Part shown: positions 1 to 64,000 of the stretch, piece after piece | How positions within the stretch are numbered: the stretch's first letter is position 1 | Layout of the letters: each line of letters begins with the position of its first letter | Source of the DNA: Balneolaceae bacterium | Lineage (GTDB): Bacteria > Bacteroidota > Rhodothermia > Balneolales > Balneolaceae | Length of the DNA stretch: 64,000 nucleotides | Assembly (NCBI GenBank): GCA_034521445.1 | Contig: JAXHMM010000006.1 | Coordinates: 186,001 to 250,000 of the forward strand | Reading direction: 5' to 3' | The notes under the pieces: generated by a model | Told to the model about the DNA's origin: nothing | The model's input: only the letters and a program-made list of their open reading frames with translations | Database searches by the model: none | Made by a program: the position numbers and the translations under genes

Positions 1-800
1 AAAACATCATCGCCGTGGCCTCGGGCAAGGGCGGCGTGGGCAAATCCACCGTGGCCGTCAACCTGGCCTGCGGACTGGCCCGTACCGGCGCCAAGGTGGG
101 CCTGCTGGATACCGACATCTACGGGCCAAGCATCCCGACGATGATGGACGCCCACGAGCGCCCCAACATCACCACGCGCAAAAAACTCATTCCGCTCAAG
201 AAGCACGGCGTGCATTTCCTCTCCATGGGACTGCTGGTGGATCCCGACCAGGCTATGATCTGGCGCGGACCCATGGTGACCAGCGCCGTCAAGCAGTTCA
301 TGCAGGAGGTGGAGTGGGGCGAGCTCGACTACATGGTGCTTGACCTGCCCCCGGGCACCGGCGACGTGCAGCTCACCATCGTGCAGACCGTGCCGCTGAC
401 CGGCGCCATCGTGGTCTCCACGCCCCAAAACGTGGCCCTGGACGACGCCCGCAAGGGAGTGGCCATGTTCAAGAAGGTGAACGTACCCGTGCTGGGCATC
501 GTGGAGAACATGGCCTGGTTCACCCCGCCGGAACTTCCCGACAAGAAGTACTACCTCTTCGGCAAACACGGCGCCCGCAACCTGGCCGAGCGCATGGGCA
601 TCAACTTCCTGGGCGAGATTCCCATCGAGGAGAAACTGCGCGAAAGTGGCGACGAAGGCCGGCCCATCGTGCTGCAGGAGGAAGACTCCCTCTCCAAAAA
701 AGCTTTTATGGAGATCTCCCAGAACACCATTCAACAGCTCGCCATCCGCAGGGAGGATCAGGCGCCCACCCAGAAGGTGGATATCAAGATCAAGCCCTAG
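1..800 (+). CDS. mrp: Mrp/NBP35-type P-loop ATPase, 5' partial
   Basis: This is the C-terminal part of an Mrp/ApbC/NBP35 ATPase, a cytosolic carrier that helps assemble and deliver iron-sulfur clusters. The frame is open to the window edge, so the N-terminal MIP18/DUF59 domain and the true start lie outside. The deviant Walker A motif SGKGGVGKST is near the window start, followed by DTDIYGPS and LDLPPGTGD, both hallmarks of the family. The CxxC that normally follows ENMxxF and holds the bridging cluster is absent: the protein reads ENMAWFTPPELPDKKYYLFG, as I recall for Bacteroidota homologues. The stop codon overlaps that of convergent hutG by four bases. The family call is very secure; the effect of the missing cysteines is not known. 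Confidence 0.93.
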   Translation, partial: NIIAVASGKGGVGKSTVAVNLACGLARTGAKVGLLDTDIYGPSIPTMMDAHERPNITTRKKLIPLKKHGVHFLSMGLLVDPDQAMIWRGPMVTSAVKQFMQEVEWGELDYMVLDLPPGTGDVQLTIVQTVPLTGAIVVSTPQNVALDDARKGVAMFKKVNVPVLGIVENMAWFTPPELPDKKYYLFGKHGARNLAERMGINFLGEIPIEEKLRESGDEGRPIVLQEEDSLSKKAFMEISQNTIQQLAIRREDQAPTQKVDIKIKP

Positions 801-1846
801 CGTCCCCGGTGACTCAGGCCCAGCAGGAAATGCCAAACCGTCAATGCCCCCAGCCGCGCCGTCTGGCCATCCCGGTCAAACTGCGGATTCACCTCGGACA
901 GATCAAAGGAGGTTACTTTTTCGTTACGCCCCGCCAGGTAGGCCGCCGTCAGCCAGAGATCCGGCTGCAGGCCGTTGGCGCAGGGCGCGCTCACGCCCGG
1001 GGCAAAAGCCTGGTCCACCGCATCCATATCAAAGGTCACCATAAGCCGTTCAGATAGGTGGTCGTGGAAAAACTCAGGCAGCGAGCTGATGTTGGTCTCC
1101 TCCCGCAACAGACAACGTCCGCCCTGCTCGCGGATATAGTTTATATGGGCGGCAGCCGCAGCGCAAGGCTGCAGGCCTGCCACCATGTAGCGGTCACATG
1201 TACCGGAGGGATGTTCGACGGCCTGCCGGAAAGGTGATCCGGAATGGGGCATGCCTTCCTTGAGGGGGCGCACGTCGGCATGGGCATCCAGATTCAGTAT
1301 GGCAGTGTGGAGCCCTGCGGTTGCATATCCGGAAAAGTGGGCGAAGGCCGTTTCGTGTCCCCCTCCCAGAATCACCGGTACCACGCCCTTCCGAAGATAA
1401 CCGGCCACCACTTCTCCGAAGGCCTCCTGGCTTTGGGCCAGGCTCCCATCCAGCCGAAAATTACCCAGGTCGCGCGTCCGTTCCAGCAGGTGCCGGTGAT
1501 CGCCCGGAGACTCCACATCGGGGGTCATCCTGTAGAGCATGAGCCGGATGGCGTCGGGCGCTTCGGCCGCGCCGGGACGACCCCCGTTGCGGCGGACACC
1601 CTCCTCGGAGGGAAAACCCAGTATCACCGCACGCAGGTCCTTCTCGGGAAGGTCTCCGCCGGCCAGCAGGGGACCCAAGCGGGGGTCATCCCCGTCGGTA
1701 TGGGGAACCGGAATATGAGCCGAGTGGAATTTGGACATGCGGGCGTTGAAGTATGGCTGAGGTGTTTCAACGGTAAAGTACAAACCCCGGACCGCTTCCC
1801 AAAAAACCTCGTTGCGTCCAGGCCCCGCGGTTTTGAAATCAGGCAT
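797..1846 (-). CDS. hutG: Formimidoylglutamase (arginase/ureohydrolase family)
   Basis: The enzyme hydrolyses N-formimidoyl-L-glutamate to glutamate and formamide, the last step of one branch of histidine degradation. The three manganese-ligand motifs of the arginase superfamily are present in order: GGGHE, NLDAHADVR and TFDMDAVD. At 349 residues it is slightly long for HutG because of an N-terminal extension; an internal Met (MSKFHS) is an alternative, but an AAGGA-like ribosome-binding site sits just before the chosen ATG. The substrate is inferred from hutI, hutH and hutU on the same strand nearby, since sequence alone does not cleanly separate HutG from other ureohydrolases. It is separated from hutI by an oppositely oriented lipoprotein gene. 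Confidence 0.82.
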   Translation of the reverse strand: MPDFKTAGPGRNEVFWEAVRGLYFTVETPQPYFNARMSKFHSAHIPVPHTDGDDPRLGPLLAGGDLPEKDLRAVILGFPSEEGVRRNGGRPGAAEAPDAIRLMLYRMTPDVESPGDHRHLLERTRDLGNFRLDGSLAQSQEAFGEVVAGYLRKGVVPVILGGGHETAFAHFSGYATAGLHTAILNLDAHADVRPLKEGMPHSGSPFRQAVEHPSGTCDRYMVAGLQPCAAAAAHINYIREQGGRCLLREETNISSLPEFFHDHLSERLMVTFDMDAVDQAFAPGVSAPCANGLQPDLWLTAAYLAGRNEKVTSFDLSEVNPQFDRDGQTARLGALTVWHFLLGLSHRGR

Positions 1847-1904
1847 TTATTGTCCTTATTTGAGCAGACAACAAGCGCACATCCCGCAATCCGACCCATT
1901 CGAT

Positions 1905-2990
1905 ATGCTTATCCGACGCATGGCCCTCATGATAATGTCCCTGCTGCTCATGGCAGCGTGCAGCCAGCCGCAAAAACAGGAGTCGGCCAGTTCCGCCGAC
2001 GGCGGCGACCCTCTCTCTCTGGGCTCCATTGAATTCCCCAATTCGGCAACCGGCGAAGCCGAGCAGGAACTGCTGACCGGGGTGCTGGCCCTGCACAGTT
2101 TCTGGTATCCCGAGGCGCGCGATCACTTCCGCCGCGCCCGCGAGCTGAACCCGCGCCTGGCCATCGCCTACTGGGGCGAAGCCATGACCCACGACCACCC
2201 GCTCTGGCAGCAGCACGACCAGCAGGCGGGCATGGAGGTTCTCAACGCGCTGGACGAGCAGATCGGCGGGGAGGGCGTCGACTGGACCGATCGCGAGCGC
2301 ATGTACGTGGAGGCGGCTCGCTCGCTCTTTGACCCCGAAAGCAGCCGGGAGGAGCGCATGCAGGCCTGGGCCGAACAGATGGGCGCCATAGCCGAAGCCT
2401 ACCCGGAAGACGACGAAGCTCTCGCTTTTCACGCGCTGGCGCGCATGAGCCTTCCCGGCCACGACTATGACAACCCCGATCCCGCCAAGGTGACCGGAAT
2501 TGCGGCGGACCTGGAGAATATCTACCAGCGCAACCCGCAGCACCCCGGGGCCATGCACTACCTGATTCACGTCTACGACAACGACACCTTCGCGCCCATG
2601 GGACTGCGTCCAGCCATCGACTACGCCGACGTGGCCTACTCCTCCTCCCACGCCATCCACATGCCCAGCCACATCTATCGGCAGATGGAGATGTGGCAGG
2701 AGGTGATCGACGCCAACGTCGCGGCCTGGGAGGCCTCCGTCGCATGGCAGCAGGAGACCGGCCGCCCCCTCCGCGACCGCGACTACCACGCCTACAACTG
2801 GCTGCTGGACACCTACCTGCAGGTGGAGGCGTACGGCGAGGCCTGCGATGTACTCTCCAACGTGCGCAGCATCCGGGCGGAGGCCGATTCGCTGGGACAG
2901 GATCTCGGGCGCATTCCCTCCGTCATCGACCATATGAGCAGCCAGTACGCCGAAGAAACCAAGGAGGGTGCCTTGTCATGTACAGAATAG
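1905..2990 (+). CDS. TPR-like lipoprotein
   Basis: The product is a predicted lipoprotein of 361 residues. The chosen start gives MLIRRMALMIMSLLLMAACSQ, a signal peptide with lipobox LMAAC; the frame is open further upstream, but that would bury the signal. The mature part is alpha-helical and looks like degenerate tetratricopeptide repeats: a segment around LHSFWYPEARDHFRRARELN, then HALARM and HAIHMPSHIY. Proteins of this type are widespread in Bacteroidota with unknown function. It lies between hutG and hutI in the opposite orientation and ends seven bases before the hutI stop. No ribosome-binding site is obvious. Involvement in histidine use cannot be claimed. Confidence 0.75.
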   Translation: MLIRRMALMIMSLLLMAACSQPQKQESASSADGGDPLSLGSIEFPNSATGEAEQELLTGVLALHSFWYPEARDHFRRARELNPRLAIAYWGEAMTHDHPLWQQHDQQAGMEVLNALDEQIGGEGVDWTDRERMYVEAARSLFDPESSREERMQAWAEQMGAIAEAYPEDDEALAFHALARMSLPGHDYDNPDPAKVTGIAADLENIYQRNPQHPGAMHYLIHVYDNDTFAPMGLRPAIDYADVAYSSSHAIHMPSHIYRQMEMWQEVIDANVAAWEASVAWQQETGRPLRDRDYHAYNWLLDTYLQVEAYGEACDVLSNVRSIRAEADSLGQDLGRIPSVIDHMSSQYAEETKEGALSCTE

Positions 2991-2997
2991 CTGATAT

Positions 2998-4212
2998 CTA
3001 ACGCACCGCCTCCCCGCGCTGAAAGACCTGCGTGACGGCGCCCGGACTCCAGTGGTACATCCAAAATTCGGGGTCGGGCGCGTCCACCACCGCCAGGTCG
3101 GCCCATTTGCCCGCCTCCACCGAGCCCACCTCGCGCTCCATGCGCAGCGCCCGCGCCGCCTGCAGGGTGGCCCCCTTGAGGGCCTGGGCGGGACTCAGCC
3201 AGCCCTGTGTGCAGCTCAGCATCATCGCCAGATGCAGGTCGTAGCTGGGTGCCGATCCCGGGTTGAAATCGGTGGCTACCGCCACGGGTACGCCCGCCTC
3301 CAGCAGCCTCCGGCAGTCCAGCGAAGGCTGGCGCGTATAGAGGGAGGCGATGGGCAGGGTGACCCCCACCACGCCGGACTGTGCCATGGCGGCAATGCCC
3401 TCTTCGGAAATCTGCTCCAAGTGATCGGCGCTGGCCGCCTCCAGCTCGCCGGCCAGTTCGGCGCCCCCGCAGGAGCTGAGCTGATCGGCATGCAATTTGG
3501 GCGCCAGTCCCGCCGCCAGTCCCGCCGTCAACACGCGCCGCGCCTCCTCGCGGGTGAAGGCCCCCTCCTCCAGGAAGACGTCACAGAAGCGGGCCAGACC
3601 CTCTTCGGCCACGGCGGGAATCATCTCCTGGCAGACCAGGTCGAGATAGCCCCCGCGGTCGTCCTCGAACTCCGGTGGCAGGGTGTGGGCGCCCAGGAAG
3701 GTGGACACGATGTGCTGCCGTCCCTCCTCCGCCAGTCGGCGGTAGACACGCAGGGTCTTGAGCTCGTGTTCGGTGGACAGCCCGTAGCCGCTTTTGCATT
3801 CCACGGTGGTCACGCCCATGCGCTGCATGCGCCGCAGGAAAGCGAGGGCCTTCTCATGGAGCTCCTCCTCCGTGGCCGCGCGGGTTGCATTCATGGTGGA
3901 GAGAATGCCGCCGCCTTCCTTGTTGATCTCCAGGTAGCTTTTGCCCTGCATGCGGAGGGCAAATTCACGGGGCCGCCATCCCCCGAAGGCCAGGTGCGTG
4001 TGGCAGTCTACCAGGCCGGGGATGACCATGGCGCCCCCGGCGCTGTAGATCCTATGGGTGCGGTACTCGTCTGGCAACTCCTTCTCGGGACCTACCCAGG
4101 CAATGCGCCCCTCCTGCCATGCCACGGCGGCATCTCTTACGGGATGTATCTCGCCCTGTCCGCCCTCGTCGCGGCAGGTTGCCAGATAGCCAATATCTTT
4201 AAGCAGGGGCAT
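2998..4212 (-). CDS. hutI: Imidazolonepropionase
   Basis: HutI opens the imidazolone ring of 4-imidazolone-5-propionate to give N-formimidoyl-L-glutamate, the third step of histidine catabolism. The 404-residue length matches the family. Amidohydrolase metal-site motifs are visible: DCHTHLAFGG near residue 70, the conserved CKSGYGL, KLHADQLSSCGG and ATDFNPGSAPS. The C-terminal half has the usual GATLQAARAL and GKWADLAV stretch. The start codon lies three bases after the hutH stop, so hutH and hutI are almost certainly cotranscribed and translationally coupled. No regulator such as HutC is adjacent. Confidence 0.96.
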   Translation of the reverse strand: MPLLKDIGYLATCRDEGGQGEIHPVRDAAVAWQEGRIAWVGPEKELPDEYRTHRIYSAGGAMVIPGLVDCHTHLAFGGWRPREFALRMQGKSYLEINKEGGGILSTMNATRAATEEELHEKALAFLRRMQRMGVTTVECKSGYGLSTEHELKTLRVYRRLAEEGRQHIVSTFLGAHTLPPEFEDDRGGYLDLVCQEMIPAVAEEGLARFCDVFLEEGAFTREEARRVLTAGLAAGLAPKLHADQLSSCGGAELAGELEAASADHLEQISEEGIAAMAQSGVVGVTLPIASLYTRQPSLDCRRLLEAGVPVAVATDFNPGSAPSYDLHLAMMLSCTQGWLSPAQALKGATLQAARALRMEREVGSVEAGKWADLAVVDAPDPEFWMYHWSPGAVTQVFQRGEAVR

Positions 4213-4215
4213 AGG

Positions 4216-5721
4216 TCAGTTCAGTGATTCCAGCTCCTCTTCCACGAGGCGGACCATGCTGCCCTCCTGCAGCAGGGCGGCGGCCTGGCGGATATCGTCC
4301 CTGAAGTAGTGGTCGGTGTCGGCGTGGGGAATGGCCTCCCGCACATGTTTGTGGGCCAGCTCCACTCCGCGGCCCGGGCGCATGGGCTTGCGAAAATCGA
4401 GGGCCTGCGCCGCCGTGAAGAGCTCGATGGCCAGCACCTGCTCCACGTTCTCAAAAACCTCCAGCAGCTTGAGGGCGCTGATGCTGCCCATGCTCACGTG
4501 ATCTTCCTGTCCCAGGCTGGTCGGGATGGAGTCCACCGAGGAGGGATGGCAGAGTACCTTGTTTTCGGAGACCAGCGCGGCGGCGGTGTACTGGGGAATC
4601 ATGAAACCGGAATTGATGCCGGTCTCCTCCATCAGCAGCTCCGGAAGCCCGTCGTGCCCCTCCAGCAGCAGGTAGGTACGGCGCTCGGAAATGCCGGCGA
4701 ACTCGGCCAGCGCAATCTTGGCGTAATCCAGAGCCAGCGCGAGCGGCTGACCGTGGAAATTCCCCCCGCTGATGATGTCGCCGTCCCCGAACACCAGGGG
4801 GTTGTCCGTCACGGAGTTGATTTCGGTCTCCAGCACCCCGCGCACGTGGCGGAGGGCGTCGCGGCTGGCCCCGTGCACCTGGGGCACGCAGCGCAGGCAG
4901 TAGGGATCCTGAACTTTACCGCAGTTGCGGTGGGACTCCAGGATCTCGCTGTCCTCAAGCAGCAGCCGGATGTTCGCAGCCACCTCCCCGTGTCCCTGGT
5001 GGGGGCGGATACGGTGGATGCGCTCGTCGAAGGGCTTGATACTGCCCTGCAGGGCCTCCAGGCTCATGGCGGCGATCAGGTCGGCCCCCTTGGCCAGGGT
5101 CAGGGCCTTTTCCATAACGTAGACCCCGTAGGCGCTCATGAGCTGGGTGCCGTTGATAAGGGAAAGTCCGTCCTTGGGTTTCAGGTCCACCGGCTCCAGT
5201 CCGTGCTCCTCCAGCACGGGGCCGGCCGGAAGGGTATCTTCTCCGTCGGCATCCCAGAACTCCCCGTAGCCCAGCAGGGGCAGCGACATGTGGGCCAGCG
5301 GAGCCAGGTCGCCCGACGCCCCCACACTGCCCTTTTCGGGGATGGCGGGCACCAGGTCGTGCTCCAGGAAGTCGAGCAGGCGGTCGAAGGTGGATTCGGA
5401 GATGCCCGAGTGGCCGAGTCCCAGCGCGTGGACCTTGAGCTGCAGCATCAGGCGGGAGATCTCCTTCGGCACCAGGTCGCCCACCCCCACCGAATGGGAG
5501 AAGATAAGGTTACGCTGGAGCTGGGCCAGCTCCTCCTCACCCACGCGCTTGTTGGAAAGGGCCCCGAAGCCGGTGTTGATGCCGTAGTAGGCCTCGCCGG
5601 TTTTCAGGGCCTCATCGACCACCCCGCGCGCCCGGCGCAGATCCCCGCGGTCGGTCCTGAGGGATTCCACGCTGCGGGAGAGATCATCGTAAAGACTGGA
5701 GACGGTTATCTTCACAGCCAT
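4216..5721 (-). CDS. hutH: Histidine ammonia-lyase
   Basis: HutH removes ammonia from L-histidine to form urocanate, the first step of the pathway. The 501-residue protein contains the Ala-Ser-Gly triad in GSVGASGDLAPLAHMSL, which self-cyclises into the MIO electrophile. Other family signatures are YGINTGFGALS near the N terminus, QEDHVSMG and the lyase signature GNFHGQPLALALDY. It precedes hutI by three bases and its start overlaps the end of an upstream TonB-C lipoprotein gene by ten bases, so the three probably form one transcript. The identity is secure. Confidence 0.97.
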   Translation of the reverse strand: MAVKITVSSLYDDLSRSVESLRTDRGDLRRARGVVDEALKTGEAYYGINTGFGALSNKRVGEEELAQLQRNLIFSHSVGVGDLVPKEISRLMLQLKVHALGLGHSGISESTFDRLLDFLEHDLVPAIPEKGSVGASGDLAPLAHMSLPLLGYGEFWDADGEDTLPAGPVLEEHGLEPVDLKPKDGLSLINGTQLMSAYGVYVMEKALTLAKGADLIAAMSLEALQGSIKPFDERIHRIRPHQGHGEVAANIRLLLEDSEILESHRNCGKVQDPYCLRCVPQVHGASRDALRHVRGVLETEINSVTDNPLVFGDGDIISGGNFHGQPLALALDYAKIALAEFAGISERRTYLLLEGHDGLPELLMEETGINSGFMIPQYTAAALVSENKVLCHPSSVDSIPTSLGQEDHVSMGSISALKLLEVFENVEQVLAIELFTAAQALDFRKPMRPGRGVELAHKHVREAIPHADTDHYFRDDIRQAAALLQEGSMVRLVEEELESLN

Positions 5722-6341
5722 GGCTTCCGGGTGAATGGGGTTGGGGGGGTAAGGCTCGATGATCCGTTCCCGGTGTTCCTGCGCACCTCGACCTCGTTCA
5801 GCGTAAACTGCAGGGGAACTACCGTGAAGGCGTTGACGGCGACGCCCCGCCAGCGCGCCGGGTGGGAAACAGCCTCCCTGACCACCTCCACGGCGGCCTC
5901 GGTTAGAAAGTAGGCCGGGCTGGACACCTCTCGTATGTTGGCGATGGCGCCGGTGGTGTCCACATAAACCTGCAGCAGCACCTCCCCGGTGCGCTCGGAG
6001 GAGACGTGGTTTTCGGGGTATTGCAAGCGCTCCTGCATGGCCGCCAGTCCCCCTTCGAAAGCGACGGGCCGAAAGTCGGGATGCGGCTCCGCCGAATCGG
6101 CGGGCTGCTCTCCGAGCCGCAGCGGATGTTCGAAGTCGGCGGGACTCACGTAGGCGCCCGCGTCAAAGCCGGGTGCCGGCGTATAGTAGGCGTTCCCGGA
6201 GGAGGCGCATCCGGCCAGCAGCAGGATGGCCGCCGCGCAGAGAAAGGCGGGGAGCAGAGAGACCGGATCCTGGAAGTCGGGATACATGGTATAGCTGCGG
6301 TTCGGCACGTTTCGTTGGCGCATGGTGGTGCAAGTAATCAC
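5712..6341 (-). CDS. Lipoprotein with TonB C-terminal-like domain
   Basis: This protein of up to 209 residues has a hydrophobic segment ending in a lipobox (LLLAGCASS) and a C-terminal region resembling the TonB_C fold: YPENHVSSERTGEVLLQVYV, then DTTGAIANIREVSSP and a closing FTVVPLQFTLNE. TonB C-terminal domains contact TonB-dependent receptors and are normally anchored by an inner-membrane helix; here the anchor appears to be a lipid. The start is uncertain: ATG codons at 6341, 6323 and 6287 are all in frame, and the last gives the shortest signal peptide but one with few basic residues. The 3' end overlaps hutH by ten bases. The family assignment rests on pattern only. Confidence 0.62.
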   Translation of the reverse strand: MITCTTMRQRNVPNRSYTMYPDFQDPVSLLPAFLCAAAILLLAGCASSGNAYYTPAPGFDAGAYVSPADFEHPLRLGEQPADSAEPHPDFRPVAFEGGLAAMQERLQYPENHVSSERTGEVLLQVYVDTTGAIANIREVSSPAYFLTEAAVEVVREAVSHPARWRGVAVNAFTVVPLQFTLNEVEVRRNTGNGSSSLTPPTPFTRKPWL

Positions 6342-6452
6342 TTAATAGCCCACGGTGCAAACGTTTGTTGAGGGCCTCCTGTTAGGATATGCGACCGCGA
6401 CAGCGGATCGCACGGCAACCACGCACAAACATGGAATCAAACAGACCATCGG

Positions 6453-7451
6453 ATGGAATATCGCTTTTTAGGACGCTCCGGACTGAAGGTATCGGCCCTC
6501 TCCTTCGGCTCATGGGTCACCTTCGACAACCAGATAGACGAGGACCTGGCCCGCGAATGCATGAATATAGCCTACGAGGCAGGCGTTAACTTTTTCGACA
6601 ACGCGGAGGTCTACGCCAAGGGCGCCTCGGAAAAGATGATGGGCAGCATCCTTGAAAAGGAGGACTGGAAACGCTCCGACCTGGTGCTCTCCACCAAGAT
6701 CTTCTGGGGCGGGGAAGGACCCAACGACAACGGCCTCTCCTACAAGCACATCATGGAGGGCACCGACGCGGCCCTCGACCGCATGAAGCTGGACTACGTA
6801 GATCTGATCTTCTGCCACCGCCCGGACAAGCACACGCCCATTGAGGAGACGGTCTGGGCCATGAACCAGGTGATCCGCCAGGGCAAGGCCTTCTACTGGG
6901 GCACCAGCGAGTGGACCGCCGAACAGATTCGCGAGGCCTGGCAGGTGGCCCGCCGCCGCAATCTGCGTCCCCCGCTCATGGAGCAGCCGCAGTACAACAT
7001 GTTCAAGCGGCAGAAGGTGGAGGGCGACTTCGCAAGGCTGTACGACGAAATCGGCCTGGGCACCACCATCTGGAGTCCCCTGGCCAGCGGACTGCTGACC
7101 GGCAAGTATAACGACGGGGTGCCCGAGGGCAGCCGTCTTGACCTGGAGGAGTTCGACTGGCTGCGGGAGAAACTGCTGGAAAGCGAGGAGGGCCAGCAAA
7201 AACTTAAAAAGGTGGAACAGCTGGTTCCGGTTGCGAAGGATCTGGGTATCGGCATGCCGGAGCTGGCCCTGGCATGGTGCCTGAAGAACCCCAACGTAAG
7301 CACGGTGATCACCGGCGCCTCCAAGCCGGAGCAGGTGCGCCAGAACATGGGCGCCGTTGAGCACGTGGACAAGCTCACGCCCGAAGTGATGACCCGTATC
7401 GAGGAGATCCTGGACAACAAACCCGAGCCGGAGAAGGACTACCGGCCGTAA
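6453..7451 (+). CDS. Aldo/keto reductase, Kv-beta-like
   Basis: This 332-residue NADPH-dependent aldo/keto reductase closely resembles the potassium-channel beta-subunit and bacterial YghZ group. The catalytic tetrad is visible: Asp and Tyr in FFDNAEVY, Lys in STKIFWGG and His in LIFCHRPD. Cofactor-binding features include YWGTSEW, QPQYNMF, WSPLASGLLTGKY and VITGASKPEQVRQN. In other organisms such enzymes reduce aldehydes and ketones or methylglyoxal; the substrate here is unknown. It is a single gene, divergent from the TonB-like lipoprotein and convergent with an amidohydrolase gene. Confidence 0.92.
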   Translation: MEYRFLGRSGLKVSALSFGSWVTFDNQIDEDLARECMNIAYEAGVNFFDNAEVYAKGASEKMMGSILEKEDWKRSDLVLSTKIFWGGEGPNDNGLSYKHIMEGTDAALDRMKLDYVDLIFCHRPDKHTPIEETVWAMNQVIRQGKAFYWGTSEWTAEQIREAWQVARRRNLRPPLMEQPQYNMFKRQKVEGDFARLYDEIGLGTTIWSPLASGLLTGKYNDGVPEGSRLDLEEFDWLREKLLESEEGQQKLKKVEQLVPVAKDLGIGMPELALAWCLKNPNVSTVITGASKPEQVRQNMGAVEHVDKLTPEVMTRIEEILDNKPEPEKDYRP

Positions 7452-7467
7452 ACTGGACCGGATTCCC

Positions 7468-7483
7468 CGATCCTGCGGGATCG
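7468..7483. repeat. Perfect 6-bp-stem hairpin between convergent genes
   Basis: CGATCC and GGATCG flank a TGCG tetraloop in the 33-base gap between the aldo/keto reductase and amidohydrolase stops. No T-run follows on either strand, so any terminator role is only possible. Confidence 0.4.
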
Positions 7484-7484
7484 C

Positions 7485-8930
7485 CTAATGCTCCTGAATC
7501 TGATCCACCTGCAGGAGATTCCCTTTGATCATCACTCGCTGCCGCGAGCGCATGTTGGCGATGTCCGCCGACGGGTCCTCGTCGAGAATGAGCAGGTTGG
7601 CCATCTTGCCCGCCTCCACCGTACCGAAATCGTCCAGCCGCTGCATGGCGTCGGCCCCGTTGCGGGTGGCCATGGGTATAAGGTCGGCTGCTGGAATGCC
7701 CGCCTGCTGCATAGCCTCCATCTCGTCGAAGATGGAGGGGCCATGGAGCGTACCGGGATTGCCCGCGTCGGTGCCCACGGCGATAGGCAGGCCGGCGTCG
7801 TAGACCGCCTTCAGGTTGGCCAGGTCTTGTTCACTGAGTCGGTCCGTTTCGGGGTTAAAGTTGCTCAGGGCCTGCAGGAAACCTTCCGAAAAGCGCGGAT
7901 GATCGCTGTAGCGGTCGGCGCCTGTTAGCTGATCCCGCGTCTTGGAGTCCACGCACTGCATGGGATCGTTCATGGGATAGCCGGCCACGCCCGCAGCCGC
8001 GCGGTAGGCCAGCATGTAACCGCTGCTCACCACCAGGGTGGGGGTGTAGATGGTGCCCTGCTCCCGGGCCAGATCCAGAAACTCCTGGTCCACGTCCATA
8101 TTCGAAACGCTGTGCACCAGCAGGCGCGTGCCGTTGCGCATGGCCGCCTTAGCCTGCGAAAGGGAGGTGGCGTGGGCGATCACCTGCATGCCCTGCTGCG
8201 AAGCCTCGTCGGCAACAGCTTCCACCCGGTTCATATATTCCTCGCTGTCGTCGTCAAGCTGCCAGAGCTTCACGCCCGTGGCACCCAGGGCGGAGAGGTA
8301 TTTTACGGTACTGCGGCCGGTCTCCTCTGAGTCGAGGGTGACCAGCGTCTTGTCGGCCGGCGTGTTGAGCAGCTGCATGGTGGAGGGCGTCACCAGCGGA
8401 CCCGCAGCCGCCACGTGGGGGGCGCCGGGATCGGCTTCGGCCGAAGCCTGCAGATCCACCGACCAGGGAAAGCCTCCCACATCGTAGACCCCGGTAATGC
8501 CCGAACAGAGATAGGCGTCGTAGTAGCGGTCAGGGTTCTGCCTCTGGTACGCCATGGTCTCCACATAGGGGAGGCTGTCGCGCAGGTCCATCGCGTCGGG
8601 CCGGCTGTCAAAGAACGCCGTCTGGAAAAAGTGCACATGAGCATCCACCAGTCCCGGGGTAATATACTTCCCGCTCACGTCTATCTCCTCGGCGCTGGCC
8701 GGCACGCTGCAGTCTCCCTCCGCGCCCACGCAGGTGATGCGGTCGTCCTCCACCACGATTACACTATTGGCCAGGGCCTCCCCGCCCGTGCCGTCGAAGA
8801 GGGTGGCCCCGCGCAGCACAATGACTTCGGGCGCCTGCTCTACGCCCATCGTGCAGGCGGAGGCGCCCATGATCAGGCCCGTTGCCAAAAAAATAACCGC
8901 AAATCGCTGAATGAATTTCCCTAAGTCCAT
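7485..8930 (-). CDS. Secreted amidohydrolase (imidazolonepropionase-like)
   Basis: The protein is a periplasmic or lipid-anchored metal-dependent hydrolase of about 481 residues. From the chosen ATG it has a hydrophobic signal (FAVIFLATGLIMGASAC); the lipobox is weak, so either signal peptidase is possible. Amidohydrolase motifs follow in order: GLVDAHVHFF, GVKLWQLDDD supplying the probable carbamylated lysine, VIAHATS, LLVHSVSN, and IAVGTDAGNPG. The end has GKMANLLILDEDPSADI, typical of this group. Substrates of such enzymes range from cyclic amides to dipeptides and cannot be inferred. A longer start at 8999 would put 23 residues before the signal and is less likely. Confidence 0.85.
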   Translation of the reverse strand: MDLGKFIQRFAVIFLATGLIMGASACTMGVEQAPEVIVLRGATLFDGTGGEALANSVIVVEDDRITCVGAEGDCSVPASAEEIDVSGKYITPGLVDAHVHFFQTAFFDSRPDAMDLRDSLPYVETMAYQRQNPDRYYDAYLCSGITGVYDVGGFPWSVDLQASAEADPGAPHVAAAGPLVTPSTMQLLNTPADKTLVTLDSEETGRSTVKYLSALGATGVKLWQLDDDSEEYMNRVEAVADEASQQGMQVIAHATSLSQAKAAMRNGTRLLVHSVSNMDVDQEFLDLAREQGTIYTPTLVVSSGYMLAYRAAAGVAGYPMNDPMQCVDSKTRDQLTGADRYSDHPRFSEGFLQALSNFNPETDRLSEQDLANLKAVYDAGLPIAVGTDAGNPGTLHGPSIFDEMEAMQQAGIPAADLIPMATRNGADAMQRLDDFGTVEAGKMANLLILDEDPSADIANMRSRQRVMIKGNLLQVDQIQEH

Positions 8931-9086
8931 GGTAGCGTGGCTTTTGTTGGAGTGGATCATCTTAGAAATACAAAATGCGGGCGGCGAATCCAATTGCAAA
9001 ATTGCCTGCGCCCTCTATATTGCCTGCGCATCCAGCGGGGTGCCCTGACGCCACCGCGCGCTCTATCCAACCCAATACCCGATCCC

Positions 9087-9581
9087 ATGAGAACGCTGAT
9101 CCTGATTCTACCGGTACTGCTCGTCACCGCCTGCAGCCAGCCCCAGACCGAAGCCGATCCCAATCGCTCCGCCCTGGACCGCAGCGCACCCGCCGGGCAG
9201 GAGCTCACGCAACTGCTGAACGACTTCCTGGAGGGAGCCTCGGTCAACGACCACGACATGCACGACCGCTTTTGGGCCGAAGATCTCATCTATACCAGCT
9301 CGTCGGGCGTGCGCCGCGACAAGGAGCAGACCATGGAGGGCGTGCGCTCCTCCCCCGAAATGACCCTGGAGGAGGTCTCAACCGTCTACACCGCAGAGGA
9401 TATCCAGATTCAGCAGTACGGCGACATGGCCGTCGTGGCCTTCCGGCTGGTGGCCACAAGCGAAACGGAGGAGGGGACCCAGGTTTCGGAATACCTGAAC
9501 AGCGGCACCTTTGCAAAAAGAGACGGGCAATGGAAGGCGGTCAACTGGCAGGCTACCGCCATACCGGCAGAAGAAAGCTAG
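9087..9581 (+). CDS. NTF2-like (DUF4440-type) lipoprotein
   Basis: This 164-residue lipoprotein begins MRTLILILPVLLVTACSQ, with lipobox VTAC. The mature part is a single SnoaL/NTF2-like domain of the DUF4440 type: a helix ending FLEGASVNDHDMHDRFWAED, then LIYTSSSG, and later beta strands MAVVAFRLVA and WKAVNWQATA. Such cone-shaped domains bind small ligands or act as simple enzymes; the role is unknown. A TATATTG element lies about 65 bases upstream. The stop overlaps the stop of the convergent DUF456 gene by four bases (CTAG). Confidence 0.82.
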   Translation: MRTLILILPVLLVTACSQPQTEADPNRSALDRSAPAGQELTQLLNDFLEGASVNDHDMHDRFWAEDLIYTSSSGVRRDKEQTMEGVRSSPEMTLEEVSTVYTAEDIQIQQYGDMAVVAFRLVATSETEEGTQVSEYLNSGTFAKRDGQWKAVNWQATAIPAEES

Positions 9582-10051
9582 ATATTGGTGAAGAAGTAGA
9601 AAGCCATGATCCCGCTGGCCATCAGCTTGAGGAGCGTGCCGGCCAGGAAGCCCAGGAAAGAGCCCATTGCGGCGGTGTAGGCCTGGTCCGAGGACTTGCC
9701 CCCGGCCAGCTCGCCCAGGTAGGCTCCCAGCAGGGGGCCCACGATCATGCCCACGGGCGGAAAGAAAAAGGCCCCGGCCACCAGTCCCACGATACTGCCC
9801 CAAATGCCGTAAGGCGTGCCCCCGTACTTCTTGGTGCCGTAGACCGGCACGAGATTGTCCACCACCATCACCGCAATCACTATGATCAGCCAGATTACGA
9901 AGAACCAGGCGCCAAAAGGTGCGGCCGAGGTAAACTGCAGGAGCAGCAGTCCCACGTAGCTCAGCGGGGGACCCGGGAGCACGGGCAGCAGGGAACCGGC
10001 CAGGCCGGCCAGGATAAAGAGAGTGCCGATAACGATGAGCAGGATGTCCAT
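9578..10051 (-). CDS. DUF456 family membrane protein
   Basis: This 157-residue inner-membrane protein has about four hydrophobic segments and the DUF456 pattern: an N-terminal GLAGSLLPVLPGPPLSYVG, a central DNLVPVYGTKKYGG, then GLVAGAFFFPPVGMIVGPLLG with a glycine-rich loop. The function of the family is not established. It ends in a four-base overlap with the NTF2-like lipoprotein gene and is otherwise a single-gene unit. Confidence 0.88.
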   Translation of the reverse strand: MDILLIVIGTLFILAGLAGSLLPVLPGPPLSYVGLLLLQFTSAAPFGAWFFVIWLIIVIAVMVVDNLVPVYGTKKYGGTPYGIWGSIVGLVAGAFFFPPVGMIVGPLLGAYLGELAGGKSSDQAYTAAMGSFLGFLAGTLLKLMASGIMAFYFFTNI

Positions 10052-10240
10052 GGGATCAATATGGGTCTTATATGCGCCTCGTTCAAGGAGATTAAACGTA
10101 TTTAAACGAAGTGAGTTTCAGAATGGAAGGACGCTGTATCCACCTCCAAATCCTATCATATTTACTCAAGATTAAATTGACATAGATAAAGCTTATACTG
10201 CCACATGACGTTCAGGGCATAGAAACAAAGAGTGGTGTCA

Positions 10241-12109
10241 ATGAATTTGAGATCCTTATTCGGCGAGCTTAAGAGGCGCAACATCTACAGGGTGGGCGTG
10301 GTCTACGCCATTACGGGATGGGTGGTGGTGCAGATTGCATCGGTGGCTTCCGAGGCCTTCGGCGCCCCGGCCTGGGTCATGAAGATGCTGATAACCCTGG
10401 TCGTTCTGGGCTTTCCCGTAGCCCTGGTCTTCGCGTGGGCCTTTGAAATTACCCCCGACGGCATACAGCGTACCGCCGAGGTGGAAAGCGACGAATCTGT
10501 CTCCCGCCAGACCGGCAGAAAACTGAATTACTGGATTATCGGGATGCTGGCCGGGGCTGTAGTGTTGCTGCTGGCCGAGCGTATCTGGCTCGCCGGTTCC
10601 TCTTCCGGCGAAGTAGCATCCCCGACAACAGCCGAAGCCGAGCCCTCACTCGCCGTACTGCCGTTTCTGGATATCTCGCAGGCCGATGACCAGGAGTGGT
10701 TTTCAGACGGAATGACCGAGGAGCTGCTGAACAGCCTGGCGCGCACGGACAAGTTCCACCTGGCCTCCCGCACCTCCTCTTTCGCCTTTAAGAACTCCGA
10801 CCTGCCCATCACAGCTATTGCCGACAGCCTGAACGTAAAACACATCCTGGAGGGATCGGTGCGCCGATCAGGGGAGGAGATGCGCATTACCGCCCAGCTC
10901 ATACGCGCGGAGGACGACAGCCACCTCTGGTCCAATACCTACGACGTCGGCACGGACTCTGTTTTTGCCGTGCAGCGCAGCATCGCCGACAACATCACCT
11001 CCGCACTGGACGTCTATCTGGACGAGAGCGAACGCAGGGAAATGCTCAATTTCGGAACCCGCGACGTTCAGGCCTACGAGCTCTATCTGAAGGCAAAAAG
11101 AGCCTACTGGAATGTTCACCAATCCTATAACAGCCCCGGCAGCCACTGGACCGTCGCTGACCTGGCCACGCAGGCACTTGTGGAGGATTCGACCTTTGCG
11201 GGAGCCTACTACCTTCGCCAAGATCCCTATGTCCACTACCTTGTGGACAATGCAGGAGATCCCCCCGACAGCACCCTGCAGACCCAGGAAGCACTGAATC
11301 AGATCCGCCGCGACCTGGCCCGCGCCAGCCGTCATGCGGCAACCGAAACGGAGCGCAAATTCTATCAGGTGCAGCAAAGTATTATGTCGGACGACTGGTC
11401 CGACCTGTCCGGCCTCATCGATCATCAGTTACAAAATCCTGAGTATCTTATCCGGGACTTAGGATTTGCCGATGCCTTTATCATTGCATTGGGTAGAGCC
11501 CATGAGTTCAGGGAACTCCTGTTCTCCACCGCCCGAAACAACTCCCTGAACCAGGCCAAATGGCTCGCCGCCTTCCGTCTGGCTGCAGCCGAGAAAGACA
11601 CAGCCTTTTTTTCCCGGCACCTGGAAGAACGAATCGAGGAATTCAGCAACCCCAGATTTGCACGGGGAGAGCAGTTACTCACCTATTTGCGCATGGGAGC
11701 GTTCGACCAGGCGATGGAGGTCGTGGAAAAGCAGTATCTGACCTCATTCGAAAAAAAGTGGGCTCGCTTCCTGGTGAAATCCGCCCGGGGAGATACGTCG
11801 GTGACCTCGGCCCGGGTCGAGGAACTGGTATCGGGCTTGCCGGACGAGGTCAACGAGACGGTCCATCTTCAGGTCTATCACATAGCGGGTGAGTACGAAA
11901 CCGCCAATCGCATCGGAGGGCGTATCGACGCCTCGCCCCTCGGTCCCATGCAATTGATCGTGGGATCTGCAAGCACCGGCATGCTGCTTACCTTCGACAG
12001 CGAGGCAACCCCGAATTTTGAAGCCCGAATGCAGGAGCTGGGGATTGACATCGATACGCTGTCCACCTTTGGGGAAAAGCTGAGATCAATGGGCCAGAAC
12101 GATGATTAA
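10241..12109 (+). CDS. Membrane protein with FlgO/TolB-N-like domain and helical repeats
   Basis: The protein is about 622 residues. The N terminus ([20 protein letters not shown]) leads into two membrane helices, followed by a third near residue 100. Residues about 130-265 match the FlgO/TolB N-terminal-like domain: [40 protein letters not shown] and [10 protein letters not shown]. The rest is helical, TPR-like. In related proteins this module often sits between an N-terminal cyclase or winged-helix domain and TPRs; neither output domain is visible here, so it may be a sensor lacking its usual effector. The start is the ATG preceded by tandem GTG codons. It shares four bases (TTAA) with the hutU stop. 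Confidence 0.75.
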
Positions 12110-13776
12110 TCCTCCTCCATCGGCAGGTCCACTCCCCGCTCGCGCGCTGTCTTGCGCGCCTCCTCGTATCCGGCATCGGCGTGCCGCATCACTCCGCTGC
12201 CGGGATCGTTGGTGAGCACGCGCTCCAGGCGCCGGTCGGCCGACTCCGTGCCGTCAGCCACGCAGACCATTCCGGCGTGGATGGAGTAGCCGATGCCCAC
12301 GCCGCCCCCGTGGTGCAGGGAGACCCAGCTCGCCCCGCTGGCTGTGTTGAGCATGGCGTTCAGCAGGGGCCAGTCGGCGATGGCGTCCGATCCGTCTTTC
12401 ATGCCCTCGGTCTCGCGGTTGGGCGAGGCCACCGAGCCGGCGTCCAGGTGGTCGCGGCCGATGACCAGCGGCGCCTCTACCTTGCCTTTCTTCACCAGCC
12501 AGTTGAACTTGGCGCCCATCTCGGCCCGCTCGCCGTACTCCAGCCAGCAGATGCGGGAGGGGAGGCCCTGGAACTGCACCTGCTCACGGGCCTTGCGGAT
12601 CCAGCGGGCGAGGGCCTCCTTTTCGGGAAAGGTATCCAGCACGGCCTCGTCGGTGGTGTAGATATCTTCGGGATTGCCGGAGAGGGCCGCCCAGCGGAAA
12701 GGGCCGGAGCCCCTGCAGAAGAGAGGTCGGATGAAGGCGGGCACAAAGCCGGGAAAGTCGAAGGCCTCCTCCATGCCGCGGTGGTCGGCCACCTGCCCGC
12801 GGAGGTTGTTGCCGTAGTCGAAGGTCACCGCTCCGCGCTCCTGCATGGTCAGCATGGTCTCCACGTGGGTCACCATGGAATCGAGTACGTCATCGCGATA
12901 GGCGTCCGGGTCGGACTCCCTCTTCTCATCCGCCTCCTCCAGGGTATACCCTACCGGGATGTAGCCCAGGTGCAGGTCGTGGGCGGAGGTCTGGTCGGTG
13001 AGCACGTCGGGCACCACGTCGCGTCGAAGCATTTCGGGCAGCACCTCCGCGGCGTTGCCCAGCAGTCCCACCGAAAGAGCCTCCCCTTGCGCTTTGGCGT
13101 CCAGGGCCAGCTCGAGCGCTTCATCCAGGGTGGCGCACTTGCGGTCGCAGTAGCCGGTCTCCACGCGGCGGTCGATGCGACTTTCGTCCACCTCCACCGT
13201 TATGCAGGCTGCCCCGTTCATGGTGGCCGCCAGCGGCTGCGCGCCGCCCATCCCGCCCAGGCCGGCGGTGACCAGCAGGCGCCCGGAAAGCGTTCCGCCG
13301 AACTGCTGACGTGCGCACTCGGCGAAGGTCTCGTAGGTGCCCTGCAGGATGCCCTGCGTGCCGATGTAGATCCACGATCCGGCGGTCATCTGCCCGTACA
13401 TGGTCAGTCCCATCCGGTCCAGGCGCCGGAACTCCTCCCAGTTTGCCCATTTGGGCACCAGGTGGGCGTTGGCGATGAGCACCCGGGGCGCCTCTTCATG
13501 GGTGCGGAAGACCCCAACCGGCTTGCCCGACTGCACCAGCAGGGTTTCGTCGTCTTCCAGCCGCTTGAGGGTCTCGATAATCTTGTGGTAGCTGGCCCAG
13601 TTGCGCGCGGCCTTCCCGCCTCCCCCGTAGACGATCAGCTCCTCCGGCTTCTCGGCCACCGCGGGATCCAGGTTGTTCATCAGCATGCGCATGGCGGCCT
13701 CCTGGTGCCAGCCCTTGCACTGCAGTCCGGTTCCGGTGGGTGCGTGGATGGGATGCTCGGGAGGTGTGCTTTGCAT
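12106..13776 (-). CDS. hutU: Urocanate hydratase
   Basis: HutU adds water to urocanate using a tightly bound NAD as electrophile, giving 4-imidazolone-5-propionate, the second step of histidine degradation. The 556-residue length is typical. Signatures include [34 protein letters not shown], the NAD loop [20 protein letters not shown] and the C-terminal [15 protein letters not shown]. It is about 6 kb from hutH and must have its own promoter. A strong inverted repeat lies just upstream. The identity is secure. Confidence 0.97.
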
Positions 13777-13817
13777 AATACGATGGTTGGTTCGCTGCCG
13801 TTTGTCCTAAAGTAATG

Positions 13818-13849
13818 CCGCCGCCGGTTTAAGTCTAACCGCCGGCGGG
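13818..13849. repeat. GC-rich inverted repeat upstream of hutU and peptide transporter
   Basis: Twelve-base arms (CCGCCGCCGGTT and AACCGCCGGCGG, one mismatch) flank a 7-base spacer in the 187-base divergent gap between hutU and the POT transporter. There is no T-run, so an operator or mRNA structure is as likely as a terminator. The remainder of the gap is AT-rich with a TTTTTTTT tract at about 13914. Confidence 0.5.
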
Positions 13850-13963
13850 ATCAGCAAGTCGGCGCGGTTGTTTGCTTCGTTTTAACGGTTTAATTATCAT
13901 GAACGGCGACTTGATTTTTTTTAGGTACCGTTCGTTCACTTCAAAACCAATTGATGGGGTTCT

Positions 13964-15658
<1,695 letters not shown>

Positions 15659-16663
15659 GTGGATACCGAGGCCCAAGAGCCGTCTCACCGGCACGTGCCG
15701 GGCCACTTCCTGGGTATTTCCCTTTCCAGGATTTTCGGTCTGCTGCTGCTCTCATTCCTGGGGGCTATCGTGTTTTTCATCCTGGCCGAGCTCGTCGGGT
15801 GGGGCCTGTCCGAATCGGACCTCATACACCTCACAGGCATTGTCCTCTTTCTCCCCGTGCTGGGCTACCTGCTGGTGAAAACTCGTTCCGACCGGGGACT
15901 CCGCCGACCCCTGTTGGGCAGGCCGGGGGAAACGCCACCCTGGAGGATGGCGTGGATCTTCCTCCCCCTGCTGGTGCTATCCATTGGGTTGGGCTGGCTT
16001 TGGGATCTATTTCTCTACCAGGTCATGCCCAACTACCTGGAGGGCAAATACGCCATGATAAATGAGACACCTTTCATGGATCCCAACACTTCAGTGCTCA
16101 ATACCGCCATCACCTTTTTGGGCGCCGTCATCGTAGCGCCGCTGGTGGAGGAAATCCTATTCCGGGGCGTTATCCTGGAACGGGGTTCCCGGCACTGGGG
16201 CCTGGGAGCGGCTGTCCTGATCTCCTCGTTCCTCTTCGGAATGCTGCATTTCGATCCTCTTGGATCCACGCTATTTGGAGTACTGATGTGTCTGGTCTAC
16301 CTGCAATCCTCATCCCTGCTGGTACCCATCCTGGTCCACGCTCTCAACAATCTGGCCGTCATGGGCATGACCGTGTTCTGGCCCGCCTCCCTCTCTTTCT
16401 TCGATACTCCGGAGCAACTTTACAGCCAGGCCTGGTTCGGCGTGGCCTCGCTGGCCGCAGGCGGGGCCTGGGCAGGCTGGTTTTTGTGGCAACGACGCGG
16501 GCAGCTTGCCTGGCTTGCCGGAGAGGGCTGGAAGGCCGGACGGGAGGAGCACGCTGATGAGGACGACCGGAACAACGCGAAGGAGGGCGGTGAAACCGAT
16601 GAGCACGAAGCTGACTTGCTGGATGCCCACAGTTCCAACGGCACTGGCGCGACCCGCGGTTGA
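15659..16663 (+). CDS. CPBP family intramembrane metalloprotease
   Basis: This 334-residue polytopic protein belongs to the CAAX-protease/bacteriocin-processing (CPBP, Abi) family. Three motifs place the zinc glutamic site in the membrane: VEEILFRGV, FGMLHFDPLG and VHALNNLA. About eight hydrophobic segments are visible. Translation starts at a GTG directly after the transporter stop, with GGAG inside the end of that gene as the ribosome-binding site, so the two are translationally coupled. Targets of bacterial CPBP proteins are mostly unknown. It is one of three such genes in the window. Confidence 0.9.
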   Translation: MDTEAQEPSHRHVPGHFLGISLSRIFGLLLLSFLGAIVFFILAELVGWGLSESDLIHLTGIVLFLPVLGYLLVKTRSDRGLRRPLLGRPGETPPWRMAWIFLPLLVLSIGLGWLWDLFLYQVMPNYLEGKYAMINETPFMDPNTSVLNTAITFLGAVIVAPLVEEILFRGVILERGSRHWGLGAAVLISSFLFGMLHFDPLGSTLFGVLMCLVYLQSSSLLVPILVHALNNLAVMGMTVFWPASLSFFDTPEQLYSQAWFGVASLAAGGAWAGWFLWQRRGQLAWLAGEGWKAGREEHADEDDRNNAKEGGETDEHEADLLDAHSSNGTGATRG

Positions 16664-16730
16664 TCTTGTTCCGGTTTTGGCCGCCGCAAATGTACCCCCC
16701 ACCGCCCTGTGATTCCATCCCGGCGAGCCC

Positions 16731-16738
16731 TTATATTG
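16731..16738 (+). promoter_or_regulatory. Probable -10 element of mnmE (TTATATTG)
   Basis: TTATATTG ends six bases before the mnmE ATG, so transcription would start at or very near the start codon and give a leaderless or nearly leaderless mRNA. The same hexamer recurs before ruvC, the PhoB-like gene and the WYL regulator. Confidence 0.45.
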
Positions 16739-16744
16739 TCTCTC

Positions 16745-18136
16745 ATGAACCGGCAGCAGGAAACCGACATCACCCAGCGCGAGCCCATCGCCGCCATCGC
16801 CACGCCCGTGGGGGAGGGCGGTATCGCCGTCATACGCGTCTCCGGCAAAGGGGCCCTTGAACGTGTGCAGGAGGCCTTCCGCGGACCGGAACTCCGCGAG
16901 CAGGACTCCCACACCGTCCATTTCGGAAATATCGTGGACGGGGGAGGCGAGGTGGTGGATGAGGTGCTGGTGACGGTCTTCCGCACCCCCCGATCGTATA
17001 CCGGGGAAGACACCGCCGAGATCTCCTGCCACGGCGGCGTGCTGGTCACCCAGGCCGTGCTGGAGGCTGTACTGTCCCGCAATGTGCGCGCAGCCGAACC
17101 GGGCGAGTTCACCCAGCGCGCCTTCCTCAACGGCAAGATGGAGTTGAGCCAGGCCGAGGCGGTGGCCGACCTCATCCACGCCAAGAGTGCCCGCGCCCTG
17201 GACGCCGCCCACCAACAGCTGGAGGGACGCCTGGGTGAGCACATCAAGACGTTTCGCCAGCAGATCATCGACGCCACCGCCATGGTGGAGCTGGAGCTGG
17301 ACTTTTCGGAGGAGGATGTAGAGTTCGCTGACAAGGAGGAGCTGCGCGGGCTGTTGGAGGAGCTGGACCAGGAGATCACCTCCCTGCTGCAGACTTACGA
17401 GGCCGGTCGGCTGGTCAAGCACGGGGTGCGCACCGTTTTCATCGGACGTCCCAACGCCGGTAAATCCACCCTGCTGAACACCCTGGTTGGCAAGGACCGC
17501 GCCATCGTAACCGAGATCGCAGGCACCACACGCGACACCATTGACGTGGATTGGAGCTACGACGGATTGCTATTCACGCTTACCGACACGGCCGGTTTGC
17601 GCGACACCGAGGACCGCGTCGAAAAGGAGGGTGTGAAACGCTCCCGCAAAGCCTTCGAGGAGGCCGACCTGGTGGTCTACCTGAAGGACCTGGGAGCGGA
17701 GATGGATGCTGGAGAGCGGGAGGAGATCGCCGGCTATCAGCAACGCGCCGGCGAGACCCCCTTTCTGCTGGTGGGAACCAAGGACGACATCGCTCTGGAT
17801 GAGGCCGGCAATCGTCTGGAATACGATATCCGCATCTCTGCCTTGGAGGGCGAGCGCATAGGAGAGCTGAAAAAGCTCATGAAACAACGTGCCCTGGAGA
17901 GCACCCACTACGACCCCTCCAGCATCCTGGTCACCTCCAGCCGGCACCGCGACGCCCTCGAGAAAGCCCAGGAGCACGTACGCAGCGCCCTTCAGGCCCT
18001 CGACCGGGGCATGACCGGCGACTTCCTTTCCATCGACCTGCGCGGCGCGCTCCAGGATCTGGGCACCATCACCGGAGAAATTACCACCGAAGACGTGCTC
18101 GACAGTATTTTCTCGCGCTTCTGCATCGGCAAGTAA
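16745..18136 (+). CDS. mnmE: tRNA modification GTPase MnmE
   Basis: MnmE works with MnmG to install the (carboxymethyl)aminomethyl group on wobble uridine 34 of several tRNAs. The N-terminal folate-binding domain starts PIAAIATPVGEGGIAVIRVSG. The inserted G domain has G1 GRPNAGKST, G2 TTRD, G3 DTAGLRDT and G4 GTKDD. The protein ends in FCIGK, the conserved C terminus with the essential cysteine. At 463 residues it is full length. The start chosen is the second ATG, matching family N termini; no ribosome-binding site precedes it. Its partner mnmG lies 31 kb downstream on the same strand. Confidence 0.97.
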   Translation: MNRQQETDITQREPIAAIATPVGEGGIAVIRVSGKGALERVQEAFRGPELREQDSHTVHFGNIVDGGGEVVDEVLVTVFRTPRSYTGEDTAEISCHGGVLVTQAVLEAVLSRNVRAAEPGEFTQRAFLNGKMELSQAEAVADLIHAKSARALDAAHQQLEGRLGEHIKTFRQQIIDATAMVELELDFSEEDVEFADKEELRGLLEELDQEITSLLQTYEAGRLVKHGVRTVFIGRPNAGKSTLLNTLVGKDRAIVTEIAGTTRDTIDVDWSYDGLLFTLTDTAGLRDTEDRVEKEGVKRSRKAFEEADLVVYLKDLGAEMDAGEREEIAGYQQRAGETPFLLVGTKDDIALDEAGNRLEYDIRISALEGERIGELKKLMKQRALESTHYDPSSILVTSSRHRDALEKAQEHVRSALQALDRGMTGDFLSIDLRGALQDLGTITGEITTEDVLDSIFSRFCIGK

Positions 18137-18321
18137 CCCTCTTCATCCTGTGTTCCTCAACCCCTCTAGATGTATTATATTTATAGATATTTACCCGTAG
18201 TTATAAAAATAATATCAAAATATTCATAAATATATGTGGTAACATGTATATATAATAGTCAAAATACCGTCTTTTAGGCCGCTCTCCTACCTCCCCAAGT
18301 TTCCACAAACGCATCATTCCA
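18137..18321. other. AT-rich intergenic stretch after mnmE
   Basis: From about 18165 to 18275 the sequence is strongly AT-rich (runs such as TATATATAATAG and AATATCAAAATATTC) in an otherwise 60% GC region. I see no DnaA box matching TTATCCACA, no terminator and no gene. It may hold promoters or mark an acquired segment. Confidence 0.5.
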
Positions 18322-18870
18322 TTGGGACTGTCTCCTCCTCAATACGATTTCGTGATGATGGATGCATCGCCTTCCGGAGAGATATTAGTGTCTAGCACTG
18401 TCAGTCCTTTTCTGTTTCATTATAAAAACCATGAATTGGAGGAACTTATTTATTTGGATCTACCCGGACTGGAAATACTCCATAACCTGGCCCCCGAGGA
18501 TTTATCTTCCAGATCACCCAATTCCTCTTCCGGCTCTTCGCCCATAATTCATCCTCCCCCCATTCCATTTGAAGTTGATAATCGCGGAAGCCGCATGTTT
18601 CCCTTTATGTCAGACATTCTCCATACCGGCGACCATATACTCTTTTACTATTCCAATTGGCATGCGGATATGTCCTTCCTGATTATGCTGGGCAGGGATG
18701 CGAATGGCCGGTGGCAACACCGGGGCAGCTACCGATTTTTTAAGGAAACGGAGGAACCGTACTTCATTGAGGATCTAAGCTATTCGGAACCATGGCTCTA
18801 CCTGAGCAACCATTTTGAGCCAGAAATACTTAGAATTAACCTGGATAGCTTGACCAGTTCTGCTCCCTAG
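18322..18870 (+). CDS. Orphan protein, possibly 5'-truncated remnant
   Basis: The frame encodes 182 residues from a TTG, or fewer from the ATG at 18355. I do not recognise it. It has no signal peptide or lipobox, contains a low-complexity Ser/Pro stretch (SSRSPNSSSGSSP), and its second half alternates strand-like segments (GDHILFYYSNWHADMSFLIML, WLYLSNHFEPEILRINLDS) reminiscent of a beta-propeller blade. The same frame is open but start-less for about 60 bases upstream and reads as plausible protein there (HKRIIPLGLSPPQYDF), which suggests a lost 5' end. Base composition is lower in GC than the neighbours. It could be a decaying gene; real expression is uncertain. Confidence 0.4.
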   Translation: MGLSPPQYDFVMMDASPSGEILVSSTVSPFLFHYKNHELEELIYLDLPGLEILHNLAPEDLSSRSPNSSSGSSPIIHPPPIPFEVDNRGSRMFPFMSDILHTGDHILFYYSNWHADMSFLIMLGRDANGRWQHRGSYRFFKETEEPYFIEDLSYSEPWLYLSNHFEPEILRINLDSLTSSAP

Positions 18871-19166
18871 TTTCTGTCTCCTTCCCTGTACCTGCTTGGC
18901 GGCTACTGTTACGCCCCGCACCGGATCCGGGTGTCCTTGAGATTTTAATTGCCGGCAAGGGAATGCCCCAGCGTGTTTACTCGCACACCTGTACTTGCCC
19001 GCAACCCTCTCTGTAAGCCACAAACACAATAAATAGGTATTCCCACATCCGTAGAAATACGGGAAATCTTAAAGTTAATCTTATTAGATTATAAGTGAGT
19101 TGTTTATATGATCAATATCATGTAATGTACTCTTAATTATTAATTCTTTCTGATTAAGAGGAACTC
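18871..19166. other. Intergenic stretch without a recognisable gene
   Basis: The first half is ordinary composition with no convincing frame; the second half (about 19030-19160) is very AT-rich and includes GAGG seven bases before the next ATG, a usable ribosome-binding site. No terminator or RNA gene is apparent. Confidence 0.5.
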
Positions 19167-20081
19167 ATGAAAACACACGCCGCCCGATCCATTCTCATTC
19201 TTTTTATCATAGCCGTTATCTCAGGTTGTGAACTCAATCCTGTTGATTCACCTGATCCTGCAACGATAACCGAAGAGATCTCAACGGAAACCATCGCACG
19301 TGAAATCGGGCGGCTGCACAACGCCGGCCTGGACTTTATTCTGCATCAAATGAAAGCAAGAGTGCAACCCTTTCGTGACAGGGAGGATGCCCTGGATTTC
19401 TTCCGCGTTTCGGCAGAACAGTTTATCCAATCTACGGCTGGAGCTGACCATGAGAGAATTGCTGAAGTATTCGACATGGACCGCATATTTGCAGGGCCGG
19501 AGCAGATCCGGCGAGATTCACCGGCCAGGCCCGGGTTCCGCTACGGCAATACGGCGCTCGAACTGTCACGCGACCAGCGGCACCACTTCAACAGGCTGTT
19601 CGAGGTTTACAGCAAACATAAGGATGATAAGGTGTTCGAGCGGGATCACACACCCTTGCTACGAAGGATCAACCGAGATATCGAACAGAGTTACACGCCG
19701 GAACAAATCCTTCTCGTACAGGGCGTCACAGAAATCCTGATAGCCTCCTCCAACTACTGGAAGGAACACCGTACGGAATGGATACAAGAGATTTCCCGTC
19801 TCCACAATATAGACATACCCGACACATCTACGGTGTATGCCGGCGATATTGCGGCCAATCCCTGTTCCGCCTTTCCAATGGTCCCAATGTGCCAGGCCAT
19901 AAACTGGGGAGAAGTAATTGAGGCTGACGGGGGCGGTCTAATAGATGGTGTGGTAGGCAATGCCCTCTACTGGGTTGTGGTCGGCCCTCCCGGCTGGCTG
20001 GCAGGCGCAACGATCCTGGGCGGAGGTGTTGCAGCCGCATCTACACAGGAACTGTACCATCAGATCATGGATCTGTTGTAG
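19167..20081 (+). CDS. Lipoprotein with glycine-rich hydrophobic tail, orphan
   Basis: This 304-residue protein starts with a signal peptide and lipobox (AVISGC). The central region is helical and charged, with no motif I recognise (HRTEWIQEISRLHNID, RDQRHHFNRLFEVYSKHKDD). The C-terminal 60 residues change character: after a CSAFPMVPMC segment comes a glycine-rich hydrophobic stretch, GGGLIDGVVGNALYWVVVGP then GWLAGATILGGGVAAAS, spaced like a glycine zipper. Such tails occur in bacteriocin-like and pore-forming peptides and in membrane hairpins, but that comparison is only by appearance. The following gene encodes a small membrane protein and may be cotranscribed. Confidence 0.6.
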   Translation: MKTHAARSILILFIIAVISGCELNPVDSPDPATITEEISTETIAREIGRLHNAGLDFILHQMKARVQPFRDREDALDFFRVSAEQFIQSTAGADHERIAEVFDMDRIFAGPEQIRRDSPARPGFRYGNTALELSRDQRHHFNRLFEVYSKHKDDKVFERDHTPLLRRINRDIEQSYTPEQILLVQGVTEILIASSNYWKEHRTEWIQEISRLHNIDIPDTSTVYAGDIAANPCSAFPMVPMCQAINWGEVIEADGGGLIDGVVGNALYWVVVGPPGWLAGATILGGGVAAASTQELYHQIMDLL

Positions 20082-20143
20082 CGTCCCGATACTTTTCGTA
20101 ACTACAGGATATCCGTCAATTTTAATTTCATATCATAAAAGCC

Positions 20144-20602
20144 ATGCAGTCACAAACCGCAGCCACGTTTACCGTCTGGATGGTACTGATGGGCACCATC
20201 ATCCACGTTGTCGAGAAAGATCTGCTGGGGATTTATCCTGAATACGATTTAACCTCCGCATTCCTGATGGCCCTCATCGGTGGAGGGCTAACACTTCTGC
20301 CATCTATCCTGCGGTCCGATTTCACGCCTATACTAGGAAGAGGCGGTTCTACCGATTCCGTGATGAAGAGGCTCGACCTGAAAACCCTGTTCCTGTCCAT
20401 GGCAACCTTTCTCGTCGTATCCCTGGGAATATCATATTCCGGTCTATACCGGGAATTTATTCTGAGATCCGCACTTCACACCCTCTGGATGGGAAGTGTA
20501 TTGATACTGGTAGCCTCCTTTACGCACAGAAGCAGAGTCGGCAACCGGTCGCCGAAAGGCCAGGCGGAGCGCATGAAAACAGGGAGTGCTGCGGATACCT
20601 GA
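20144..20602 (+). CDS. Small four-helix membrane protein, orphan
   Basis: The 152-residue product has about four hydrophobic segments: FTVWMVLMGTIIHVV, SAFLMALIGGGLTLLPSIL, TLFLSMATFLVVSLGISY and TLWMGSVLILVASF. It ends in a short basic polar tail. No family is recognised. It starts 62 bases after the preceding lipoprotein gene and is followed by a clear terminator, so the two may form one transcription unit within the AT-richer patch. Confidence 0.55.
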   Translation: MQSQTAATFTVWMVLMGTIIHVVEKDLLGIYPEYDLTSAFLMALIGGGLTLLPSILRSDFTPILGRGGSTDSVMKRLDLKTLFLSMATFLVVSLGISYSGLYREFILRSALHTLWMGSVLILVASFTHRSRVGNRSPKGQAERMKTGSAADT

Positions 20603-20628
20603 ATAGCAGACAAGGAGTCCTCGATTAA

Positions 20629-20667
20629 AAAAGCCTCCACCCGGATCGGTTTCCGGGGGAGGCTTTT
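20629..20667. terminator. Bidirectional rho-independent terminator
   Basis: AAAAGCCTCC and GGAGGCTTTT flank a CCGG-containing loop, with an A-tract on the left and T-tract on the right. It sits between the small membrane protein gene and convergent secG and can serve both. Confidence 0.8.
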
Positions 20668-20697
20668 CACATATTTTAAAATCCTAGAGTAATGCGG

Positions 20698-21096
20698 TCA
20701 GTTTTCGCCGCCGCCACTATCACCGCCGGTGGTCGCATCGCTGCCCGTATTATCGCCGGTGTTGGTCTGGGGAATAGGTGGGGCGGACTGGGAGGGATTG
20801 TTCATGCCCTGCGTGGTTTCCACCCCGCTCTGCTGCACGGCGGGCTGGTTTACCTCCTGGCGGTCGATGGCGAAGTTGGCCAGGACGCAGAGCACGAGCA
20901 GGGCACCCCCCAGTATAGAGGTCGATTTGGAGAGCAGATCGGCGGTACGGCGCGCACCGAGGCCGCCCCCGCCCGCCATGGATCCCGCAGCAAGGCCGCC
21001 GGTCATGCCGGAACCTTGTCCGGGTTGCAGAAGAATAACGATGGTCAGCAATACACAGATCAGGATGATTACCGACAGTATGATGTAATATAGCAT
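20698..21096 (-). CDS. secG: Preprotein translocase subunit SecG
   Basis: SecG is the small accessory subunit of the SecYEG protein-export channel. The 132-residue protein has two membrane helices (IILSVIILICVLLTIVILLQ and ILGGALLVLCVLANFAI) separated by the conserved glycine-rich loop LQPGQGSGMTGGLAAGSMAGG. The C-terminal 45 residues form a polar Gly/Asn/Gln/Thr tail that is longer than in E. coli but common in Bacteroidota. It is a monocistronic gene divergent from the MscS channel. Confidence 0.93.
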   Translation of the reverse strand: MLYYIILSVIILICVLLTIVILLQPGQGSGMTGGLAAGSMAGGGGLGARRTADLLSKSTSILGGALLVLCVLANFAIDRQEVNQPAVQQSGVETTQGMNNPSQSAPPIPQTNTGDNTGSDATTGGDSGGGEN

Positions 21097-21229
21097 AGCA
21101 GTTCTATTCCAAGTCGCTGTTTACAGACTAGTAAAGGTATCCATAATTCCGTTTTTTTACAACGCCAGCAATTTGAATACATTTCACAGGATTAGGGGCT
21201 AGAGCCTCGTCTAATTCAGTACACAGGTC

Positions 21230-22129
21230 ATGCAGGAATTTATGGAGCGAATTGGAGCCTGGCTGAGCAGCTCGCCGGAGACAGGCTATAACCTGGTGGC
21301 TACCGCGGTGGTGATCCTGATCATCTGGCTGGCCCGGCTGGCAGCCGTACGCCTCCTCATGCGCAACCTGAAACAGGAGAAGGAGCAGTACAAATGGCGC
21401 AAATATCTCACCTACATCTCCGTGTTTGTTGGCCTGTTGATTGTGGGACGCATCTGGTTCGAGGCCCTGCAGTCGCTGGCCACCTTTCTGGGACTTCTAA
21501 GCGCTGGGCTGGCTATCGCCCTGCGCGAGCCTATAACTGACCTGGCCGGCTGGCTTTTCATCCTTTGGCGCCAGCCCTTCGACGTGGGCGACCGCCTCGA
21601 AATCGGTTCGGTAAAAGGGGATGTGATCGATATCCGCATCTTCAAGTTCACCCTCCTGGAAATAGGTAACTGGGTACATGCCGACCAGAGTACGGGGCGG
21701 GTGGTGCACGTACCCAACCATAAAATCTTCAGTGACAGCCTGGCCAACTACACCAGCGATTTTGAATTCATCTGGAACGAACTGGAGGTACTGGTCACCT
21801 TTGAAAGCGACTGGAAGAGGGCCAAGGACCTCCTGCAGGAAATCGCCGACCGTCACCTGAAGGATTTTATGAACCAGGCACGGGAACAGGTGCAGAAGGC
21901 CTCCAAATCCTACCTTATCCATTACAGACACCTCACGCCCATCGTCTACACGGACGTTCGCGACAGCGGGATCATGCTCACCGTCCGCCACCTGAGCGAC
22001 CCGCGCAGGCGGCGCAGCCTCTCACAGGCCATCTGGGAGGATGTGCTGGAGGCCTTCGAAAAAGAGGAGCATATCGACCTGGCCTACCCCACCATGCGAA
22101 TCTACCGCCGGGGCGATCCGGGGGAGTGA
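21230..22129 (+). CDS. MscS-family mechanosensitive channel
   Basis: The 299-residue protein is a small-conductance mechanosensitive channel homologue that releases solutes on osmotic down-shock. There are about three membrane helices; the pore-lining segment resembles TM3 (ATFLGLLSAGLAIALREPITDLAGWLFIL), followed by the beta domain RQPFDVGDRLEIG and the mixed C-terminal domain with VVHVPNHKIFSDSLANYT. It is single and convergent with the SRAP gene. Confidence 0.92.
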   Translation: MQEFMERIGAWLSSSPETGYNLVATAVVILIIWLARLAAVRLLMRNLKQEKEQYKWRKYLTYISVFVGLLIVGRIWFEALQSLATFLGLLSAGLAIALREPITDLAGWLFILWRQPFDVGDRLEIGSVKGDVIDIRIFKFTLLEIGNWVHADQSTGRVVHVPNHKIFSDSLANYTSDFEFIWNELEVLVTFESDWKRAKDLLQEIADRHLKDFMNQAREQVQKASKSYLIHYRHLTPIVYTDVRDSGIMLTVRHLSDPRRRRSLSQAIWEDVLEAFEKEEHIDLAYPTMRIYRRGDPGE

Positions 22130-22162
22130 CGCCGCACCGGCAGGGATCTACAGATGGCCGCC

Positions 22163-22828
22163 CTATTTCGGGATGGGCTGGATAAGCTCGGGCGAGTTCT
22201 TGTCCAGGTCATTAACATCCTCGGTCACGCGGTTGACCGCCATTCTCGAAAGATCGTAAGGCTTCAGCAGGTCGTCCAGATCTCCTGCCCCGTCTTCAAG
22301 CCACCGCCCAAAATCATCACGGTCCAGTATAAGGGGCATGTGATCGCTCACCGGCTTCACAAGAGCGTTGGCCTCGGTCTGCAGCATCAGGAAGGAGTAG
22401 ACGTCTCGACCGGAATCGGACTGCCAAACGGAGTAGAGTCCCGCGATTCCCATCACCTGGTTGGAGAGCAGGCGGATGTAGAAGGGCGTGGTTCTTTTCT
22501 CGGAGAACTTCCACTTGTAAAAACCGTTGGCCGGGATTATACAGCACCCGAGCTCAGCCCAGACGCCGGATTTTTTGGCCTCCTTCATCTCCTCCAGGTG
22601 CATCTGGTGATGTTCCCGGCCCTCTCGCTCCGACCCGGCATCCTTCGGAATGAGCCCCCACAGAGCCTGTTGTATCACCCGTTCGCCCTCCTCCACAATC
22701 AATATGGGATGATGGGTGCCCACGTTGATGTTGTAGTTGGCCTCGAACCAGTCGTCGCGGGATGCCGTTGCTCCGAGCAGTTCTTCTACCGCTTTCTTTT
22801 CAGCATGGAGTACGAATCGGTCACTCAT
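22163..22828 (-). CDS. Divergent SRAP (YedK/HMCES-like) protein lacking catalytic residues
   Basis: SRAP proteins crosslink to abasic sites in single-stranded DNA through Cys2 exposed after Met removal. This 221-residue homologue keeps the fold landmarks: MSDRF at the N terminus where MCGRF is usual, YNI near residue 32, IPANGFYKWK where PADGFYEWK is usual, PFYI, VSDHMPLIL and a final ELIQPI. The key residues are changed: Cys2 to Ser2, the catalytic Glu (E105 in E. coli YedK) to Lys105, and the His of IHDRxP to Ser161; the NARxE segment is not recognisable. No earlier start is possible, so Cys2 has not been missed. It may bind DNA without crosslinking, or do something else. Confidence 0.82.
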   Translation of the reverse strand: MSDRFVLHAEKKAVEELLGATASRDDWFEANYNINVGTHHPILIVEEGERVIQQALWGLIPKDAGSEREGREHHQMHLEEMKEAKKSGVWAELGCCIIPANGFYKWKFSEKRTTPFYIRLLSNQVMGIAGLYSVWQSDSGRDVYSFLMLQTEANALVKPVSDHMPLILDRDDFGRWLEDGAGDLDDLLKPYDLSRMAVNRVTEDVNDLDKNSPELIQPIPK

Positions 22829-22912
22829 GGGACGCTGTTTGCACTTCTGAAATTAAAGCTTAGGTTAGCATACGATTCGCATTATTGCAACCGCCTAACC
22901 ACGTACCGGACC

Positions 22913-23872
22913 ATGATCAATCCCTTTTATAATTCCGAGGAGCAGCGGGTCCGTTCCGGATGGCGGCTGCTGCTCCAGATCTTCCTTGTCATTGCGGCCG
23001 GCATGCTGCTCATGCTCCCCTTCTCCCTTGCGGGCGTGCTGGACGGCGCAGACCAATTCGCGGTGATCCCTACGCTGATCACCGCCCTGGCCGCCCTGGC
23101 CGGCACCTGGGGGGCCGGCCGGCTGCTTGACCGTCGCGGATTTGTCGACTTCGGTCACGAGCCGGTCCCGGAGCAGTTCCGGGAACTGGGATTTGGTCTG
23201 CTGGCGGGACTGGCGGCCATGGCTATAATTTTCGCCCTGGAGTACTCCGCAGGCTGGATTACGGTCACCGGCTACGGCTGGGAGCGTCCCTTCACCGGTT
23301 CCTGGGTCGCCGCCTTTCTGGGATTCCTGGTCGTCATGCTGCTTGTGGGCTACTACGAGGAGCTGGTGTTCCGCGGCTACCAGATCTTGAATTTGAGTGA
23401 AGGGCTGCGCGGCACGCTGGGTTCACGTAGTGCCGTGGTCCTGGCCGTCGCCGTAAGTTCGATAGTATTCGGCGTCCTGCACGCCTGGAACGCCAACGCC
23501 ACATCCGTGTCCACCTTCAACATCGTGCTGGCCGGGGCTGTGCTGGCCGTACCCTACGTGGTAACCGGCCGGCTGGGATGGTCGGTGGGCCTGCACATCA
23601 GCTGGAATTTCTGCCAGGCCGGAATCTTTGGATTTCCGGTCAGCGGGACCTCCTTCCGGGGCAGCCTCCTGCAGATCGAGCAGGGGGGGCGCGATCTGAT
23701 CACCGGCGGCGCTTTCGGCCCGGAAGCCGGGCTCCTCGGCATCCTTGGACTGCTGGTCATCCTCTCCTTGTTTTACCTGATCAGGCGGCGCTCAGGATTG
23801 CCGATAACCCTTGCGTCCAAGTTCTCAGGGGAGCCGCTGGAGGCGACGGAGGCAGATGAGCAAGGCTCCTAA
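22913..23872 (+). CDS. CPBP family intramembrane metalloprotease
   Basis: This 319-residue protein has about eight membrane segments and the CPBP motifs YYEELVFRGYQ, FGVLHAWNAN and VGLHISWNF. The start is the ATG giving MINPFYNSEEQRVRSGWRLL, a soluble lead-in common in this subgroup; the frame is open far upstream across the SRAP gene, but that part is antisense. It is divergent from the SRAP gene and followed by the DEAD-box-like gene. Substrate unknown. Confidence 0.9.
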   Translation: MINPFYNSEEQRVRSGWRLLLQIFLVIAAGMLLMLPFSLAGVLDGADQFAVIPTLITALAALAGTWGAGRLLDRRGFVDFGHEPVPEQFRELGFGLLAGLAAMAIIFALEYSAGWITVTGYGWERPFTGSWVAAFLGFLVVMLLVGYYEELVFRGYQILNLSEGLRGTLGSRSAVVLAVAVSSIVFGVLHAWNANATSVSTFNIVLAGAVLAVPYVVTGRLGWSVGLHISWNFCQAGIFGFPVSGTSFRGSLLQIEQGGRDLITGGAFGPEAGLLGILGLLVILSLFYLIRRRSGLPITLASKFSGEPLEATEADEQGS

Positions 23873-23958
23873 GTTTTGTATATTCCCCTGTCTTGAATGA
23901 CGTCTGATCGTGAGGCGTCAGTACGAATCAAATGTTAACCAAATGAAAGGTCATAACG

Positions 23959-25539
23959 TTGAAGTTTGCAGAAATGAACTTAAGCCCGGAAATCATGAGC
24001 GGGCTCAAAGATGTACGTTACGAAGAAGCAACGCCCCTGCAGGAAACCGTCATCCCCAAAATACTTGAGGGCGGAGATCTGCTGATAAAGAACGAAGGCG
24101 ACAAGGGCAAATACGGAAGCGTGGTGATCCCGGCACTTGAGAAACTGGTCCGGGACGGCGACACCGGCCATACCCGTGTTCTCATCCTTACACCCAATCC
24201 CAAAGAAGCCCGTGAAATCGACGAGCTGGTCTGGGCCCTGGGTTACCACAAGCAGATCGAGTGTGCGACGGTGGATCTTGACAAGGAACGCGACAAGCAG
24301 GTCGAGGCTCTCACCTCACAGGTCCCCGTGCTGGTCGGCAATCCCGGTCCGCTGATCGACGTGATGGAGGACGAACTGTTCATCTTTCGGAACGTCGACC
24401 TGGTGGTTGTAGACAACGTCGACGAGATGGTCTCACTTAATCTTACCGATCGCATCCGCGATATCCTTCGGCGGGTAGTCAGCGAGAAACGCCAGTCGGT
24501 GGTTTTCGCCGACGAGCTCTCCCCCAACGTGAAGGAACTGACCAACCTGGTGCTCGACCAACCCCGGATAATCGGTTTCGAGGAAGCCTCCGACAAGACC
24601 CTCATGGAGCCTCCCAGCGTACCGAGCAGTCTCAAGCAGGGCTTTATCAACGTGCCGCCGCGCATGAAGATCTCCACCCTGATGGCCCATATTGACCATA
24701 CGCCGTCGGACACCTGCGTGATCTTCTGCGCCTCCAAGCGGGGCACCGACCGCCTCTACCGCGCCTTTAAAAAGCGTGACCAGAAGGCGACCAGTATCCA
24801 CTCCCAGCTATCCGACGAAAAGCGCGCCCAGCGTCTTGCCAACTTTTCCGACGGAGATGTACAGTACCTGTTGGTGGCCGAAATACCGGCAAGCGAACTG
24901 GGCATCGAGCGCACAACGCAGGTCATTAACTACGACGTGCCCAACGACCCGGACGAATACCGCTTCCGCGCCAGTATGGTGGAGTCAGGCAAGGCCAGCC
25001 GCATCGTCTCGCTGGTCTCCAAGCAAGACCGCAGCGACATCAATGATCTGAAGAACGAGCTGGGCCAGGCGCCTCAGGAAATGCCTCTGCCCGACGAAGT
25101 CCAGAAAAAACTGGAGGAACGCAAGAGCAAGAAAAGCAAACCGGAAAAAAAGGACAAGAAGAGCAGGAAGAGCAACGGGCGCGGCAACAAGAAGGATCGT
25201 CCAAAGCGCGGCTCCGGCAAGAAACAGCGCGGTAAGGAGAAGGAGAAAGAGAAGAAGACAAGATGGAGCTTCCGCGTCCCAGCTACGACAAACTCAGCGG
25301 AGGACGCACCGGAAACAAGAAGGACGGGAAACAGGGCGTCGTCGAATTTTTCAAGAAGCTTCTCTCTTCCTGACCGGCGGTTTTTAGGGCCTCCTCAGGC
25401 CGTCCTCTTTTTTTCCTGGGACATCACCACATCCTTGATGGCTTCAAAGCCTTTCAGAGTCTGTTCAATGTGGGAGTCGGTGTGTGAGGCGGTCGGAATA
25501 AGACGGATCAGCACCGTGCCCTTGGGTACGACAGGATAG
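23959..25539 (+). CDS. DEAD-box-like protein with all ATPase motifs lost; frameshifted C terminus
   Basis: The fold of a DEAD-box RNA helicase is clear, but the active site is gone. A Q-motif remains (YEEATPLQ, residues 21-28). Walker A (AxTGxGKT) is KNEGDKGKYGS; motif Ia is LTPNPKEAREI; DEAD is DNVD (152-155); SAT is ADE (184-186); HRxGRxxR is YRFRASMVESGK. Motif IV (VIFCASKRG) and the VINYDVP strand of domain 2 are well kept. A lysine-rich tail follows, as in RNA-binding paralogues. The start is TTG with AAAGG eight bases upstream. The last 90 or so residues run antisense through the next gene; a shift between 25236 and 25262 would instead end at a TGA at 25371-25373 with the coherent tail LPRPSYDKLSGGRTG to VVEFFKKLLSS. 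Confidence 0.85.
   Translation: MKFAEMNLSPEIMSGLKDVRYEEATPLQETVIPKILEGGDLLIKNEGDKGKYGSVVIPALEKLVRDGDTGHTRVLILTPNPKEAREIDELVWALGYHKQIECATVDLDKERDKQVEALTSQVPVLVGNPGPLIDVMEDELFIFRNVDLVVVDNVDEMVSLNLTDRIRDILRRVVSEKRQSVVFADELSPNVKELTNLVLDQPRIIGFEEASDKTLMEPPSVPSSLKQGFINVPPRMKISTLMAHIDHTPSDTCVIFCASKRGTDRLYRAFKKRDQKATSIHSQLSDEKRAQRLANFSDGDVQYLLVAEIPASELGIERTTQVINYDVPNDPDEYRFRASMVESGKASRIVSLVSKQDRSDINDLKNELGQAPQEMPLPDEVQKKLEERKSKKSKPEKKDKKSRKSNGRGNKKDRPKRGSGKKQRGKEKEKEKKTRWSFRVPATTNSAEDAPETRRTGNRASSNFSRSFSLPDRRFLGPPQAVLFFSWDITTSLMASKPFRVCSMWESVCEAVGIRRISTVPLGTTG
25387..25414 (+). terminator. Probable terminator for the DEAD-box-like gene
   Basis: GGCCT and AGGCC flank CCTC, followed by GTCCTC and seven T residues. 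It overlaps the 3' end of the convergent serine palmitoyltransferase gene. Confidence 0.5.
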
Positions 25540-26621
25540 GTAACCCCGCTGACGAATACCCCATGCTCCTCACGCAGCTTGCGCATGATGAGCTGGCAAA
25601 GTTCCGTGCTTCCCTGCGTCAGCACCGGAGTGACAGGGCTTTCGGATGGCAGCACGTTGTACCCGATATCCTTGAGTCCCTTGCGCAGCTTTCTGGTATT
25701 CTCCCAGAGCTGCTCGCGCAGCTGGGGATTGTTGCGGATAATCTCCAGGCGCTTGCGGGCGGAGACTACGATAGGCATGGGTACCGACTTGGCAAAAATC
25801 TGGCTTCGGACGTTGGCTTTTAGAAATTCCACCACACGCGGCTCGGTGGCTACGAAGGCGCCGATAATGGCCACGGCCTTGGCAAAAGTACCGAAATAGA
25901 TGTCGATGCCGTCGTGGCAGCCCAGCTCGGTGCCGGTACCGGATCCGTCGTGCCCAAGAGTACCGAAGCCGTGGGCGTCATCCACCAGCAGGCGGAATGG
26001 GTACTTCTTTTTGAGTTCGATCATCTCCTCCAGCATGCCAAGGTCACCTGTCATGCCGAAGACACCCTCGGTAACGACCAGGATTGAGGAGTTGGGCTTC
26101 GATTTGCGGTGGGCCCGCTCGAGCTGCTTCTCGAAGCTCTCCACATCGTTGTGCTTAAAAACTGACTTGTCGCTCATGGCCAGCTGCTTGCCGTCCACGA
26201 TGCAGGCATGGCTGAGTTCGTCGTATATCAGGAAATCGTTGCGGTCGACCAGAGCGTGAATCACACTCATAATGCCCTGGTAACCATAGTTGAGCAACAG
26301 AGCTGACTCCTTATGCACGAAGTCAGCCAACTCCTCCTCCAGAGCCTCATGCTCGTCAGAATTACCGGTCATCAGGCGGGCACCCATGGGCGAGCTGAAG
26401 CCATGCGCCTCGGCGGCTTCGACGTCAGCCTTTCGCACCTCGGGGTGAGAGGCAATGCCCAGGTAGTCGTTCACGCTCCAGACCACCACATTCTTGCCTT
26501 TGAATTTCATCTCCGGGCCGATGGGACCTTCAAGCTTGGGAAACGTATAATAGCCGTATCCCTCCGACGTAAACTCTCCCAGTGGTCCCGGTCTTCCCTG
26601 AAGTTTGTCAAATAAATCCAT
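25395..26621 (-). CDS. spt: Serine palmitoyltransferase (alpha-oxoamine synthase)
   Basis: The enzyme condenses serine with a fatty acyl-CoA to form 3-ketosphinganine, the committed step of sphingolipid synthesis, a hallmark of Bacteroidota and relatives. The 408-residue protein matches the Bacteroides Spt pattern as I remember it: GPLGEFTSEGYGYYTFPKLE near the start, WSVNDYLGIASHPEVR, SPMGARLMTGNSDEHEALE, ILVVTEGVFGMTGDLG, LLVDDAHGFGTLG and RSQIFAKSVPMP. The PLP lysine is expected in GTFAKAVAIIGAF. BioF and Kbl are close paralogues, but the N-terminal and RSQIFAKS regions favour Spt. No other sphingolipid gene is adjacent. Confidence 0.82.
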   Translation of the reverse strand: MDLFDKLQGRPGPLGEFTSEGYGYYTFPKLEGPIGPEMKFKGKNVVVWSVNDYLGIASHPEVRKADVEAAEAHGFSSPMGARLMTGNSDEHEALEEELADFVHKESALLLNYGYQGIMSVIHALVDRNDFLIYDELSHACIVDGKQLAMSDKSVFKHNDVESFEKQLERAHRKSKPNSSILVVTEGVFGMTGDLGMLEEMIELKKKYPFRLLVDDAHGFGTLGHDGSGTGTELGCHDGIDIYFGTFAKAVAIIGAFVATEPRVVEFLKANVRSQIFAKSVPMPIVVSARKRLEIIRNNPQLREQLWENTRKLRKGLKDIGYNVLPSESPVTPVLTQGSTELCQLIMRKLREEHGVFVSGVTYPVVPKGTVLIRLIPTASHTDSHIEQTLKGFEAIKDVVMSQEKKRTA

Positions 26622-26684
26622 AACCCGTTGCTATGATGTCTTCTTGCTTATTTCCTGCTTGTAAGCGTAGCTATTTCAATAAAA

Positions 26685-26707
26685 TACAAGGCCTCTGAGG
26701 CCTTGTA
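26685..26707 (-). terminator. Terminator of the PLP decarboxylase gene
   Basis: A near-perfect palindrome, TACAAGGCCTC with GAGGCCTTGTA, is followed on the minus strand by TTTTATT. It lies downstream of the decarboxylase gene and upstream of spt. Confidence 0.7.
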
Positions 26708-26829
26708 AAAAGATTAAAAAAGGTAAGGAAATTTACCCGTTTAACCAAGGCATGCCCTAACTCCATTACTCCTTAATCTAAGTATTCTCGGGCAATTATA
26801 CGAACGGGCGGATGGACGGCGAAGGCCTC

Positions 26830-28254
26830 TCAACCGGCTCCCAGTTCGTCCACAACCTCCACGATGAGGCGCACATCCTGTTCCCGCGTGCGGTGGTTTA
26901 TAAAGCAGGTGCGGAGGGCGGCGCGGCCGCAGATACGCGTAGCAGTCAGGAATATACGGCCATCCTGCTCCACCTCCCGTGCTATACGTTCGTTGAGACG
27001 ATCCAATTCATCGGGGTCCTTCCCGCCTGGATTGTAGCGGAAGCATACAATGGAAAGGGGAGCCGGGGCCATCATCTCCATTCGGGGGTGCTCCTCCACC
27101 ATCAAAGCCAGCATGTCCGCCCTGTCAATATCCCTTCGAATGGACTCTCGCAGGCGGCGTGCGCCGTAGGTTTTAAGGGTCATCCACACCTTAAGTGCCT
27201 TGAACTCCTTGGTGAGCGGCAGGTTGTATTCCATCAGGTCTGTGCGGCCGTCGTCCCCGCGGTCCGACCTGAGGTAGTCAGGAATGGTGCTGAACGTAGC
27301 ACGCAGGTGTTCAGGATTGCGGACCAACGCGCCCCCTGCCTCGAAAGGCACGTAGAGCCACTTGTGGGGGTTGACCACGAGTGAGTCGGCCCGCTCCAGT
27401 CCGGAGAAGAGGTGAGAGACTCCCTCCACCCTCGCGGCAGGCCCCCCGTAGGCGGCATCCACGTGGTACCACAGGTCGTGCTTCTCGCAGATGTCGGCCA
27501 CCCCGTCGAGATCGTCCACCGCCCCGTTGTTGGTGGTGCCTGCCACACCTATGGCGCATATGGGATGGAAACCCGCATTCCGGTCGCGATCGATCAGGCG
27601 CTCCAGCGCCTCCAGGTCGATGCGCAGTTCCTCGTCTACCGGTACTTTACGCAAGTAGTTGCGGCCTATGCCCAGCATATCCACCGCCTTGTCAAAGGAG
27701 GAGTGCCCCTCCTCGGAGACGTAGACCGTCAGCGGCTTGGAGCCGTAGAGTCCTTCGGCGGAGACGTTGGCCGGAGCTTTGACGGTACGCGCAACCGCCA
27801 TGCAGTTGAAGTTGGCCACCGAGCCCCCGCTTAACAGAACGCCGGCACTGTCGATCGGATAACCGGTGAACTCGGCCACCCAGCGCATCACCAGCCGCTC
27901 CATTTCTGTACTGACAGGCGAGGAGTGCCATTTGAGATTGTTCTGGTTGAGAGAGGCCTTGATCATCTCGGCCAGCACGGCCACCTGGTTCCCTCCGCCG
28001 GTAATGTAACCGAAATATCGGGGTCCCATGCTGCGGGTCATGGTTCCGAATACCTGCTCGCGTACGCGGTCCAGAACCTTCTCCACAGGTTCAGACTCTT
28101 CCGGCAGGGGTTCGTCGAAGAGACGGATCACCTCCTCGGCAGACTTGCCGGCAAAGACCGGCCGGTCGGAGTCCTCGCGGTAGAGCTCCTTCACCAGGTC
28201 ACCCGCCTTGCGGAGAGCGGTATCAAACTGCTTGTCGTCGAAGTCCAGGGTCAT
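26830..28254 (-). CDS. Group II pyridoxal-dependent amino acid decarboxylase
   Basis: The 474-residue protein belongs to the glutamate/aromatic amino acid decarboxylase family. The PLP lysine lies in VVNPHKWLYVPFEAGG; the Asp pairing with the pyridine nitrogen is in YHVDAAYGGPA; AGTTNNGAVDDLD and SPVSTEMERLVMRWVAEFTG are also typical. The overall pattern is nearest the aromatic-L-amino-acid decarboxylase branch, but substrate cannot be assigned: homologues act on tyrosine, tryptophan, diaminobutyrate, glutamate or cysteine sulfinate. It is followed by its own terminator and starts 18 bases after the upstream CPBP gene ends, so those two may be cotranscribed. Confidence 0.88.
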   Translation of the reverse strand: MTLDFDDKQFDTALRKAGDLVKELYREDSDRPVFAGKSAEEVIRLFDEPLPEESEPVEKVLDRVREQVFGTMTRSMGPRYFGYITGGGNQVAVLAEMIKASLNQNNLKWHSSPVSTEMERLVMRWVAEFTGYPIDSAGVLLSGGSVANFNCMAVARTVKAPANVSAEGLYGSKPLTVYVSEEGHSSFDKAVDMLGIGRNYLRKVPVDEELRIDLEALERLIDRDRNAGFHPICAIGVAGTTNNGAVDDLDGVADICEKHDLWYHVDAAYGGPAARVEGVSHLFSGLERADSLVVNPHKWLYVPFEAGGALVRNPEHLRATFSTIPDYLRSDRGDDGRTDLMEYNLPLTKEFKALKVWMTLKTYGARRLRESIRRDIDRADMLALMVEEHPRMEMMAPAPLSIVCFRYNPGGKDPDELDRLNERIAREVEQDGRIFLTATRICGRAALRTCFINHRTREQDVRLIVEVVDELGAG

Positions 28255-28272
28255 GCAGAAGAAAGGTACAGC

Positions 28273-28905
28273 TTAAAAGGGTTCGTAGAAATACCCCCCC
28301 ATTCCGATGGTGAATACCAGGCAGCCGTAGAGGGCATGCTCGGCGGCCACCACCATCAGGGATCGGCTGCGACGGTAGGTGCTCGCAAAAAGAAGGCCGC
28401 CGGCAAAGGACAATCCAAGCGCCCAGGGATTGTCGTAGATCACGTGCAGAAAGGAGAAGGAGAGCGCGCTGGCCAGCACCATGCCGGCCTCCGCCCCGAA
28501 AAGGGGACGGTAGCGCCTGAAGAACCAGCTGCGGTAGAGTAATTCCTGGGGGAGGGCGGACAGAAAGGGATAGAGCAGCATGACCATGCCCCAGCGCCAG
28601 GGGGCCCCTTGAGGGAAGCCCAGCAGCTGCCCGGGCTGCACCAGCAGGGTGAGCGTGAGGATGGCAGCGGCCACGGCGCACCCGCGCAGGGCCAGGCTCT
28701 TCCATTCACCCGCACCGGCCTCCCCCTTCCAGTCGCCGGCAAAGGAATAACCGGCATCGCGCCAGAGGGCGGCGGCAATGCCCAGGGAGGCGGCCACCAG
28801 GGCCAGCACCTTGGGCACGGGCAGCAGATCGAAATAGAAGAGGAGGGGCACCAGAAAGAAGAAGGCCGCCCACTCTGCTGTAAGACGTACCGTCCGCAGG
28901 TTCAT
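28273..28905 (-). CDS. CPBP family intramembrane metalloprotease, PQE variant
   Basis: This compact 210-residue protein carries a CPBP domain with motif 1 as LPQELLYRSWFFRRY, where the first glutamate of EExxxR is glutamine, followed by SFLHVIYDNPWALG and AEHALYGC. About six membrane helices are visible. The QE variant is a known subgroup to my memory, and activity is uncertain. It is upstream of the decarboxylase gene on the same strand. Confidence 0.82.
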   Translation of the reverse strand: MNLRTVRLTAEWAAFFFLVPLLFYFDLLPVPKVLALVAASLGIAAALWRDAGYSFAGDWKGEAGAGEWKSLALRGCAVAAAILTLTLLVQPGQLLGFPQGAPWRWGMVMLLYPFLSALPQELLYRSWFFRRYRPLFGAEAGMVLASALSFSFLHVIYDNPWALGLSFAGGLLFASTYRRSRSLMVVAAEHALYGCLVFTIGMGGYFYEPF

Positions 28906-29108
28906 GCCACAATGGTATTATATCGTTTCAGGTTGTTGTCTTGCCGGACAGGCGCCGGGAACCGCGCATTGAACGTCCGCCGTCGGGCTGCTGTTGCCGT
29001 AGCGCGCCGCTTCAAGGTGAGGTCTTTTTCACACCTTTCAAAACCTCATGGTTGCGCGTAAAATTCGTATATTAACCTGTTTATTTGAATGCCCAAACGC
29101 ACGCGTGC

Positions 29109-31922
<2,814 letters not shown>

Positions 31923-32007
31923 TCCCAAAGTGAAGCACCGGCAAGGAAATCGTTCCCGAATTCCGCATCCGCAACGTTCGCCGCGTATACCACGGGGGGG
32001 CGTCGAG

Positions 32008-32277
32008 TTACTGGCCGTTTGCAGTGGGGAGGCTGTCGGTCCTCACGATCTCGCCCTGTGACGTGATGACCTCGCCGGGACCGGGTTCCTCCTGTGGAAA
32101 TTCGTGAATGCCGATGTCGGGATTGCGATCATGGGGCACGTAGTGAAAGTGAGAGCCGTGCGAGACCGCCGTGTAAGGCTTGGGGTTAAAAAATCCCAGG
32201 GAGTCGGCCAGGGCAAAGAGGGCCAGCACCAGCACCAGCCCGATGAAAAGATATTTCCAGCGGTTACGGGAGGTCAC
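32008..32277 (-). CDS. Small membrane-anchored His-rich protein
   Basis: The 89-residue product has one N-terminal membrane helix (YLFIGLVLVLALFALADSLG) and a short periplasmic tail containing SHGSHFHYVPHDRNP, a cluster of five histidines that could bind a metal, then a Pro/Glu-rich stretch. It overlaps the upstream GAF-domain gene by four bases (ATGA), so the two are translationally coupled. I do not recognise a named family. Confidence 0.6.
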   Translation of the reverse strand: MTSRNRWKYLFIGLVLVLALFALADSLGFFNPKPYTAVSHGSHFHYVPHDRNPDIGIHEFPQEEPGPGEVITSQGEIVRTDSLPTANGQ

Positions 32278-32747
32278 ATCAATGGGGCTACGCGTTCGCA
32301 GATCGCCTCGCAGAGCTCCCGGTGCGCCTCAGTGATGGAGCCGCGAGTGTGGGAATCGATGTCGAGCTCGCCCACGAAGGAATCGCCGTTCATCACAGGC
32401 ACCACGATCTCCGCTTGAACGTCCATGCTGCAGGCCAGGTAGTTGTCGGCCTGGCTGACATCCTGCACCACGAAAGTCTCCAGCGACTCGGCCGCCTGCC
32501 CGCAGATGCCTTTGCCGAAGGGAATGCGGGTGTGGTCGGTCTCCTCGCCCACATAGGGTCCCAGCACCAGCTCTCGCTCGGCCTCTGGGTCCACCAGGTA
32601 GAAACCCACCCAGTCGAACACCTCTACGGAGTCAGCCAGGAGTCGGCAGATACCAAGGAGTACCTTGTCGCGTCCGCCGCCCTCTGAGATGAGTCGGTCC
32701 ACGCTGCTCAGCAGCTCGTCAGTGGCGAGAGTGAAAGAGGTATTCAT
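32274..32747 (-). CDS. GAF-domain free methionine-(R)-sulfoxide reductase
   Basis: This 157-residue single GAF domain matches the fRMsr (YebR) family, which reduces free methionine-R-sulfoxide. The conserved FGKGICGQAAES and DNYLACSMDVQAEIVVP supply the two cysteines corresponding to C94 and C118 by my alignment, along with DWVGFYLVD and LDIDSHTRG. A third family cysteine, usually in an ACxxIxFGKG context, is replaced here (HTRIPFGKG). C118-type chemistry should survive with C94 as resolving residue. It is the first gene of a two-gene unit with the small His-rich protein. Confidence 0.86.
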   Translation of the reverse strand: MNTSFTLATDELLSSVDRLISEGGGRDKVLLGICRLLADSVEVFDWVGFYLVDPEAERELVLGPYVGEETDHTRIPFGKGICGQAAESLETFVVQDVSQADNYLACSMDVQAEIVVPVMNGDSFVGELDIDSHTRGSITEAHRELCEAICERVAPLM

Positions 32748-32900
32748 GAACGGTCATGGGTTGTTCATTACGATAAGACCCAAATCTAAGGACTTCTGAG
32801 TCGGGATAAAAGAACCGGCCGCATTCCCGGCCGACTGCTTACTTTCCACTGACTGGTGTTGTTGTTATACTGGTGCATTCGCACCCAAAGTCTCTCCCCC

Positions 32901-33659
32901 ATGAACGTACTCAGCACACTGGGAAAGGTAAGTCGCGACCGGCTGCTGCTGGTGCTGGGAGGACTCCTGCTGGCCGAATTCCTGCTGCTGGCTATTGCCC
33001 CCCATGACCGGGCCGACTGGCTGCTCGAAAACATCCTGGTCTTCCTGGCTGTGCCCGTCCTCTACGCCACCTGGCGCTGGTTTCCCCTCTCACGCATTTC
33101 CTACCTGCTCATCTTCGCCTTTCTCTTCCTGCACGAGATCGGCGCCCATTACACCTACGCGCAGGTACCCTACGACGCCTGGCTTCGCTCGGCCTTCGGA
33201 TTCAGCCTCAACGAAGCCATGGGGTGGGAACGCAACCACTTTGACCGTATGGTCCACTTCAGCTACGGACTGCTTCTGGCCTACCCCGTTCGTGAACTTT
33301 ACTGCCGTGTGGCCCTGACCCGTGGGTTCTGGTCCTACTTTTTTCCCCTGGACCTGGTGATGGCCTCCTCCATGGTCTTCGAGCTGCTGGAGTGGGGCGT
33401 GGCCATGGTCTTCGGGGGGGAACTGGGCATGGCCTATCTCGGCACGCAGGGCGATGTCTGGGATGCCCACAAGGACATGGCCCTGGCCAGTCTGGGGGCG
33501 CTGCTGGCCATGGGCATCACCGCCGGACTGAACCTGGCCATACAGGACGATTTCCGCGAGGAGTGGAGGGAAAGCCTGCGGCCGGACCAGTCGGGACCCC
33601 TGGGCGAAGAAGAGATCGGGCGGCTGATCCGACGCCGCGGGAAGGCCGGGAAAAAATAG
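32901..33659 (+). CDS. DUF2238 (YjdF-like) membrane protein
   Basis: The 252-residue protein has about six membrane segments and the DUF2238 pattern: FLFLHEIGAHYTYAQVPYD, ERNHFDRMVHFSYGLLLAYP, FELLEWGVAMVFGGELG and GTQGDVWDAHKDMALASLGA. Conserved His, Glu and Asp residues in membrane segments suggest metal or proton chemistry, but no function is established. The tail is charged and basic. The gene is single, upstream of marC on the same strand. Confidence 0.88.
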   Translation: MNVLSTLGKVSRDRLLLVLGGLLLAEFLLLAIAPHDRADWLLENILVFLAVPVLYATWRWFPLSRISYLLIFAFLFLHEIGAHYTYAQVPYDAWLRSAFGFSLNEAMGWERNHFDRMVHFSYGLLLAYPVRELYCRVALTRGFWSYFFPLDLVMASSMVFELLEWGVAMVFGGELGMAYLGTQGDVWDAHKDMALASLGALLAMGITAGLNLAIQDDFREEWRESLRPDQSGPLGEEEIGRLIRRRGKAGKK

Positions 33660-33694
33660 CTTGCCCGGCTGTTCCTTTTCATTGCCCTGTTTCC

Positions 33695-33702
33695 TAATTT
33701 TG
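33695..33702 (+). promoter_or_regulatory. TAnnTTTG-type -7 element before marC
   Basis: TAATTTTG matches the Bacteroidota -7 consensus TAnnTTTG. It ends six bases before the marC ATG, so the transcript would be nearly leaderless. The matching -33 TTTG is not clear. Confidence 0.4.
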
Positions 33703-33708
33703 CAAGCT

Positions 33709-34383
33709 ATGTTAGAATCTCTTTTTCCCGAAAGCTCCGCGGTGACCAGCTACCTTATGGGTACCGTCACCCTCTTCCTGGCTTCCTTCACCTCCATAAT
33801 CTCCGTGGCCAATCCCCTGGCGGCCATGCCGGTCTTCCTGAGCCTTACCGAAGAAAACAACCCCCAGGAACGCGCCACCATCGCCAAGAAGGCCTCCTTC
33901 TACATGTTCGCAGTGCTGACGGTCTTCCTGCTGGGCGGAACCTATATCATGAATTTTTTCGGCATCAGTCTTTCCGGCATCCGCGTTGCCGGGGGACTCA
34001 TCATCCTGCGGGCGGCGTGGGACATGCTCGGTCCGGACAAGCGCGCAAAACTTTCGGCAGAAGACCAGGAGGCGGCCAAGAACAAGGCGGACGTCTCTTT
34101 CAGTCCCTTGGCCATGCCCATGCTTTCCGGTCCCGGCAGCATCGCCGTTGTTATCGGACTCGCCTCGCAGGCGGCAGGCGTGATGGACCTGGCGGTGGTC
34201 ACTGCCGCCATCGTGCTGGTAGCGCTTATCGCCTACCTCTTCCTGCGGATAGCCCCCTTCTCGGCCCGCTACATCGGTCCCTCGGGCATGAGTGCGGTCA
34301 CGCGCATGATGGGCTTCCTGGCCATGGCCATCGCGGTGCAATTTATCCTGAGCGGCATAAGCCGCTTCTACGGCCTGGGCTAG
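33709..34383 (+). CDS. MarC family membrane protein
   Basis: The 224-residue protein has six membrane segments in two groups, with the MarC family features ISVANPLAAMPVFLSLT, GISLSGIRVAGGLIILRAAWDML and PLAMPMLSGPGSIAVVIGLAS. Despite the name, E. coli MarC is not responsible for antibiotic resistance, and the transported substrate is unknown. A loop of charged residues (AEDQEAAKNKADV) separates the two halves. The stop overlaps the coaX stop by four bases. Confidence 0.93.
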   Translation: MLESLFPESSAVTSYLMGTVTLFLASFTSIISVANPLAAMPVFLSLTEENNPQERATIAKKASFYMFAVLTVFLLGGTYIMNFFGISLSGIRVAGGLIILRAAWDMLGPDKRAKLSAEDQEAAKNKADVSFSPLAMPMLSGPGSIAVVIGLASQAAGVMDLAVVTAAIVLVALIAYLFLRIAPFSARYIGPSGMSAVTRMMGFLAMAIAVQFILSGISRFYGLG

Positions 34384-35153
34384 AAGGTGCGCCCCAGCAC
34401 ACGTCCGGCAATGATCTTCAGCCCGTCCAGTGTGAGCATGGGATCCACCACATCGAAGCAGGAGGTATGCGGGGCAAGCAACTCGGCCAGTCCCCCGGTG
34501 GCGATGACTCTTGACGGACCCACCTCCTCTATCATGCGGGCCACCAATCCCTCGATCATGCAGAGGTGTCCCATAAAAAGTCCTGACTGCATGGCCTCGA
34601 CGGTGCCGGCGGCGGTGATGCGCTTGGGGGGCTCCAGCGGAATCTGCGATAGCTGAGCCGCCTTGCCCACCAGAGCGTCCACGGTTACCTTCAGTCCGGC
34701 TGAGATGGCCCCGCCTACCAGACTGCCTTTCCCGGTGACCGCCATAACGGTGGTGGCCGTGCCAAAGTCGACCACAATACAGGCCTCCCCGTACTGGTGC
34801 CAGGCGCCCGCAGCGCCCGCGATCAGATCTGCTCCGGTGGCGGCGGGTTGAGCGGTGTCCACCCGAATGCCGGTATCGGTACGGTGGTTCAGTATGATGG
34901 GCTCCAGGCCGGCGCGCGACGAAAAGACCTCGTTCATGGTGGCGGTGAGCTGGGGCACCACGCTGCCGATAATTACGTTGTCAAGATCCCCGTAGGCCAT
35001 GCCGGCTTCCCCGAACAGGTTGTGGAAGAGCACGCCGTACTCGTCGGTGGTGCGGTTGGCATCGGTACCCAGGCGCCAGTGACGGGACCAGGCCCCGCCT
35101 TCGTGGGTGCCCATGACGATGTTGCTGTTGCCGACGTCGATGGTCAGTAGCAT
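34380..35153 (-). CDS. coaX: Type III pantothenate kinase
   Basis: CoaX phosphorylates pantothenate in the first step of coenzyme A synthesis and is the usual bacterial alternative to CoaA. The 257-residue protein begins MLLTIDVGNSNIVMGTHEGG (phosphate-binding loop), with GADLIAGAAGAWHQYG, VVDFGTATTVMAVTGKGSLVGGAISAG and VIATGGLAELL, all ASKHA-fold motifs. The frame is open 45 codons further upstream, but the chosen ATG matches family N termini. In some bacteria coaX is joined to birA; not so here. Confidence 0.95.
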   Translation of the reverse strand: MLLTIDVGNSNIVMGTHEGGAWSRHWRLGTDANRTTDEYGVLFHNLFGEAGMAYGDLDNVIIGSVVPQLTATMNEVFSSRAGLEPIILNHRTDTGIRVDTAQPAATGADLIAGAAGAWHQYGEACIVVDFGTATTVMAVTGKGSLVGGAISAGLKVTVDALVGKAAQLSQIPLEPPKRITAAGTVEAMQSGLFMGHLCMIEGLVARMIEEVGPSRVIATGGLAELLAPHTSCFDVVDPMLTLDGLKIIAGRVLGRTF

Positions 35154-35299
35154 ATGGATGCGTTGGATTGGGAAAAGGGAAATATAGAAGATAGGCCTGA
35201 GAAATCCAGAGCCCGAATGCGTTGTATCGCCCGCGAAATTTTGTATAATAGGACTCGAACCCAGGCCCGCGCATGCGGGCCCCGTCACCGCACCAAGCC

Positions 35300-35767
35300 A
35301 TGAATTCAGTCGAACGCCTGCAGAAACTTTTCCGCTACGACGCCTGGGCCAACGAGCGCATGCTCGCCTCCCTCAAAGCCACGGAGGCCGGCGGATTGGA
35401 GGAGGCCGAGAAACTGATGGGCCACCTTGCGGCCGCCCAGGAGATATGGTACGGTCGCATTACGGGAGAGTGGAGCGACACCCCGCTCTGGCCTGACTAT
35501 AGCCTGGCCGCCTGCCGCGAAAAGCTGCGGTACATGGAAGACCGCTGGGAAACCCTGCTGCGCAATCGGTCCGGCTCATTGGACGAAAAGATCGTCTACA
35601 CCAACAGCAGCGGCAGGGAGTTCCGCACCATGAAATCAGACATCCTGCACCATGTGATCATCCACGGACAACACCACCGCGCCCAGGCGGCCCGTGAGAT
35701 GCGCCGCAGCGGCTTAGAGCCGCCCGGCACCGATTACATCTTCTATCTGCGCCAGCTTGAAGACTGA
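35300..35767 (+). CDS. DinB family metal-binding protein
   Basis: The 155-residue four-helix DinB/YfiT-like protein has the expected metal-ligand histidines: one in LMGHLAAAQEIWYGRI and two in HHVIIHGQHHRAQ. Family members include thiol transferases using bacillithiol or mycothiol; the role here is unknown. It begins FRYDAWANERML, characteristic of the family. It is followed closely by the amino acid symporter gene. Confidence 0.9.
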   Translation: MNSVERLQKLFRYDAWANERMLASLKATEAGGLEEAEKLMGHLAAAQEIWYGRITGEWSDTPLWPDYSLAACREKLRYMEDRWETLLRNRSGSLDEKIVYTNSSGREFRTMKSDILHHVIIHGQHHRAQAAREMRRSGLEPPGTDYIFYLRQLED

Positions 35768-35796
35768 CCCCAACCAACCTATAGGAGGACACCGCC

Positions 35797-37176
35797 CTGC
35801 AAGTTTTTGAACAGATTCTTTCCGAATTTTCCAGCTTCATGTGGGGCATGCCCCTGGTGGTCCTCCTCTGCGGAGGCGGGATCTTCTTCATGTTCTACTC
35901 GGGCTTTGTGCCCTTCCGCCATCTGGGACACGCCCTGAACGTGCTCCGGGGCAAGTACGACGATCCGGACGATCCCGGTGATATCAACCACTTCGAGGCC
36001 CTCTCCAGCGCCCTTGCCGCCACCGTTGGACTCGGCAATATCAGCGGGGTGGCCGTAGCTATCGCCGTCGGGGGACCCGGCGCAGTCTTCTGGATGTGGG
36101 TGAGCGCCTTTTTCGGCATCGCAACCAAGTTTTTTACCTGCACCCTCTCCATCATGTATCGCGGCAGGGATTCGGCAGGCCACATCCAGGGGGGCACCAT
36201 GTATATGGTGGTCGAGGGACTGGGGAAAAAATGGAAACCGCTGGCGGTGATTTTCTCCATCGGGGGACTCTTTGGCGCACTGCCCATCTTCCAGGCCAAC
36301 CAGCTCACGCAGGCCCTGCGCGATGTAATCTATATGCCCAACGGCTGGGTCACGGCCGAGGCCCATTTCATGGGCGACTTTATTACTGGTTTGGTCCTGC
36401 TGGTGCTGGTCTCCATCGTGATCTTTGGCGGCATCAAGCGCATCGGGCGGGTGGCTTCCCGCATGGTGCCCGCCATGGTGGTGCTTTACGTGGGCCTGGT
36501 GCTTATTATTCTGGCCGTCAACTACGACCAGCTGGGCTACTATCTCGGCTACATTTTCAGCGATGCCTTCACCGCTGAGGCCGCCATGGGCGGGGCTGTC
36601 TACCAGATCATCGTGACGGGCTTCAAGCGCGCCGCCTTTTCCAACGAGGCGGGCATCGGGACCGCCACCCTGGCCCACGGGGCTGCCAAGACCAAGGAGC
36701 CGATTCGGGAAGGACTGGTGGCCATGCTCGGGCCGGCCATCGACACCCTCCTCGTATGCACCATGACCGCCATGGCCATCCTGGTGACCGGCGAGTGGCA
36801 GACCGGCAGCGAAAACGGCATCGCCCTCACGGCCGCCGCCTTCGGCGACGCCCTGGGTCCCATAGGTCCCTACCTGCTGGTGCTCTGTGTGACCATCTTC
36901 GCCTTCAGTTCGATGTTCACCTACTCCTACTACGGCACCAAATGCCTTGGATTTCTCATAGGAGCCGAGCGGCAACACTGGTACAACTACTTCTACGTAG
37001 GCTCCATTGTACTGGGCGCGGTAACCACCATCATGTCGGTCATCCACCTTATCGACGGCATGTTCGCCGTGATGGCCATACCCACCATGATCACCGCCCT
37101 GATACTGGCGCCCAAGGTCAAGGCGGCGGCCAAAGACTACTTCTCTCGCCTGGACACCTTCGAGACCTACAAGTAG
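35797..37176 (+). CDS. Sodium:alanine symporter (AGCS family), probable CTG start
   Basis: This inner-membrane transporter of about 459 residues belongs to the alanine/glycine:cation symporter family. Signature segments are VGLGNISGVAVAIAVGGPGA, FFGIATKFFTCTLSIMYRGR, FSNEAGIGTATLAHGAAKT and FAFSSMFTYSYYGTKCLGF. The first ATG (35839) would start almost inside the first helix. A strong AGGAGGA at about 35783-35789 lies seven bases before an in-frame CTG at 35797, giving QVFEQILSEFSSF ahead of MWGMPLVVLL, which fits family N termini. I therefore propose CTG as the start codon. It follows the DinB gene by 29 bases. Confidence 0.9.
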   Translation: MQVFEQILSEFSSFMWGMPLVVLLCGGGIFFMFYSGFVPFRHLGHALNVLRGKYDDPDDPGDINHFEALSSALAATVGLGNISGVAVAIAVGGPGAVFWMWVSAFFGIATKFFTCTLSIMYRGRDSAGHIQGGTMYMVVEGLGKKWKPLAVIFSIGGLFGALPIFQANQLTQALRDVIYMPNGWVTAEAHFMGDFITGLVLLVLVSIVIFGGIKRIGRVASRMVPAMVVLYVGLVLIILAVNYDQLGYYLGYIFSDAFTAEAAMGGAVYQIIVTGFKRAAFSNEAGIGTATLAHGAAKTKEPIREGLVAMLGPAIDTLLVCTMTAMAILVTGEWQTGSENGIALTAAAFGDALGPIGPYLLVLCVTIFAFSSMFTYSYYGTKCLGFLIGAERQHWYNYFYVGSIVLGAVTTIMSVIHLIDGMFAVMAIPTMITALILAPKVKAAAKDYFSRLDTFETYK

Positions 37177-37210
37177 ATCCTGTTCTGCCGAATGCCAAGC
37201 CGATAGCGTA

Positions 37211-38230
37211 ATGGACAAACCATCCGTATCGGTCATACTCCCGGTCTACAACGCCGCCGGCACCCTGGACGAAGCTGTGGAGAGTATCTGCTCGCAGAGC
37301 CTGCAAGACTGGGAGCTGGTGGCGGTGGACGACGGTTCCACCGACGGATCGGCGGAGAAACTGCGGCAGTGGGCCGGCCGGGACCCGCGCATTCGTCCCC
37401 TCTTCCGGGAACACCGCGGGATCGTTCCCTCCCTCAATGACGGCGTGGAGGCCGCGCGTGCCCCGCTGCTGGCGCGCATGGACGGCGACGACCGCTCAAT
37501 GCCCCGACGACTTGAACTGCAGAAAAAGCTTCTGGACCGCAGCCCGGACACCGGTCTGGCCTCCTGCCTGGTCCGCCACCTGGGCGAGGAGGAGGAGACC
37601 GCCGGTTATGCGCGCCATGTGCGCTGGATCAACTCCCTGACCGGACACGATGAGATCGCGCGCAGCCGCTTTATCGAGTCGCCGCTGGCGCACCCTTCCG
37701 TCATGTTCCGAGCCGGGACCCTCCGCAAATATGGGGGCTACCGAGACGGGGACTTCCCCGAGGACTACGAACTCTGGCTGCGCTGGCTGGAGGCAGGCGT
37801 GCGCATGCAGAAGGTTGAGCAGGAGCTGCTACTCTGGAGGGACGAGCCTGGCCGCCTCTCCCGCACCGACGCCCGCTACGCATTCGAGGCTTTTTACCGG
37901 ATCAAGGCAGGCTATCTTGCACGCTGGCTGAAACGCAATAATCCCCGCCACCCCGAGGTGGTGATCTGGGGCGCGGGCCGCACCACCCGCAAACGGGCGG
38001 AGCTTCTCTGCCCGCACGGAGTGGAGATCACTCACTACGTGGACATCGATCCCAACAAGATCGGGAATACGGTCCACGGCCGTCCGGTTTGGTCCCCCGA
38101 TGACCTGCCGAACCCCGGCCGCCGCTTCGTGGTCTCCTACGTGGGCCGCCACGGAGCCAACAGTATGATCCGCAAAGACCTCACCACCCGCGGCTACCGG
38201 GAGGTAGACGACTTTATTTTTGCGGCCTGA
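37211..38230 (+). CDS. Family 2 glycosyltransferase with C-terminal Rossmann-like domain
   Basis: The first 230 residues form a GT-A domain: SVSVILPVYNAAGTLDEAVE, ELVAVDDGSTDGS, the metal-binding LARMDGDDRSMP and GDFPEDYELWLRW near the acceptor site. After a linker (FYRIKAGYLARWLKRNN) a separate domain of about 90 residues begins VVIWGAGRTTRKRAELL, a nucleotide-binding-like loop, followed by YVDIDPNKIGNTVHGRPVWS and FVVSYVGRHGANSMIRKDL. Comparable tails occur on sugar transferases and resemble the CoA-binding/sialic-acid O-acyltransferase lead domain; its ligand is not known. No polysaccharide cluster is adjacent. Confidence 0.87.
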   Translation: MDKPSVSVILPVYNAAGTLDEAVESICSQSLQDWELVAVDDGSTDGSAEKLRQWAGRDPRIRPLFREHRGIVPSLNDGVEAARAPLLARMDGDDRSMPRRLELQKKLLDRSPDTGLASCLVRHLGEEEETAGYARHVRWINSLTGHDEIARSRFIESPLAHPSVMFRAGTLRKYGGYRDGDFPEDYELWLRWLEAGVRMQKVEQELLLWRDEPGRLSRTDARYAFEAFYRIKAGYLARWLKRNNPRHPEVVIWGAGRTTRKRAELLCPHGVEITHYVDIDPNKIGNTVHGRPVWSPDDLPNPGRRFVVSYVGRHGANSMIRKDLTTRGYREVDDFIFAA

Positions 38231-38575
38231 AGACACCCTTTCGGCGCTTCCGGTAGGCTCTTCGCACAACACAGGCACCCTTGCGGCGCCGGGCCCGCCT
38301 TTCACTCAAATTTAATAGTTTAGGCAAGTCGCCCAAAATTCATCTATACGCCGAAACAATTAATCTAATAATGAATAATACCTTATTTAGTTAGCCCATC
38401 TGACGTCCCTGACTAAAGCATTCTGTTTCTGAAACAGGCCTTCGGAATCCGAAACTATTTGGGCCCCATCGGCGTACCTTTGGTCCGTCCCGAAAGGGAA
38501 GCGACACAGAGAAGAGATTTCTCCTTCCGGACGGCTCACACTGACGATAAACACAAAAATCACGACCCCATAGTA
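38231..38575. promoter_or_regulatory. Intergenic region with a cluster of short palindromes
   Basis: Three perfect short palindromes follow one another: CTGTTTCTGAAACAG (38423-38437), TTCGGAATCCGAA (38441-38453) and TCCCGAAAGGGA (38488-38499). They lie 75-150 bases upstream of the ankyrin gene. Before them is an AT-rich stretch (about 38300-38400). No small open frame is convincing. The palindromes could be operators or a folded leader. Confidence 0.45.
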
Positions 38576-39061
38576 ATGAACACAATCAAGGGATTTTTCC
38601 TTGCCGCACTTCTCCTGATCCCCGCGCTGGCCATGGGCTGGCAGCAGACCGGAGACGAAGATTTCACCCTGAAAAATAATCTATTCGAAGCCATAGAGAG
38701 TATTGACTACATCAGTCTCAATCTCCTGCTGGCCGAGGGCGCCCCGGTCGATACCGTGGACGAGAAGGGCAATAGCCCCCTGATGCTGGCCGCCAAGATC
38801 GGCAACCCCCGCATCCTGAAGATCGTCCTCGCCAACGAGCCGGAGATCAACCACACCAACGAGGCGGGACGCACCGCGCTGATGATCGCATCCGAGCATG
38901 GGCTCGTTTCCGTGGTCGAATCCCTGCTTCGCCACGGCGCCCGTACCGGTCATATCGACGGAAATGGTAACACAGCCTTAACCCTGGCCTCAAAGTTTGG
39001 TTACGAGGAAGTTGTACGTTTGATCCAAAGCCAACCGGTCAGACCCCTTCTGGCCAAGTAG
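38576..39061 (+). CDS. Secreted ankyrin-repeat protein
   Basis: The 161-residue protein has a signal peptide (MNTIKGFFLAALLLIPALAMG) and three to four ankyrin repeats: DTVDEKGNSPLMLAAKIGNP, HTNEAGRTALMIASEHGLVS and HIDGNGNTALTLASKFGYEE. Small periplasmic ankyrin proteins in bacteria include catalase-associated AnkB and toxin-immunity factors, but nothing here points to either. The gene is monocistronic and ends in a strong terminator. A palindrome cluster lies upstream. Confidence 0.87.
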   Translation: MNTIKGFFLAALLLIPALAMGWQQTGDEDFTLKNNLFEAIESIDYISLNLLLAEGAPVDTVDEKGNSPLMLAAKIGNPRILKIVLANEPEINHTNEAGRTALMIASEHGLVSVVESLLRHGARTGHIDGNGNTALTLASKFGYEEVVRLIQSQPVRPLLAK

Positions 39062-39087
39062 CTCTCTAAGCATAGATCACCACCTGG

Positions 39088-39124
39088 AGCCTCCCCCGGC
39101 CAACGCCGCGGGAGGCTTTTTTTT
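39088..39124 (+). terminator. Rho-independent terminator after the ankyrin gene
   Basis: AGCCTCCC and GGGAGGCT flank a CCGGCCAACGCCGC loop, followed by a run of eight T residues. Confidence 0.88.
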
Positions 39125-39187
39125 GCCCCCTATGGATAGCTCCGTCCAATACGTTATATTGCGTAAAACGGCACGAACCCGCTCATT

Positions 39188-39763
39188 ATGGCAGAAATCA
39201 TCCTCGGCATCGACCCGGGCTCCCGCAACACCGGGTTCTCCATTCTGACCCGGAAGGAGGGGGTGCTGGTGGCCATGCGATGCGACGTAATACGCCTGTC
39301 CCACCTGGACGACCACGCCGACCGTCTGCAGCTTATCTTCGAGCGGGTATCCGAGATTGTCCGTTCCTTTGAACCGGACGCCTGCGCTGTGGAGACCCCC
39401 GTTTACGGGGTGGACCCCCTCGCCATGCTGAAACTGGGACGAGCCCAGGCCGCCGCCATGCTGGCCATCACCAGCAACGGCCTGGCAGTGACCGAATACT
39501 ACCCCAAGGAAGTCAAGAAGTCCATCACAGGCAACGGCAACGCGGACAAAAAGCAGGTGGCGTACATGCTGCGGCAGACCGTCCGCCTTCCCGACGAAGA
39601 CCTTCCCGACGACGCCACAGACGCCCTTGCCGTGGCCTGGTGCCACCTGATGAAACAGTCCTCCGACGGACGCATGCAAGGAGGCTCCCGCCGCAAGCAA
39701 CAGAACCGCAGCGTTTCCAGCTGGGAGCAGTTCGTAAAAAAGAATCCCGACCGCGTCAAATAG
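39188..39763 (+). CDS. ruvC: Holliday junction resolvase RuvC
   Basis: RuvC cuts Holliday junctions symmetrically in homologous recombination. The RNase H-like acidic residues are visible: Asp in ILGIDPGSRNTGF, Glu in AVETPVYG and Asp pair in DDATDALAVAWCH. The C-terminal tail (GGSRRKQQNRSVSSWEQF) extends the protein to 191 residues. It starts 27 bases after a TTATATTG promoter-like element and lies seven bases before ruvA. ruvB is not in the window. Confidence 0.95.
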   Translation: MAEIILGIDPGSRNTGFSILTRKEGVLVAMRCDVIRLSHLDDHADRLQLIFERVSEIVRSFEPDACAVETPVYGVDPLAMLKLGRAQAAAMLAITSNGLAVTEYYPKEVKKSITGNGNADKKQVAYMLRQTVRLPDEDLPDDATDALAVAWCHLMKQSSDGRMQGGSRRKQQNRSVSSWEQFVKKNPDRVK

Positions 39764-39770
39764 ACCGCCC

Positions 39771-40370
39771 ATGATCGCATACCTTAAAGGTACAGTACAC
39801 TTGAAGGAGAGCAACCGGCTCATCCTGGACGTACGCAACGTGGGCTACGAGCTGGAAATTTCCAGCCAGACCCTGGAGAGCCTTCCTGAGGCTGGCGAGG
39901 TGGCCGACCTCCTTGTGCACACCCATGTAACCGACAACGATCTGCGCCTGTTTGGCTTCCATACGCAGGAAGAGAAGGACCTCTTCGAGCTGCTTGTCAC
40001 CGTGAAGGGTGTGGGGCCCAAGCTTGGACTCACCATCCTTTCCGGGCTGCCGGCCGACCGGATCACCTCCGCCATCGTCCAGCAGGACAAGGGCACCCTC
40101 TCCCAGATCAGCGGCATCGGCAAGAAAACCGCCGAGCGCATGATCCTGGAGCTGAAGGACAAAATCGCCGAGTTTGCCACCGATCCCCTCCCCGATGGAA
40201 GCGTCGCGCCGTCGGGTGGACTGCAGGAGGAGGCCGTCTCCGCCCTGGAATCGCTGGGTTTCAAGAAAAAGGATGCAGAAAAGGCGGTCGCGGCCGCCGC
40301 CAGGGACAACGGGGGCGCTGATGACGTAAAGGAACTGGTCAAAAGGGCCCTCGCACAGTCCAAGAGATAA
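39771..40370 (+). CDS. ruvA: Holliday junction branch migration protein RuvA
   Basis: RuvA binds the four-way junction and recruits the RuvB motor. The 199-residue protein has the N-terminal OB-fold (MIAYLKGTVHLKESNRLILD), two helix-hairpin-helix motifs (LLVTVKGVGPKLGLTILSG and ISGIGKKTAERMILELKDK) and a C-terminal RuvB-binding helical domain (AVSALESLGFKKKDAEKAV). It follows ruvC by seven bases and is cotranscribed with it. Confidence 0.96.
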   Translation: MIAYLKGTVHLKESNRLILDVRNVGYELEISSQTLESLPEAGEVADLLVHTHVTDNDLRLFGFHTQEEKDLFELLVTVKGVGPKLGLTILSGLPADRITSAIVQQDKGTLSQISGIGKKTAERMILELKDKIAEFATDPLPDGSVAPSGGLQEEAVSALESLGFKKKDAEKAVAAAARDNGGADDVKELVKRALAQSKR

Positions 40371-40474
40371 CAATTATTTAACGGCCTTCCGGTTTATATT
40401 GCCGCGCGGCCTTCGTACTATAAAGTCCCAGCATGTACGAATAGTATCTTTTTACCAACCAAGGCCCCGACTTC

Positions 40475-41155
40475 GTGTCTGACAAGAAAACCATCCTGGT
40501 CGTCGACGATGAGCAGGACCTGCTTGACCTTATAGAGTACAACCTGAAAAAAGAGGGCTTTGATGTCCTGAAAGCCGAAGACGGAGAGGAGGGCATCCAG
40601 GTGGCGCGCGAGCAGTCGCCCGACCTTGTGCTGCTGGACATCATGATGCCCAAGATGGACGGAATGGAAGTAGTTGAGGTGATGCGCGACGATGAGGACC
40701 TGAAGCGTATACCCATTATCTTCCTAACCGCCCGCGGCGATGAGAAGACGGAGGTAGAAGGTCTCAACAAGGGAGGGGACGACTACATTACCAAGCCCAT
40801 CAGCACCACCAAGCTCATTTCACGCATAAAAGCCGTCCTACGGCGCTTTGAAGAGACCGAAGAACCGACCAACAAGCTGGAAGTTCACGATATCGAAATT
40901 GACAAAGACCGCTACATTGTCACCAAGGGAGAGGAGGAATTTCAGCTTCCCCGCAAGGAGTTCGAACTTCTCTTCTTCCTGGCCAGCCGAAAGGGCAAGG
41001 TGATGGACCGCCAGACCCTGCTTAACCAGGTCTGGGGCGACAACATCTACGTGGTGGACCGTACGGTGGACGTGCACGTGCGTAAAATACGTGAGAAGCT
41101 GGGCGACCACTATATTGAAACCGTCAAAGGCGTAGGCTACCGTTTCAAGGAGTAA
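40475..41155 (+). CDS. OmpR/PhoB-type response regulator
   Basis: The 226-residue regulator has a receiver domain with acidic pair VVDDEQD, phosphoacceptor Asp in LVLLDIMMPKMDGME, Thr in IFLTARGD and Lys in YITKPIS, followed by a winged-helix domain (LPRKEFELLFFLASRKGKVM, YVVDRTVDVHVRKIREKLG, VKGVGYRFKE). It starts at GTG. Its stop codon overlaps the ATG of the next gene (TAATG), so it forms a two-component pair with the histidine kinase. A TTATATTG element lies 74 bases upstream. PhoB-like by architecture; phosphate genes are not adjacent. Confidence 0.93.
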   Translation: MSDKKTILVVDDEQDLLDLIEYNLKKEGFDVLKAEDGEEGIQVAREQSPDLVLLDIMMPKMDGMEVVEVMRDDEDLKRIPIIFLTARGDEKTEVEGLNKGGDDYITKPISTTKLISRIKAVLRRFEETEEPTNKLEVHDIEIDKDRYIVTKGEEEFQLPRKEFELLFFLASRKGKVMDRQTLLNQVWGDNIYVVDRTVDVHVRKIREKLGDHYIETVKGVGYRFKE

Positions 41156-42237
41156 TGAAAAAAAATCCCTTCCAGCGCAGTTCCCGGCTAGCCTTCCGCA
41201 GCGCCGGCTGGAGTTCCCTCGCCCTGGGCGCCGCGGCGGCTCTCGGACTCTACCTGGTGGACAGCTATTCCCCCGTCCAGGCACTGGGAGGGGGCCTAGC
41301 CTGCCTGCTGTTCGCTTTCGGAGTGATCTACCTTGTAATCTACTACGTGCAGTTCTCCAGACTGGAGATCCTCAATCGCATCTCACGCAACATCGCCCGC
41401 AAGCGCTTCGAGGAGTACGGCGACATGACTACAGAAGGCAGGGATGAACTGGACTACCTCATCAAGCAGTCGGTCCGCGCCAGCAAAACGGTTGAGCGGG
41501 AGATCCAGCGCCTGAACCGCATCGAAAACTACCGCAAGGAGTTTATTGGCGACATTTCTCACGAGCTGAAAACGCCCATATTCGCCATCCAGGGATTTAT
41601 CGAAACCCTACTGAACGGGGCCATCGACGACGACGAGGTGAACCGGCAGTTTCTCAAGAAAGCCATGCGCAACGTGAACCGACTCATCTATCTCACCAAA
41701 GACCTTATGGAGATCTCCAAGCTTGAGACAGGCGAACTCAAGTCGGAGGTACAGGATATTTATCTGCGAGATGTACTCATGGATGTGGTAGAAAGCCTGC
41801 AATACAAGGCACAAAAGGAGGGCGTGGAGATCTCGGTCGAGGAGATCGACAAAAACATTCTGGTGAGCGCCGACCGCAACCAGATCAAGCAGGTACTCAT
41901 CAACCTGATCGAAAACGCCATTAAATATAACAGGGAAGGAGGGGCCGTAACGGTCGGGGCCAAGCCTTGGTCGAAGAACGATAACCGCGTGCTGGTTTAT
42001 GTTGAGGATACCGGAATCGGTATCGAACAAAAGTTCATCAACCGCGTCACCGAACGCTTTTTCCGGGTGGACAAGTCCCGATCTCGAGAAAAGGGGGGGA
42101 CCGGACTTGGACTGGCCATCGTCAAGCACATTATGGAAGCCCATGGGGAAGAGTTTTTCATCGAAAGCACACCCAACGTTGGCTCCACCTTCAGCTTCAC
42201 CCTTACCCGCGTGGAGCGTACACAGGTAGCCGTATAG
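41155..42237 (+). CDS. PhoR-like sensor histidine kinase
   Basis: The 360-residue inner-membrane kinase has two N-terminal helices (about residues 17-36 and 43-63), a short HAMP-like linker and the HisKA domain with phosphoacceptor His in FIGDISHELKTPIFAIQGF. The ATPase domain is intact: N box NLIENAIKYN, G1 EDTGIGIE, F box ERFFRVDKSRS and G2 GGTGLGLAIVKHI. It almost lacks a periplasmic sensor loop, so the signal is likely sensed in the membrane or through partners. It is translationally coupled to the response regulator. Confidence 0.93.
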   Translation: MKKNPFQRSSRLAFRSAGWSSLALGAAAALGLYLVDSYSPVQALGGGLACLLFAFGVIYLVIYYVQFSRLEILNRISRNIARKRFEEYGDMTTEGRDELDYLIKQSVRASKTVEREIQRLNRIENYRKEFIGDISHELKTPIFAIQGFIETLLNGAIDDDEVNRQFLKKAMRNVNRLIYLTKDLMEISKLETGELKSEVQDIYLRDVLMDVVESLQYKAQKEGVEISVEEIDKNILVSADRNQIKQVLINLIENAIKYNREGGAVTVGAKPWSKNDNRVLVYVEDTGIGIEQKFINRVTERFFRVDKSRSREKGGTGLGLAIVKHIMEAHGEEFFIESTPNVGSTFSFTLTRVERTQVAV

Positions 42238-42286
42238 ACCGACGGGTACACGACTTTAAACCAAAATACAACGATCACACTTCTAC

Positions 42287-43381
42287 ATGTTACATGCCAT
42301 CATTATGGCCGGAGGATCCGGCACTCGATTCTGGCCCCGCAGCACGCGGGATCGTCCCAAGCAATTCTTAAGGCTATTCGGCGAGCGGACCATGCTGCAG
42401 AACACCATTGATCGGCTCGATCCCCTCATTCCATCCGGGCGCTGCTGGGTGGTCACAAACGAACGCTACCGCGAGCTGGCGACCAATCAGGTCCCTGATG
42501 TGCCCGGCGATCAGGTCGTGGGAGAGCCCGTGGCCCGGAACACCGCACCCTGCGTAGCCCTGGCCGCAGCCCTGCTCCTCGAAAAGGACCCCGAGGCTAC
42601 CATGGCCGTCCTGCCGGCGGACCACCTGATCGGCCGCCCAGGAGAGTTCCGCCACATACTGGAGACGGCACAGAAGAAGGTAACCGCTAATCCCGATACA
42701 CTGGTGACCGTCGGCATCCGGCCCGACAGGCCCGAAACCGGCTATGGCTATATCGAATTTCACGACAGGGCCTCCTCCCGCGAGAAGATCAGCGGCCAGA
42801 CGGTCTTCGAAGTGCTGCAGTTCCGGGAGAAACCCGATGAAGCTACTGCACGAGCCTTCCTCGCCTCAGGCAACTTCCTTTGGAACAGCGGCATGTTCGT
42901 ATGGAAAGCACGTACCATCCTGGAGGAGTTCCGCCGCCACATGCCACAGCTCGGAGCACTTCTGGGACCCCTGCAGTCGGCCCTGGCCGAAGGCCGCGCC
43001 GAGGAGGGCATTGCATCCTTCTACCAGGCCTGCCCTTCCGAATCGATCGACTACGGCATCATGGAGAAATCCGATTCGGTGCATGTGGTTCCCGGCGACT
43101 TCGACTGGAACGATGTGGGCAGCTGGCGGGCAGTCTACGACCTCCGCCCAAAGGACGGGGAGGGTAACGTGTTGCAGACCGAACACCATGCCCTGATCTC
43201 CTCCTCGGGAAACCTGATACAGAGCGAAAGCGGCAAGCTGGTAGCCCTGGTGGGCATGGAGAACACCGTGGTCGTGGAAACCGACCGGGCGCTGCTGGTC
43301 TGCAATCTCGACCGGGCGCAGAATGTCAAGCAGATCGTACAGCAGCTGGAAGAAGACGAAGAGACGAAGCAATTCCTTTAG
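42287..43381 (+). CDS. manC: Mannose-1-phosphate guanylyltransferase
   Basis: The enzyme makes GDP-mannose from mannose 1-phosphate and GTP for glycans and O-antigen. The nucleotidyltransferase signature is clear: IIMAGGSGTRFWPRSTRDRP followed by KQFL; also VLPADHLI, RPETGYGYIEF, FREKPDEATARAFL, FLWNSGMFVWK and WNDVGSWRA. At 364 residues it lacks the C-terminal phosphomannose isomerase domain of bifunctional ManC/AlgA. Its stop overlaps the MBL hydrolase stop by four bases. Confidence 0.94.
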   Translation: MLHAIIMAGGSGTRFWPRSTRDRPKQFLRLFGERTMLQNTIDRLDPLIPSGRCWVVTNERYRELATNQVPDVPGDQVVGEPVARNTAPCVALAAALLLEKDPEATMAVLPADHLIGRPGEFRHILETAQKKVTANPDTLVTVGIRPDRPETGYGYIEFHDRASSREKISGQTVFEVLQFREKPDEATARAFLASGNFLWNSGMFVWKARTILEEFRRHMPQLGALLGPLQSALAEGRAEEGIASFYQACPSESIDYGIMEKSDSVHVVPGDFDWNDVGSWRAVYDLRPKDGEGNVLQTEHHALISSSGNLIQSESGKLVALVGMENTVVVETDRALLVCNLDRAQNVKQIVQQLEEDEETKQFL

Positions 43382-44151
43382 ACCGGGTTCTCCGGGATTT
43401 CCAGGCGCAGCTGGTCGTAGGCCAGGCGCACGTGGTCCGGCAGCCGACGGTTGCTCTCCGCGTGATTGACCCGGCTGTTCATGTGGATGAGGTAGGTGCG
43501 CGGCACCTCCAGCTCATCCGCTATTTCCACCGCCTGGGGAATGGTCAGGTGGGTAGGGTGGTCCGGCTCCCATCGTAGTCCGCTTAGTACCATCACCCTG
43601 GACCCGCGAATACGCTGGCGGGTCCGCTCCGGAATCTCCTTCACATCGGTGAGATAGGAGAAGTCATTCAGGCGGTACCCCAGCACATCCACCGAACCGT
43701 GACGTGCCGGAAGAGGCGTAATACACAGGTCACGAAACTCAAAGGGGGCGTCTGCAAGGTGGATGTCGAGGGAGGTGGCGCCGGGATAGCGGTCGGGGCC
43801 AAACATGTAGTTAAATCGCGCATGGATGGCCTCACCGGCCTGGGCTGTAGCGTAAAGAGGAAGGGTCTGGTCCTGTCGGTAACAGTAAGGCCGCAGGTCG
43901 TCCAGGCCCGCAATGTGGTCCATATGCTCGTGGGTAATGAGTACCAGATCGATACGGCGCAGTCCGCTGCGGAGAGTTTGCAGGCGAAATTCGGGACTGG
44001 TATCGATGACCACCGAGCTCTCCCCGGTCTGCACCCAGACCGAACATCGCCAGCGGGTGTCCCTGGGATCCCCGGAGGAATCCCCTTCGACCGCTGCGCC
44101 GGCAACAGGGACGCCCATGGACGTTCCGGTTCCGAGAAAGGTAACAATCAT
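43378..44151 (-). CDS. MBL-fold metallo-hydrolase (PhnP-like)
   Basis: The 257-residue protein starts FLGTGTSMGVPV and has the metal motif THEHMDHIAGLDDL (HxHxDH), a further His in PARHGSVDVLGYRL and Asp in SYLTDVKEIPE, the pattern of RNase Z/PhnP-like phosphodiesterases widespread in Bacteroidota. The substrate is unknown; cyclic phosphate esters are a reasonable guess. It follows the small hypothetical gene with a four-base overlap, so the two are coupled. Confidence 0.9.
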   Translation of the reverse strand: MIVTFLGTGTSMGVPVAGAAVEGDSSGDPRDTRWRCSVWVQTGESSVVIDTSPEFRLQTLRSGLRRIDLVLITHEHMDHIAGLDDLRPYCYRQDQTLPLYATAQAGEAIHARFNYMFGPDRYPGATSLDIHLADAPFEFRDLCITPLPARHGSVDVLGYRLNDFSYLTDVKEIPERTRQRIRGSRVMVLSGLRWEPDHPTHLTIPQAVEIADELEVPRTYLIHMNSRVNHAESNRRLPDHVRLAYDQLRLEIPENPV

Positions 44152-44456
44152 CCGTCCAGCTCTATGTCCAACTCTTCGATTTCCGATTCTGCAAAGGTAT
44201 CAAAACGATCCCACAACTCTTCCAGCTCCTTGCGGACGGCCGGCTTGATGTAGGTGTCCTGCAGATCGCGGTCCTGCAACACACGAGCCATCAGTCCCAC
44301 CTGTTCTTGCGGTGGTTTGTTCTTGTTGACCACCACCAGCTTGTCACCCTCCATCACACAGTGATCTCCACGGAAGGTACCCCGCTCCCTGCGGATGGTA
44401 TAGCCAGCCTGTTCCACCAGGTTCTCCAGCTCCATTAGCAGCTTATCGGTTTTCAT
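44148..44456 (-). CDS. Conserved hypothetical cytosolic protein
   Basis: This 102-residue acidic protein has no motif I can name. It has an N-terminal helix (LLMELENLVEQAGYTIRRER), a beta hairpin (FRGDHCVMEGDKLVVVNKNK) and C-terminal acidic helices. The ATG of the MBL hydrolase overlaps its stop, so the pair is an operon and probably functionally linked. Confidence 0.72.
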   Translation of the reverse strand: MKTDKLLMELENLVEQAGYTIRRERGTFRGDHCVMEGDKLVVVNKNKPPQEQVGLMARVLQDRDLQDTYIKPAVRKELEELWDRFDTFAESEIEELDIELDG

Positions 44457-44465
44457 AACGCAGGA

Positions 44466-45239
44466 TCAGAAGGTGATACCCACCTTGGCAGTATGACCAG
44501 TAAGGTGGTAGTCATAAGTCTCACGATCAATATCATAAGTACGCAGCCTATAGTTGTAGCCGGCCGTGAGTCCAATACTCCCAAATACTTGCTCGCGCAT
44601 GATGTGCATTCCGAGCTGTAATTCTCGTACTACTCCCCCGAAAACTCCCCCCGTGGAAAAGGAAATTCCTGCATTGGGAATGGCGAATAATTCCACATCC
44701 ATCAATTCTCCGGGGCGCACAAGAAAATTAAGACCTCCCCCGAACAAGAGTGCCCCCTGTTGAAACTGAGAACCCGTATTCAGATCCGAGGGGTTCGTGA
44801 CCGTTATGATATCACTATGCAATTGAATCGGTACACGGACATCCATGAACGAATTAGTAATAATTGTAAATCGATACCTGCCCTTAATGCCGGCCTGGAA
44901 ATAGGTAGCGTTATCGAGTCCCGTTAACTTTCCACCGGTTCCCATGAATAGATTAATATTCGGCGTCTCAATTTCCAGCCTTAGCAAGGGTCCCGTAAAC
45001 TCGTAATTACCACCAAATGGTGCCGGATTGCCTTGGTAGATAAAATCGGCAAATTCTACCCCCACATAGACATGGCTTTGGGGAAAGGTGAAGCTTTGAT
45101 CCTCCCCTTGTACGGAGAACATCTGGGCTTCAGCCATCTGCGGCATTAGCATCAAGACTGACCAAACGACAGCGACGGCAAACAGGTGTCGGAAATATGG
45201 AAGGCGCCGGGAATGCTTCCTGGGAAAATTGCATTTCAT
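44466..45239 (-). CDS. Outer-membrane beta-barrel-like protein
   Basis: The 257-residue protein has a signal peptide (FAVAVVWSVLMLMPQMAEAQ) and alternates amphipathic strands through its length (HVYVGVEFADF, YFQAGIKGRYRFTI, GGLNFLVRPGELMDVEL, SIGLTAGYNYRLRTYD), ending in KVGITF, a typical terminal barrel strand with C-terminal aromatic residue. Function unknown. GC content is lower than in the flanking genes. It is divergent from glutathione peroxidase. Confidence 0.72.
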   Translation of the reverse strand: MKCNFPRKHSRRLPYFRHLFAVAVVWSVLMLMPQMAEAQMFSVQGEDQSFTFPQSHVYVGVEFADFIYQGNPAPFGGNYEFTGPLLRLEIETPNINLFMGTGGKLTGLDNATYFQAGIKGRYRFTIITNSFMDVRVPIQLHSDIITVTNPSDLNTGSQFQQGALLFGGGLNFLVRPGELMDVELFAIPNAGISFSTGGVFGGVVRELQLGMHIMREQVFGSIGLTAGYNYRLRTYDIDRETYDYHLTGHTAKVGITF

Positions 45240-45278
45240 GGGTACACCTTGTCACGTTAATCTGTTGGGATTTAATCT

Positions 45279-45836
45279 ATGAAAACTCTACTACTACTGA
45301 CAATGCTTTCTTTCATGGCCTTTGCCACCGCGGGGGACCGTACCTCCGCCGATTCGGTCTACCAGTTTGAGCTTGATAACATCGACGGTGAGTCCACCAG
45401 CCTTAGTACTTACGAAGGCAAGGTGCTTTTAATTATGAACACTGCCTCAGAGTGCGGATATACACCCCAATACGAGGGATTACAGGCCATTTACGAGAAA
45501 TACAACAACAGAGACTTTGAAGTGCTGGGCTTTCCGGCCAACAATTTCGGCGGCCAGGAGCCCGGATCGGACGAAGAGATCAAGCAGTTCTGCAATGTAA
45601 ACTACAGCGTCACCTTTCCCATGTTCTCCAAGATTTCGGTAAAGGGAGACGACCAGCATCCGCTGTTCCGTTTTCTGACCTCGGCCGATAATCCCGATTT
45701 CACGGGTGAAATAAATTGGAACTTTGAAAAATTCCTTATCGACAGGAACGGAAACCTGGTACATCGTTTCCGTAGCCCTGTTGAGCCCCAGAGCGAAGAA
45801 TTAACCGGGGCAATAGAATCGGCCCTGGACAGTTAA
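45279..45836 (+). CDS. Secreted glutathione peroxidase-like thiol peroxidase
   Basis: The 185-residue protein has an N-terminal signal peptide (MKTLLLLTMLSFMAFATAG) and the glutathione peroxidase fold: peroxidatic Cys in IMNTASECGYTPQYEGL, Gln in GFPANNFGGQEPGSDEE, Trp and Asn in INWNFEKFLIDRNG. A second Cys in IKQFCNVNYSVTFPMF is where thioredoxin-dependent members carry the resolving residue, so thioredoxin is the likely reductant. Periplasmic location is inferred. It ends in a terminator. Confidence 0.93.
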   Translation: MKTLLLLTMLSFMAFATAGDRTSADSVYQFELDNIDGESTSLSTYEGKVLLIMNTASECGYTPQYEGLQAIYEKYNNRDFEVLGFPANNFGGQEPGSDEEIKQFCNVNYSVTFPMFSKISVKGDDQHPLFRFLTSADNPDFTGEINWNFEKFLIDRNGNLVHRFRSPVEPQSEELTGAIESALDS

Positions 45837-45874
45837 GAATATATCCCTAACATACATCCCATCACCATCCCGAC

Positions 45875-45912
45875 AGAGGGCCGTAACTGATACTTACGGT
45901 CCTCTATTTTTT
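45875..45912 (+). terminator. Rho-independent terminator after glutathione peroxidase
   Basis: AGAGGGCCGTAA and TTACGGTCCTCT (one G:T pair) flank CTGATAC, followed by ATTTTTT. Confidence 0.88.
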
Positions 45913-45925
45913 GCAGCATAGAATG

Positions 45926-46318
45926 TCAGTTGAGCAGATGTGACACGAGCAAAAAGCGGGGAATGCGCGCCTTGAATCGACTGCCGTCTTCTCGCTCCAT
46001 TTCATAGTACCCGGACATTTCGCCCCGGTACGATTTCAGCACACAGAAGGAGTTGTAGGAGTGGCCCTCGCCCGGTGCGATCTGCGGTTGTTTGCCGATC
46101 ACACCCTCACCATCCACGTTATACCGGTCCCCGGAAGAGTCGTGGATCTCCCAGTGCCGATGTAGAAGTTGAACCGGCAGATCGCCCATATTGTGAACCG
46201 TCACAAAGTAGGCAAATACGTGTTGACGGGACAGGGGACTCGATTCGTCCTGCAGGTAGATGGGCTTGACCTCTACACTTATGTCATTGGATATCTCGGT
46301 ATAGGTCTGTTGATACAT
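45926..46318 (-). CDS. apaG: ApaG domain protein
   Basis: The 130-residue immunoglobulin-like ApaG domain has the family strands ISVEVKPIYLQDESSP, HVFAYFVTVHNMGDLPVQLL, HRHWEIHDSSGD, GEGVIGKQPQIAPGEGHSY and YRGEMSGYYEM. It is linked by genetics in other bacteria to Ap4A levels and divalent cation tolerance; the biochemical role is unsettled. The start is the ATG giving MYQQTYTEISND, matching other ApaG N termini; the frame is open further upstream. Confidence 0.92.
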   Translation of the reverse strand: MYQQTYTEISNDISVEVKPIYLQDESSPLSRQHVFAYFVTVHNMGDLPVQLLHRHWEIHDSSGDRYNVDGEGVIGKQPQIAPGEGHSYNSFCVLKSYRGEMSGYYEMEREDGSRFKARIPRFLLVSHLLN

Positions 46319-46401
46319 CACGCACCATAGATAAACAATTTCGGCCACGAAGTAAACGAGGCAATTCATTTCAGAGGATTCGAAAAAAGGGGGATTCCGG
46401 C

Positions 46402-46433
46402 TTGACATAGGCAAGCGGGGCACTGTATATTTG
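46402..46433 (+). promoter_or_regulatory. Promoter of tRNA-Asp
   Basis: TTGACA (46402-46407) is followed after 18 bases by TATATTTG (46426-46433), which fits both the general -10 box and the Bacteroidota TAnnTTTG consensus. The tRNA begins 41 bases after it. A GCTGC/GCAGC hairpin lies between. Confidence 0.7.
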
Positions 46434-46474
46434 GGGCTCTGCTGCTAGTGGCAGCAGCTTTGTCATTTTGAATC

Positions 46475-46549
46475 GGTCCGGTAGTTCAGCCTGGTTAGAA
46501 CGCCTGCCTGTCACGCAGGAGGTCGCGAGTTCGAATCTCGTCCGGATCG
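46475..46549 (+). tRNA. tRNA-Asp (GTC)
   Basis: A full cloverleaf can be drawn over 75 bases: acceptor GGTCCGG with CCGGATC (one G:T pair), D arm GTTC/GAAC, anticodon arm CCTGC-CTGTCAC-GCAGG with anticodon GTC at 46510-46512, T arm GCGAG-TTCGAAT-CTCGT and discriminator G. The 3' CCA is not encoded. Confidence 0.95.
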
Positions 46550-46559
46550 CTCTCCCCCG

Positions 46560-46609
46560 AACCCCTTGTGCGGCATGCTTATGCATGTTGCACAGGGGGT
46601 TATTTTTTT
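46560..46609. terminator. Terminator after tRNA-Asp, shared with convergent kinase gene
   Basis: ACCCCTTGTGC and GCACAGGGGGT form an 11-pair stem with a loop containing GCATGCTTATGCATG, followed by TATTTTTTT. It overlaps the stop of the kinase-like gene on the other strand. Confidence 0.85.
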
Positions 46610-48021
46610 AGGCCGAATTCCGGCCATTTCCGGTCCGCGCCACCCGTCCGCCGAATGTCCGGAAAGCGGATGGACAGGCGGTTGATACCTCTTTCCGATT
46701 CCTGCTCCACCTGGGCGTCCAGCTGGCGCAACAAGGCTTGAACTACCTCTTGCCGAAGAGTTTCGTTTTTCTCCTTGTCAAACATCACAGCTACCGTACC
46801 GCCCCTTTCGCTCATTTCCAGATTGAAGTTCTTCCCCTCCTTGGTGAGCTCAATTCGCAGACCGGCAGAGGCGCCTGACTGTTCCAGAATCAGGCCAGCC
46901 ACTTCGTTCACAAGTAGCACACAGGGGACGGCCAACTCCACATCCATATGCAGTCCCTTGGCCCGGCACTCCACCTCAGCCTGTCCGCTTCGGTCTCTCA
47001 CCTGGCTTAGGAAAACAACCAGGTTATCGAGATAGTCCTGCATGTCGACCCTATGCCGGGAGCCGGTATTCCGGAACAGGTCGTGGATCATGGCCAGGGA
47101 TTTGATACGCACTACCGTATCGGTAAGAGCCTGACGCACCGCCGAATCATCTGTCTCATACAGCTGCAGCTGAAGGAAGCCCGTGGCCAGGTTCAAGTTG
47201 TTCATCACCCGGTGGTTGGTTTTCATGAGCAGCGCCTTCTGCTCCTGTGCGCTGCCCTCGGCCAGCGAGCGGCTGCGTTCAATGGAAGTAACGTCGGTAT
47301 AAATTCGGTAGCATAGATTGGCCCCTTCCTGTCCTGTGACAGGTGCTTCATCTTCGAGTACCGCCAGGGGTGTGCCGTTCTTCGTCACCACCCCCGGCCG
47401 ATACCGAGTTGAGCCGGCTGTGCCGGCGCGCGAGGTAACTTCCTTGCCCGTATCCGGCGATTCGCCCTCCGGGGCCAGGAGCCGGTCAATATTTCTCCCA
47501 ATCAGCTCCTCCTCCCCGTATCCAAACATTTCCACAAATGTGGGGTTGACCTCCAGTATCCTGCCGCCGCGATCCATCAGTACCATTCCGGCTCCCGCAT
47601 TACGAAAAAGGGAGGAAAGGATGGCCTGCCGCGTATGAAGACGTTGCTCGGCACGCACGCGGTGTGTCACCGCGCTGCCGGCGATCAGCAGGAAGGGTTT
47701 CCCGTCTTGCCCGGTATGCGATTGTAGCTGCAGGCGGTACCATCGCTCACCTTCCTCGCTCGTGACCAGGCGAAGTGTGACCTCGGCTCCTCCCTCTTCC
47801 ATCGCCTTGGCGAACGTACGTTCCCATTTCTCCCGGTCACCTGGTGCACAGAGGGCGGCCAGGTCTTCGGGCGCCTCTCTTTTCTCGTAGCCCAGCACCG
47901 AATAAAATAAGTCGTTCACACGCATCAGTCTTCCATGAGCATCAGCCAGCAGGGCCAGACCCGGCATCATGTCAAAGAGTTTATCGGTGGCGAAGTACTC
48001 GCTGTAACCGGTCTCCATCAT
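46600..48021 (-). CDS. PAS-PAS-HisKA_2-like sensor protein with degenerate ATPase domain
   Basis: The 473-residue cytosolic protein has two PAS domains (about 13-120 and 135-245) and a HisKA_2-type region with phosphoacceptor candidate His270 in TNHRVMNNLNLATGFLQLQ. The ATPase part is eroded: the N box NELxxNALKH reads NEVAGLILEQ, the G1 DxGxG reads ERGGTVAVMF, and no G2 loop is visible. It may accept phosphate from a partner or act by protein contact rather than autophosphorylate. It overlaps the upstream, equally unusual kinase-like gene by four bases. No response regulator is adjacent. Confidence 0.8.
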   Translation of the reverse strand: MMETGYSEYFATDKLFDMMPGLALLADAHGRLMRVNDLFYSVLGYEKREAPEDLAALCAPGDREKWERTFAKAMEEGGAEVTLRLVTSEEGERWYRLQLQSHTGQDGKPFLLIAGSAVTHRVRAEQRLHTRQAILSSLFRNAGAGMVLMDRGGRILEVNPTFVEMFGYGEEELIGRNIDRLLAPEGESPDTGKEVTSRAGTAGSTRYRPGVVTKNGTPLAVLEDEAPVTGQEGANLCYRIYTDVTSIERSRSLAEGSAQEQKALLMKTNHRVMNNLNLATGFLQLQLYETDDSAVRQALTDTVVRIKSLAMIHDLFRNTGSRHRVDMQDYLDNLVVFLSQVRDRSGQAEVECRAKGLHMDVELAVPCVLLVNEVAGLILEQSGASAGLRIELTKEGKNFNLEMSERGGTVAVMFDKEKNETLRQEVVQALLRQLDAQVEQESERGINRLSIRFPDIRRTGGADRKWPEFGLKK

Positions 48022-49394
48022 GCTGCCTCCCCGGGCGTGTTCTCTACAGATATTTCACGACGCACGCGCTCATCGTTCAGGTAGTCGATCAGAGGCTGCT
48101 CCATGTAGGCGTCCGTGTATTTCATTACCAGCACAGACTGCCGGGGGGTAACCGCATGCTCAAGTTCGGCGTTCACAAAGCGCAGAAGTCGGCCGGTAAG
48201 GCTGGTCTGCCTTCCACTCACCACCGAATCGAGGGTCTCCCATATTTCATCACCGCCCAGGTTTACCGTAATTAGGAGCGTTGTCTGTCGGGGATCCGAG
48301 CTGTCGGTCCGGACTTTCATTTTACTGAATTCGTCGTGGTGGCAATTCACCAGTGCAAAGAGCACTTCGTTAAGCACCAGACCCATCGCAATGGCCCGAT
48401 CCAGGTCCATGGGAAGCTCGTCGATCAACAGGTGAAGGTCCGGCTGCTTGCGCCCGTAGAAATTAAACAGCCACTTGATGTGACGGTGAAGAAAAGCATG
48501 AAAGGGAACTTGTTCCACGTTTCCATTCTCGCCCATCAGCTCCTGGATGTTGGCCAGGGTCTGCAGGCGAGACTCCTTGTGTTCCAGGGCCAGGTGCGTA
48601 TCGCTTTCGTGCGTCTCCTCTGACTGCAGGTGGAACAGGGCCTGCGCGATGGCAAAGTTTCCCAAGGTACGATCCTGCAACCTGTCCATAAAATGTTTAC
48701 TGTTCACCAGCTTTTGCTCCAGCTTTTTTTGCGCTTTCACCCTATCTGTAATGTCGTTGAACTGCACAAAGATCCCGTAGACTTCACCGGTCCCATCGGT
48801 CATGGGATTATAGACTACATCCCGGTACACAGTTTTTATACCACCCGGACTTTTGATACGCAGCGCATGGCCGCGGTCGTAGTGGGGTTTGCCGGATCGG
48901 TAGACGCGGTCCAGTTTTTCTAAAATTCCCTGCTTGGCCGCCTCCGGCAAAATCTGCCGCACGGTTTTACCTACCATTTTTTTTTGTCCCATGGTTCGAA
49001 CATAGGACTCATTTGCGAATTCGTAGGTGTGGCTCTCGCCTGTCAATATGGCCATGGGCGCAGGCGCCTTGCGAAAGATACGCATGAGCGTGTCGTGGAG
49101 CTCACTCTTTTCCAGGTCCACGACCAGCTTACGCTCCTCTAGAAGTTGTTCAATCCTCTTATCCTTTTCCTGCAGTCTGTACCAGACTCCGTGGATCATC
49201 ATGGTCAGGAACCCAAAGGATGCGATGGCCAGTATCCAGGTGTTCACGTTTTTCAGGGTAAGCAGCAGGTAGGCATCACTGAACAGCAGGTTGATCAGCT
49301 CGTTGGAAAAAAGCAGCCAGCCACTTACTCCTGCCAGGTAGTAGAGCGCCAGTTTGCCCTCCCTGATTTGCAAAACTCTGTTGATAGCTTCCAT
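48018..49394 (-). CDS. Membrane PAS protein with pseudo-histidine-kinase core
   Basis: The 458-residue protein has two N-terminal membrane helices (about 14-36 and 46-70), a helical linker, a PAS domain (about 106-218, with YEFANESYVRTMGQKKMVGK and VQFNDITDR) and a HisKA_2-like region. Aligned to the family H box, the two histidines become Gln240 and Asp241 (FMDRLQDRTLGNFAIAQALF), so no phosphoacceptor is present. The N box keeps LNEV only, and DxGxG reads NLGGDEI. It starts the two-gene unit with a -7-like AATATTTG and TTTG upstream. Probably a membrane signal partner of the downstream protein. Confidence 0.78.
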   Translation of the reverse strand: MEAINRVLQIREGKLALYYLAGVSGWLLFSNELINLLFSDAYLLLTLKNVNTWILAIASFGFLTMMIHGVWYRLQEKDKRIEQLLEERKLVVDLEKSELHDTLMRIFRKAPAPMAILTGESHTYEFANESYVRTMGQKKMVGKTVRQILPEAAKQGILEKLDRVYRSGKPHYDRGHALRIKSPGGIKTVYRDVVYNPMTDGTGEVYGIFVQFNDITDRVKAQKKLEQKLVNSKHFMDRLQDRTLGNFAIAQALFHLQSEETHESDTHLALEHKESRLQTLANIQELMGENGNVEQVPFHAFLHRHIKWLFNFYGRKQPDLHLLIDELPMDLDRAIAMGLVLNEVLFALVNCHHDEFSKMKVRTDSSDPRQTTLLITVNLGGDEIWETLDSVVSGRQTSLTGRLLRFVNAELEHAVTPRQSVLVMKYTDAYMEQPLIDYLNDERVRREISVENTPGEAA

Positions 49395-49847
49395 AGTCAG
49401 TCGTCTGTAGTCACGGGCCTCAAATATTAGAAAATTTTAATACTTCTAACAAATACCATGACGTTAAATTTATAAGACACTGATATTTATGCAGCTAGAG
49501 TCGACCAATGTGCTGCGCAGCACAGTTCGATCACTACCCATGCACCTGCATTATTCCTTGGTTGCGCGTTTAGCCACCGCTCAACCCGACCCATGCTGCG
49601 GTGGACGGACTCCGACTGGCAGGTCAGACTGCCTCTGATCATGGGAGAGTACGGCGCTCTCCCGGGATCTTGCGCGGGCATGGCTGCCCATGTTACGTAC
49701 CTCGAATTTTGTTCCGTCCTGCCATTAGCACTTTCACCAGTAAATTCCTTATTTTCGGAGACTTGCCCGGAATACAATGCCGGGATGGGAACCGCCCAGA
49801 CGCGGAACCCGTACGTACTGCCTGAACACGATGATGTACCCAATTAC
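49395..49847. other. Intergenic region with tandem hairpins; candidate structured RNA
   Basis: After about 90 AT-rich bases (promoter region of the kinase pair) the sequence turns GC-rich and holds consecutive inverted repeats: TGTGCTGC/GCAGCACA (49509-49524, perfect), CCACCGC/GCGGTGG (49574-49604), GGCAG/CTGCC (49618-49633), GGGAGAG/CTCTCCC (49643-49663) and GGGCA/TGCCC (49676-49689). The frame of mnmG is open through part of it but encodes nothing like MnmG. It could be a small RNA or long mnmG leader. I could not match it to RNase P, tmRNA, 6S or SRP RNA. Confidence 0.4.
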
Positions 49848-51737
49848 ATGAGCTCCCTCTATCCCGATTACGACGTAATTGTGGTCGGCGCAGGACACGC
49901 AGGAAGCGAAGCTGCCGGAGCGGCGGCAGGCCTGGGCGCCAAGACCCTTCTTATCACCATGGACCTGGACGCCATTGCCAAGATGTCCTGCAATCCCGCC
50001 ATAGGCGGCATCGCCAAGGGTCAGCTCGTGCGTGAGATCGACGCGCTCGGAGGACTGATGGGCATCGTGGCCGACAAGACCGGCGTGCAGTACCGCATGC
50101 TCAACACCAGTAAGGGTCCCGCCATGTGGAGCCCTCGCTGCCAGAGCGACCGAGCCCTCTACTCCAAGACCATGCGCCGGGAGCTGGAGAAGAAAAAGAA
50201 TCTTTATTTCCGCCAAGACAACGTGGTAGATGTACTCACCGACGATGAGGGGAATCGGGTCACCGGGGTACGCACAAAAACCGGCCAAAGCTTTGTGGCC
50301 CAAACAGTTATACTAACAACCGGCACCTTCGGAAACGGGCTTATTCATATTGGGGAGCACAACTTCGGGGGTGGTCGCTCCGGGGAGAACGCTTCCGTGG
50401 GCATTTCTGCCGCTCTGGAGAGGCTGGGCTTCGAAGTGGGACGACTTAAAACCGGCACCCCGCCCCGTATCGACGGCCGAACCATCGACTACGATCAGCT
50501 GGAAATTCAGTACGGTGACGAGAATCCCTCGCCCTTCTCCTTTATGACCGACAAGCTGCCCTCCAAAGAGGAGCAGCTTACCTGCTGGATGGGTTACACC
50601 AGCGAAGAGGTGCACGAGGTGCTGCGCGGCGGCTTCGACCGAAGCCCCATGTTCAACGGCCGGATCGAATCGCCCGGCCCGCGCTACTGTCCCAGCATCG
50701 AGGACAAGATCGACCGCTTTGCCGATAAGGACTCCCATCAGCTCTTCCTGGAACCGGAAGGATGGAATACCTACGAGATGTATCTGAACGGCTTTTCCAC
50801 CTCCCTTCCCGAGGACGTGCAATACAAGGCACTGCGCACCATTTCGGGATTTGAGAAGGCGCATATGCTGCGGCCAGGCTACGCAATTGAATACGACTAC
50901 TTCCCACCCTACCAGATAAAGCGCAGCATGGAGACCAAGACGGTGGACGGTCTCTTCTTTGCCGGGCAGATCAACGGCACCACGGGCTACGAGGAGGCCG
51001 CCTGCCAGGGACTGATGGCCGGCATCAACGCCGCGCGAGCAGTGTCAGGCGACGAGCCCCTCATCCTGCAACGCTCTGAAGCCTACATAGGGGTGCTCAT
51101 TGACGATCTGATCACCAAGGGGACCGAGGAGCCCTACCGAATGTTCACCTCGCGCGCAGAACATCGCATCCTGCTGCGCCAGGACAATGCCGACCTGCGA
51201 CTTACAGAACTGGGACACAAAATAAGTCTGGCGAGCGAGGAGCGTTTCCAACGCTATAAGACCAAAAAAGAAGCCGTGGACAAGGTCCACGATCTGTTGG
51301 CAGAATACACGGTTTATCCCGAAAAGATGGATCCCATGCTGCAGGAACGAGGCACCTCTGCCTTGGACCAGCCCGTACGTGCAAAAACCCTCGTCCCCCG
51401 TCCCGAACTGCATATCCATGACCTCTTCCAGGCCGATCCCCAACTGCGCGAGAAAGCCCACGCTATTTCCGACGATAAAGACGTTTTCGACCAGGTGGAA
51501 ATTCAGATCAAGTACGCCGGCTATATTGAGAAGGAGTTTAAAATGGTCGAAGAGATGAAGGAGAAGGAGGAGATGAATATTCCCGAGGAGCTCAATTACG
51601 GCAACATTAACAGCCTCAGCTCAGAAGGACGCAGCAAACTGGACCGCATTCGACCCGAAACCCTCGGCCAGGCGAGTCGCATCAGCGGGGTATCCGCAAG
51701 CGATGTGGCCGTACTGATGGTCTATTTAAAGGATTAA
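49848..51737 (+). CDS. mnmG: tRNA uridine-5-carboxymethylaminomethyl modification enzyme MnmG
   Basis: MnmG is the FAD- and NADH-dependent partner of MnmE in wobble-uridine modification. The start gives [20 protein letters not shown] with the FAD loop GAGHAG, then [50 protein letters not shown] and the C-terminal [19 protein letters not shown]. The 629-residue length is standard. Upstream in-frame codons read as non-family sequence and are left out. rsmG follows 34 bases downstream, the classical order. Confidence 0.97.
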
Positions 51738-51763
51738 ACACAGGCTGAGCACTCTTGACGGCA

Positions 51764-51779
51764 CGTTTCACGTGAAACA
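51764..51779. promoter_or_regulatory. parS site 1 (ParB-binding palindrome)
   Basis: CGTTTCACGTGAAACA matches the bacterial parS consensus TGTTTCACGTGAAACA at 15 of 16 positions, with a perfect 14-base palindromic core. The rsmG GTG start codon lies inside it. Confidence 0.85.
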
Positions 51780-52425
51780 GACCATTCCCACATACCAGGA
51801 TGCCCCCTCCTCCCTATTTACCTTTGCCGACGAGCTCTTAGAAAATAATTCCGATGCACTTGACCGCTACCTTGAGCGTCTGCTTTGGTGGAACGAGCGC
51901 GTGAATTTGGTAAGCCGGGCTGTTCCACGTGAAACGTTGCGTGAGCATATACGTCATTCTCTTGCTGTGAGCGGACTAGAGCCCTTTCAACAAGCCTCCA
52001 CTGTGGTGGATGCCGGCACCGGCGGAGGGCTTCCGGGTATACCTCTTTCCGTGGCAAACCCCGATAAATCTTTTGTGCTGAATGACATTGTGACCAAAAA
52101 AATACTCGCCGTACGCCAGATGGCGCGGAACCTGGGACTAAGCAATATCCGTGTGGCGGACTGTTCACTCGCAGATCTCGAACACGAGAAGCCCTTCGTT
52201 CTACTTTCCAAGCACTCCTTTAAACTGGACGAAATTCTGGAGTTGTCCACGCATCTTCCCTGGACGCATATGATCCTCTACAAGGGGGAGGAGCTTGCCG
52301 GTGAGCTGGATACACTGGCCCACTCCCCTAGTTTGACTGTGCAGGTATTGCGTCTGCATAAAGCCTCCCAGCATCCCTTTTACGAGGGTAAAGCCCTGGT
52401 GGTGGTTCGCCGCGAAAACCACTAA
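51772..52425 (+). CDS. rsmG: 16S rRNA (guanine-527-N7)-methyltransferase RsmG
   Basis: RsmG methylates G527 of 16S rRNA with S-adenosylmethionine; its loss gives low-level streptomycin resistance. The 217-residue protein has WWNERVNLVSR, the SAM-binding VVDAGTGGGLPGIPLSV, SFVLNDIVTKKILAVRQMAR and a central VLLSKH. The only reasonable start in the open frame after mnmG is the GTG inside parS site 1, which gives VKQTIPTYQD. A second parS lies in the coding sequence about 50 codons in. parA and parB, which often follow this gene, do not. Confidence 0.93.
   Translation: MKQTIPTYQDAPSSLFTFADELLENNSDALDRYLERLLWWNERVNLVSRAVPRETLREHIRHSLAVSGLEPFQQASTVVDAGTGGGLPGIPLSVANPDKSFVLNDIVTKKILAVRQMARNLGLSNIRVADCSLADLEHEKPFVLLSKHSFKLDEILELSTHLPWTHMILYKGEELAGELDTLAHSPSLTVQVLRLHKASQHPFYEGKALVVVRRENH
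51921..51936. promoter_or_regulatory. parS site 2 (ParB-binding palindrome) inside rsmG
   Basis: TGTTCCACGTGAAACG matches the parS form TGTTCCACGTGAAACA at 15 of 16 positions. Its centre is 157 bases from that of site 1, and it encodes part of the SRAVPRETL segment of RsmG. Confidence 0.83.
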
Positions 52426-52543
52426 TCATTACCCTGCTGGCAGTCCGCGCGCCAATCGCCCACTCTGAACCGGATGCCTCTCCCCTGCGGATCCCTTATA
52501 TTTCCCTTTTTGTATCCAACCGCGTTAAATAGAGTCCCACGAT

Positions 52544-53485
52544 ATGAACAGCTCCGAGCGCCGAATGAAATTGATCCTGCTCCTTCAGCAGTCCAACCGC
52601 CGGCTGACGGTAGACGATCTGGCGGAGCGCTTCAATGTGAGCCGGCGCACCATCTTTCGCGATTTTAACGCCCTCTCGGAGCTTAACGTACCTGTGACAT
52701 GGGATAAATACAGCGGCTATGGCGTGATGCCGGGTTACAAAATCCCTCCTCTCATGTTTACCTCGAAAGAGCTGGCCACCATCATGGTGGGACTGAACTT
52801 CGTTCGCTCGCAGGTGGATCGCACCCTGGTGGAAGACGCCGAGGGTGTGGAGCTTAAAATCAAGGAGGTGCTGCCCGACGAACTGCGATCCTTTATGGAG
52901 TCGCTGGAGCAGCGCATGGTCGTGGACCCCTACCTTAATTTCGGTGCCCATAAGTCGGAGGGTGGAAACTGGTACCTGATCAGCAGTGCCATTTCCCAAA
53001 ACAAACGTATTCGTTTCAACTACCGGGCCCGAAGCGGTGCCGAATCAGAAGGGCGAAAAATCGACCCCTACCTGGTAGTATTCTACCGCGACCACTGGAA
53101 CGTCATCGGTTTTTCCCGGCAGCGGGAGGCCATCCGAAATTTTGTGCTCGAACGCATGTCGAAAGTGGAAATATTGGACGAATCCTTTACGCCATCGGGC
53201 GACATCGACGCAGAAGGCCTTATTTTTCGCTCTGACGAACGATCCCGCCTGGTGAGGGTCAACGTATCCAGTTCGGCATTGAGGCGGTTTGAGGCCAATC
53301 TACCGGCTAAGGTTTTAAGGAAATATGAAATTAAACCTAATATATTTAGGCTAGAATTTAATTTTGATAACTTGGAATTTATTAACGAATGGCTGCTCCA
53401 ATTTCCTAGGGATATTAATATATATGGTCCGGACGAATTAGTAGATATGAGGCAAAACCTCCTTGAAGAAATGATGTCCGCTTAG
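52544..53485 (+). CDS. WYL-domain helix-turn-helix transcriptional regulator
   Basis: The 313-residue protein has an N-terminal winged helix of the DeoR/HTH_11 type (RMKLILLLQQSNRRLTVDDL, FNVSRRTIFRDFNALSELNV) and a WYL domain (RIRFNYRARSGAESEGRKID, PYLVVFYRDHWNVIGFS) followed by a WCX-like C-terminal region. Such regulators often sense nucleic acids or ligands in DNA-damage and defence contexts. A TTATATTT element lies about 40 bases upstream. The last 55 codons (from about 53300) are conspicuously AT-rich compared with the rest of the gene. Confidence 0.88.
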   Translation: MNSSERRMKLILLLQQSNRRLTVDDLAERFNVSRRTIFRDFNALSELNVPVTWDKYSGYGVMPGYKIPPLMFTSKELATIMVGLNFVRSQVDRTLVEDAEGVELKIKEVLPDELRSFMESLEQRMVVDPYLNFGAHKSEGGNWYLISSAISQNKRIRFNYRARSGAESEGRKIDPYLVVFYRDHWNVIGFSRQREAIRNFVLERMSKVEILDESFTPSGDIDAEGLIFRSDERSRLVRVNVSSSALRRFEANLPAKVLRKYEIKPNIFRLEFNFDNLEFINEWLLQFPRDINIYGPDELVDMRQNLLEEMMSA

Positions 53486-53534
53486 CGGTTGGCGAGTCAT
53501 CCGTACCTCTCAATTCCGTTTAGCCGGACGAACC

Positions 53535-53570
53535 AAAAAAGGGCGGCCCCGATCTAAGCCGGGACCGCCC
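53535..53570 (-). terminator. Rho-independent terminator of gyrA
   Basis: On the minus strand GGGCGGTCCCGG and CCGGGGCCGCCC-type arms (GGGCGG/CCGCCC core) are followed by TTTTTT. It lies 28 bases past the gyrA stop. Confidence 0.85.
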
Positions 53571-53597
53571 CTGAATATGTAATCAACCCGCGCCGGG

Positions 53598-56051
53598 TCA
53601 GACGGTGTCGTCTTCGTCTTCGTTAACTACGCGCGTCACTGCGGCGATGGCCCCCTCATCGCCCAATCGCATGAGACGGACACCCTGGGTATTTCTGCCC
53701 ATGGTCCGTATCTCCTCGCAATTCATCCGGATGATCTTACCTGCCTCGGTAATCACCATCAGATCGTCATTGTCAGAGACTTCCTTGAGTGCGATAAGAT
53801 TGCCGGTTTTCTTGGTGACCTTGAGCGTGATTACGCCCTTTCCTCCCCGGCTCTGCTCACGATAGTCCTCCACAAGCGAGCGTTTGCCGTATCCGTTTTC
53901 GGAAATGGCCAGGACCGTAGCCTCATGGGTGTTCTTGATCACCACCATGTCGACCAGCTCGTTGTTCTTGCTCAGGCTCATACCCTTCACTCCGGAGGTG
54001 TTGCGACCCATGTCGCGAACGTCATCCTCGTGGAATCGGATTGCGCGCCCTTTCTTGTTGGCTAGAATGACGTTGCTCTCCCCATTGGTCAGTGCGGCGC
54101 CCAGCAGGGAATCCTCCTCCCGGATGTTGATGGCAATAATGCCATCGCGGCGGGGACGGCTGTAGGCTTCCAGAGAGGTCTTCTTGACCTGCCCCTCCTT
54201 GGTGGCCATAATTATATAGTGGCTGTTGATGTATTCCTCGTCGTCCAGCGTTTTCACCGGCACGAAGGTCTTGATGTTGTCGTCCTTGTCGATGTCGATA
54301 AGGTTGACGATGGCCCGTCCCCTCGCGGTACGCGAGCCCTCGGGAATCTCGTAGACCTTCAGCCAGTAGCACTGTCCCTTCTCGGTAAAGAAGAGGATAT
54401 AGTTGTGGTTGGTGGCCACGAAAAGATGCTCCACGTACTCCTCGTCCTTCGTGGTGGTGCCCTTCATGCCTTTGCCCCCTCGCCGCTGGCGACGGTAGCC
54501 AGATACCGGCATGCGCTTGATAAAGCCCTTGTTGTTGATGGTGACCACCACGTCCTCATCTGCAATCATGTCCTCCACGCTGAAGTCATCGGCCGAGTAG
54601 ACGATCTGCGTTCGGCGATCATCACCGTAACGGTCGCGCAGTTCGGTGAGCTCTTGTTCTATAATAGCGTATTGCTCATCACGATTGCTCAGAATACTGC
54701 GGAAGCCGGCAATTTTCTCGACGATCTGTCCGTACTCTTCTTCGATTTTATCGCGCTCCAGCCCGGTAAGTTTCTGCAGGCGCATGTCCAGGATGGCCTT
54801 GGCCTGCAGGTCGGTGAGGGCAAATCTTCGACGCAGCTTCTCGTTGGCCTCCTGTGGAGAGTCGGAAGCGCGAATGGTCTTGATCACCTCGTCCAGATTC
54901 TCCAGGGCAATCTTGAGACCCTCCAGAATATGAGCGCGCGCCTCGGCCTGGTCCAGGTCATAAAGCGTGCGGCGGATGATCACGTCGATGCGGTGCTCCA
55001 CGAAGTGGTAGATCAGCTCCTTCAAAGCCATCACCTTGGGACGCCCCTTGACCAGGGCCAGGCTGATCACCCCGAAGGTTTGCTGCATCTGGGTGTACTT
55101 GTAGAGCTGATTCAGCACGATGCCCGGATTGGAGCCGCGCTTCAGCACGATGACCATCCGCATGCCCTCACGGTCGGATTCGTCCCGAATTTCCGAGATC
55201 TGCTCGATTTTGTCCTCCGACAGGGAGGCGATCTTCTCAATAAGTGTAGTCTTGTTAACCTGGTAGGGTATTTCGGTGACCACAATCTGCTCGCGATTGC
55301 CGCGCAGCTCTTCGGTGCTGGCGCGGGCACGCATGGTAATCTTTCCACGACCCGTCTCATAGGCCTCCTTCACCCCGTCGTAGCCGTAGATGATACCTCC
55401 GGTGGGGAAGTCAGGAGCCGTGATGTGCTCCATCAGCTCCTTGGTCTCGATATCCGGGTTATTGAGGTAGGCCACAATGCCGTTGATCACCTCGGTGATG
55501 TTGTGGGGCGCCATGTTAGTGGCCATGCCCACGGCGATGCCTGAAGAGCCGTTGATCAGCAAATTGGGCAGCATGCCCGGGAGGACGGTAGGCTCCTGCA
55601 GGGTGTCGTCAAAATTGGACTGGTAGTCGACCGTCTCCTTGTTGATGTCGGTCAGCATCTCCTCGGCGATACGCTGCATGCGTACCTCTGTGTACCGCAT
55701 GGCCGCGGCCGAGTCGCCGTCAATGGATCCGAAGTTGCCCTGGCCGTCCACCAGCGGATAACGCAGGGAGAAGTCCTGCACCATGCGTACGATGGTATCG
55801 TAGACCGCTGAGTCGCCGTGGGGGTGGTACTTACCGAGCACCTCACCGACAATGCGGGCGCTCTTTTTGTAGTTTCGGTTGTGCAGCATGCCCAGCTCGC
55901 TCATTCCGTAGAGCACGCGCCGGTGTACCGGCTTGAGTCCGTCGCGAACGTCGGGGAGGGCGCGTGAGACGATGACCGACATCGAGTAATCGATGTAGGC
56001 CGACTGCATCTCGTCTTCTATAGATATAGGCACGATCTTTTCTCTAGCCAT
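53598..56051 (-). CDS. gyrA: DNA gyrase subunit A
   Basis: GyrA is the breakage-reunion subunit of gyrase. The 817-residue protein has the catalytic Tyr120 in [11 protein letters not shown] and the quinolone-resistance region [18 protein letters not shown] with Ser81 and Asp85, equivalent to S83 and D87 of E. coli, i.e. the sensitive form. The C-terminal domain contains the GyrA box QRRGGKG, which separates it from ParC, and the repeated beta-pinwheel blades. It lies downstream of gyrB (57-base gap), so the two are probably cotranscribed in the order gyrB-gyrA. Confidence 0.97.
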
Positions 56052-56108
56052 GAATCAGTTCAGGTCGGATGTTAAAGAAAATGGGTTCCCGGTGGATAGA
56101 AAATGAGT

Positions 56109-58064
<1,956 letters not shown>

Positions 58065-58330
58065 TTACAATAATGATGAAGACGCCTGAAAATACCGTAT
58101 AATAAGGCAAAATCAAAGAACGTAAAGATGATGCCCGGCATGACGGCGGTCGCCCGGCAACGGCTAAATGTGGGGTTCCCACCCACTGTCCCACCCCCTT
58201 GTCCGCAGCCTGCGATGGCGGCCGGGACCCGTAAAATTCACTCTTAAAAGAAACGTTGATCTTTTTCGGGAATACGCCTATTTTTCTCGTCTCTCTAGGA
58301 AACACTACACCATCTTTTTCAGCTGACCAC

Positions 58331-58576
58331 ATGGCACGCAAAGACGACATCACGGGGAAGGGCGCCCTTAACGGCTACCGATCCTCGAAGTCCAATAACA
58401 AAACGAAGCACAAATTCCAGCAAAACCTGCAGAAGAAAAAGTTTTATCTTCCCGAGGAGGACCGCTGGGTGACGCTCAAGGTGTCTGCCAAAACGCTGCG
58501 CACCATCAACAAGAAGGGCATCACCGCCGTGCTGAAGGAAGCAAAGCAGAAAGGAACCCTGATCAAGGAAGTCTAG
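58331..58576 (+). CDS. rpmB: 50S ribosomal protein bL28
   Basis: The 81-residue protein follows the bL28 pattern: [19 protein letters not shown], then [40 protein letters not shown]. The zinc cysteine pairs of some bL28 proteins are absent, so this is the zinc-independent form. It opens a three-gene ribosomal cluster, with rpmG eight bases downstream. Confidence 0.95.
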
Positions 58577-58583
58577 CAACACC

Positions 58584-58748
58584 ATGGCAAAAGGAAATCG
58601 CGTACAGGTCATACTGGAATGCACGGAAAAGCCGGGATCATCCCGCTACGTGACCACCAAGAACCGGAGGAATTCCCCTGACCGGCTGGAACTAAAAAAG
58701 TACAACCCAGTGCTTCGCAAGCACACCGTACACAAGGAAATCAAATAA
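58584..58748 (+). CDS. rpmG: 50S ribosomal protein bL33
   Basis: A 54-residue protein reads [20 protein letters not shown], then [20 protein letters not shown] and [14 protein letters not shown], the complete bL33 pattern. Only one cysteine is left, so this is the zinc-free form. It lies between rpmB and the DUF4295 gene, as in Bacteroidota generally. Confidence 0.94.
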
Positions 58749-58766
58749 GCTAACCGCACCCGATCC

Positions 58767-58943
58767 ATGGCCAAGAAGCAGACATTCGGAGCCGAGGCGC
58801 TTCAACTGAAAGCCGCCCACCGGCGTATGGCAAAAGTGATAATCTCCACCCCCACGGACAAACGTAACAAGTATGCCTTCAAAGAGGCGATGGTGGAACA
58901 GGACAGTGTTCAGGAATTTATCAGGCAGCACAACAGCGACTGA
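58767..58943 (+). CDS. DUF4295 small basic protein (Bacteroidota ribosomal protein family)
   Basis: The 58-residue basic protein begins MAKKQTFGAEALQLKAAHRR and continues MAKVIISTPTDKRNKYAFKE, EAMVEQDSVQEFIRQ. This is the DUF4295 pattern, found directly after rpmB-rpmG in Bacteroidota; from memory the family has been identified in a Flavobacterium ribosome structure as bL38. It is a good phylogenetic marker for the phylum group. It lies 18 bases after rpmG. Confidence 0.85.
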   Translation: MAKKQTFGAEALQLKAAHRRMAKVIISTPTDKRNKYAFKEAMVEQDSVQEFIRQHNSD

Positions 58944-59040
58944 ACCCCTCTTTCCCCCGTCCTAAGGTTGCATTCGTTTGCCCGGATGGAACCTTTTTTT
59001 TTACGTACTTTTGACGGCTAACCGCAAACGGCACGCCCAC

Positions 59041-59499
59041 ATGTCACTCAAGGACCGCATACTATCTGACCTCACCGCCGCCATGAAAAACAGGGAGCAG
59101 GACCGCCTGCGGGTGCTGCGCTCCCTGAAGTCCAAGCTGCTCGAAAAGGAGATCAGCGAGCGCAAGGGCGGGGAGGCTCAACTCTCCGATGAACAGGTGG
59201 TGGAAGTGCTCATGAAGGCGGCCAAACAACGAAGGGAGTCCATCGAGCAGTTCCGGGAAGGAGGGCGCGACGATCTTGTCGCCGCTGAAGAGCAGGAGCT
59301 GGAGATAATCGAATCGTACCTTCCCGAAATGTTATCCGAAGAGGAGGTGCGGGATCGTGCGCGCCAAAAAATAGACGAATTGGGCGCCCAAGACATGTCC
59401 GACATGGGTGCCGTCATGGGCGCCCTGATGGGTGAACTCAAGGGAAAAGCCGAAGGCGGCCTCGTCAGCAGGGTCGTCAAGGAAGAACTCTCCGGGTAA
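59041..59499 (+). CDS. GatB/YqeY domain protein
   Basis: The 152-residue protein is a stand-alone YqeY domain: MSLKDRILSDLTAAMKNREQ, LRVLRSLKSKLLEKEISERK, then KAAKQRRESIEQFREGGRDD and a C-terminal tail domain with DMGAVMGALMGELKGKAEGG. The tail domain resembles that of GatB, which positions tRNA; YqeY itself has no established function. It is followed four bases later by cvpA. Confidence 0.93.
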   Translation: MSLKDRILSDLTAAMKNREQDRLRVLRSLKSKLLEKEISERKGGEAQLSDEQVVEVLMKAAKQRRESIEQFREGGRDDLVAAEEQELEIIESYLPEMLSEEEVRDRARQKIDELGAQDMSDMGAVMGALMGELKGKAEGGLVSRVVKEELSG

Positions 59500-59503
59500 A
59501 GCC

Positions 59504-60061
59504 ATGACCCTCATAGATCTGCTCATTCTCATCCCGGTGCTTCTAACCGCCTACAGCGGTGCGGTCAACGGCTTTGTCAGAGAAATAATGGGTATCGCGG
59601 GACTCATACTGGCCGTTTTTCTGACCTTCTCCTATATGGACCCTCTGGCCCGTCTGATCGCTCCCTGGTTTACCGAAGGCGCTTCCTGGGTACCCTTTCT
59701 GGCGGGAGCGGCCATCTTCCTGGCTACCCTGGCCGTGGTCAACCTCATCGCCCATCTGTTCAGCCGCTTCCTGGAAGCGGTGCAGCTGAGCGCCCTCAAC
59801 CGCCTGGCCGGGGGACTCTTCGGGGCCGCCCGGGGCGCCATACTTGTCAGCGTGGTGCTCCTCCTGCTTGCCGGATTCAATCAGCCCACGCAGGAGGTAC
59901 GCCAGGAGTCGGCCACCTACGCTTACGCCGTGCAGGCCGCACCCATGGCCTTCGACGCGGTGGCGGCCATATGGCCCGGGGCGCGCGACTTCGCCGATAC
60001 GGTGCAGCGCACCCTCGAGCAGTACGACCCCGTGGAACGCTTCCCCGGACTGGACCGGTGA
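59504..60061 (+). CDS. cvpA: CvpA family membrane protein
   Basis: The 185-residue protein has four membrane helices in the CvpA arrangement (LIDLLILIPVLLTAYSGAVN, GFVREIMGIAGLILAVFLTF, FLAGAAIFLATLAVVNLIAH, GLFGAARGAILVSVVLLLLA). The motif SALNRLAGGLFGAARG is conserved in the family, named for colicin V production in E. coli; actual function probably concerns envelope or peptidoglycan homeostasis. The charged tail is cytosolic or periplasmic. It follows the YqeY gene by four bases. Confidence 0.9.
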   Translation: MTLIDLLILIPVLLTAYSGAVNGFVREIMGIAGLILAVFLTFSYMDPLARLIAPWFTEGASWVPFLAGAAIFLATLAVVNLIAHLFSRFLEAVQLSALNRLAGGLFGAARGAILVSVVLLLLAGFNQPTQEVRQESATYAYAVQAAPMAFDAVAAIWPGARDFADTVQRTLEQYDPVERFPGLDR

Positions 60062-60078
60062 TCCCGACTGCGTCGGGA
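60062..60078. repeat. Perfect 7-bp-stem hairpin after cvpA
   Basis: TCCCGAC and GTCGGGA flank a TGC triloop immediately after the cvpA stop. No T-run follows; tyrS begins 50 bases later. Confidence 0.45.
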
Positions 60079-60128
60079 CGCCTCCCCCGAACCAATGCAA
60101 CCTGTAAATAAAGCCAGCAACCCTGTTT

Positions 60129-61343
60129 ATGCCATTCAGACCTGTTGAAGAACAGATGGAAATCATTCGCCGAGGCACAGCCGAGATCGTGCCCGAGGAG
60201 GAACTTGTTGAAAAACTGGAGGCCTCGCGCGAAGAGGACCGTCCCCTCCGCATCAAGCTGGGCTGCGACCCCACCCGGCCCGACTTGCACCTGGGACATT
60301 CGGTGATCCTGCGCAAGCTGCGCCAGTTTCAGGACCTGGGCCACGAAGCCATCCTTATAATAGGCGATTTCACCGCCCGTATAGGCGATCCCAGCGGACA
60401 GAACAAGACCCGGCCCGCCCTCAGCCGCGAAGAGATCGACCACAACGCCACCTCCTACCTTGATCAGGCCACTCGCATCCTCGAACCCGCCAAAACCACC
60501 ATCACCTACAACAACCAGTGGCTGGGGGAGATGAACTTCGATGAGGTGGTCATGCTCGCCTCGAAGATCACGGTTGCCCGCATGATCGAGCGCGACGACT
60601 TTTCCAAACGTTTCAACAGCAACGAACCCATCTCGCTGCACGAATTCCTCTATCCCCTGGCCCAGGGCCAGGATTCGGTGCACCTGCGCTCGGATGTGGA
60701 GCTGGGGGGGACCGACCAGAAGTTCAACCTGCTGGTGGGACGCGACCTGCAAAAGCAGGCGGGCCAGGAGCCCCAGGTGGCCCTGATGATGCCCCTGCTG
60801 GTGGGCACCGACGGCAGCCTGAAGATGTCGAAGTCCTACGACAACTACATCGGCATCACCGAGGAACCCAACGAGATGTACGGCAAGGTGCTCTCCATTC
60901 CCGACGAGCTGATGGACTCCTGGTTCGAGCTGCTCTCAGACGTGCCGGTCGACCAGCTGAACGACTATCGCCGCATGGCCGAGGATAATCCCCGCGACAC
61001 CAAGCACGAGCTGGCCCTGGCCATTACCCGCATGTACCACGGGGAGAAGGCCGCACGGGGCGCCCGTGAGCATTTCGAGAAGACCGTCATCGGAGACCAG
61101 GTACCCGAGGACGCCGTGGAGCTGAACTACGAAGCCGGCAGCGAGGTGCGCCTGCTCGACATCATCGCCGACGCCGGTTTTACCTCCAGCAACGGGGAGT
61201 CCAAACGCCTCATCAAGCAGGGCGGGGTGACCATCGACGAGGAAAAGATTACCGACAAGGGACATGCCGTAAGCTTCGAGAGCGGCACCTCTTTCGTACT
61301 CCGCGTAGGCAAGCGCAACTACGCAAAGGTACACGGCAGCTGA
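60129..61343 (+). CDS. tyrS: Tyrosyl-tRNA synthetase
   Basis: The 404-residue class I synthetase charges tRNA-Tyr. The HIGH motif is HLGH in CDPTRPDLHLGHSVILRKL, the KMSKS loop is LKMSKSYDN, and YPLAQGQDSVHL and GGTDQKFNLLVGRD form the tyrosine site. An S4 RNA-binding domain closes the protein (GESKRLIKQGGVTIDEEKI). It belongs to the TyrZ-type subgroup in which the HIGH motif follows CDPT. It is probably cotranscribed with xthA, 25 bases downstream. Confidence 0.96.
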   Translation: MPFRPVEEQMEIIRRGTAEIVPEEELVEKLEASREEDRPLRIKLGCDPTRPDLHLGHSVILRKLRQFQDLGHEAILIIGDFTARIGDPSGQNKTRPALSREEIDHNATSYLDQATRILEPAKTTITYNNQWLGEMNFDEVVMLASKITVARMIERDDFSKRFNSNEPISLHEFLYPLAQGQDSVHLRSDVELGGTDQKFNLLVGRDLQKQAGQEPQVALMMPLLVGTDGSLKMSKSYDNYIGITEEPNEMYGKVLSIPDELMDSWFELLSDVPVDQLNDYRRMAEDNPRDTKHELALAITRMYHGEKAARGAREHFEKTVIGDQVPEDAVELNYEAGSEVRLLDIIADAGFTSSNGESKRLIKQGGVTIDEEKITDKGHAVSFESGTSFVLRVGKRNYAKVHGS

Positions 61344-61368
61344 CCCTCCAACTCCAGAGCCCCATTTC

Positions 61369-62136
61369 GTGCTGGTCATATCCTCCCTGAACGTAAACGG
61401 CATCCGCGCCGCCCACCGGCGCGGCTTTACCGACTGGGTGGCCGAACGCGCACCCGACATCCTATGCCTGCAGGAGCTGCGCGCCCTCCCCGGACAAGTG
61501 CCGGACCCGGTGCGCAGGCTGGACTACCACGCCTACTGGCACCCCGCCGTAAAGAAGGGCTACGCCGGCGTGGGCATACTCTCCAGACGGGAACCCCTGC
61601 ACGTGGAGCGGGGCATGGGACTCAAGTGGGCCGACCGGGAGGGCCGCCTCATGATGGCCGAATATGAGGAGCTCACCGTCTTCTCACTCTACGCTCCCAG
61701 CGGTACCACCGGGGACGAGCGCCAATCTCTCAAAATGGAGTTCCTGGATCATTTTCTTCCCCTGGCGCGGCGCCAGCTGGAGCAGTCCAAGCCGGTGGTT
61801 TTCTGCGGTGATTTCAACATTTGCCATACCGCCATCGACATCCACAACCCAAAGCAGAACAGCAACACCTCGGGCTTTCTGCCGGAGGAGCGGCGGTGGG
61901 TGAGCCAACTGCTGGAGGAGGGGTACGAGGACATCTACCGCAACCTGCACCCCGGGGAAACCGACCTCTACAGCTGGTGGAGCTATCGCGCCGCCTCCAA
62001 GAAACGCAACAAAGGCTGGCGCATCGACTATCACATGGGCACGCCCTCCCTGGTGCATGCCGCCCGCGAGGCGTTAATCGAACGGGAGTGGGACCTTTCG
62101 GACCACGCGCCCGTCACGGTATCCTACGACCTCTGA
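61369..62136 (+). CDS. xthA: Exodeoxyribonuclease III / AP endonuclease
   Basis: The 255-residue enzyme cuts at abasic sites in base-excision repair. Motifs of the EEP superfamily are SSLNVNGIRAAHRRGF, LCLQELRA with the metal Glu, VFCGDFNICHTAIDIHNPKQ, YSWWSYR and DLSDHAPVTVSYDL with the catalytic Asp-His. The start is GTG. It is in the ExoA/XthA group. Interestingly the window also holds the divergent SRAP gene, another abasic-site protein family. Confidence 0.95.
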   Translation: MLVISSLNVNGIRAAHRRGFTDWVAERAPDILCLQELRALPGQVPDPVRRLDYHAYWHPAVKKGYAGVGILSRREPLHVERGMGLKWADREGRLMMAEYEELTVFSLYAPSGTTGDERQSLKMEFLDHFLPLARRQLEQSKPVVFCGDFNICHTAIDIHNPKQNSNTSGFLPEERRWVSQLLEEGYEDIYRNLHPGETDLYSWWSYRAASKKRNKGWRIDYHMGTPSLVHAAREALIEREWDLSDHAPVTVSYDL

Positions 62137-62197
62137 TGCACCGGGCCTTTAGCGTGTCCTCCTTCCATGCATTTATCCAATATGCTTGTATATTTAC

Positions 62198-62215
62198 CGT
62201 TGAATTTATCTATTC
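62198..62215. promoter_or_regulatory. Candidate MarR operator upstream of marR gene
   Basis: TTGAAT and ATTCAA form perfect 6-base arms around TTATCT, ending 26 bases before the MarR-family ATG, inside an AT-rich promoter region. The layout is usual for MarR autoregulation. Confidence 0.5.
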
Positions 62216-62241
62216 AAAGTAGAACCATTTAATATTTAAAT

Positions 62242-62697
62242 ATGTCTACGCATTACCGGGGTTCCGACGAGGAGAAGCGCACCCTGAACGCCTTTATCAA
62301 ACTGATGCGCGCCTCCGAATCGGTCAACAATCGCTTGAACCGCCATCTCTCGGAAGCCGACCTCACCGTCAGCCAGTTTGGCGTAATGGAGGCGCTGCTG
62401 CACCTGGGGCCCCTGAACCAGAAGTCTTTGGGTGAAAAACTACTCAAGAGCGGGGGCAACATCACCCTGGTGATCGACAACCTGGAGAAGTGCGGCCATG
62501 TGAAGCGGAGGCGCGATCCCGACGACCGGCGCTCCATGCTGGTCAGTCTTACCGGGGAGGGCGAGCGTTTCATTCGTGAATTCTTTCCCCGCCACCTGGA
62601 GCGCATCATGGAGGAATTCGCCGTACTTAAACCCGGGGAAAAGGAGAAACTGGCGCACATCTGTAAAAAGCTGGGGCTCGGAGGACAGGATTTCTGA
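62242..62697 (+). CDS. MarR family transcriptional regulator
   Basis: The 151-residue winged-helix dimer has the MarR pattern: RASESVNNRLNRHLSEADLT, VSQFGVMEALLHLGPLNQKS, LGEKLLKSGGNITLVIDNLE and the wing KRRRDPDDRRSMLVSLTGEG. A 6-6-6 inverted repeat lies upstream and is a plausible self-operator. Regulated targets are not obvious, since the next gene on the other strand is a lipoprotein-export permease. Ends seven bases from the convergent permease stop. Confidence 0.93.
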   Translation: MSTHYRGSDEEKRTLNAFIKLMRASESVNNRLNRHLSEADLTVSQFGVMEALLHLGPLNQKSLGEKLLKSGGNITLVIDNLEKCGHVKRRRDPDDRRSMLVSLTGEGERFIREFFPRHLERIMEEFAVLKPGEKEKLAHICKKLGLGGQDF

Positions 62698-62703
62698 GCG
62701 GAT

Positions 62704-63930
62704 TCACTCGTTGCGAACCGCATCGGCAGGTTCCACCTTCGCGGCCCGCGCGGCAGGATACCAGCTGGCCGCTACACAGAGCATCAGGCTCCCCAGCAGG
62801 ATCACCGATACGTCTACCGCGCTGATGCTGGCAGGGTAGGCCTCCAGGATAAAGTCCGAGGAGAGTTTGATCAACCCGTATTCCTTCTGCAGCCAGCTCA
62901 GCAGCAGTCCCAGCGCGCCCCCCGCCCCGCAGCCGATGAGCCCTATGTAAAACCCCTGCTTTACGAATATCCGTCGTATGTTACCCGGGGTATGACCTAT
63001 GGTGCGCAGAACACCGATATCTCGGTTTTTCTGAATAACGATCATAGTAAGGGACCCCACAATATTGAGGGCCGCCACCAGCACGATAATCATCAGGATC
63101 AGGTAGGATCCCCATTTTTCCAGGTACATCACGTCGTAGAGCGGCCGCTGAAGGTCGTACCAGGTAGAGAGGGCATAGCCACTGCCCAGACGCCGCTGCA
63201 GCTCCCCTTTTACCTGCTCGGCCTGTTGATGATCATCCAGACGCAGATTTACACCCGTCACCGTGCCTCCGAACTCAAAGAGGCGGCTTGCCGCCTCCAG
63301 GGCGACATAGGCCGGGGCCTGTCCGGCGAGCTGCACGGTGGAATAGGAGCCCCGAACCTCAAATCGGTAGGTGCGTGGAAGGGAAAACTGCGTAAGGGCC
63401 TTGCGCATCCCCTCGGCGCTCAGCAGCGCGACCTCGTCGCCCACGTTGATGCCCAGTTCGGCCATTAGCTGCTCGCTTAGCAAGACCCCCGGCTGACGGT
63501 CTTCTACCGAAAGGTCGTACACCCCGCTGGACAACTGTCCGGCGAGCCCATGGAGCCGCTCAAAAGAGTCGGTCTCGATACCGCGCACCGGCACCACCCG
63601 GTCGCGGCTCCGGTTGTGGGCCAGCAGCGCCTTTCCGTCGATATAGGGACTGTAGATTCGCACTTCAGGTATAGCGGCCAGCTCCTCCCGGAGGGCTGCG
63701 TCGAAACCCATCTCCCGGCCTTCAGCCGATTCGATGCGCAGGTCCGGATCGTTTTCCAGCAGGAAACCCTTGATCACCTCGAAAAACCCGTTGAAAACCG
63801 ACAACACCACGATCAACAGGGCGGTGCCGATGGTCACCCCGATCACGCTGATCCCGGTAAGCGTGGAAATAAGCGAGACATGCTTGCGCGAGAATAGATA
63901 GCGCCGGGCGATAAAGGAGGTGTTCTTCAT
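62704..63930 (-). CDS. LolC/LolE-like ABC permease for lipoprotein release
   Basis: The 408-residue FtsX-family permease has four membrane helices with a large periplasmic domain between helices 1 and 2. The N terminus FIARRYLFSRKHVSLISTLT and the SVIGVTIGTALLIVVLSVFN helix are characteristic of LolC/E. The C-terminal part has NIVGSLTMIVIQKNRDIGVL and RTIGHTPGNIRRIFVKQG, the coupling helix. In this phylum a single gene often replaces LolC and LolE, and lolD lies elsewhere. It would extract lipoproteins, abundant in this genome, from the inner membrane. Confidence 0.9.
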   Translation of the reverse strand: MKNTSFIARRYLFSRKHVSLISTLTGISVIGVTIGTALLIVVLSVFNGFFEVIKGFLLENDPDLRIESAEGREMGFDAALREELAAIPEVRIYSPYIDGKALLAHNRSRDRVVPVRGIETDSFERLHGLAGQLSSGVYDLSVEDRQPGVLLSEQLMAELGINVGDEVALLSAEGMRKALTQFSLPRTYRFEVRGSYSTVQLAGQAPAYVALEAASRLFEFGGTVTGVNLRLDDHQQAEQVKGELQRRLGSGYALSTWYDLQRPLYDVMYLEKWGSYLILMIIVLVAALNIVGSLTMIVIQKNRDIGVLRTIGHTPGNIRRIFVKQGFYIGLIGCGAGGALGLLLSWLQKEYGLIKLSSDFILEAYPASISAVDVSVILLGSLMLCVAASWYPAARAAKVEPADAVRNE

Positions 63931-63944
63931 GGCTTCTAAGTTCG

Positions 63945-64000
63945 CTATAAATGGTCAAAGGTGAAACTGGCCGGCCTGCGTAAAATCACGTCAGTAGACC
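63945..64000 (-). CDS. C-terminal end of an unidentified gene, partial
   Basis: At the window edge one minus-strand frame is open for about 17 codons and ends TAG (residues read STDVILRRPASFTFDHL). It would lie directly upstream of the LolC/E gene. Too little is visible to name it, and the frame could be coincidental. Confidence 0.3.
   Translation of the reverse strand, partial: STDVILRRPASFTFDHL

Follow-up and report, generated by a model that had tools for sequence, protein, structure and literature searches.

The stretch of Balneolaceae DNA analyzed here (the window; 64,000 nucleotides) carries on its forward strand a gene with a TTG start codon that encodes a two-RecA-domain DEAD-box protein, in frame over residues 1 to 434 (Table 1). 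The protein matches both Pfam models of the fold, DEAD with 63.2 bits (cut-off 26) and Helicase_C with 45.5 bits (cut-off 23.5), and its alignment to CshA and eIF4A covers the two RecA domains, as the preliminary description of this DNA had claimed for DEAD-box helicases in general. The structure overlay proposed at that time as a check leads to the same fold: the AF2 model (pLDDT 84.3) matches single DEAD domains as well as eIF4AIII, to which it is closest (2j0u; Z 32.6, rmsd 7.0, 359 aligned residues). Since the profiles used in automatic annotation still match above threshold, the protein is probably labelled a helicase there. The gene follows SecG, an MscS channel, SRAP and a CPBP protease, a neighborhood conserved in many loci, and the CPBP/Rce1-like protease gene is a possible operon partner. 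A mobile or plasmid origin was rejected, as there was no match to plasmid DNA and the neighborhood is conserved. The conserved TTG start may mark translational control; among the active RhlE-like paralogues of the order, nearly all of those whose start could be placed begin with TTG too.

Table 1. Features of the locus in window coordinates. Clade A comprises the window copy and its closest relatives; clade B is a sister clade.
Feature	Position	Strand	Evidence
CPBP/Rce1-like membrane protease, upstream co-directional neighbor	22907..23872	+	Pfam PF02517; 33/56 loci, median gap 97 bases
Promoter-like AGTTTTGTATATT	23872..23884	+	Putative, by eye; similar upstream of many clade A/B orthologues
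Shine-Dalgarno-like GAAAGG and TTG start codon	23945..23961	+	Purine-rich ribosome-binding-site-like stretch; TTG in 50/52 orthologues with readable start
Pseudo-DEAD-box protein, in-frame part	23959..25262	+	Pfam DEAD and Helicase_C; clade A orthologues 48-61% identical; AF2 pLDDT 84.3
RecA-like domain 1, residues 1-206	23959..24576	+	VIA-align to DEAD domains: Z about 29, rmsd 1.6-2.1, about 205 residues
Degenerate Walker A, KNEGDKGKYGS, residues 44-54	24088..24120	+	GK[ST] in 0/53 copies
Degenerate motif II, DNVD, residues 152-155	24412..24423	+	Aligned motif comparison across orthologues
Degenerate motif III, ADE replacing SAT, residues 184-186	24508..24516	+	Alignment to CshA/eIF4A and orthologues
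RecA-like domain 2, residues 222-382, more conserved domain	24622..25104	+	Orthologue mean identity 61% vs 46% in domain 1
Former motif VI, YRFRASMVESG, residues 334-344	24958..24990	+	Arginine fingers gone; strongly conserved in new form
Basic lysine-rich low-complexity linker	25111..25262	+	64 residues: 27 K/R vs 11 D/E; pLDDT under 50
Stretch where tail frame must be entered, this window only	25236..25262	+	Both frames open; purine run
Conserved C-terminal tail MELPRPSYDKLSGGRTG...GVVEFFKKLLSS, out of frame with core	25263..25373	+	Tail profile E 1.1e-18; stop 25371-25373

The catalytic motifs were compared across the 53 copies that span the core. None of them has GK[ST] in Walker A or a Thr or Ser after the lysine position, and the glycine framework is lost. 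The window copy and its closest relatives (clade A) still carry a lysine where Walker A has one (8 K and 1 R among the 53 rows); clade B has a shortened P-loop. SAT occurs in no orthologue row, one subclade having SGT instead; motif V, which reads VAEIPASELGIE in the window protein, has lost its Thr and Arg in all copies, and the second R of motif VI (HRxGRxxR), the arginine finger, is likewise missing from all of them. Motif II differs by lineage: clade A has DNVD or DAAD, apart from a literal DEAD in a single copy (L051), clade B has DEAH or DEAQ, and much of clade C has DQAE. It may have eroded once the P-loop, SAT and motif VI had already gone, or structural needs may have kept it longer. 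The Q motif is intact, with F3 and Q28 invariant among the orthologues, and motif IV of the window protein is near canonical. Moreover, residues of the RNA cleft are gone as well (the motif Ia R, the GG doublet and the motif V T and R). Because of these losses the core appears, judging from its residues, to be without the canonical RNA clamp as well as without ATPase, so RNA, if bound at all, would have to be held by the tail or by some newly formed surface. The replaced motifs had been quoted correctly in the preliminary description, motif IV had rightly been called conserved, and the search it proposed for relatives with the same losses recovered those of the P-loop, SAT and motifs V and VI in all 53 copies. 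Its account of the motifs needs correction on two points, as the loss of motif II is lineage-specific and the Walker A lysine is still aligned in the window copy, and it made no mention of the intact Q motif.

To follow the gene across relatives, we searched 128 genomes from the order and 244 from the class with a profile; complete true orthologues scored about 530-685 bits and active paralogues at most 287 bits, so that the two classes are separated. Orthologues were present in 79 of the 92 genomes searched of our family f1, and none was found among the remaining genomes searched of the class. We equate f1 with the Balneolaceae because its named genomes (Fodinibius/Aliifodinibius, Rhodohalobacter, Gracilimonas and Balneola, together with many metagenome-assembled genomes) belong there. 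In 58 related genomes the copies of the same family are 37-61% identical over the whole core. The copies of genus g5 (L104-L106) are very divergent, at about 302-304 bits, and one g5 genome carries a broken copy with six in-frame stops (G022:C4:70528-71983; L139, L145). The profile scan detected no copy in several small genomes of genera g5 and g21. The gene is therefore dispensable in those small genomes of the two genera where it is absent or broken.

All members of the family lie on one side of a single branch of the tree (support 100/100), inside a group with the Balneolales RhlE-like helicases (support 99/94); for the closest sister, active Balneolaceae RhlE against all Balneolales RhlE gave an AU p of 0.49. 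An active RhlE-like copy stands beside the motif-less one in nearly all complete Balneolaceae genomes scanned. The family has a single origin, at the base of the Balneolaceae or close to it, in an RhlE-like active helicase that is still present in the same genomes. In the single directly comparable species pair (G024/G006) its dN/dS is 0.048, against 0.045 for the active RhlE-like paralogue, which answers the check suggested earlier; other pairs within the family gave 0.095-0.143, and the other active-paralogue pairs with an estimate 0.038-0.043 at near-saturated dS. With dN/dS of 0.048-0.143, the family is under purifying selection. Having the helicase fold, having lost the catalytic motifs and being kept by selection, it is a family of pseudohelicases, and the pseudoenzyme status of the window protein is well supported. 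The maintained pseudoenzyme of the preliminary description is what we found: no orthologue restores the motifs, and dN/dS stays at 0.05-0.14. Family-wide decay of the copy was rejected in view of the conserved motif losses, the dN/dS and the occurrence in 79/92 genomes. On a separate note, dS itself is much lower in the pseudohelicase than in the active paralogue for two shared species pairs (0.40 for L040/L039 vs 2.4 for L026/L016; 0.99 for L037/L036 vs saturation for L023/L019), which may reflect higher expression or recombination.

Domain 2, the former motif VI region included, has become the better conserved of the two and is re-specialised. Mean identity is 61% in domain 2 and 46% in domain 1 among the pseudohelicases, an order reversed in the active paralogues (67% vs 74%). 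Residues that never vary are concentrated in two places, the strand leading into domain 2 (IxVPxRxKI) and the region that used to hold motifs V and VI (INYDVP...EY..R...G...SLVSK.D..DI). Between the domains, clade B orthologues carry an inserted acidic linker with up to three KLEKASVKVVL-type repeats (e.g., L100, residues about 244-340); the repeat is not found in the window copy.

In nearly all full-length orthologues the C-terminus is made up of a basic linker, the conserved peptide LPRPSYDKLSGG and, at the very end, an amphipathic segment (e.g., GVIGLIKKLFS); of this tail the divergent g5 copies keep the amphipathic end alone. The lysine-rich tail announced in the preliminary description is thus present; the peptide and the terminal helix had been missed. 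With a cut of 0.55 for hydrophobic moment, 0.4 for hydrophobicity and +1 for charge, the C-terminal 11-mers are amphipathic in 48 of 55 copies, compared with 4 of 293 other nearby ORFs. For an Aliifodinibius orthologue, AF2 predicts a terminal helix at residues 445-453 with low confidence. Going by its resemblance to MinD-type membrane-targeting helices, the helix may anchor the protein to the membrane; it could equally well serve to dock onto another protein. A comparable segment, KGxWGLIKSxxP, closes the active RhlE-like copies, which have a basic linker too. A search of five genomes with the tail profile returned no other protein with the pseudohelicase tail at a meaningful score.

In the full-length orthologues examined the tail is in frame and the gene runs beyond the point that matches 25262. 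In the window, the tail frame is open over 25236-25373, and the core frame remains open to 25539, where its continuation overlaps a convergent aminotransferase-family gene; position-specific GC shifts from 0.64/0.35/0.74 to 0.42/0.62/0.60 after about 25262. Because the GC pattern changes and the tail lies in another frame, what follows about 25262 in the core frame is not genuine coding sequence, so that the open frame of over 430 codons reported earlier stands for the core and its continuation is no part of the gene. The frame change is either a recent mutation or an assembly error. A programmed frameshift onto the tail was considered and rejected: no usual slippery heptamer is seen by eye in 25236-25262, and the full-length orthologues examined need none.

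Upstream of the gene, the leaders of clade B (e.g., L098 and L090) share a conserved GATCTTTGAAAATTGAA about 50 bases before the TTG, which resembles the boxA found in the rRNA leaders of these genomes (GTTCTTTGAGAATATTGAG in G033). The 17-mer element occurs once in G033, before the pseudohelicase gene, and its 13-base core is also found inside coding sequence. The 17-base element is not in the leaders of clades A and C, nor in that of the window itself. As a general feature of the family, the boxA leader was rejected: it is confined to clade B and its core also lies within genes. For the same reasons, an rRNA-like control of the clade B mRNA through this putative leader is only a lead.

The reading we favor, and hold to be probable, is that this Balneolaceae-specific pseudohelicase, maintained by selection, serves as an adaptor that needs no ATP, is held in place by its tail and handles RNA or ribosomes. 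We infer the adaptor role from these features as follows. ATP hydrolysis and the canonical RNA clamp would have been given up, judging from the residues, and the two-RecA-domain fold kept. The terminal helix would anchor the protein to the membrane, or to a partner also used by the active RhlE-like helicase; RNA or ribosomes would be contacted by the basic linker, and a protein partner would sit on the conserved face of domain 2. Some residual nucleotide binding is conceivable, because the Q motif is kept and the P-loop lysine is aligned in clade A. We can take this further, although with little confidence: the tail might dock at the site of the active RhlE-like helicase, the protein might serve ribosome assembly or RNA decay without ATP, and in the Balneola/Gracilimonas clade its mRNA might be under an rRNA-type boxA leader.

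The main rival to the adaptor is a regulator of the active RhlE-like helicase that works through a shared docking site, that is, a dominant-negative or tuning subunit that would pair with the active enzyme, or compete with it for docking via the shared C-terminal helix, and thereby set its loading. Both paralogues have the amphipathic C-terminal helix and the basic linker, nearly all complete Balneolaceae genomes scanned have the active copy together with the pseudohelicase, and CshA is a dimer in a solved structure (entry 5ivl). However, the tail sequences differ (GFFKKLFS vs KGxWGLIKSxxP) and LPRPSYDKLSGG is found in the pseudohelicase only, and we regard this rival as unlikely, if the strongest of those we weighed. 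A little further down we place a nucleotide-binding, non-hydrolysing clamp, in which the Q motif would read adenine and the domains would close on RNA without turnover. The invariance of F3 and Q28, the DEAH of clade B motif II and the aligned lysine of clade A suit such a clamp; the shortened P-loop of clade B, the absence of the Thr/Ser from every copy and the loss of the arginine finger, SAT and motif V do not, and the Q motif may persist for structure alone.

Decay of the gene in the window's own lineage, with the frame change as a real disabling mutation, is improbable in our view. The out-of-frame tail of the window and the six in-frame stops of the G022 relative are what one could cite for it, but the tail is otherwise intact and the core is open for 434 codons. 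Moreover, differences from L002 fall at the first, second and third codon positions in the numbers 128, 96 and 288, so that most are at third positions (288/512), and a small indel within a purine run is as easily explained by an error in the draft assembly. A helicase that works with unorthodox motifs can be set aside as very improbable: the fold is intact and motif IV is kept, but the P-loop hydroxyl, SAT, motif V and the arginine finger are jointly lost in all copies, and to our knowledge no SF2 ATPase works without these together.

Finally, we compared the pseudohelicase with known systems. The Balneolales RhlE-like helicase of the same genome (L046; 33% identity) resembles the window protein in its fold, in starting with TTG and in having both the basic linker and an amphipathic helix at the C-terminus, and differs from it in having all the catalytic motifs and in lacking LPRPSYDKLSGG. 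By sequence, the window core is matched best by CshA in both NCBIfam and PDB (NF053631; 5ivl), but CshA is an active helicase and the NF053631 score of 197.6 bits falls short of the equivalog cut-off of 646. Pseudokinases and other pseudoenzymes are well known, and pseudohelicases are few. Our search of the literature on Balneolaceae helicases and bacterial DEAD-box pseudoenzymes found nothing relevant; the papers on pseudohelicases that our searches did find concern Utp25 and Deinococcus radiodurans PriA, and none a bacterial DEAD-box pseudohelicase. Utp25/Def, a pseudohelicase of the SSU processome, shares with the window family a two-RecA DEAD-box fold, the loss of the catalytic motifs, conservation and a disordered extension, but it is eukaryotic and essential and its disordered part is at the N-terminus (PMC9539457). 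As the window family branches inside the bacterial RhlE-like helicases, its origin would be independent of Utp25, and membership in the Utp25 lineage is unlikely, in trees taken without Utp25. PriA of D. radiodurans is likewise a bacterial SF2 pseudohelicase whose helicase motifs are lost across the lineage, with binding and partner contact kept; unlike the window family, it acts in the restart of DNA replication and belongs to a different SF2 family (PMC4504706). Utp25 (PMC9539457) and D. radiodurans PriA (PMC4504706), the nearest cases on record, show that a helicase fold can persist without helicase activity, and the window family is a bacterial counterpart of both and in all likelihood a member of neither. 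What distinguishes it from D. radiodurans PriA is that the pseudohelicase has an active paralogue retained alongside it, and this presence of an active and a dead copy side by side in one clade shows which parts of such a protein have a use that does not depend on ATP.
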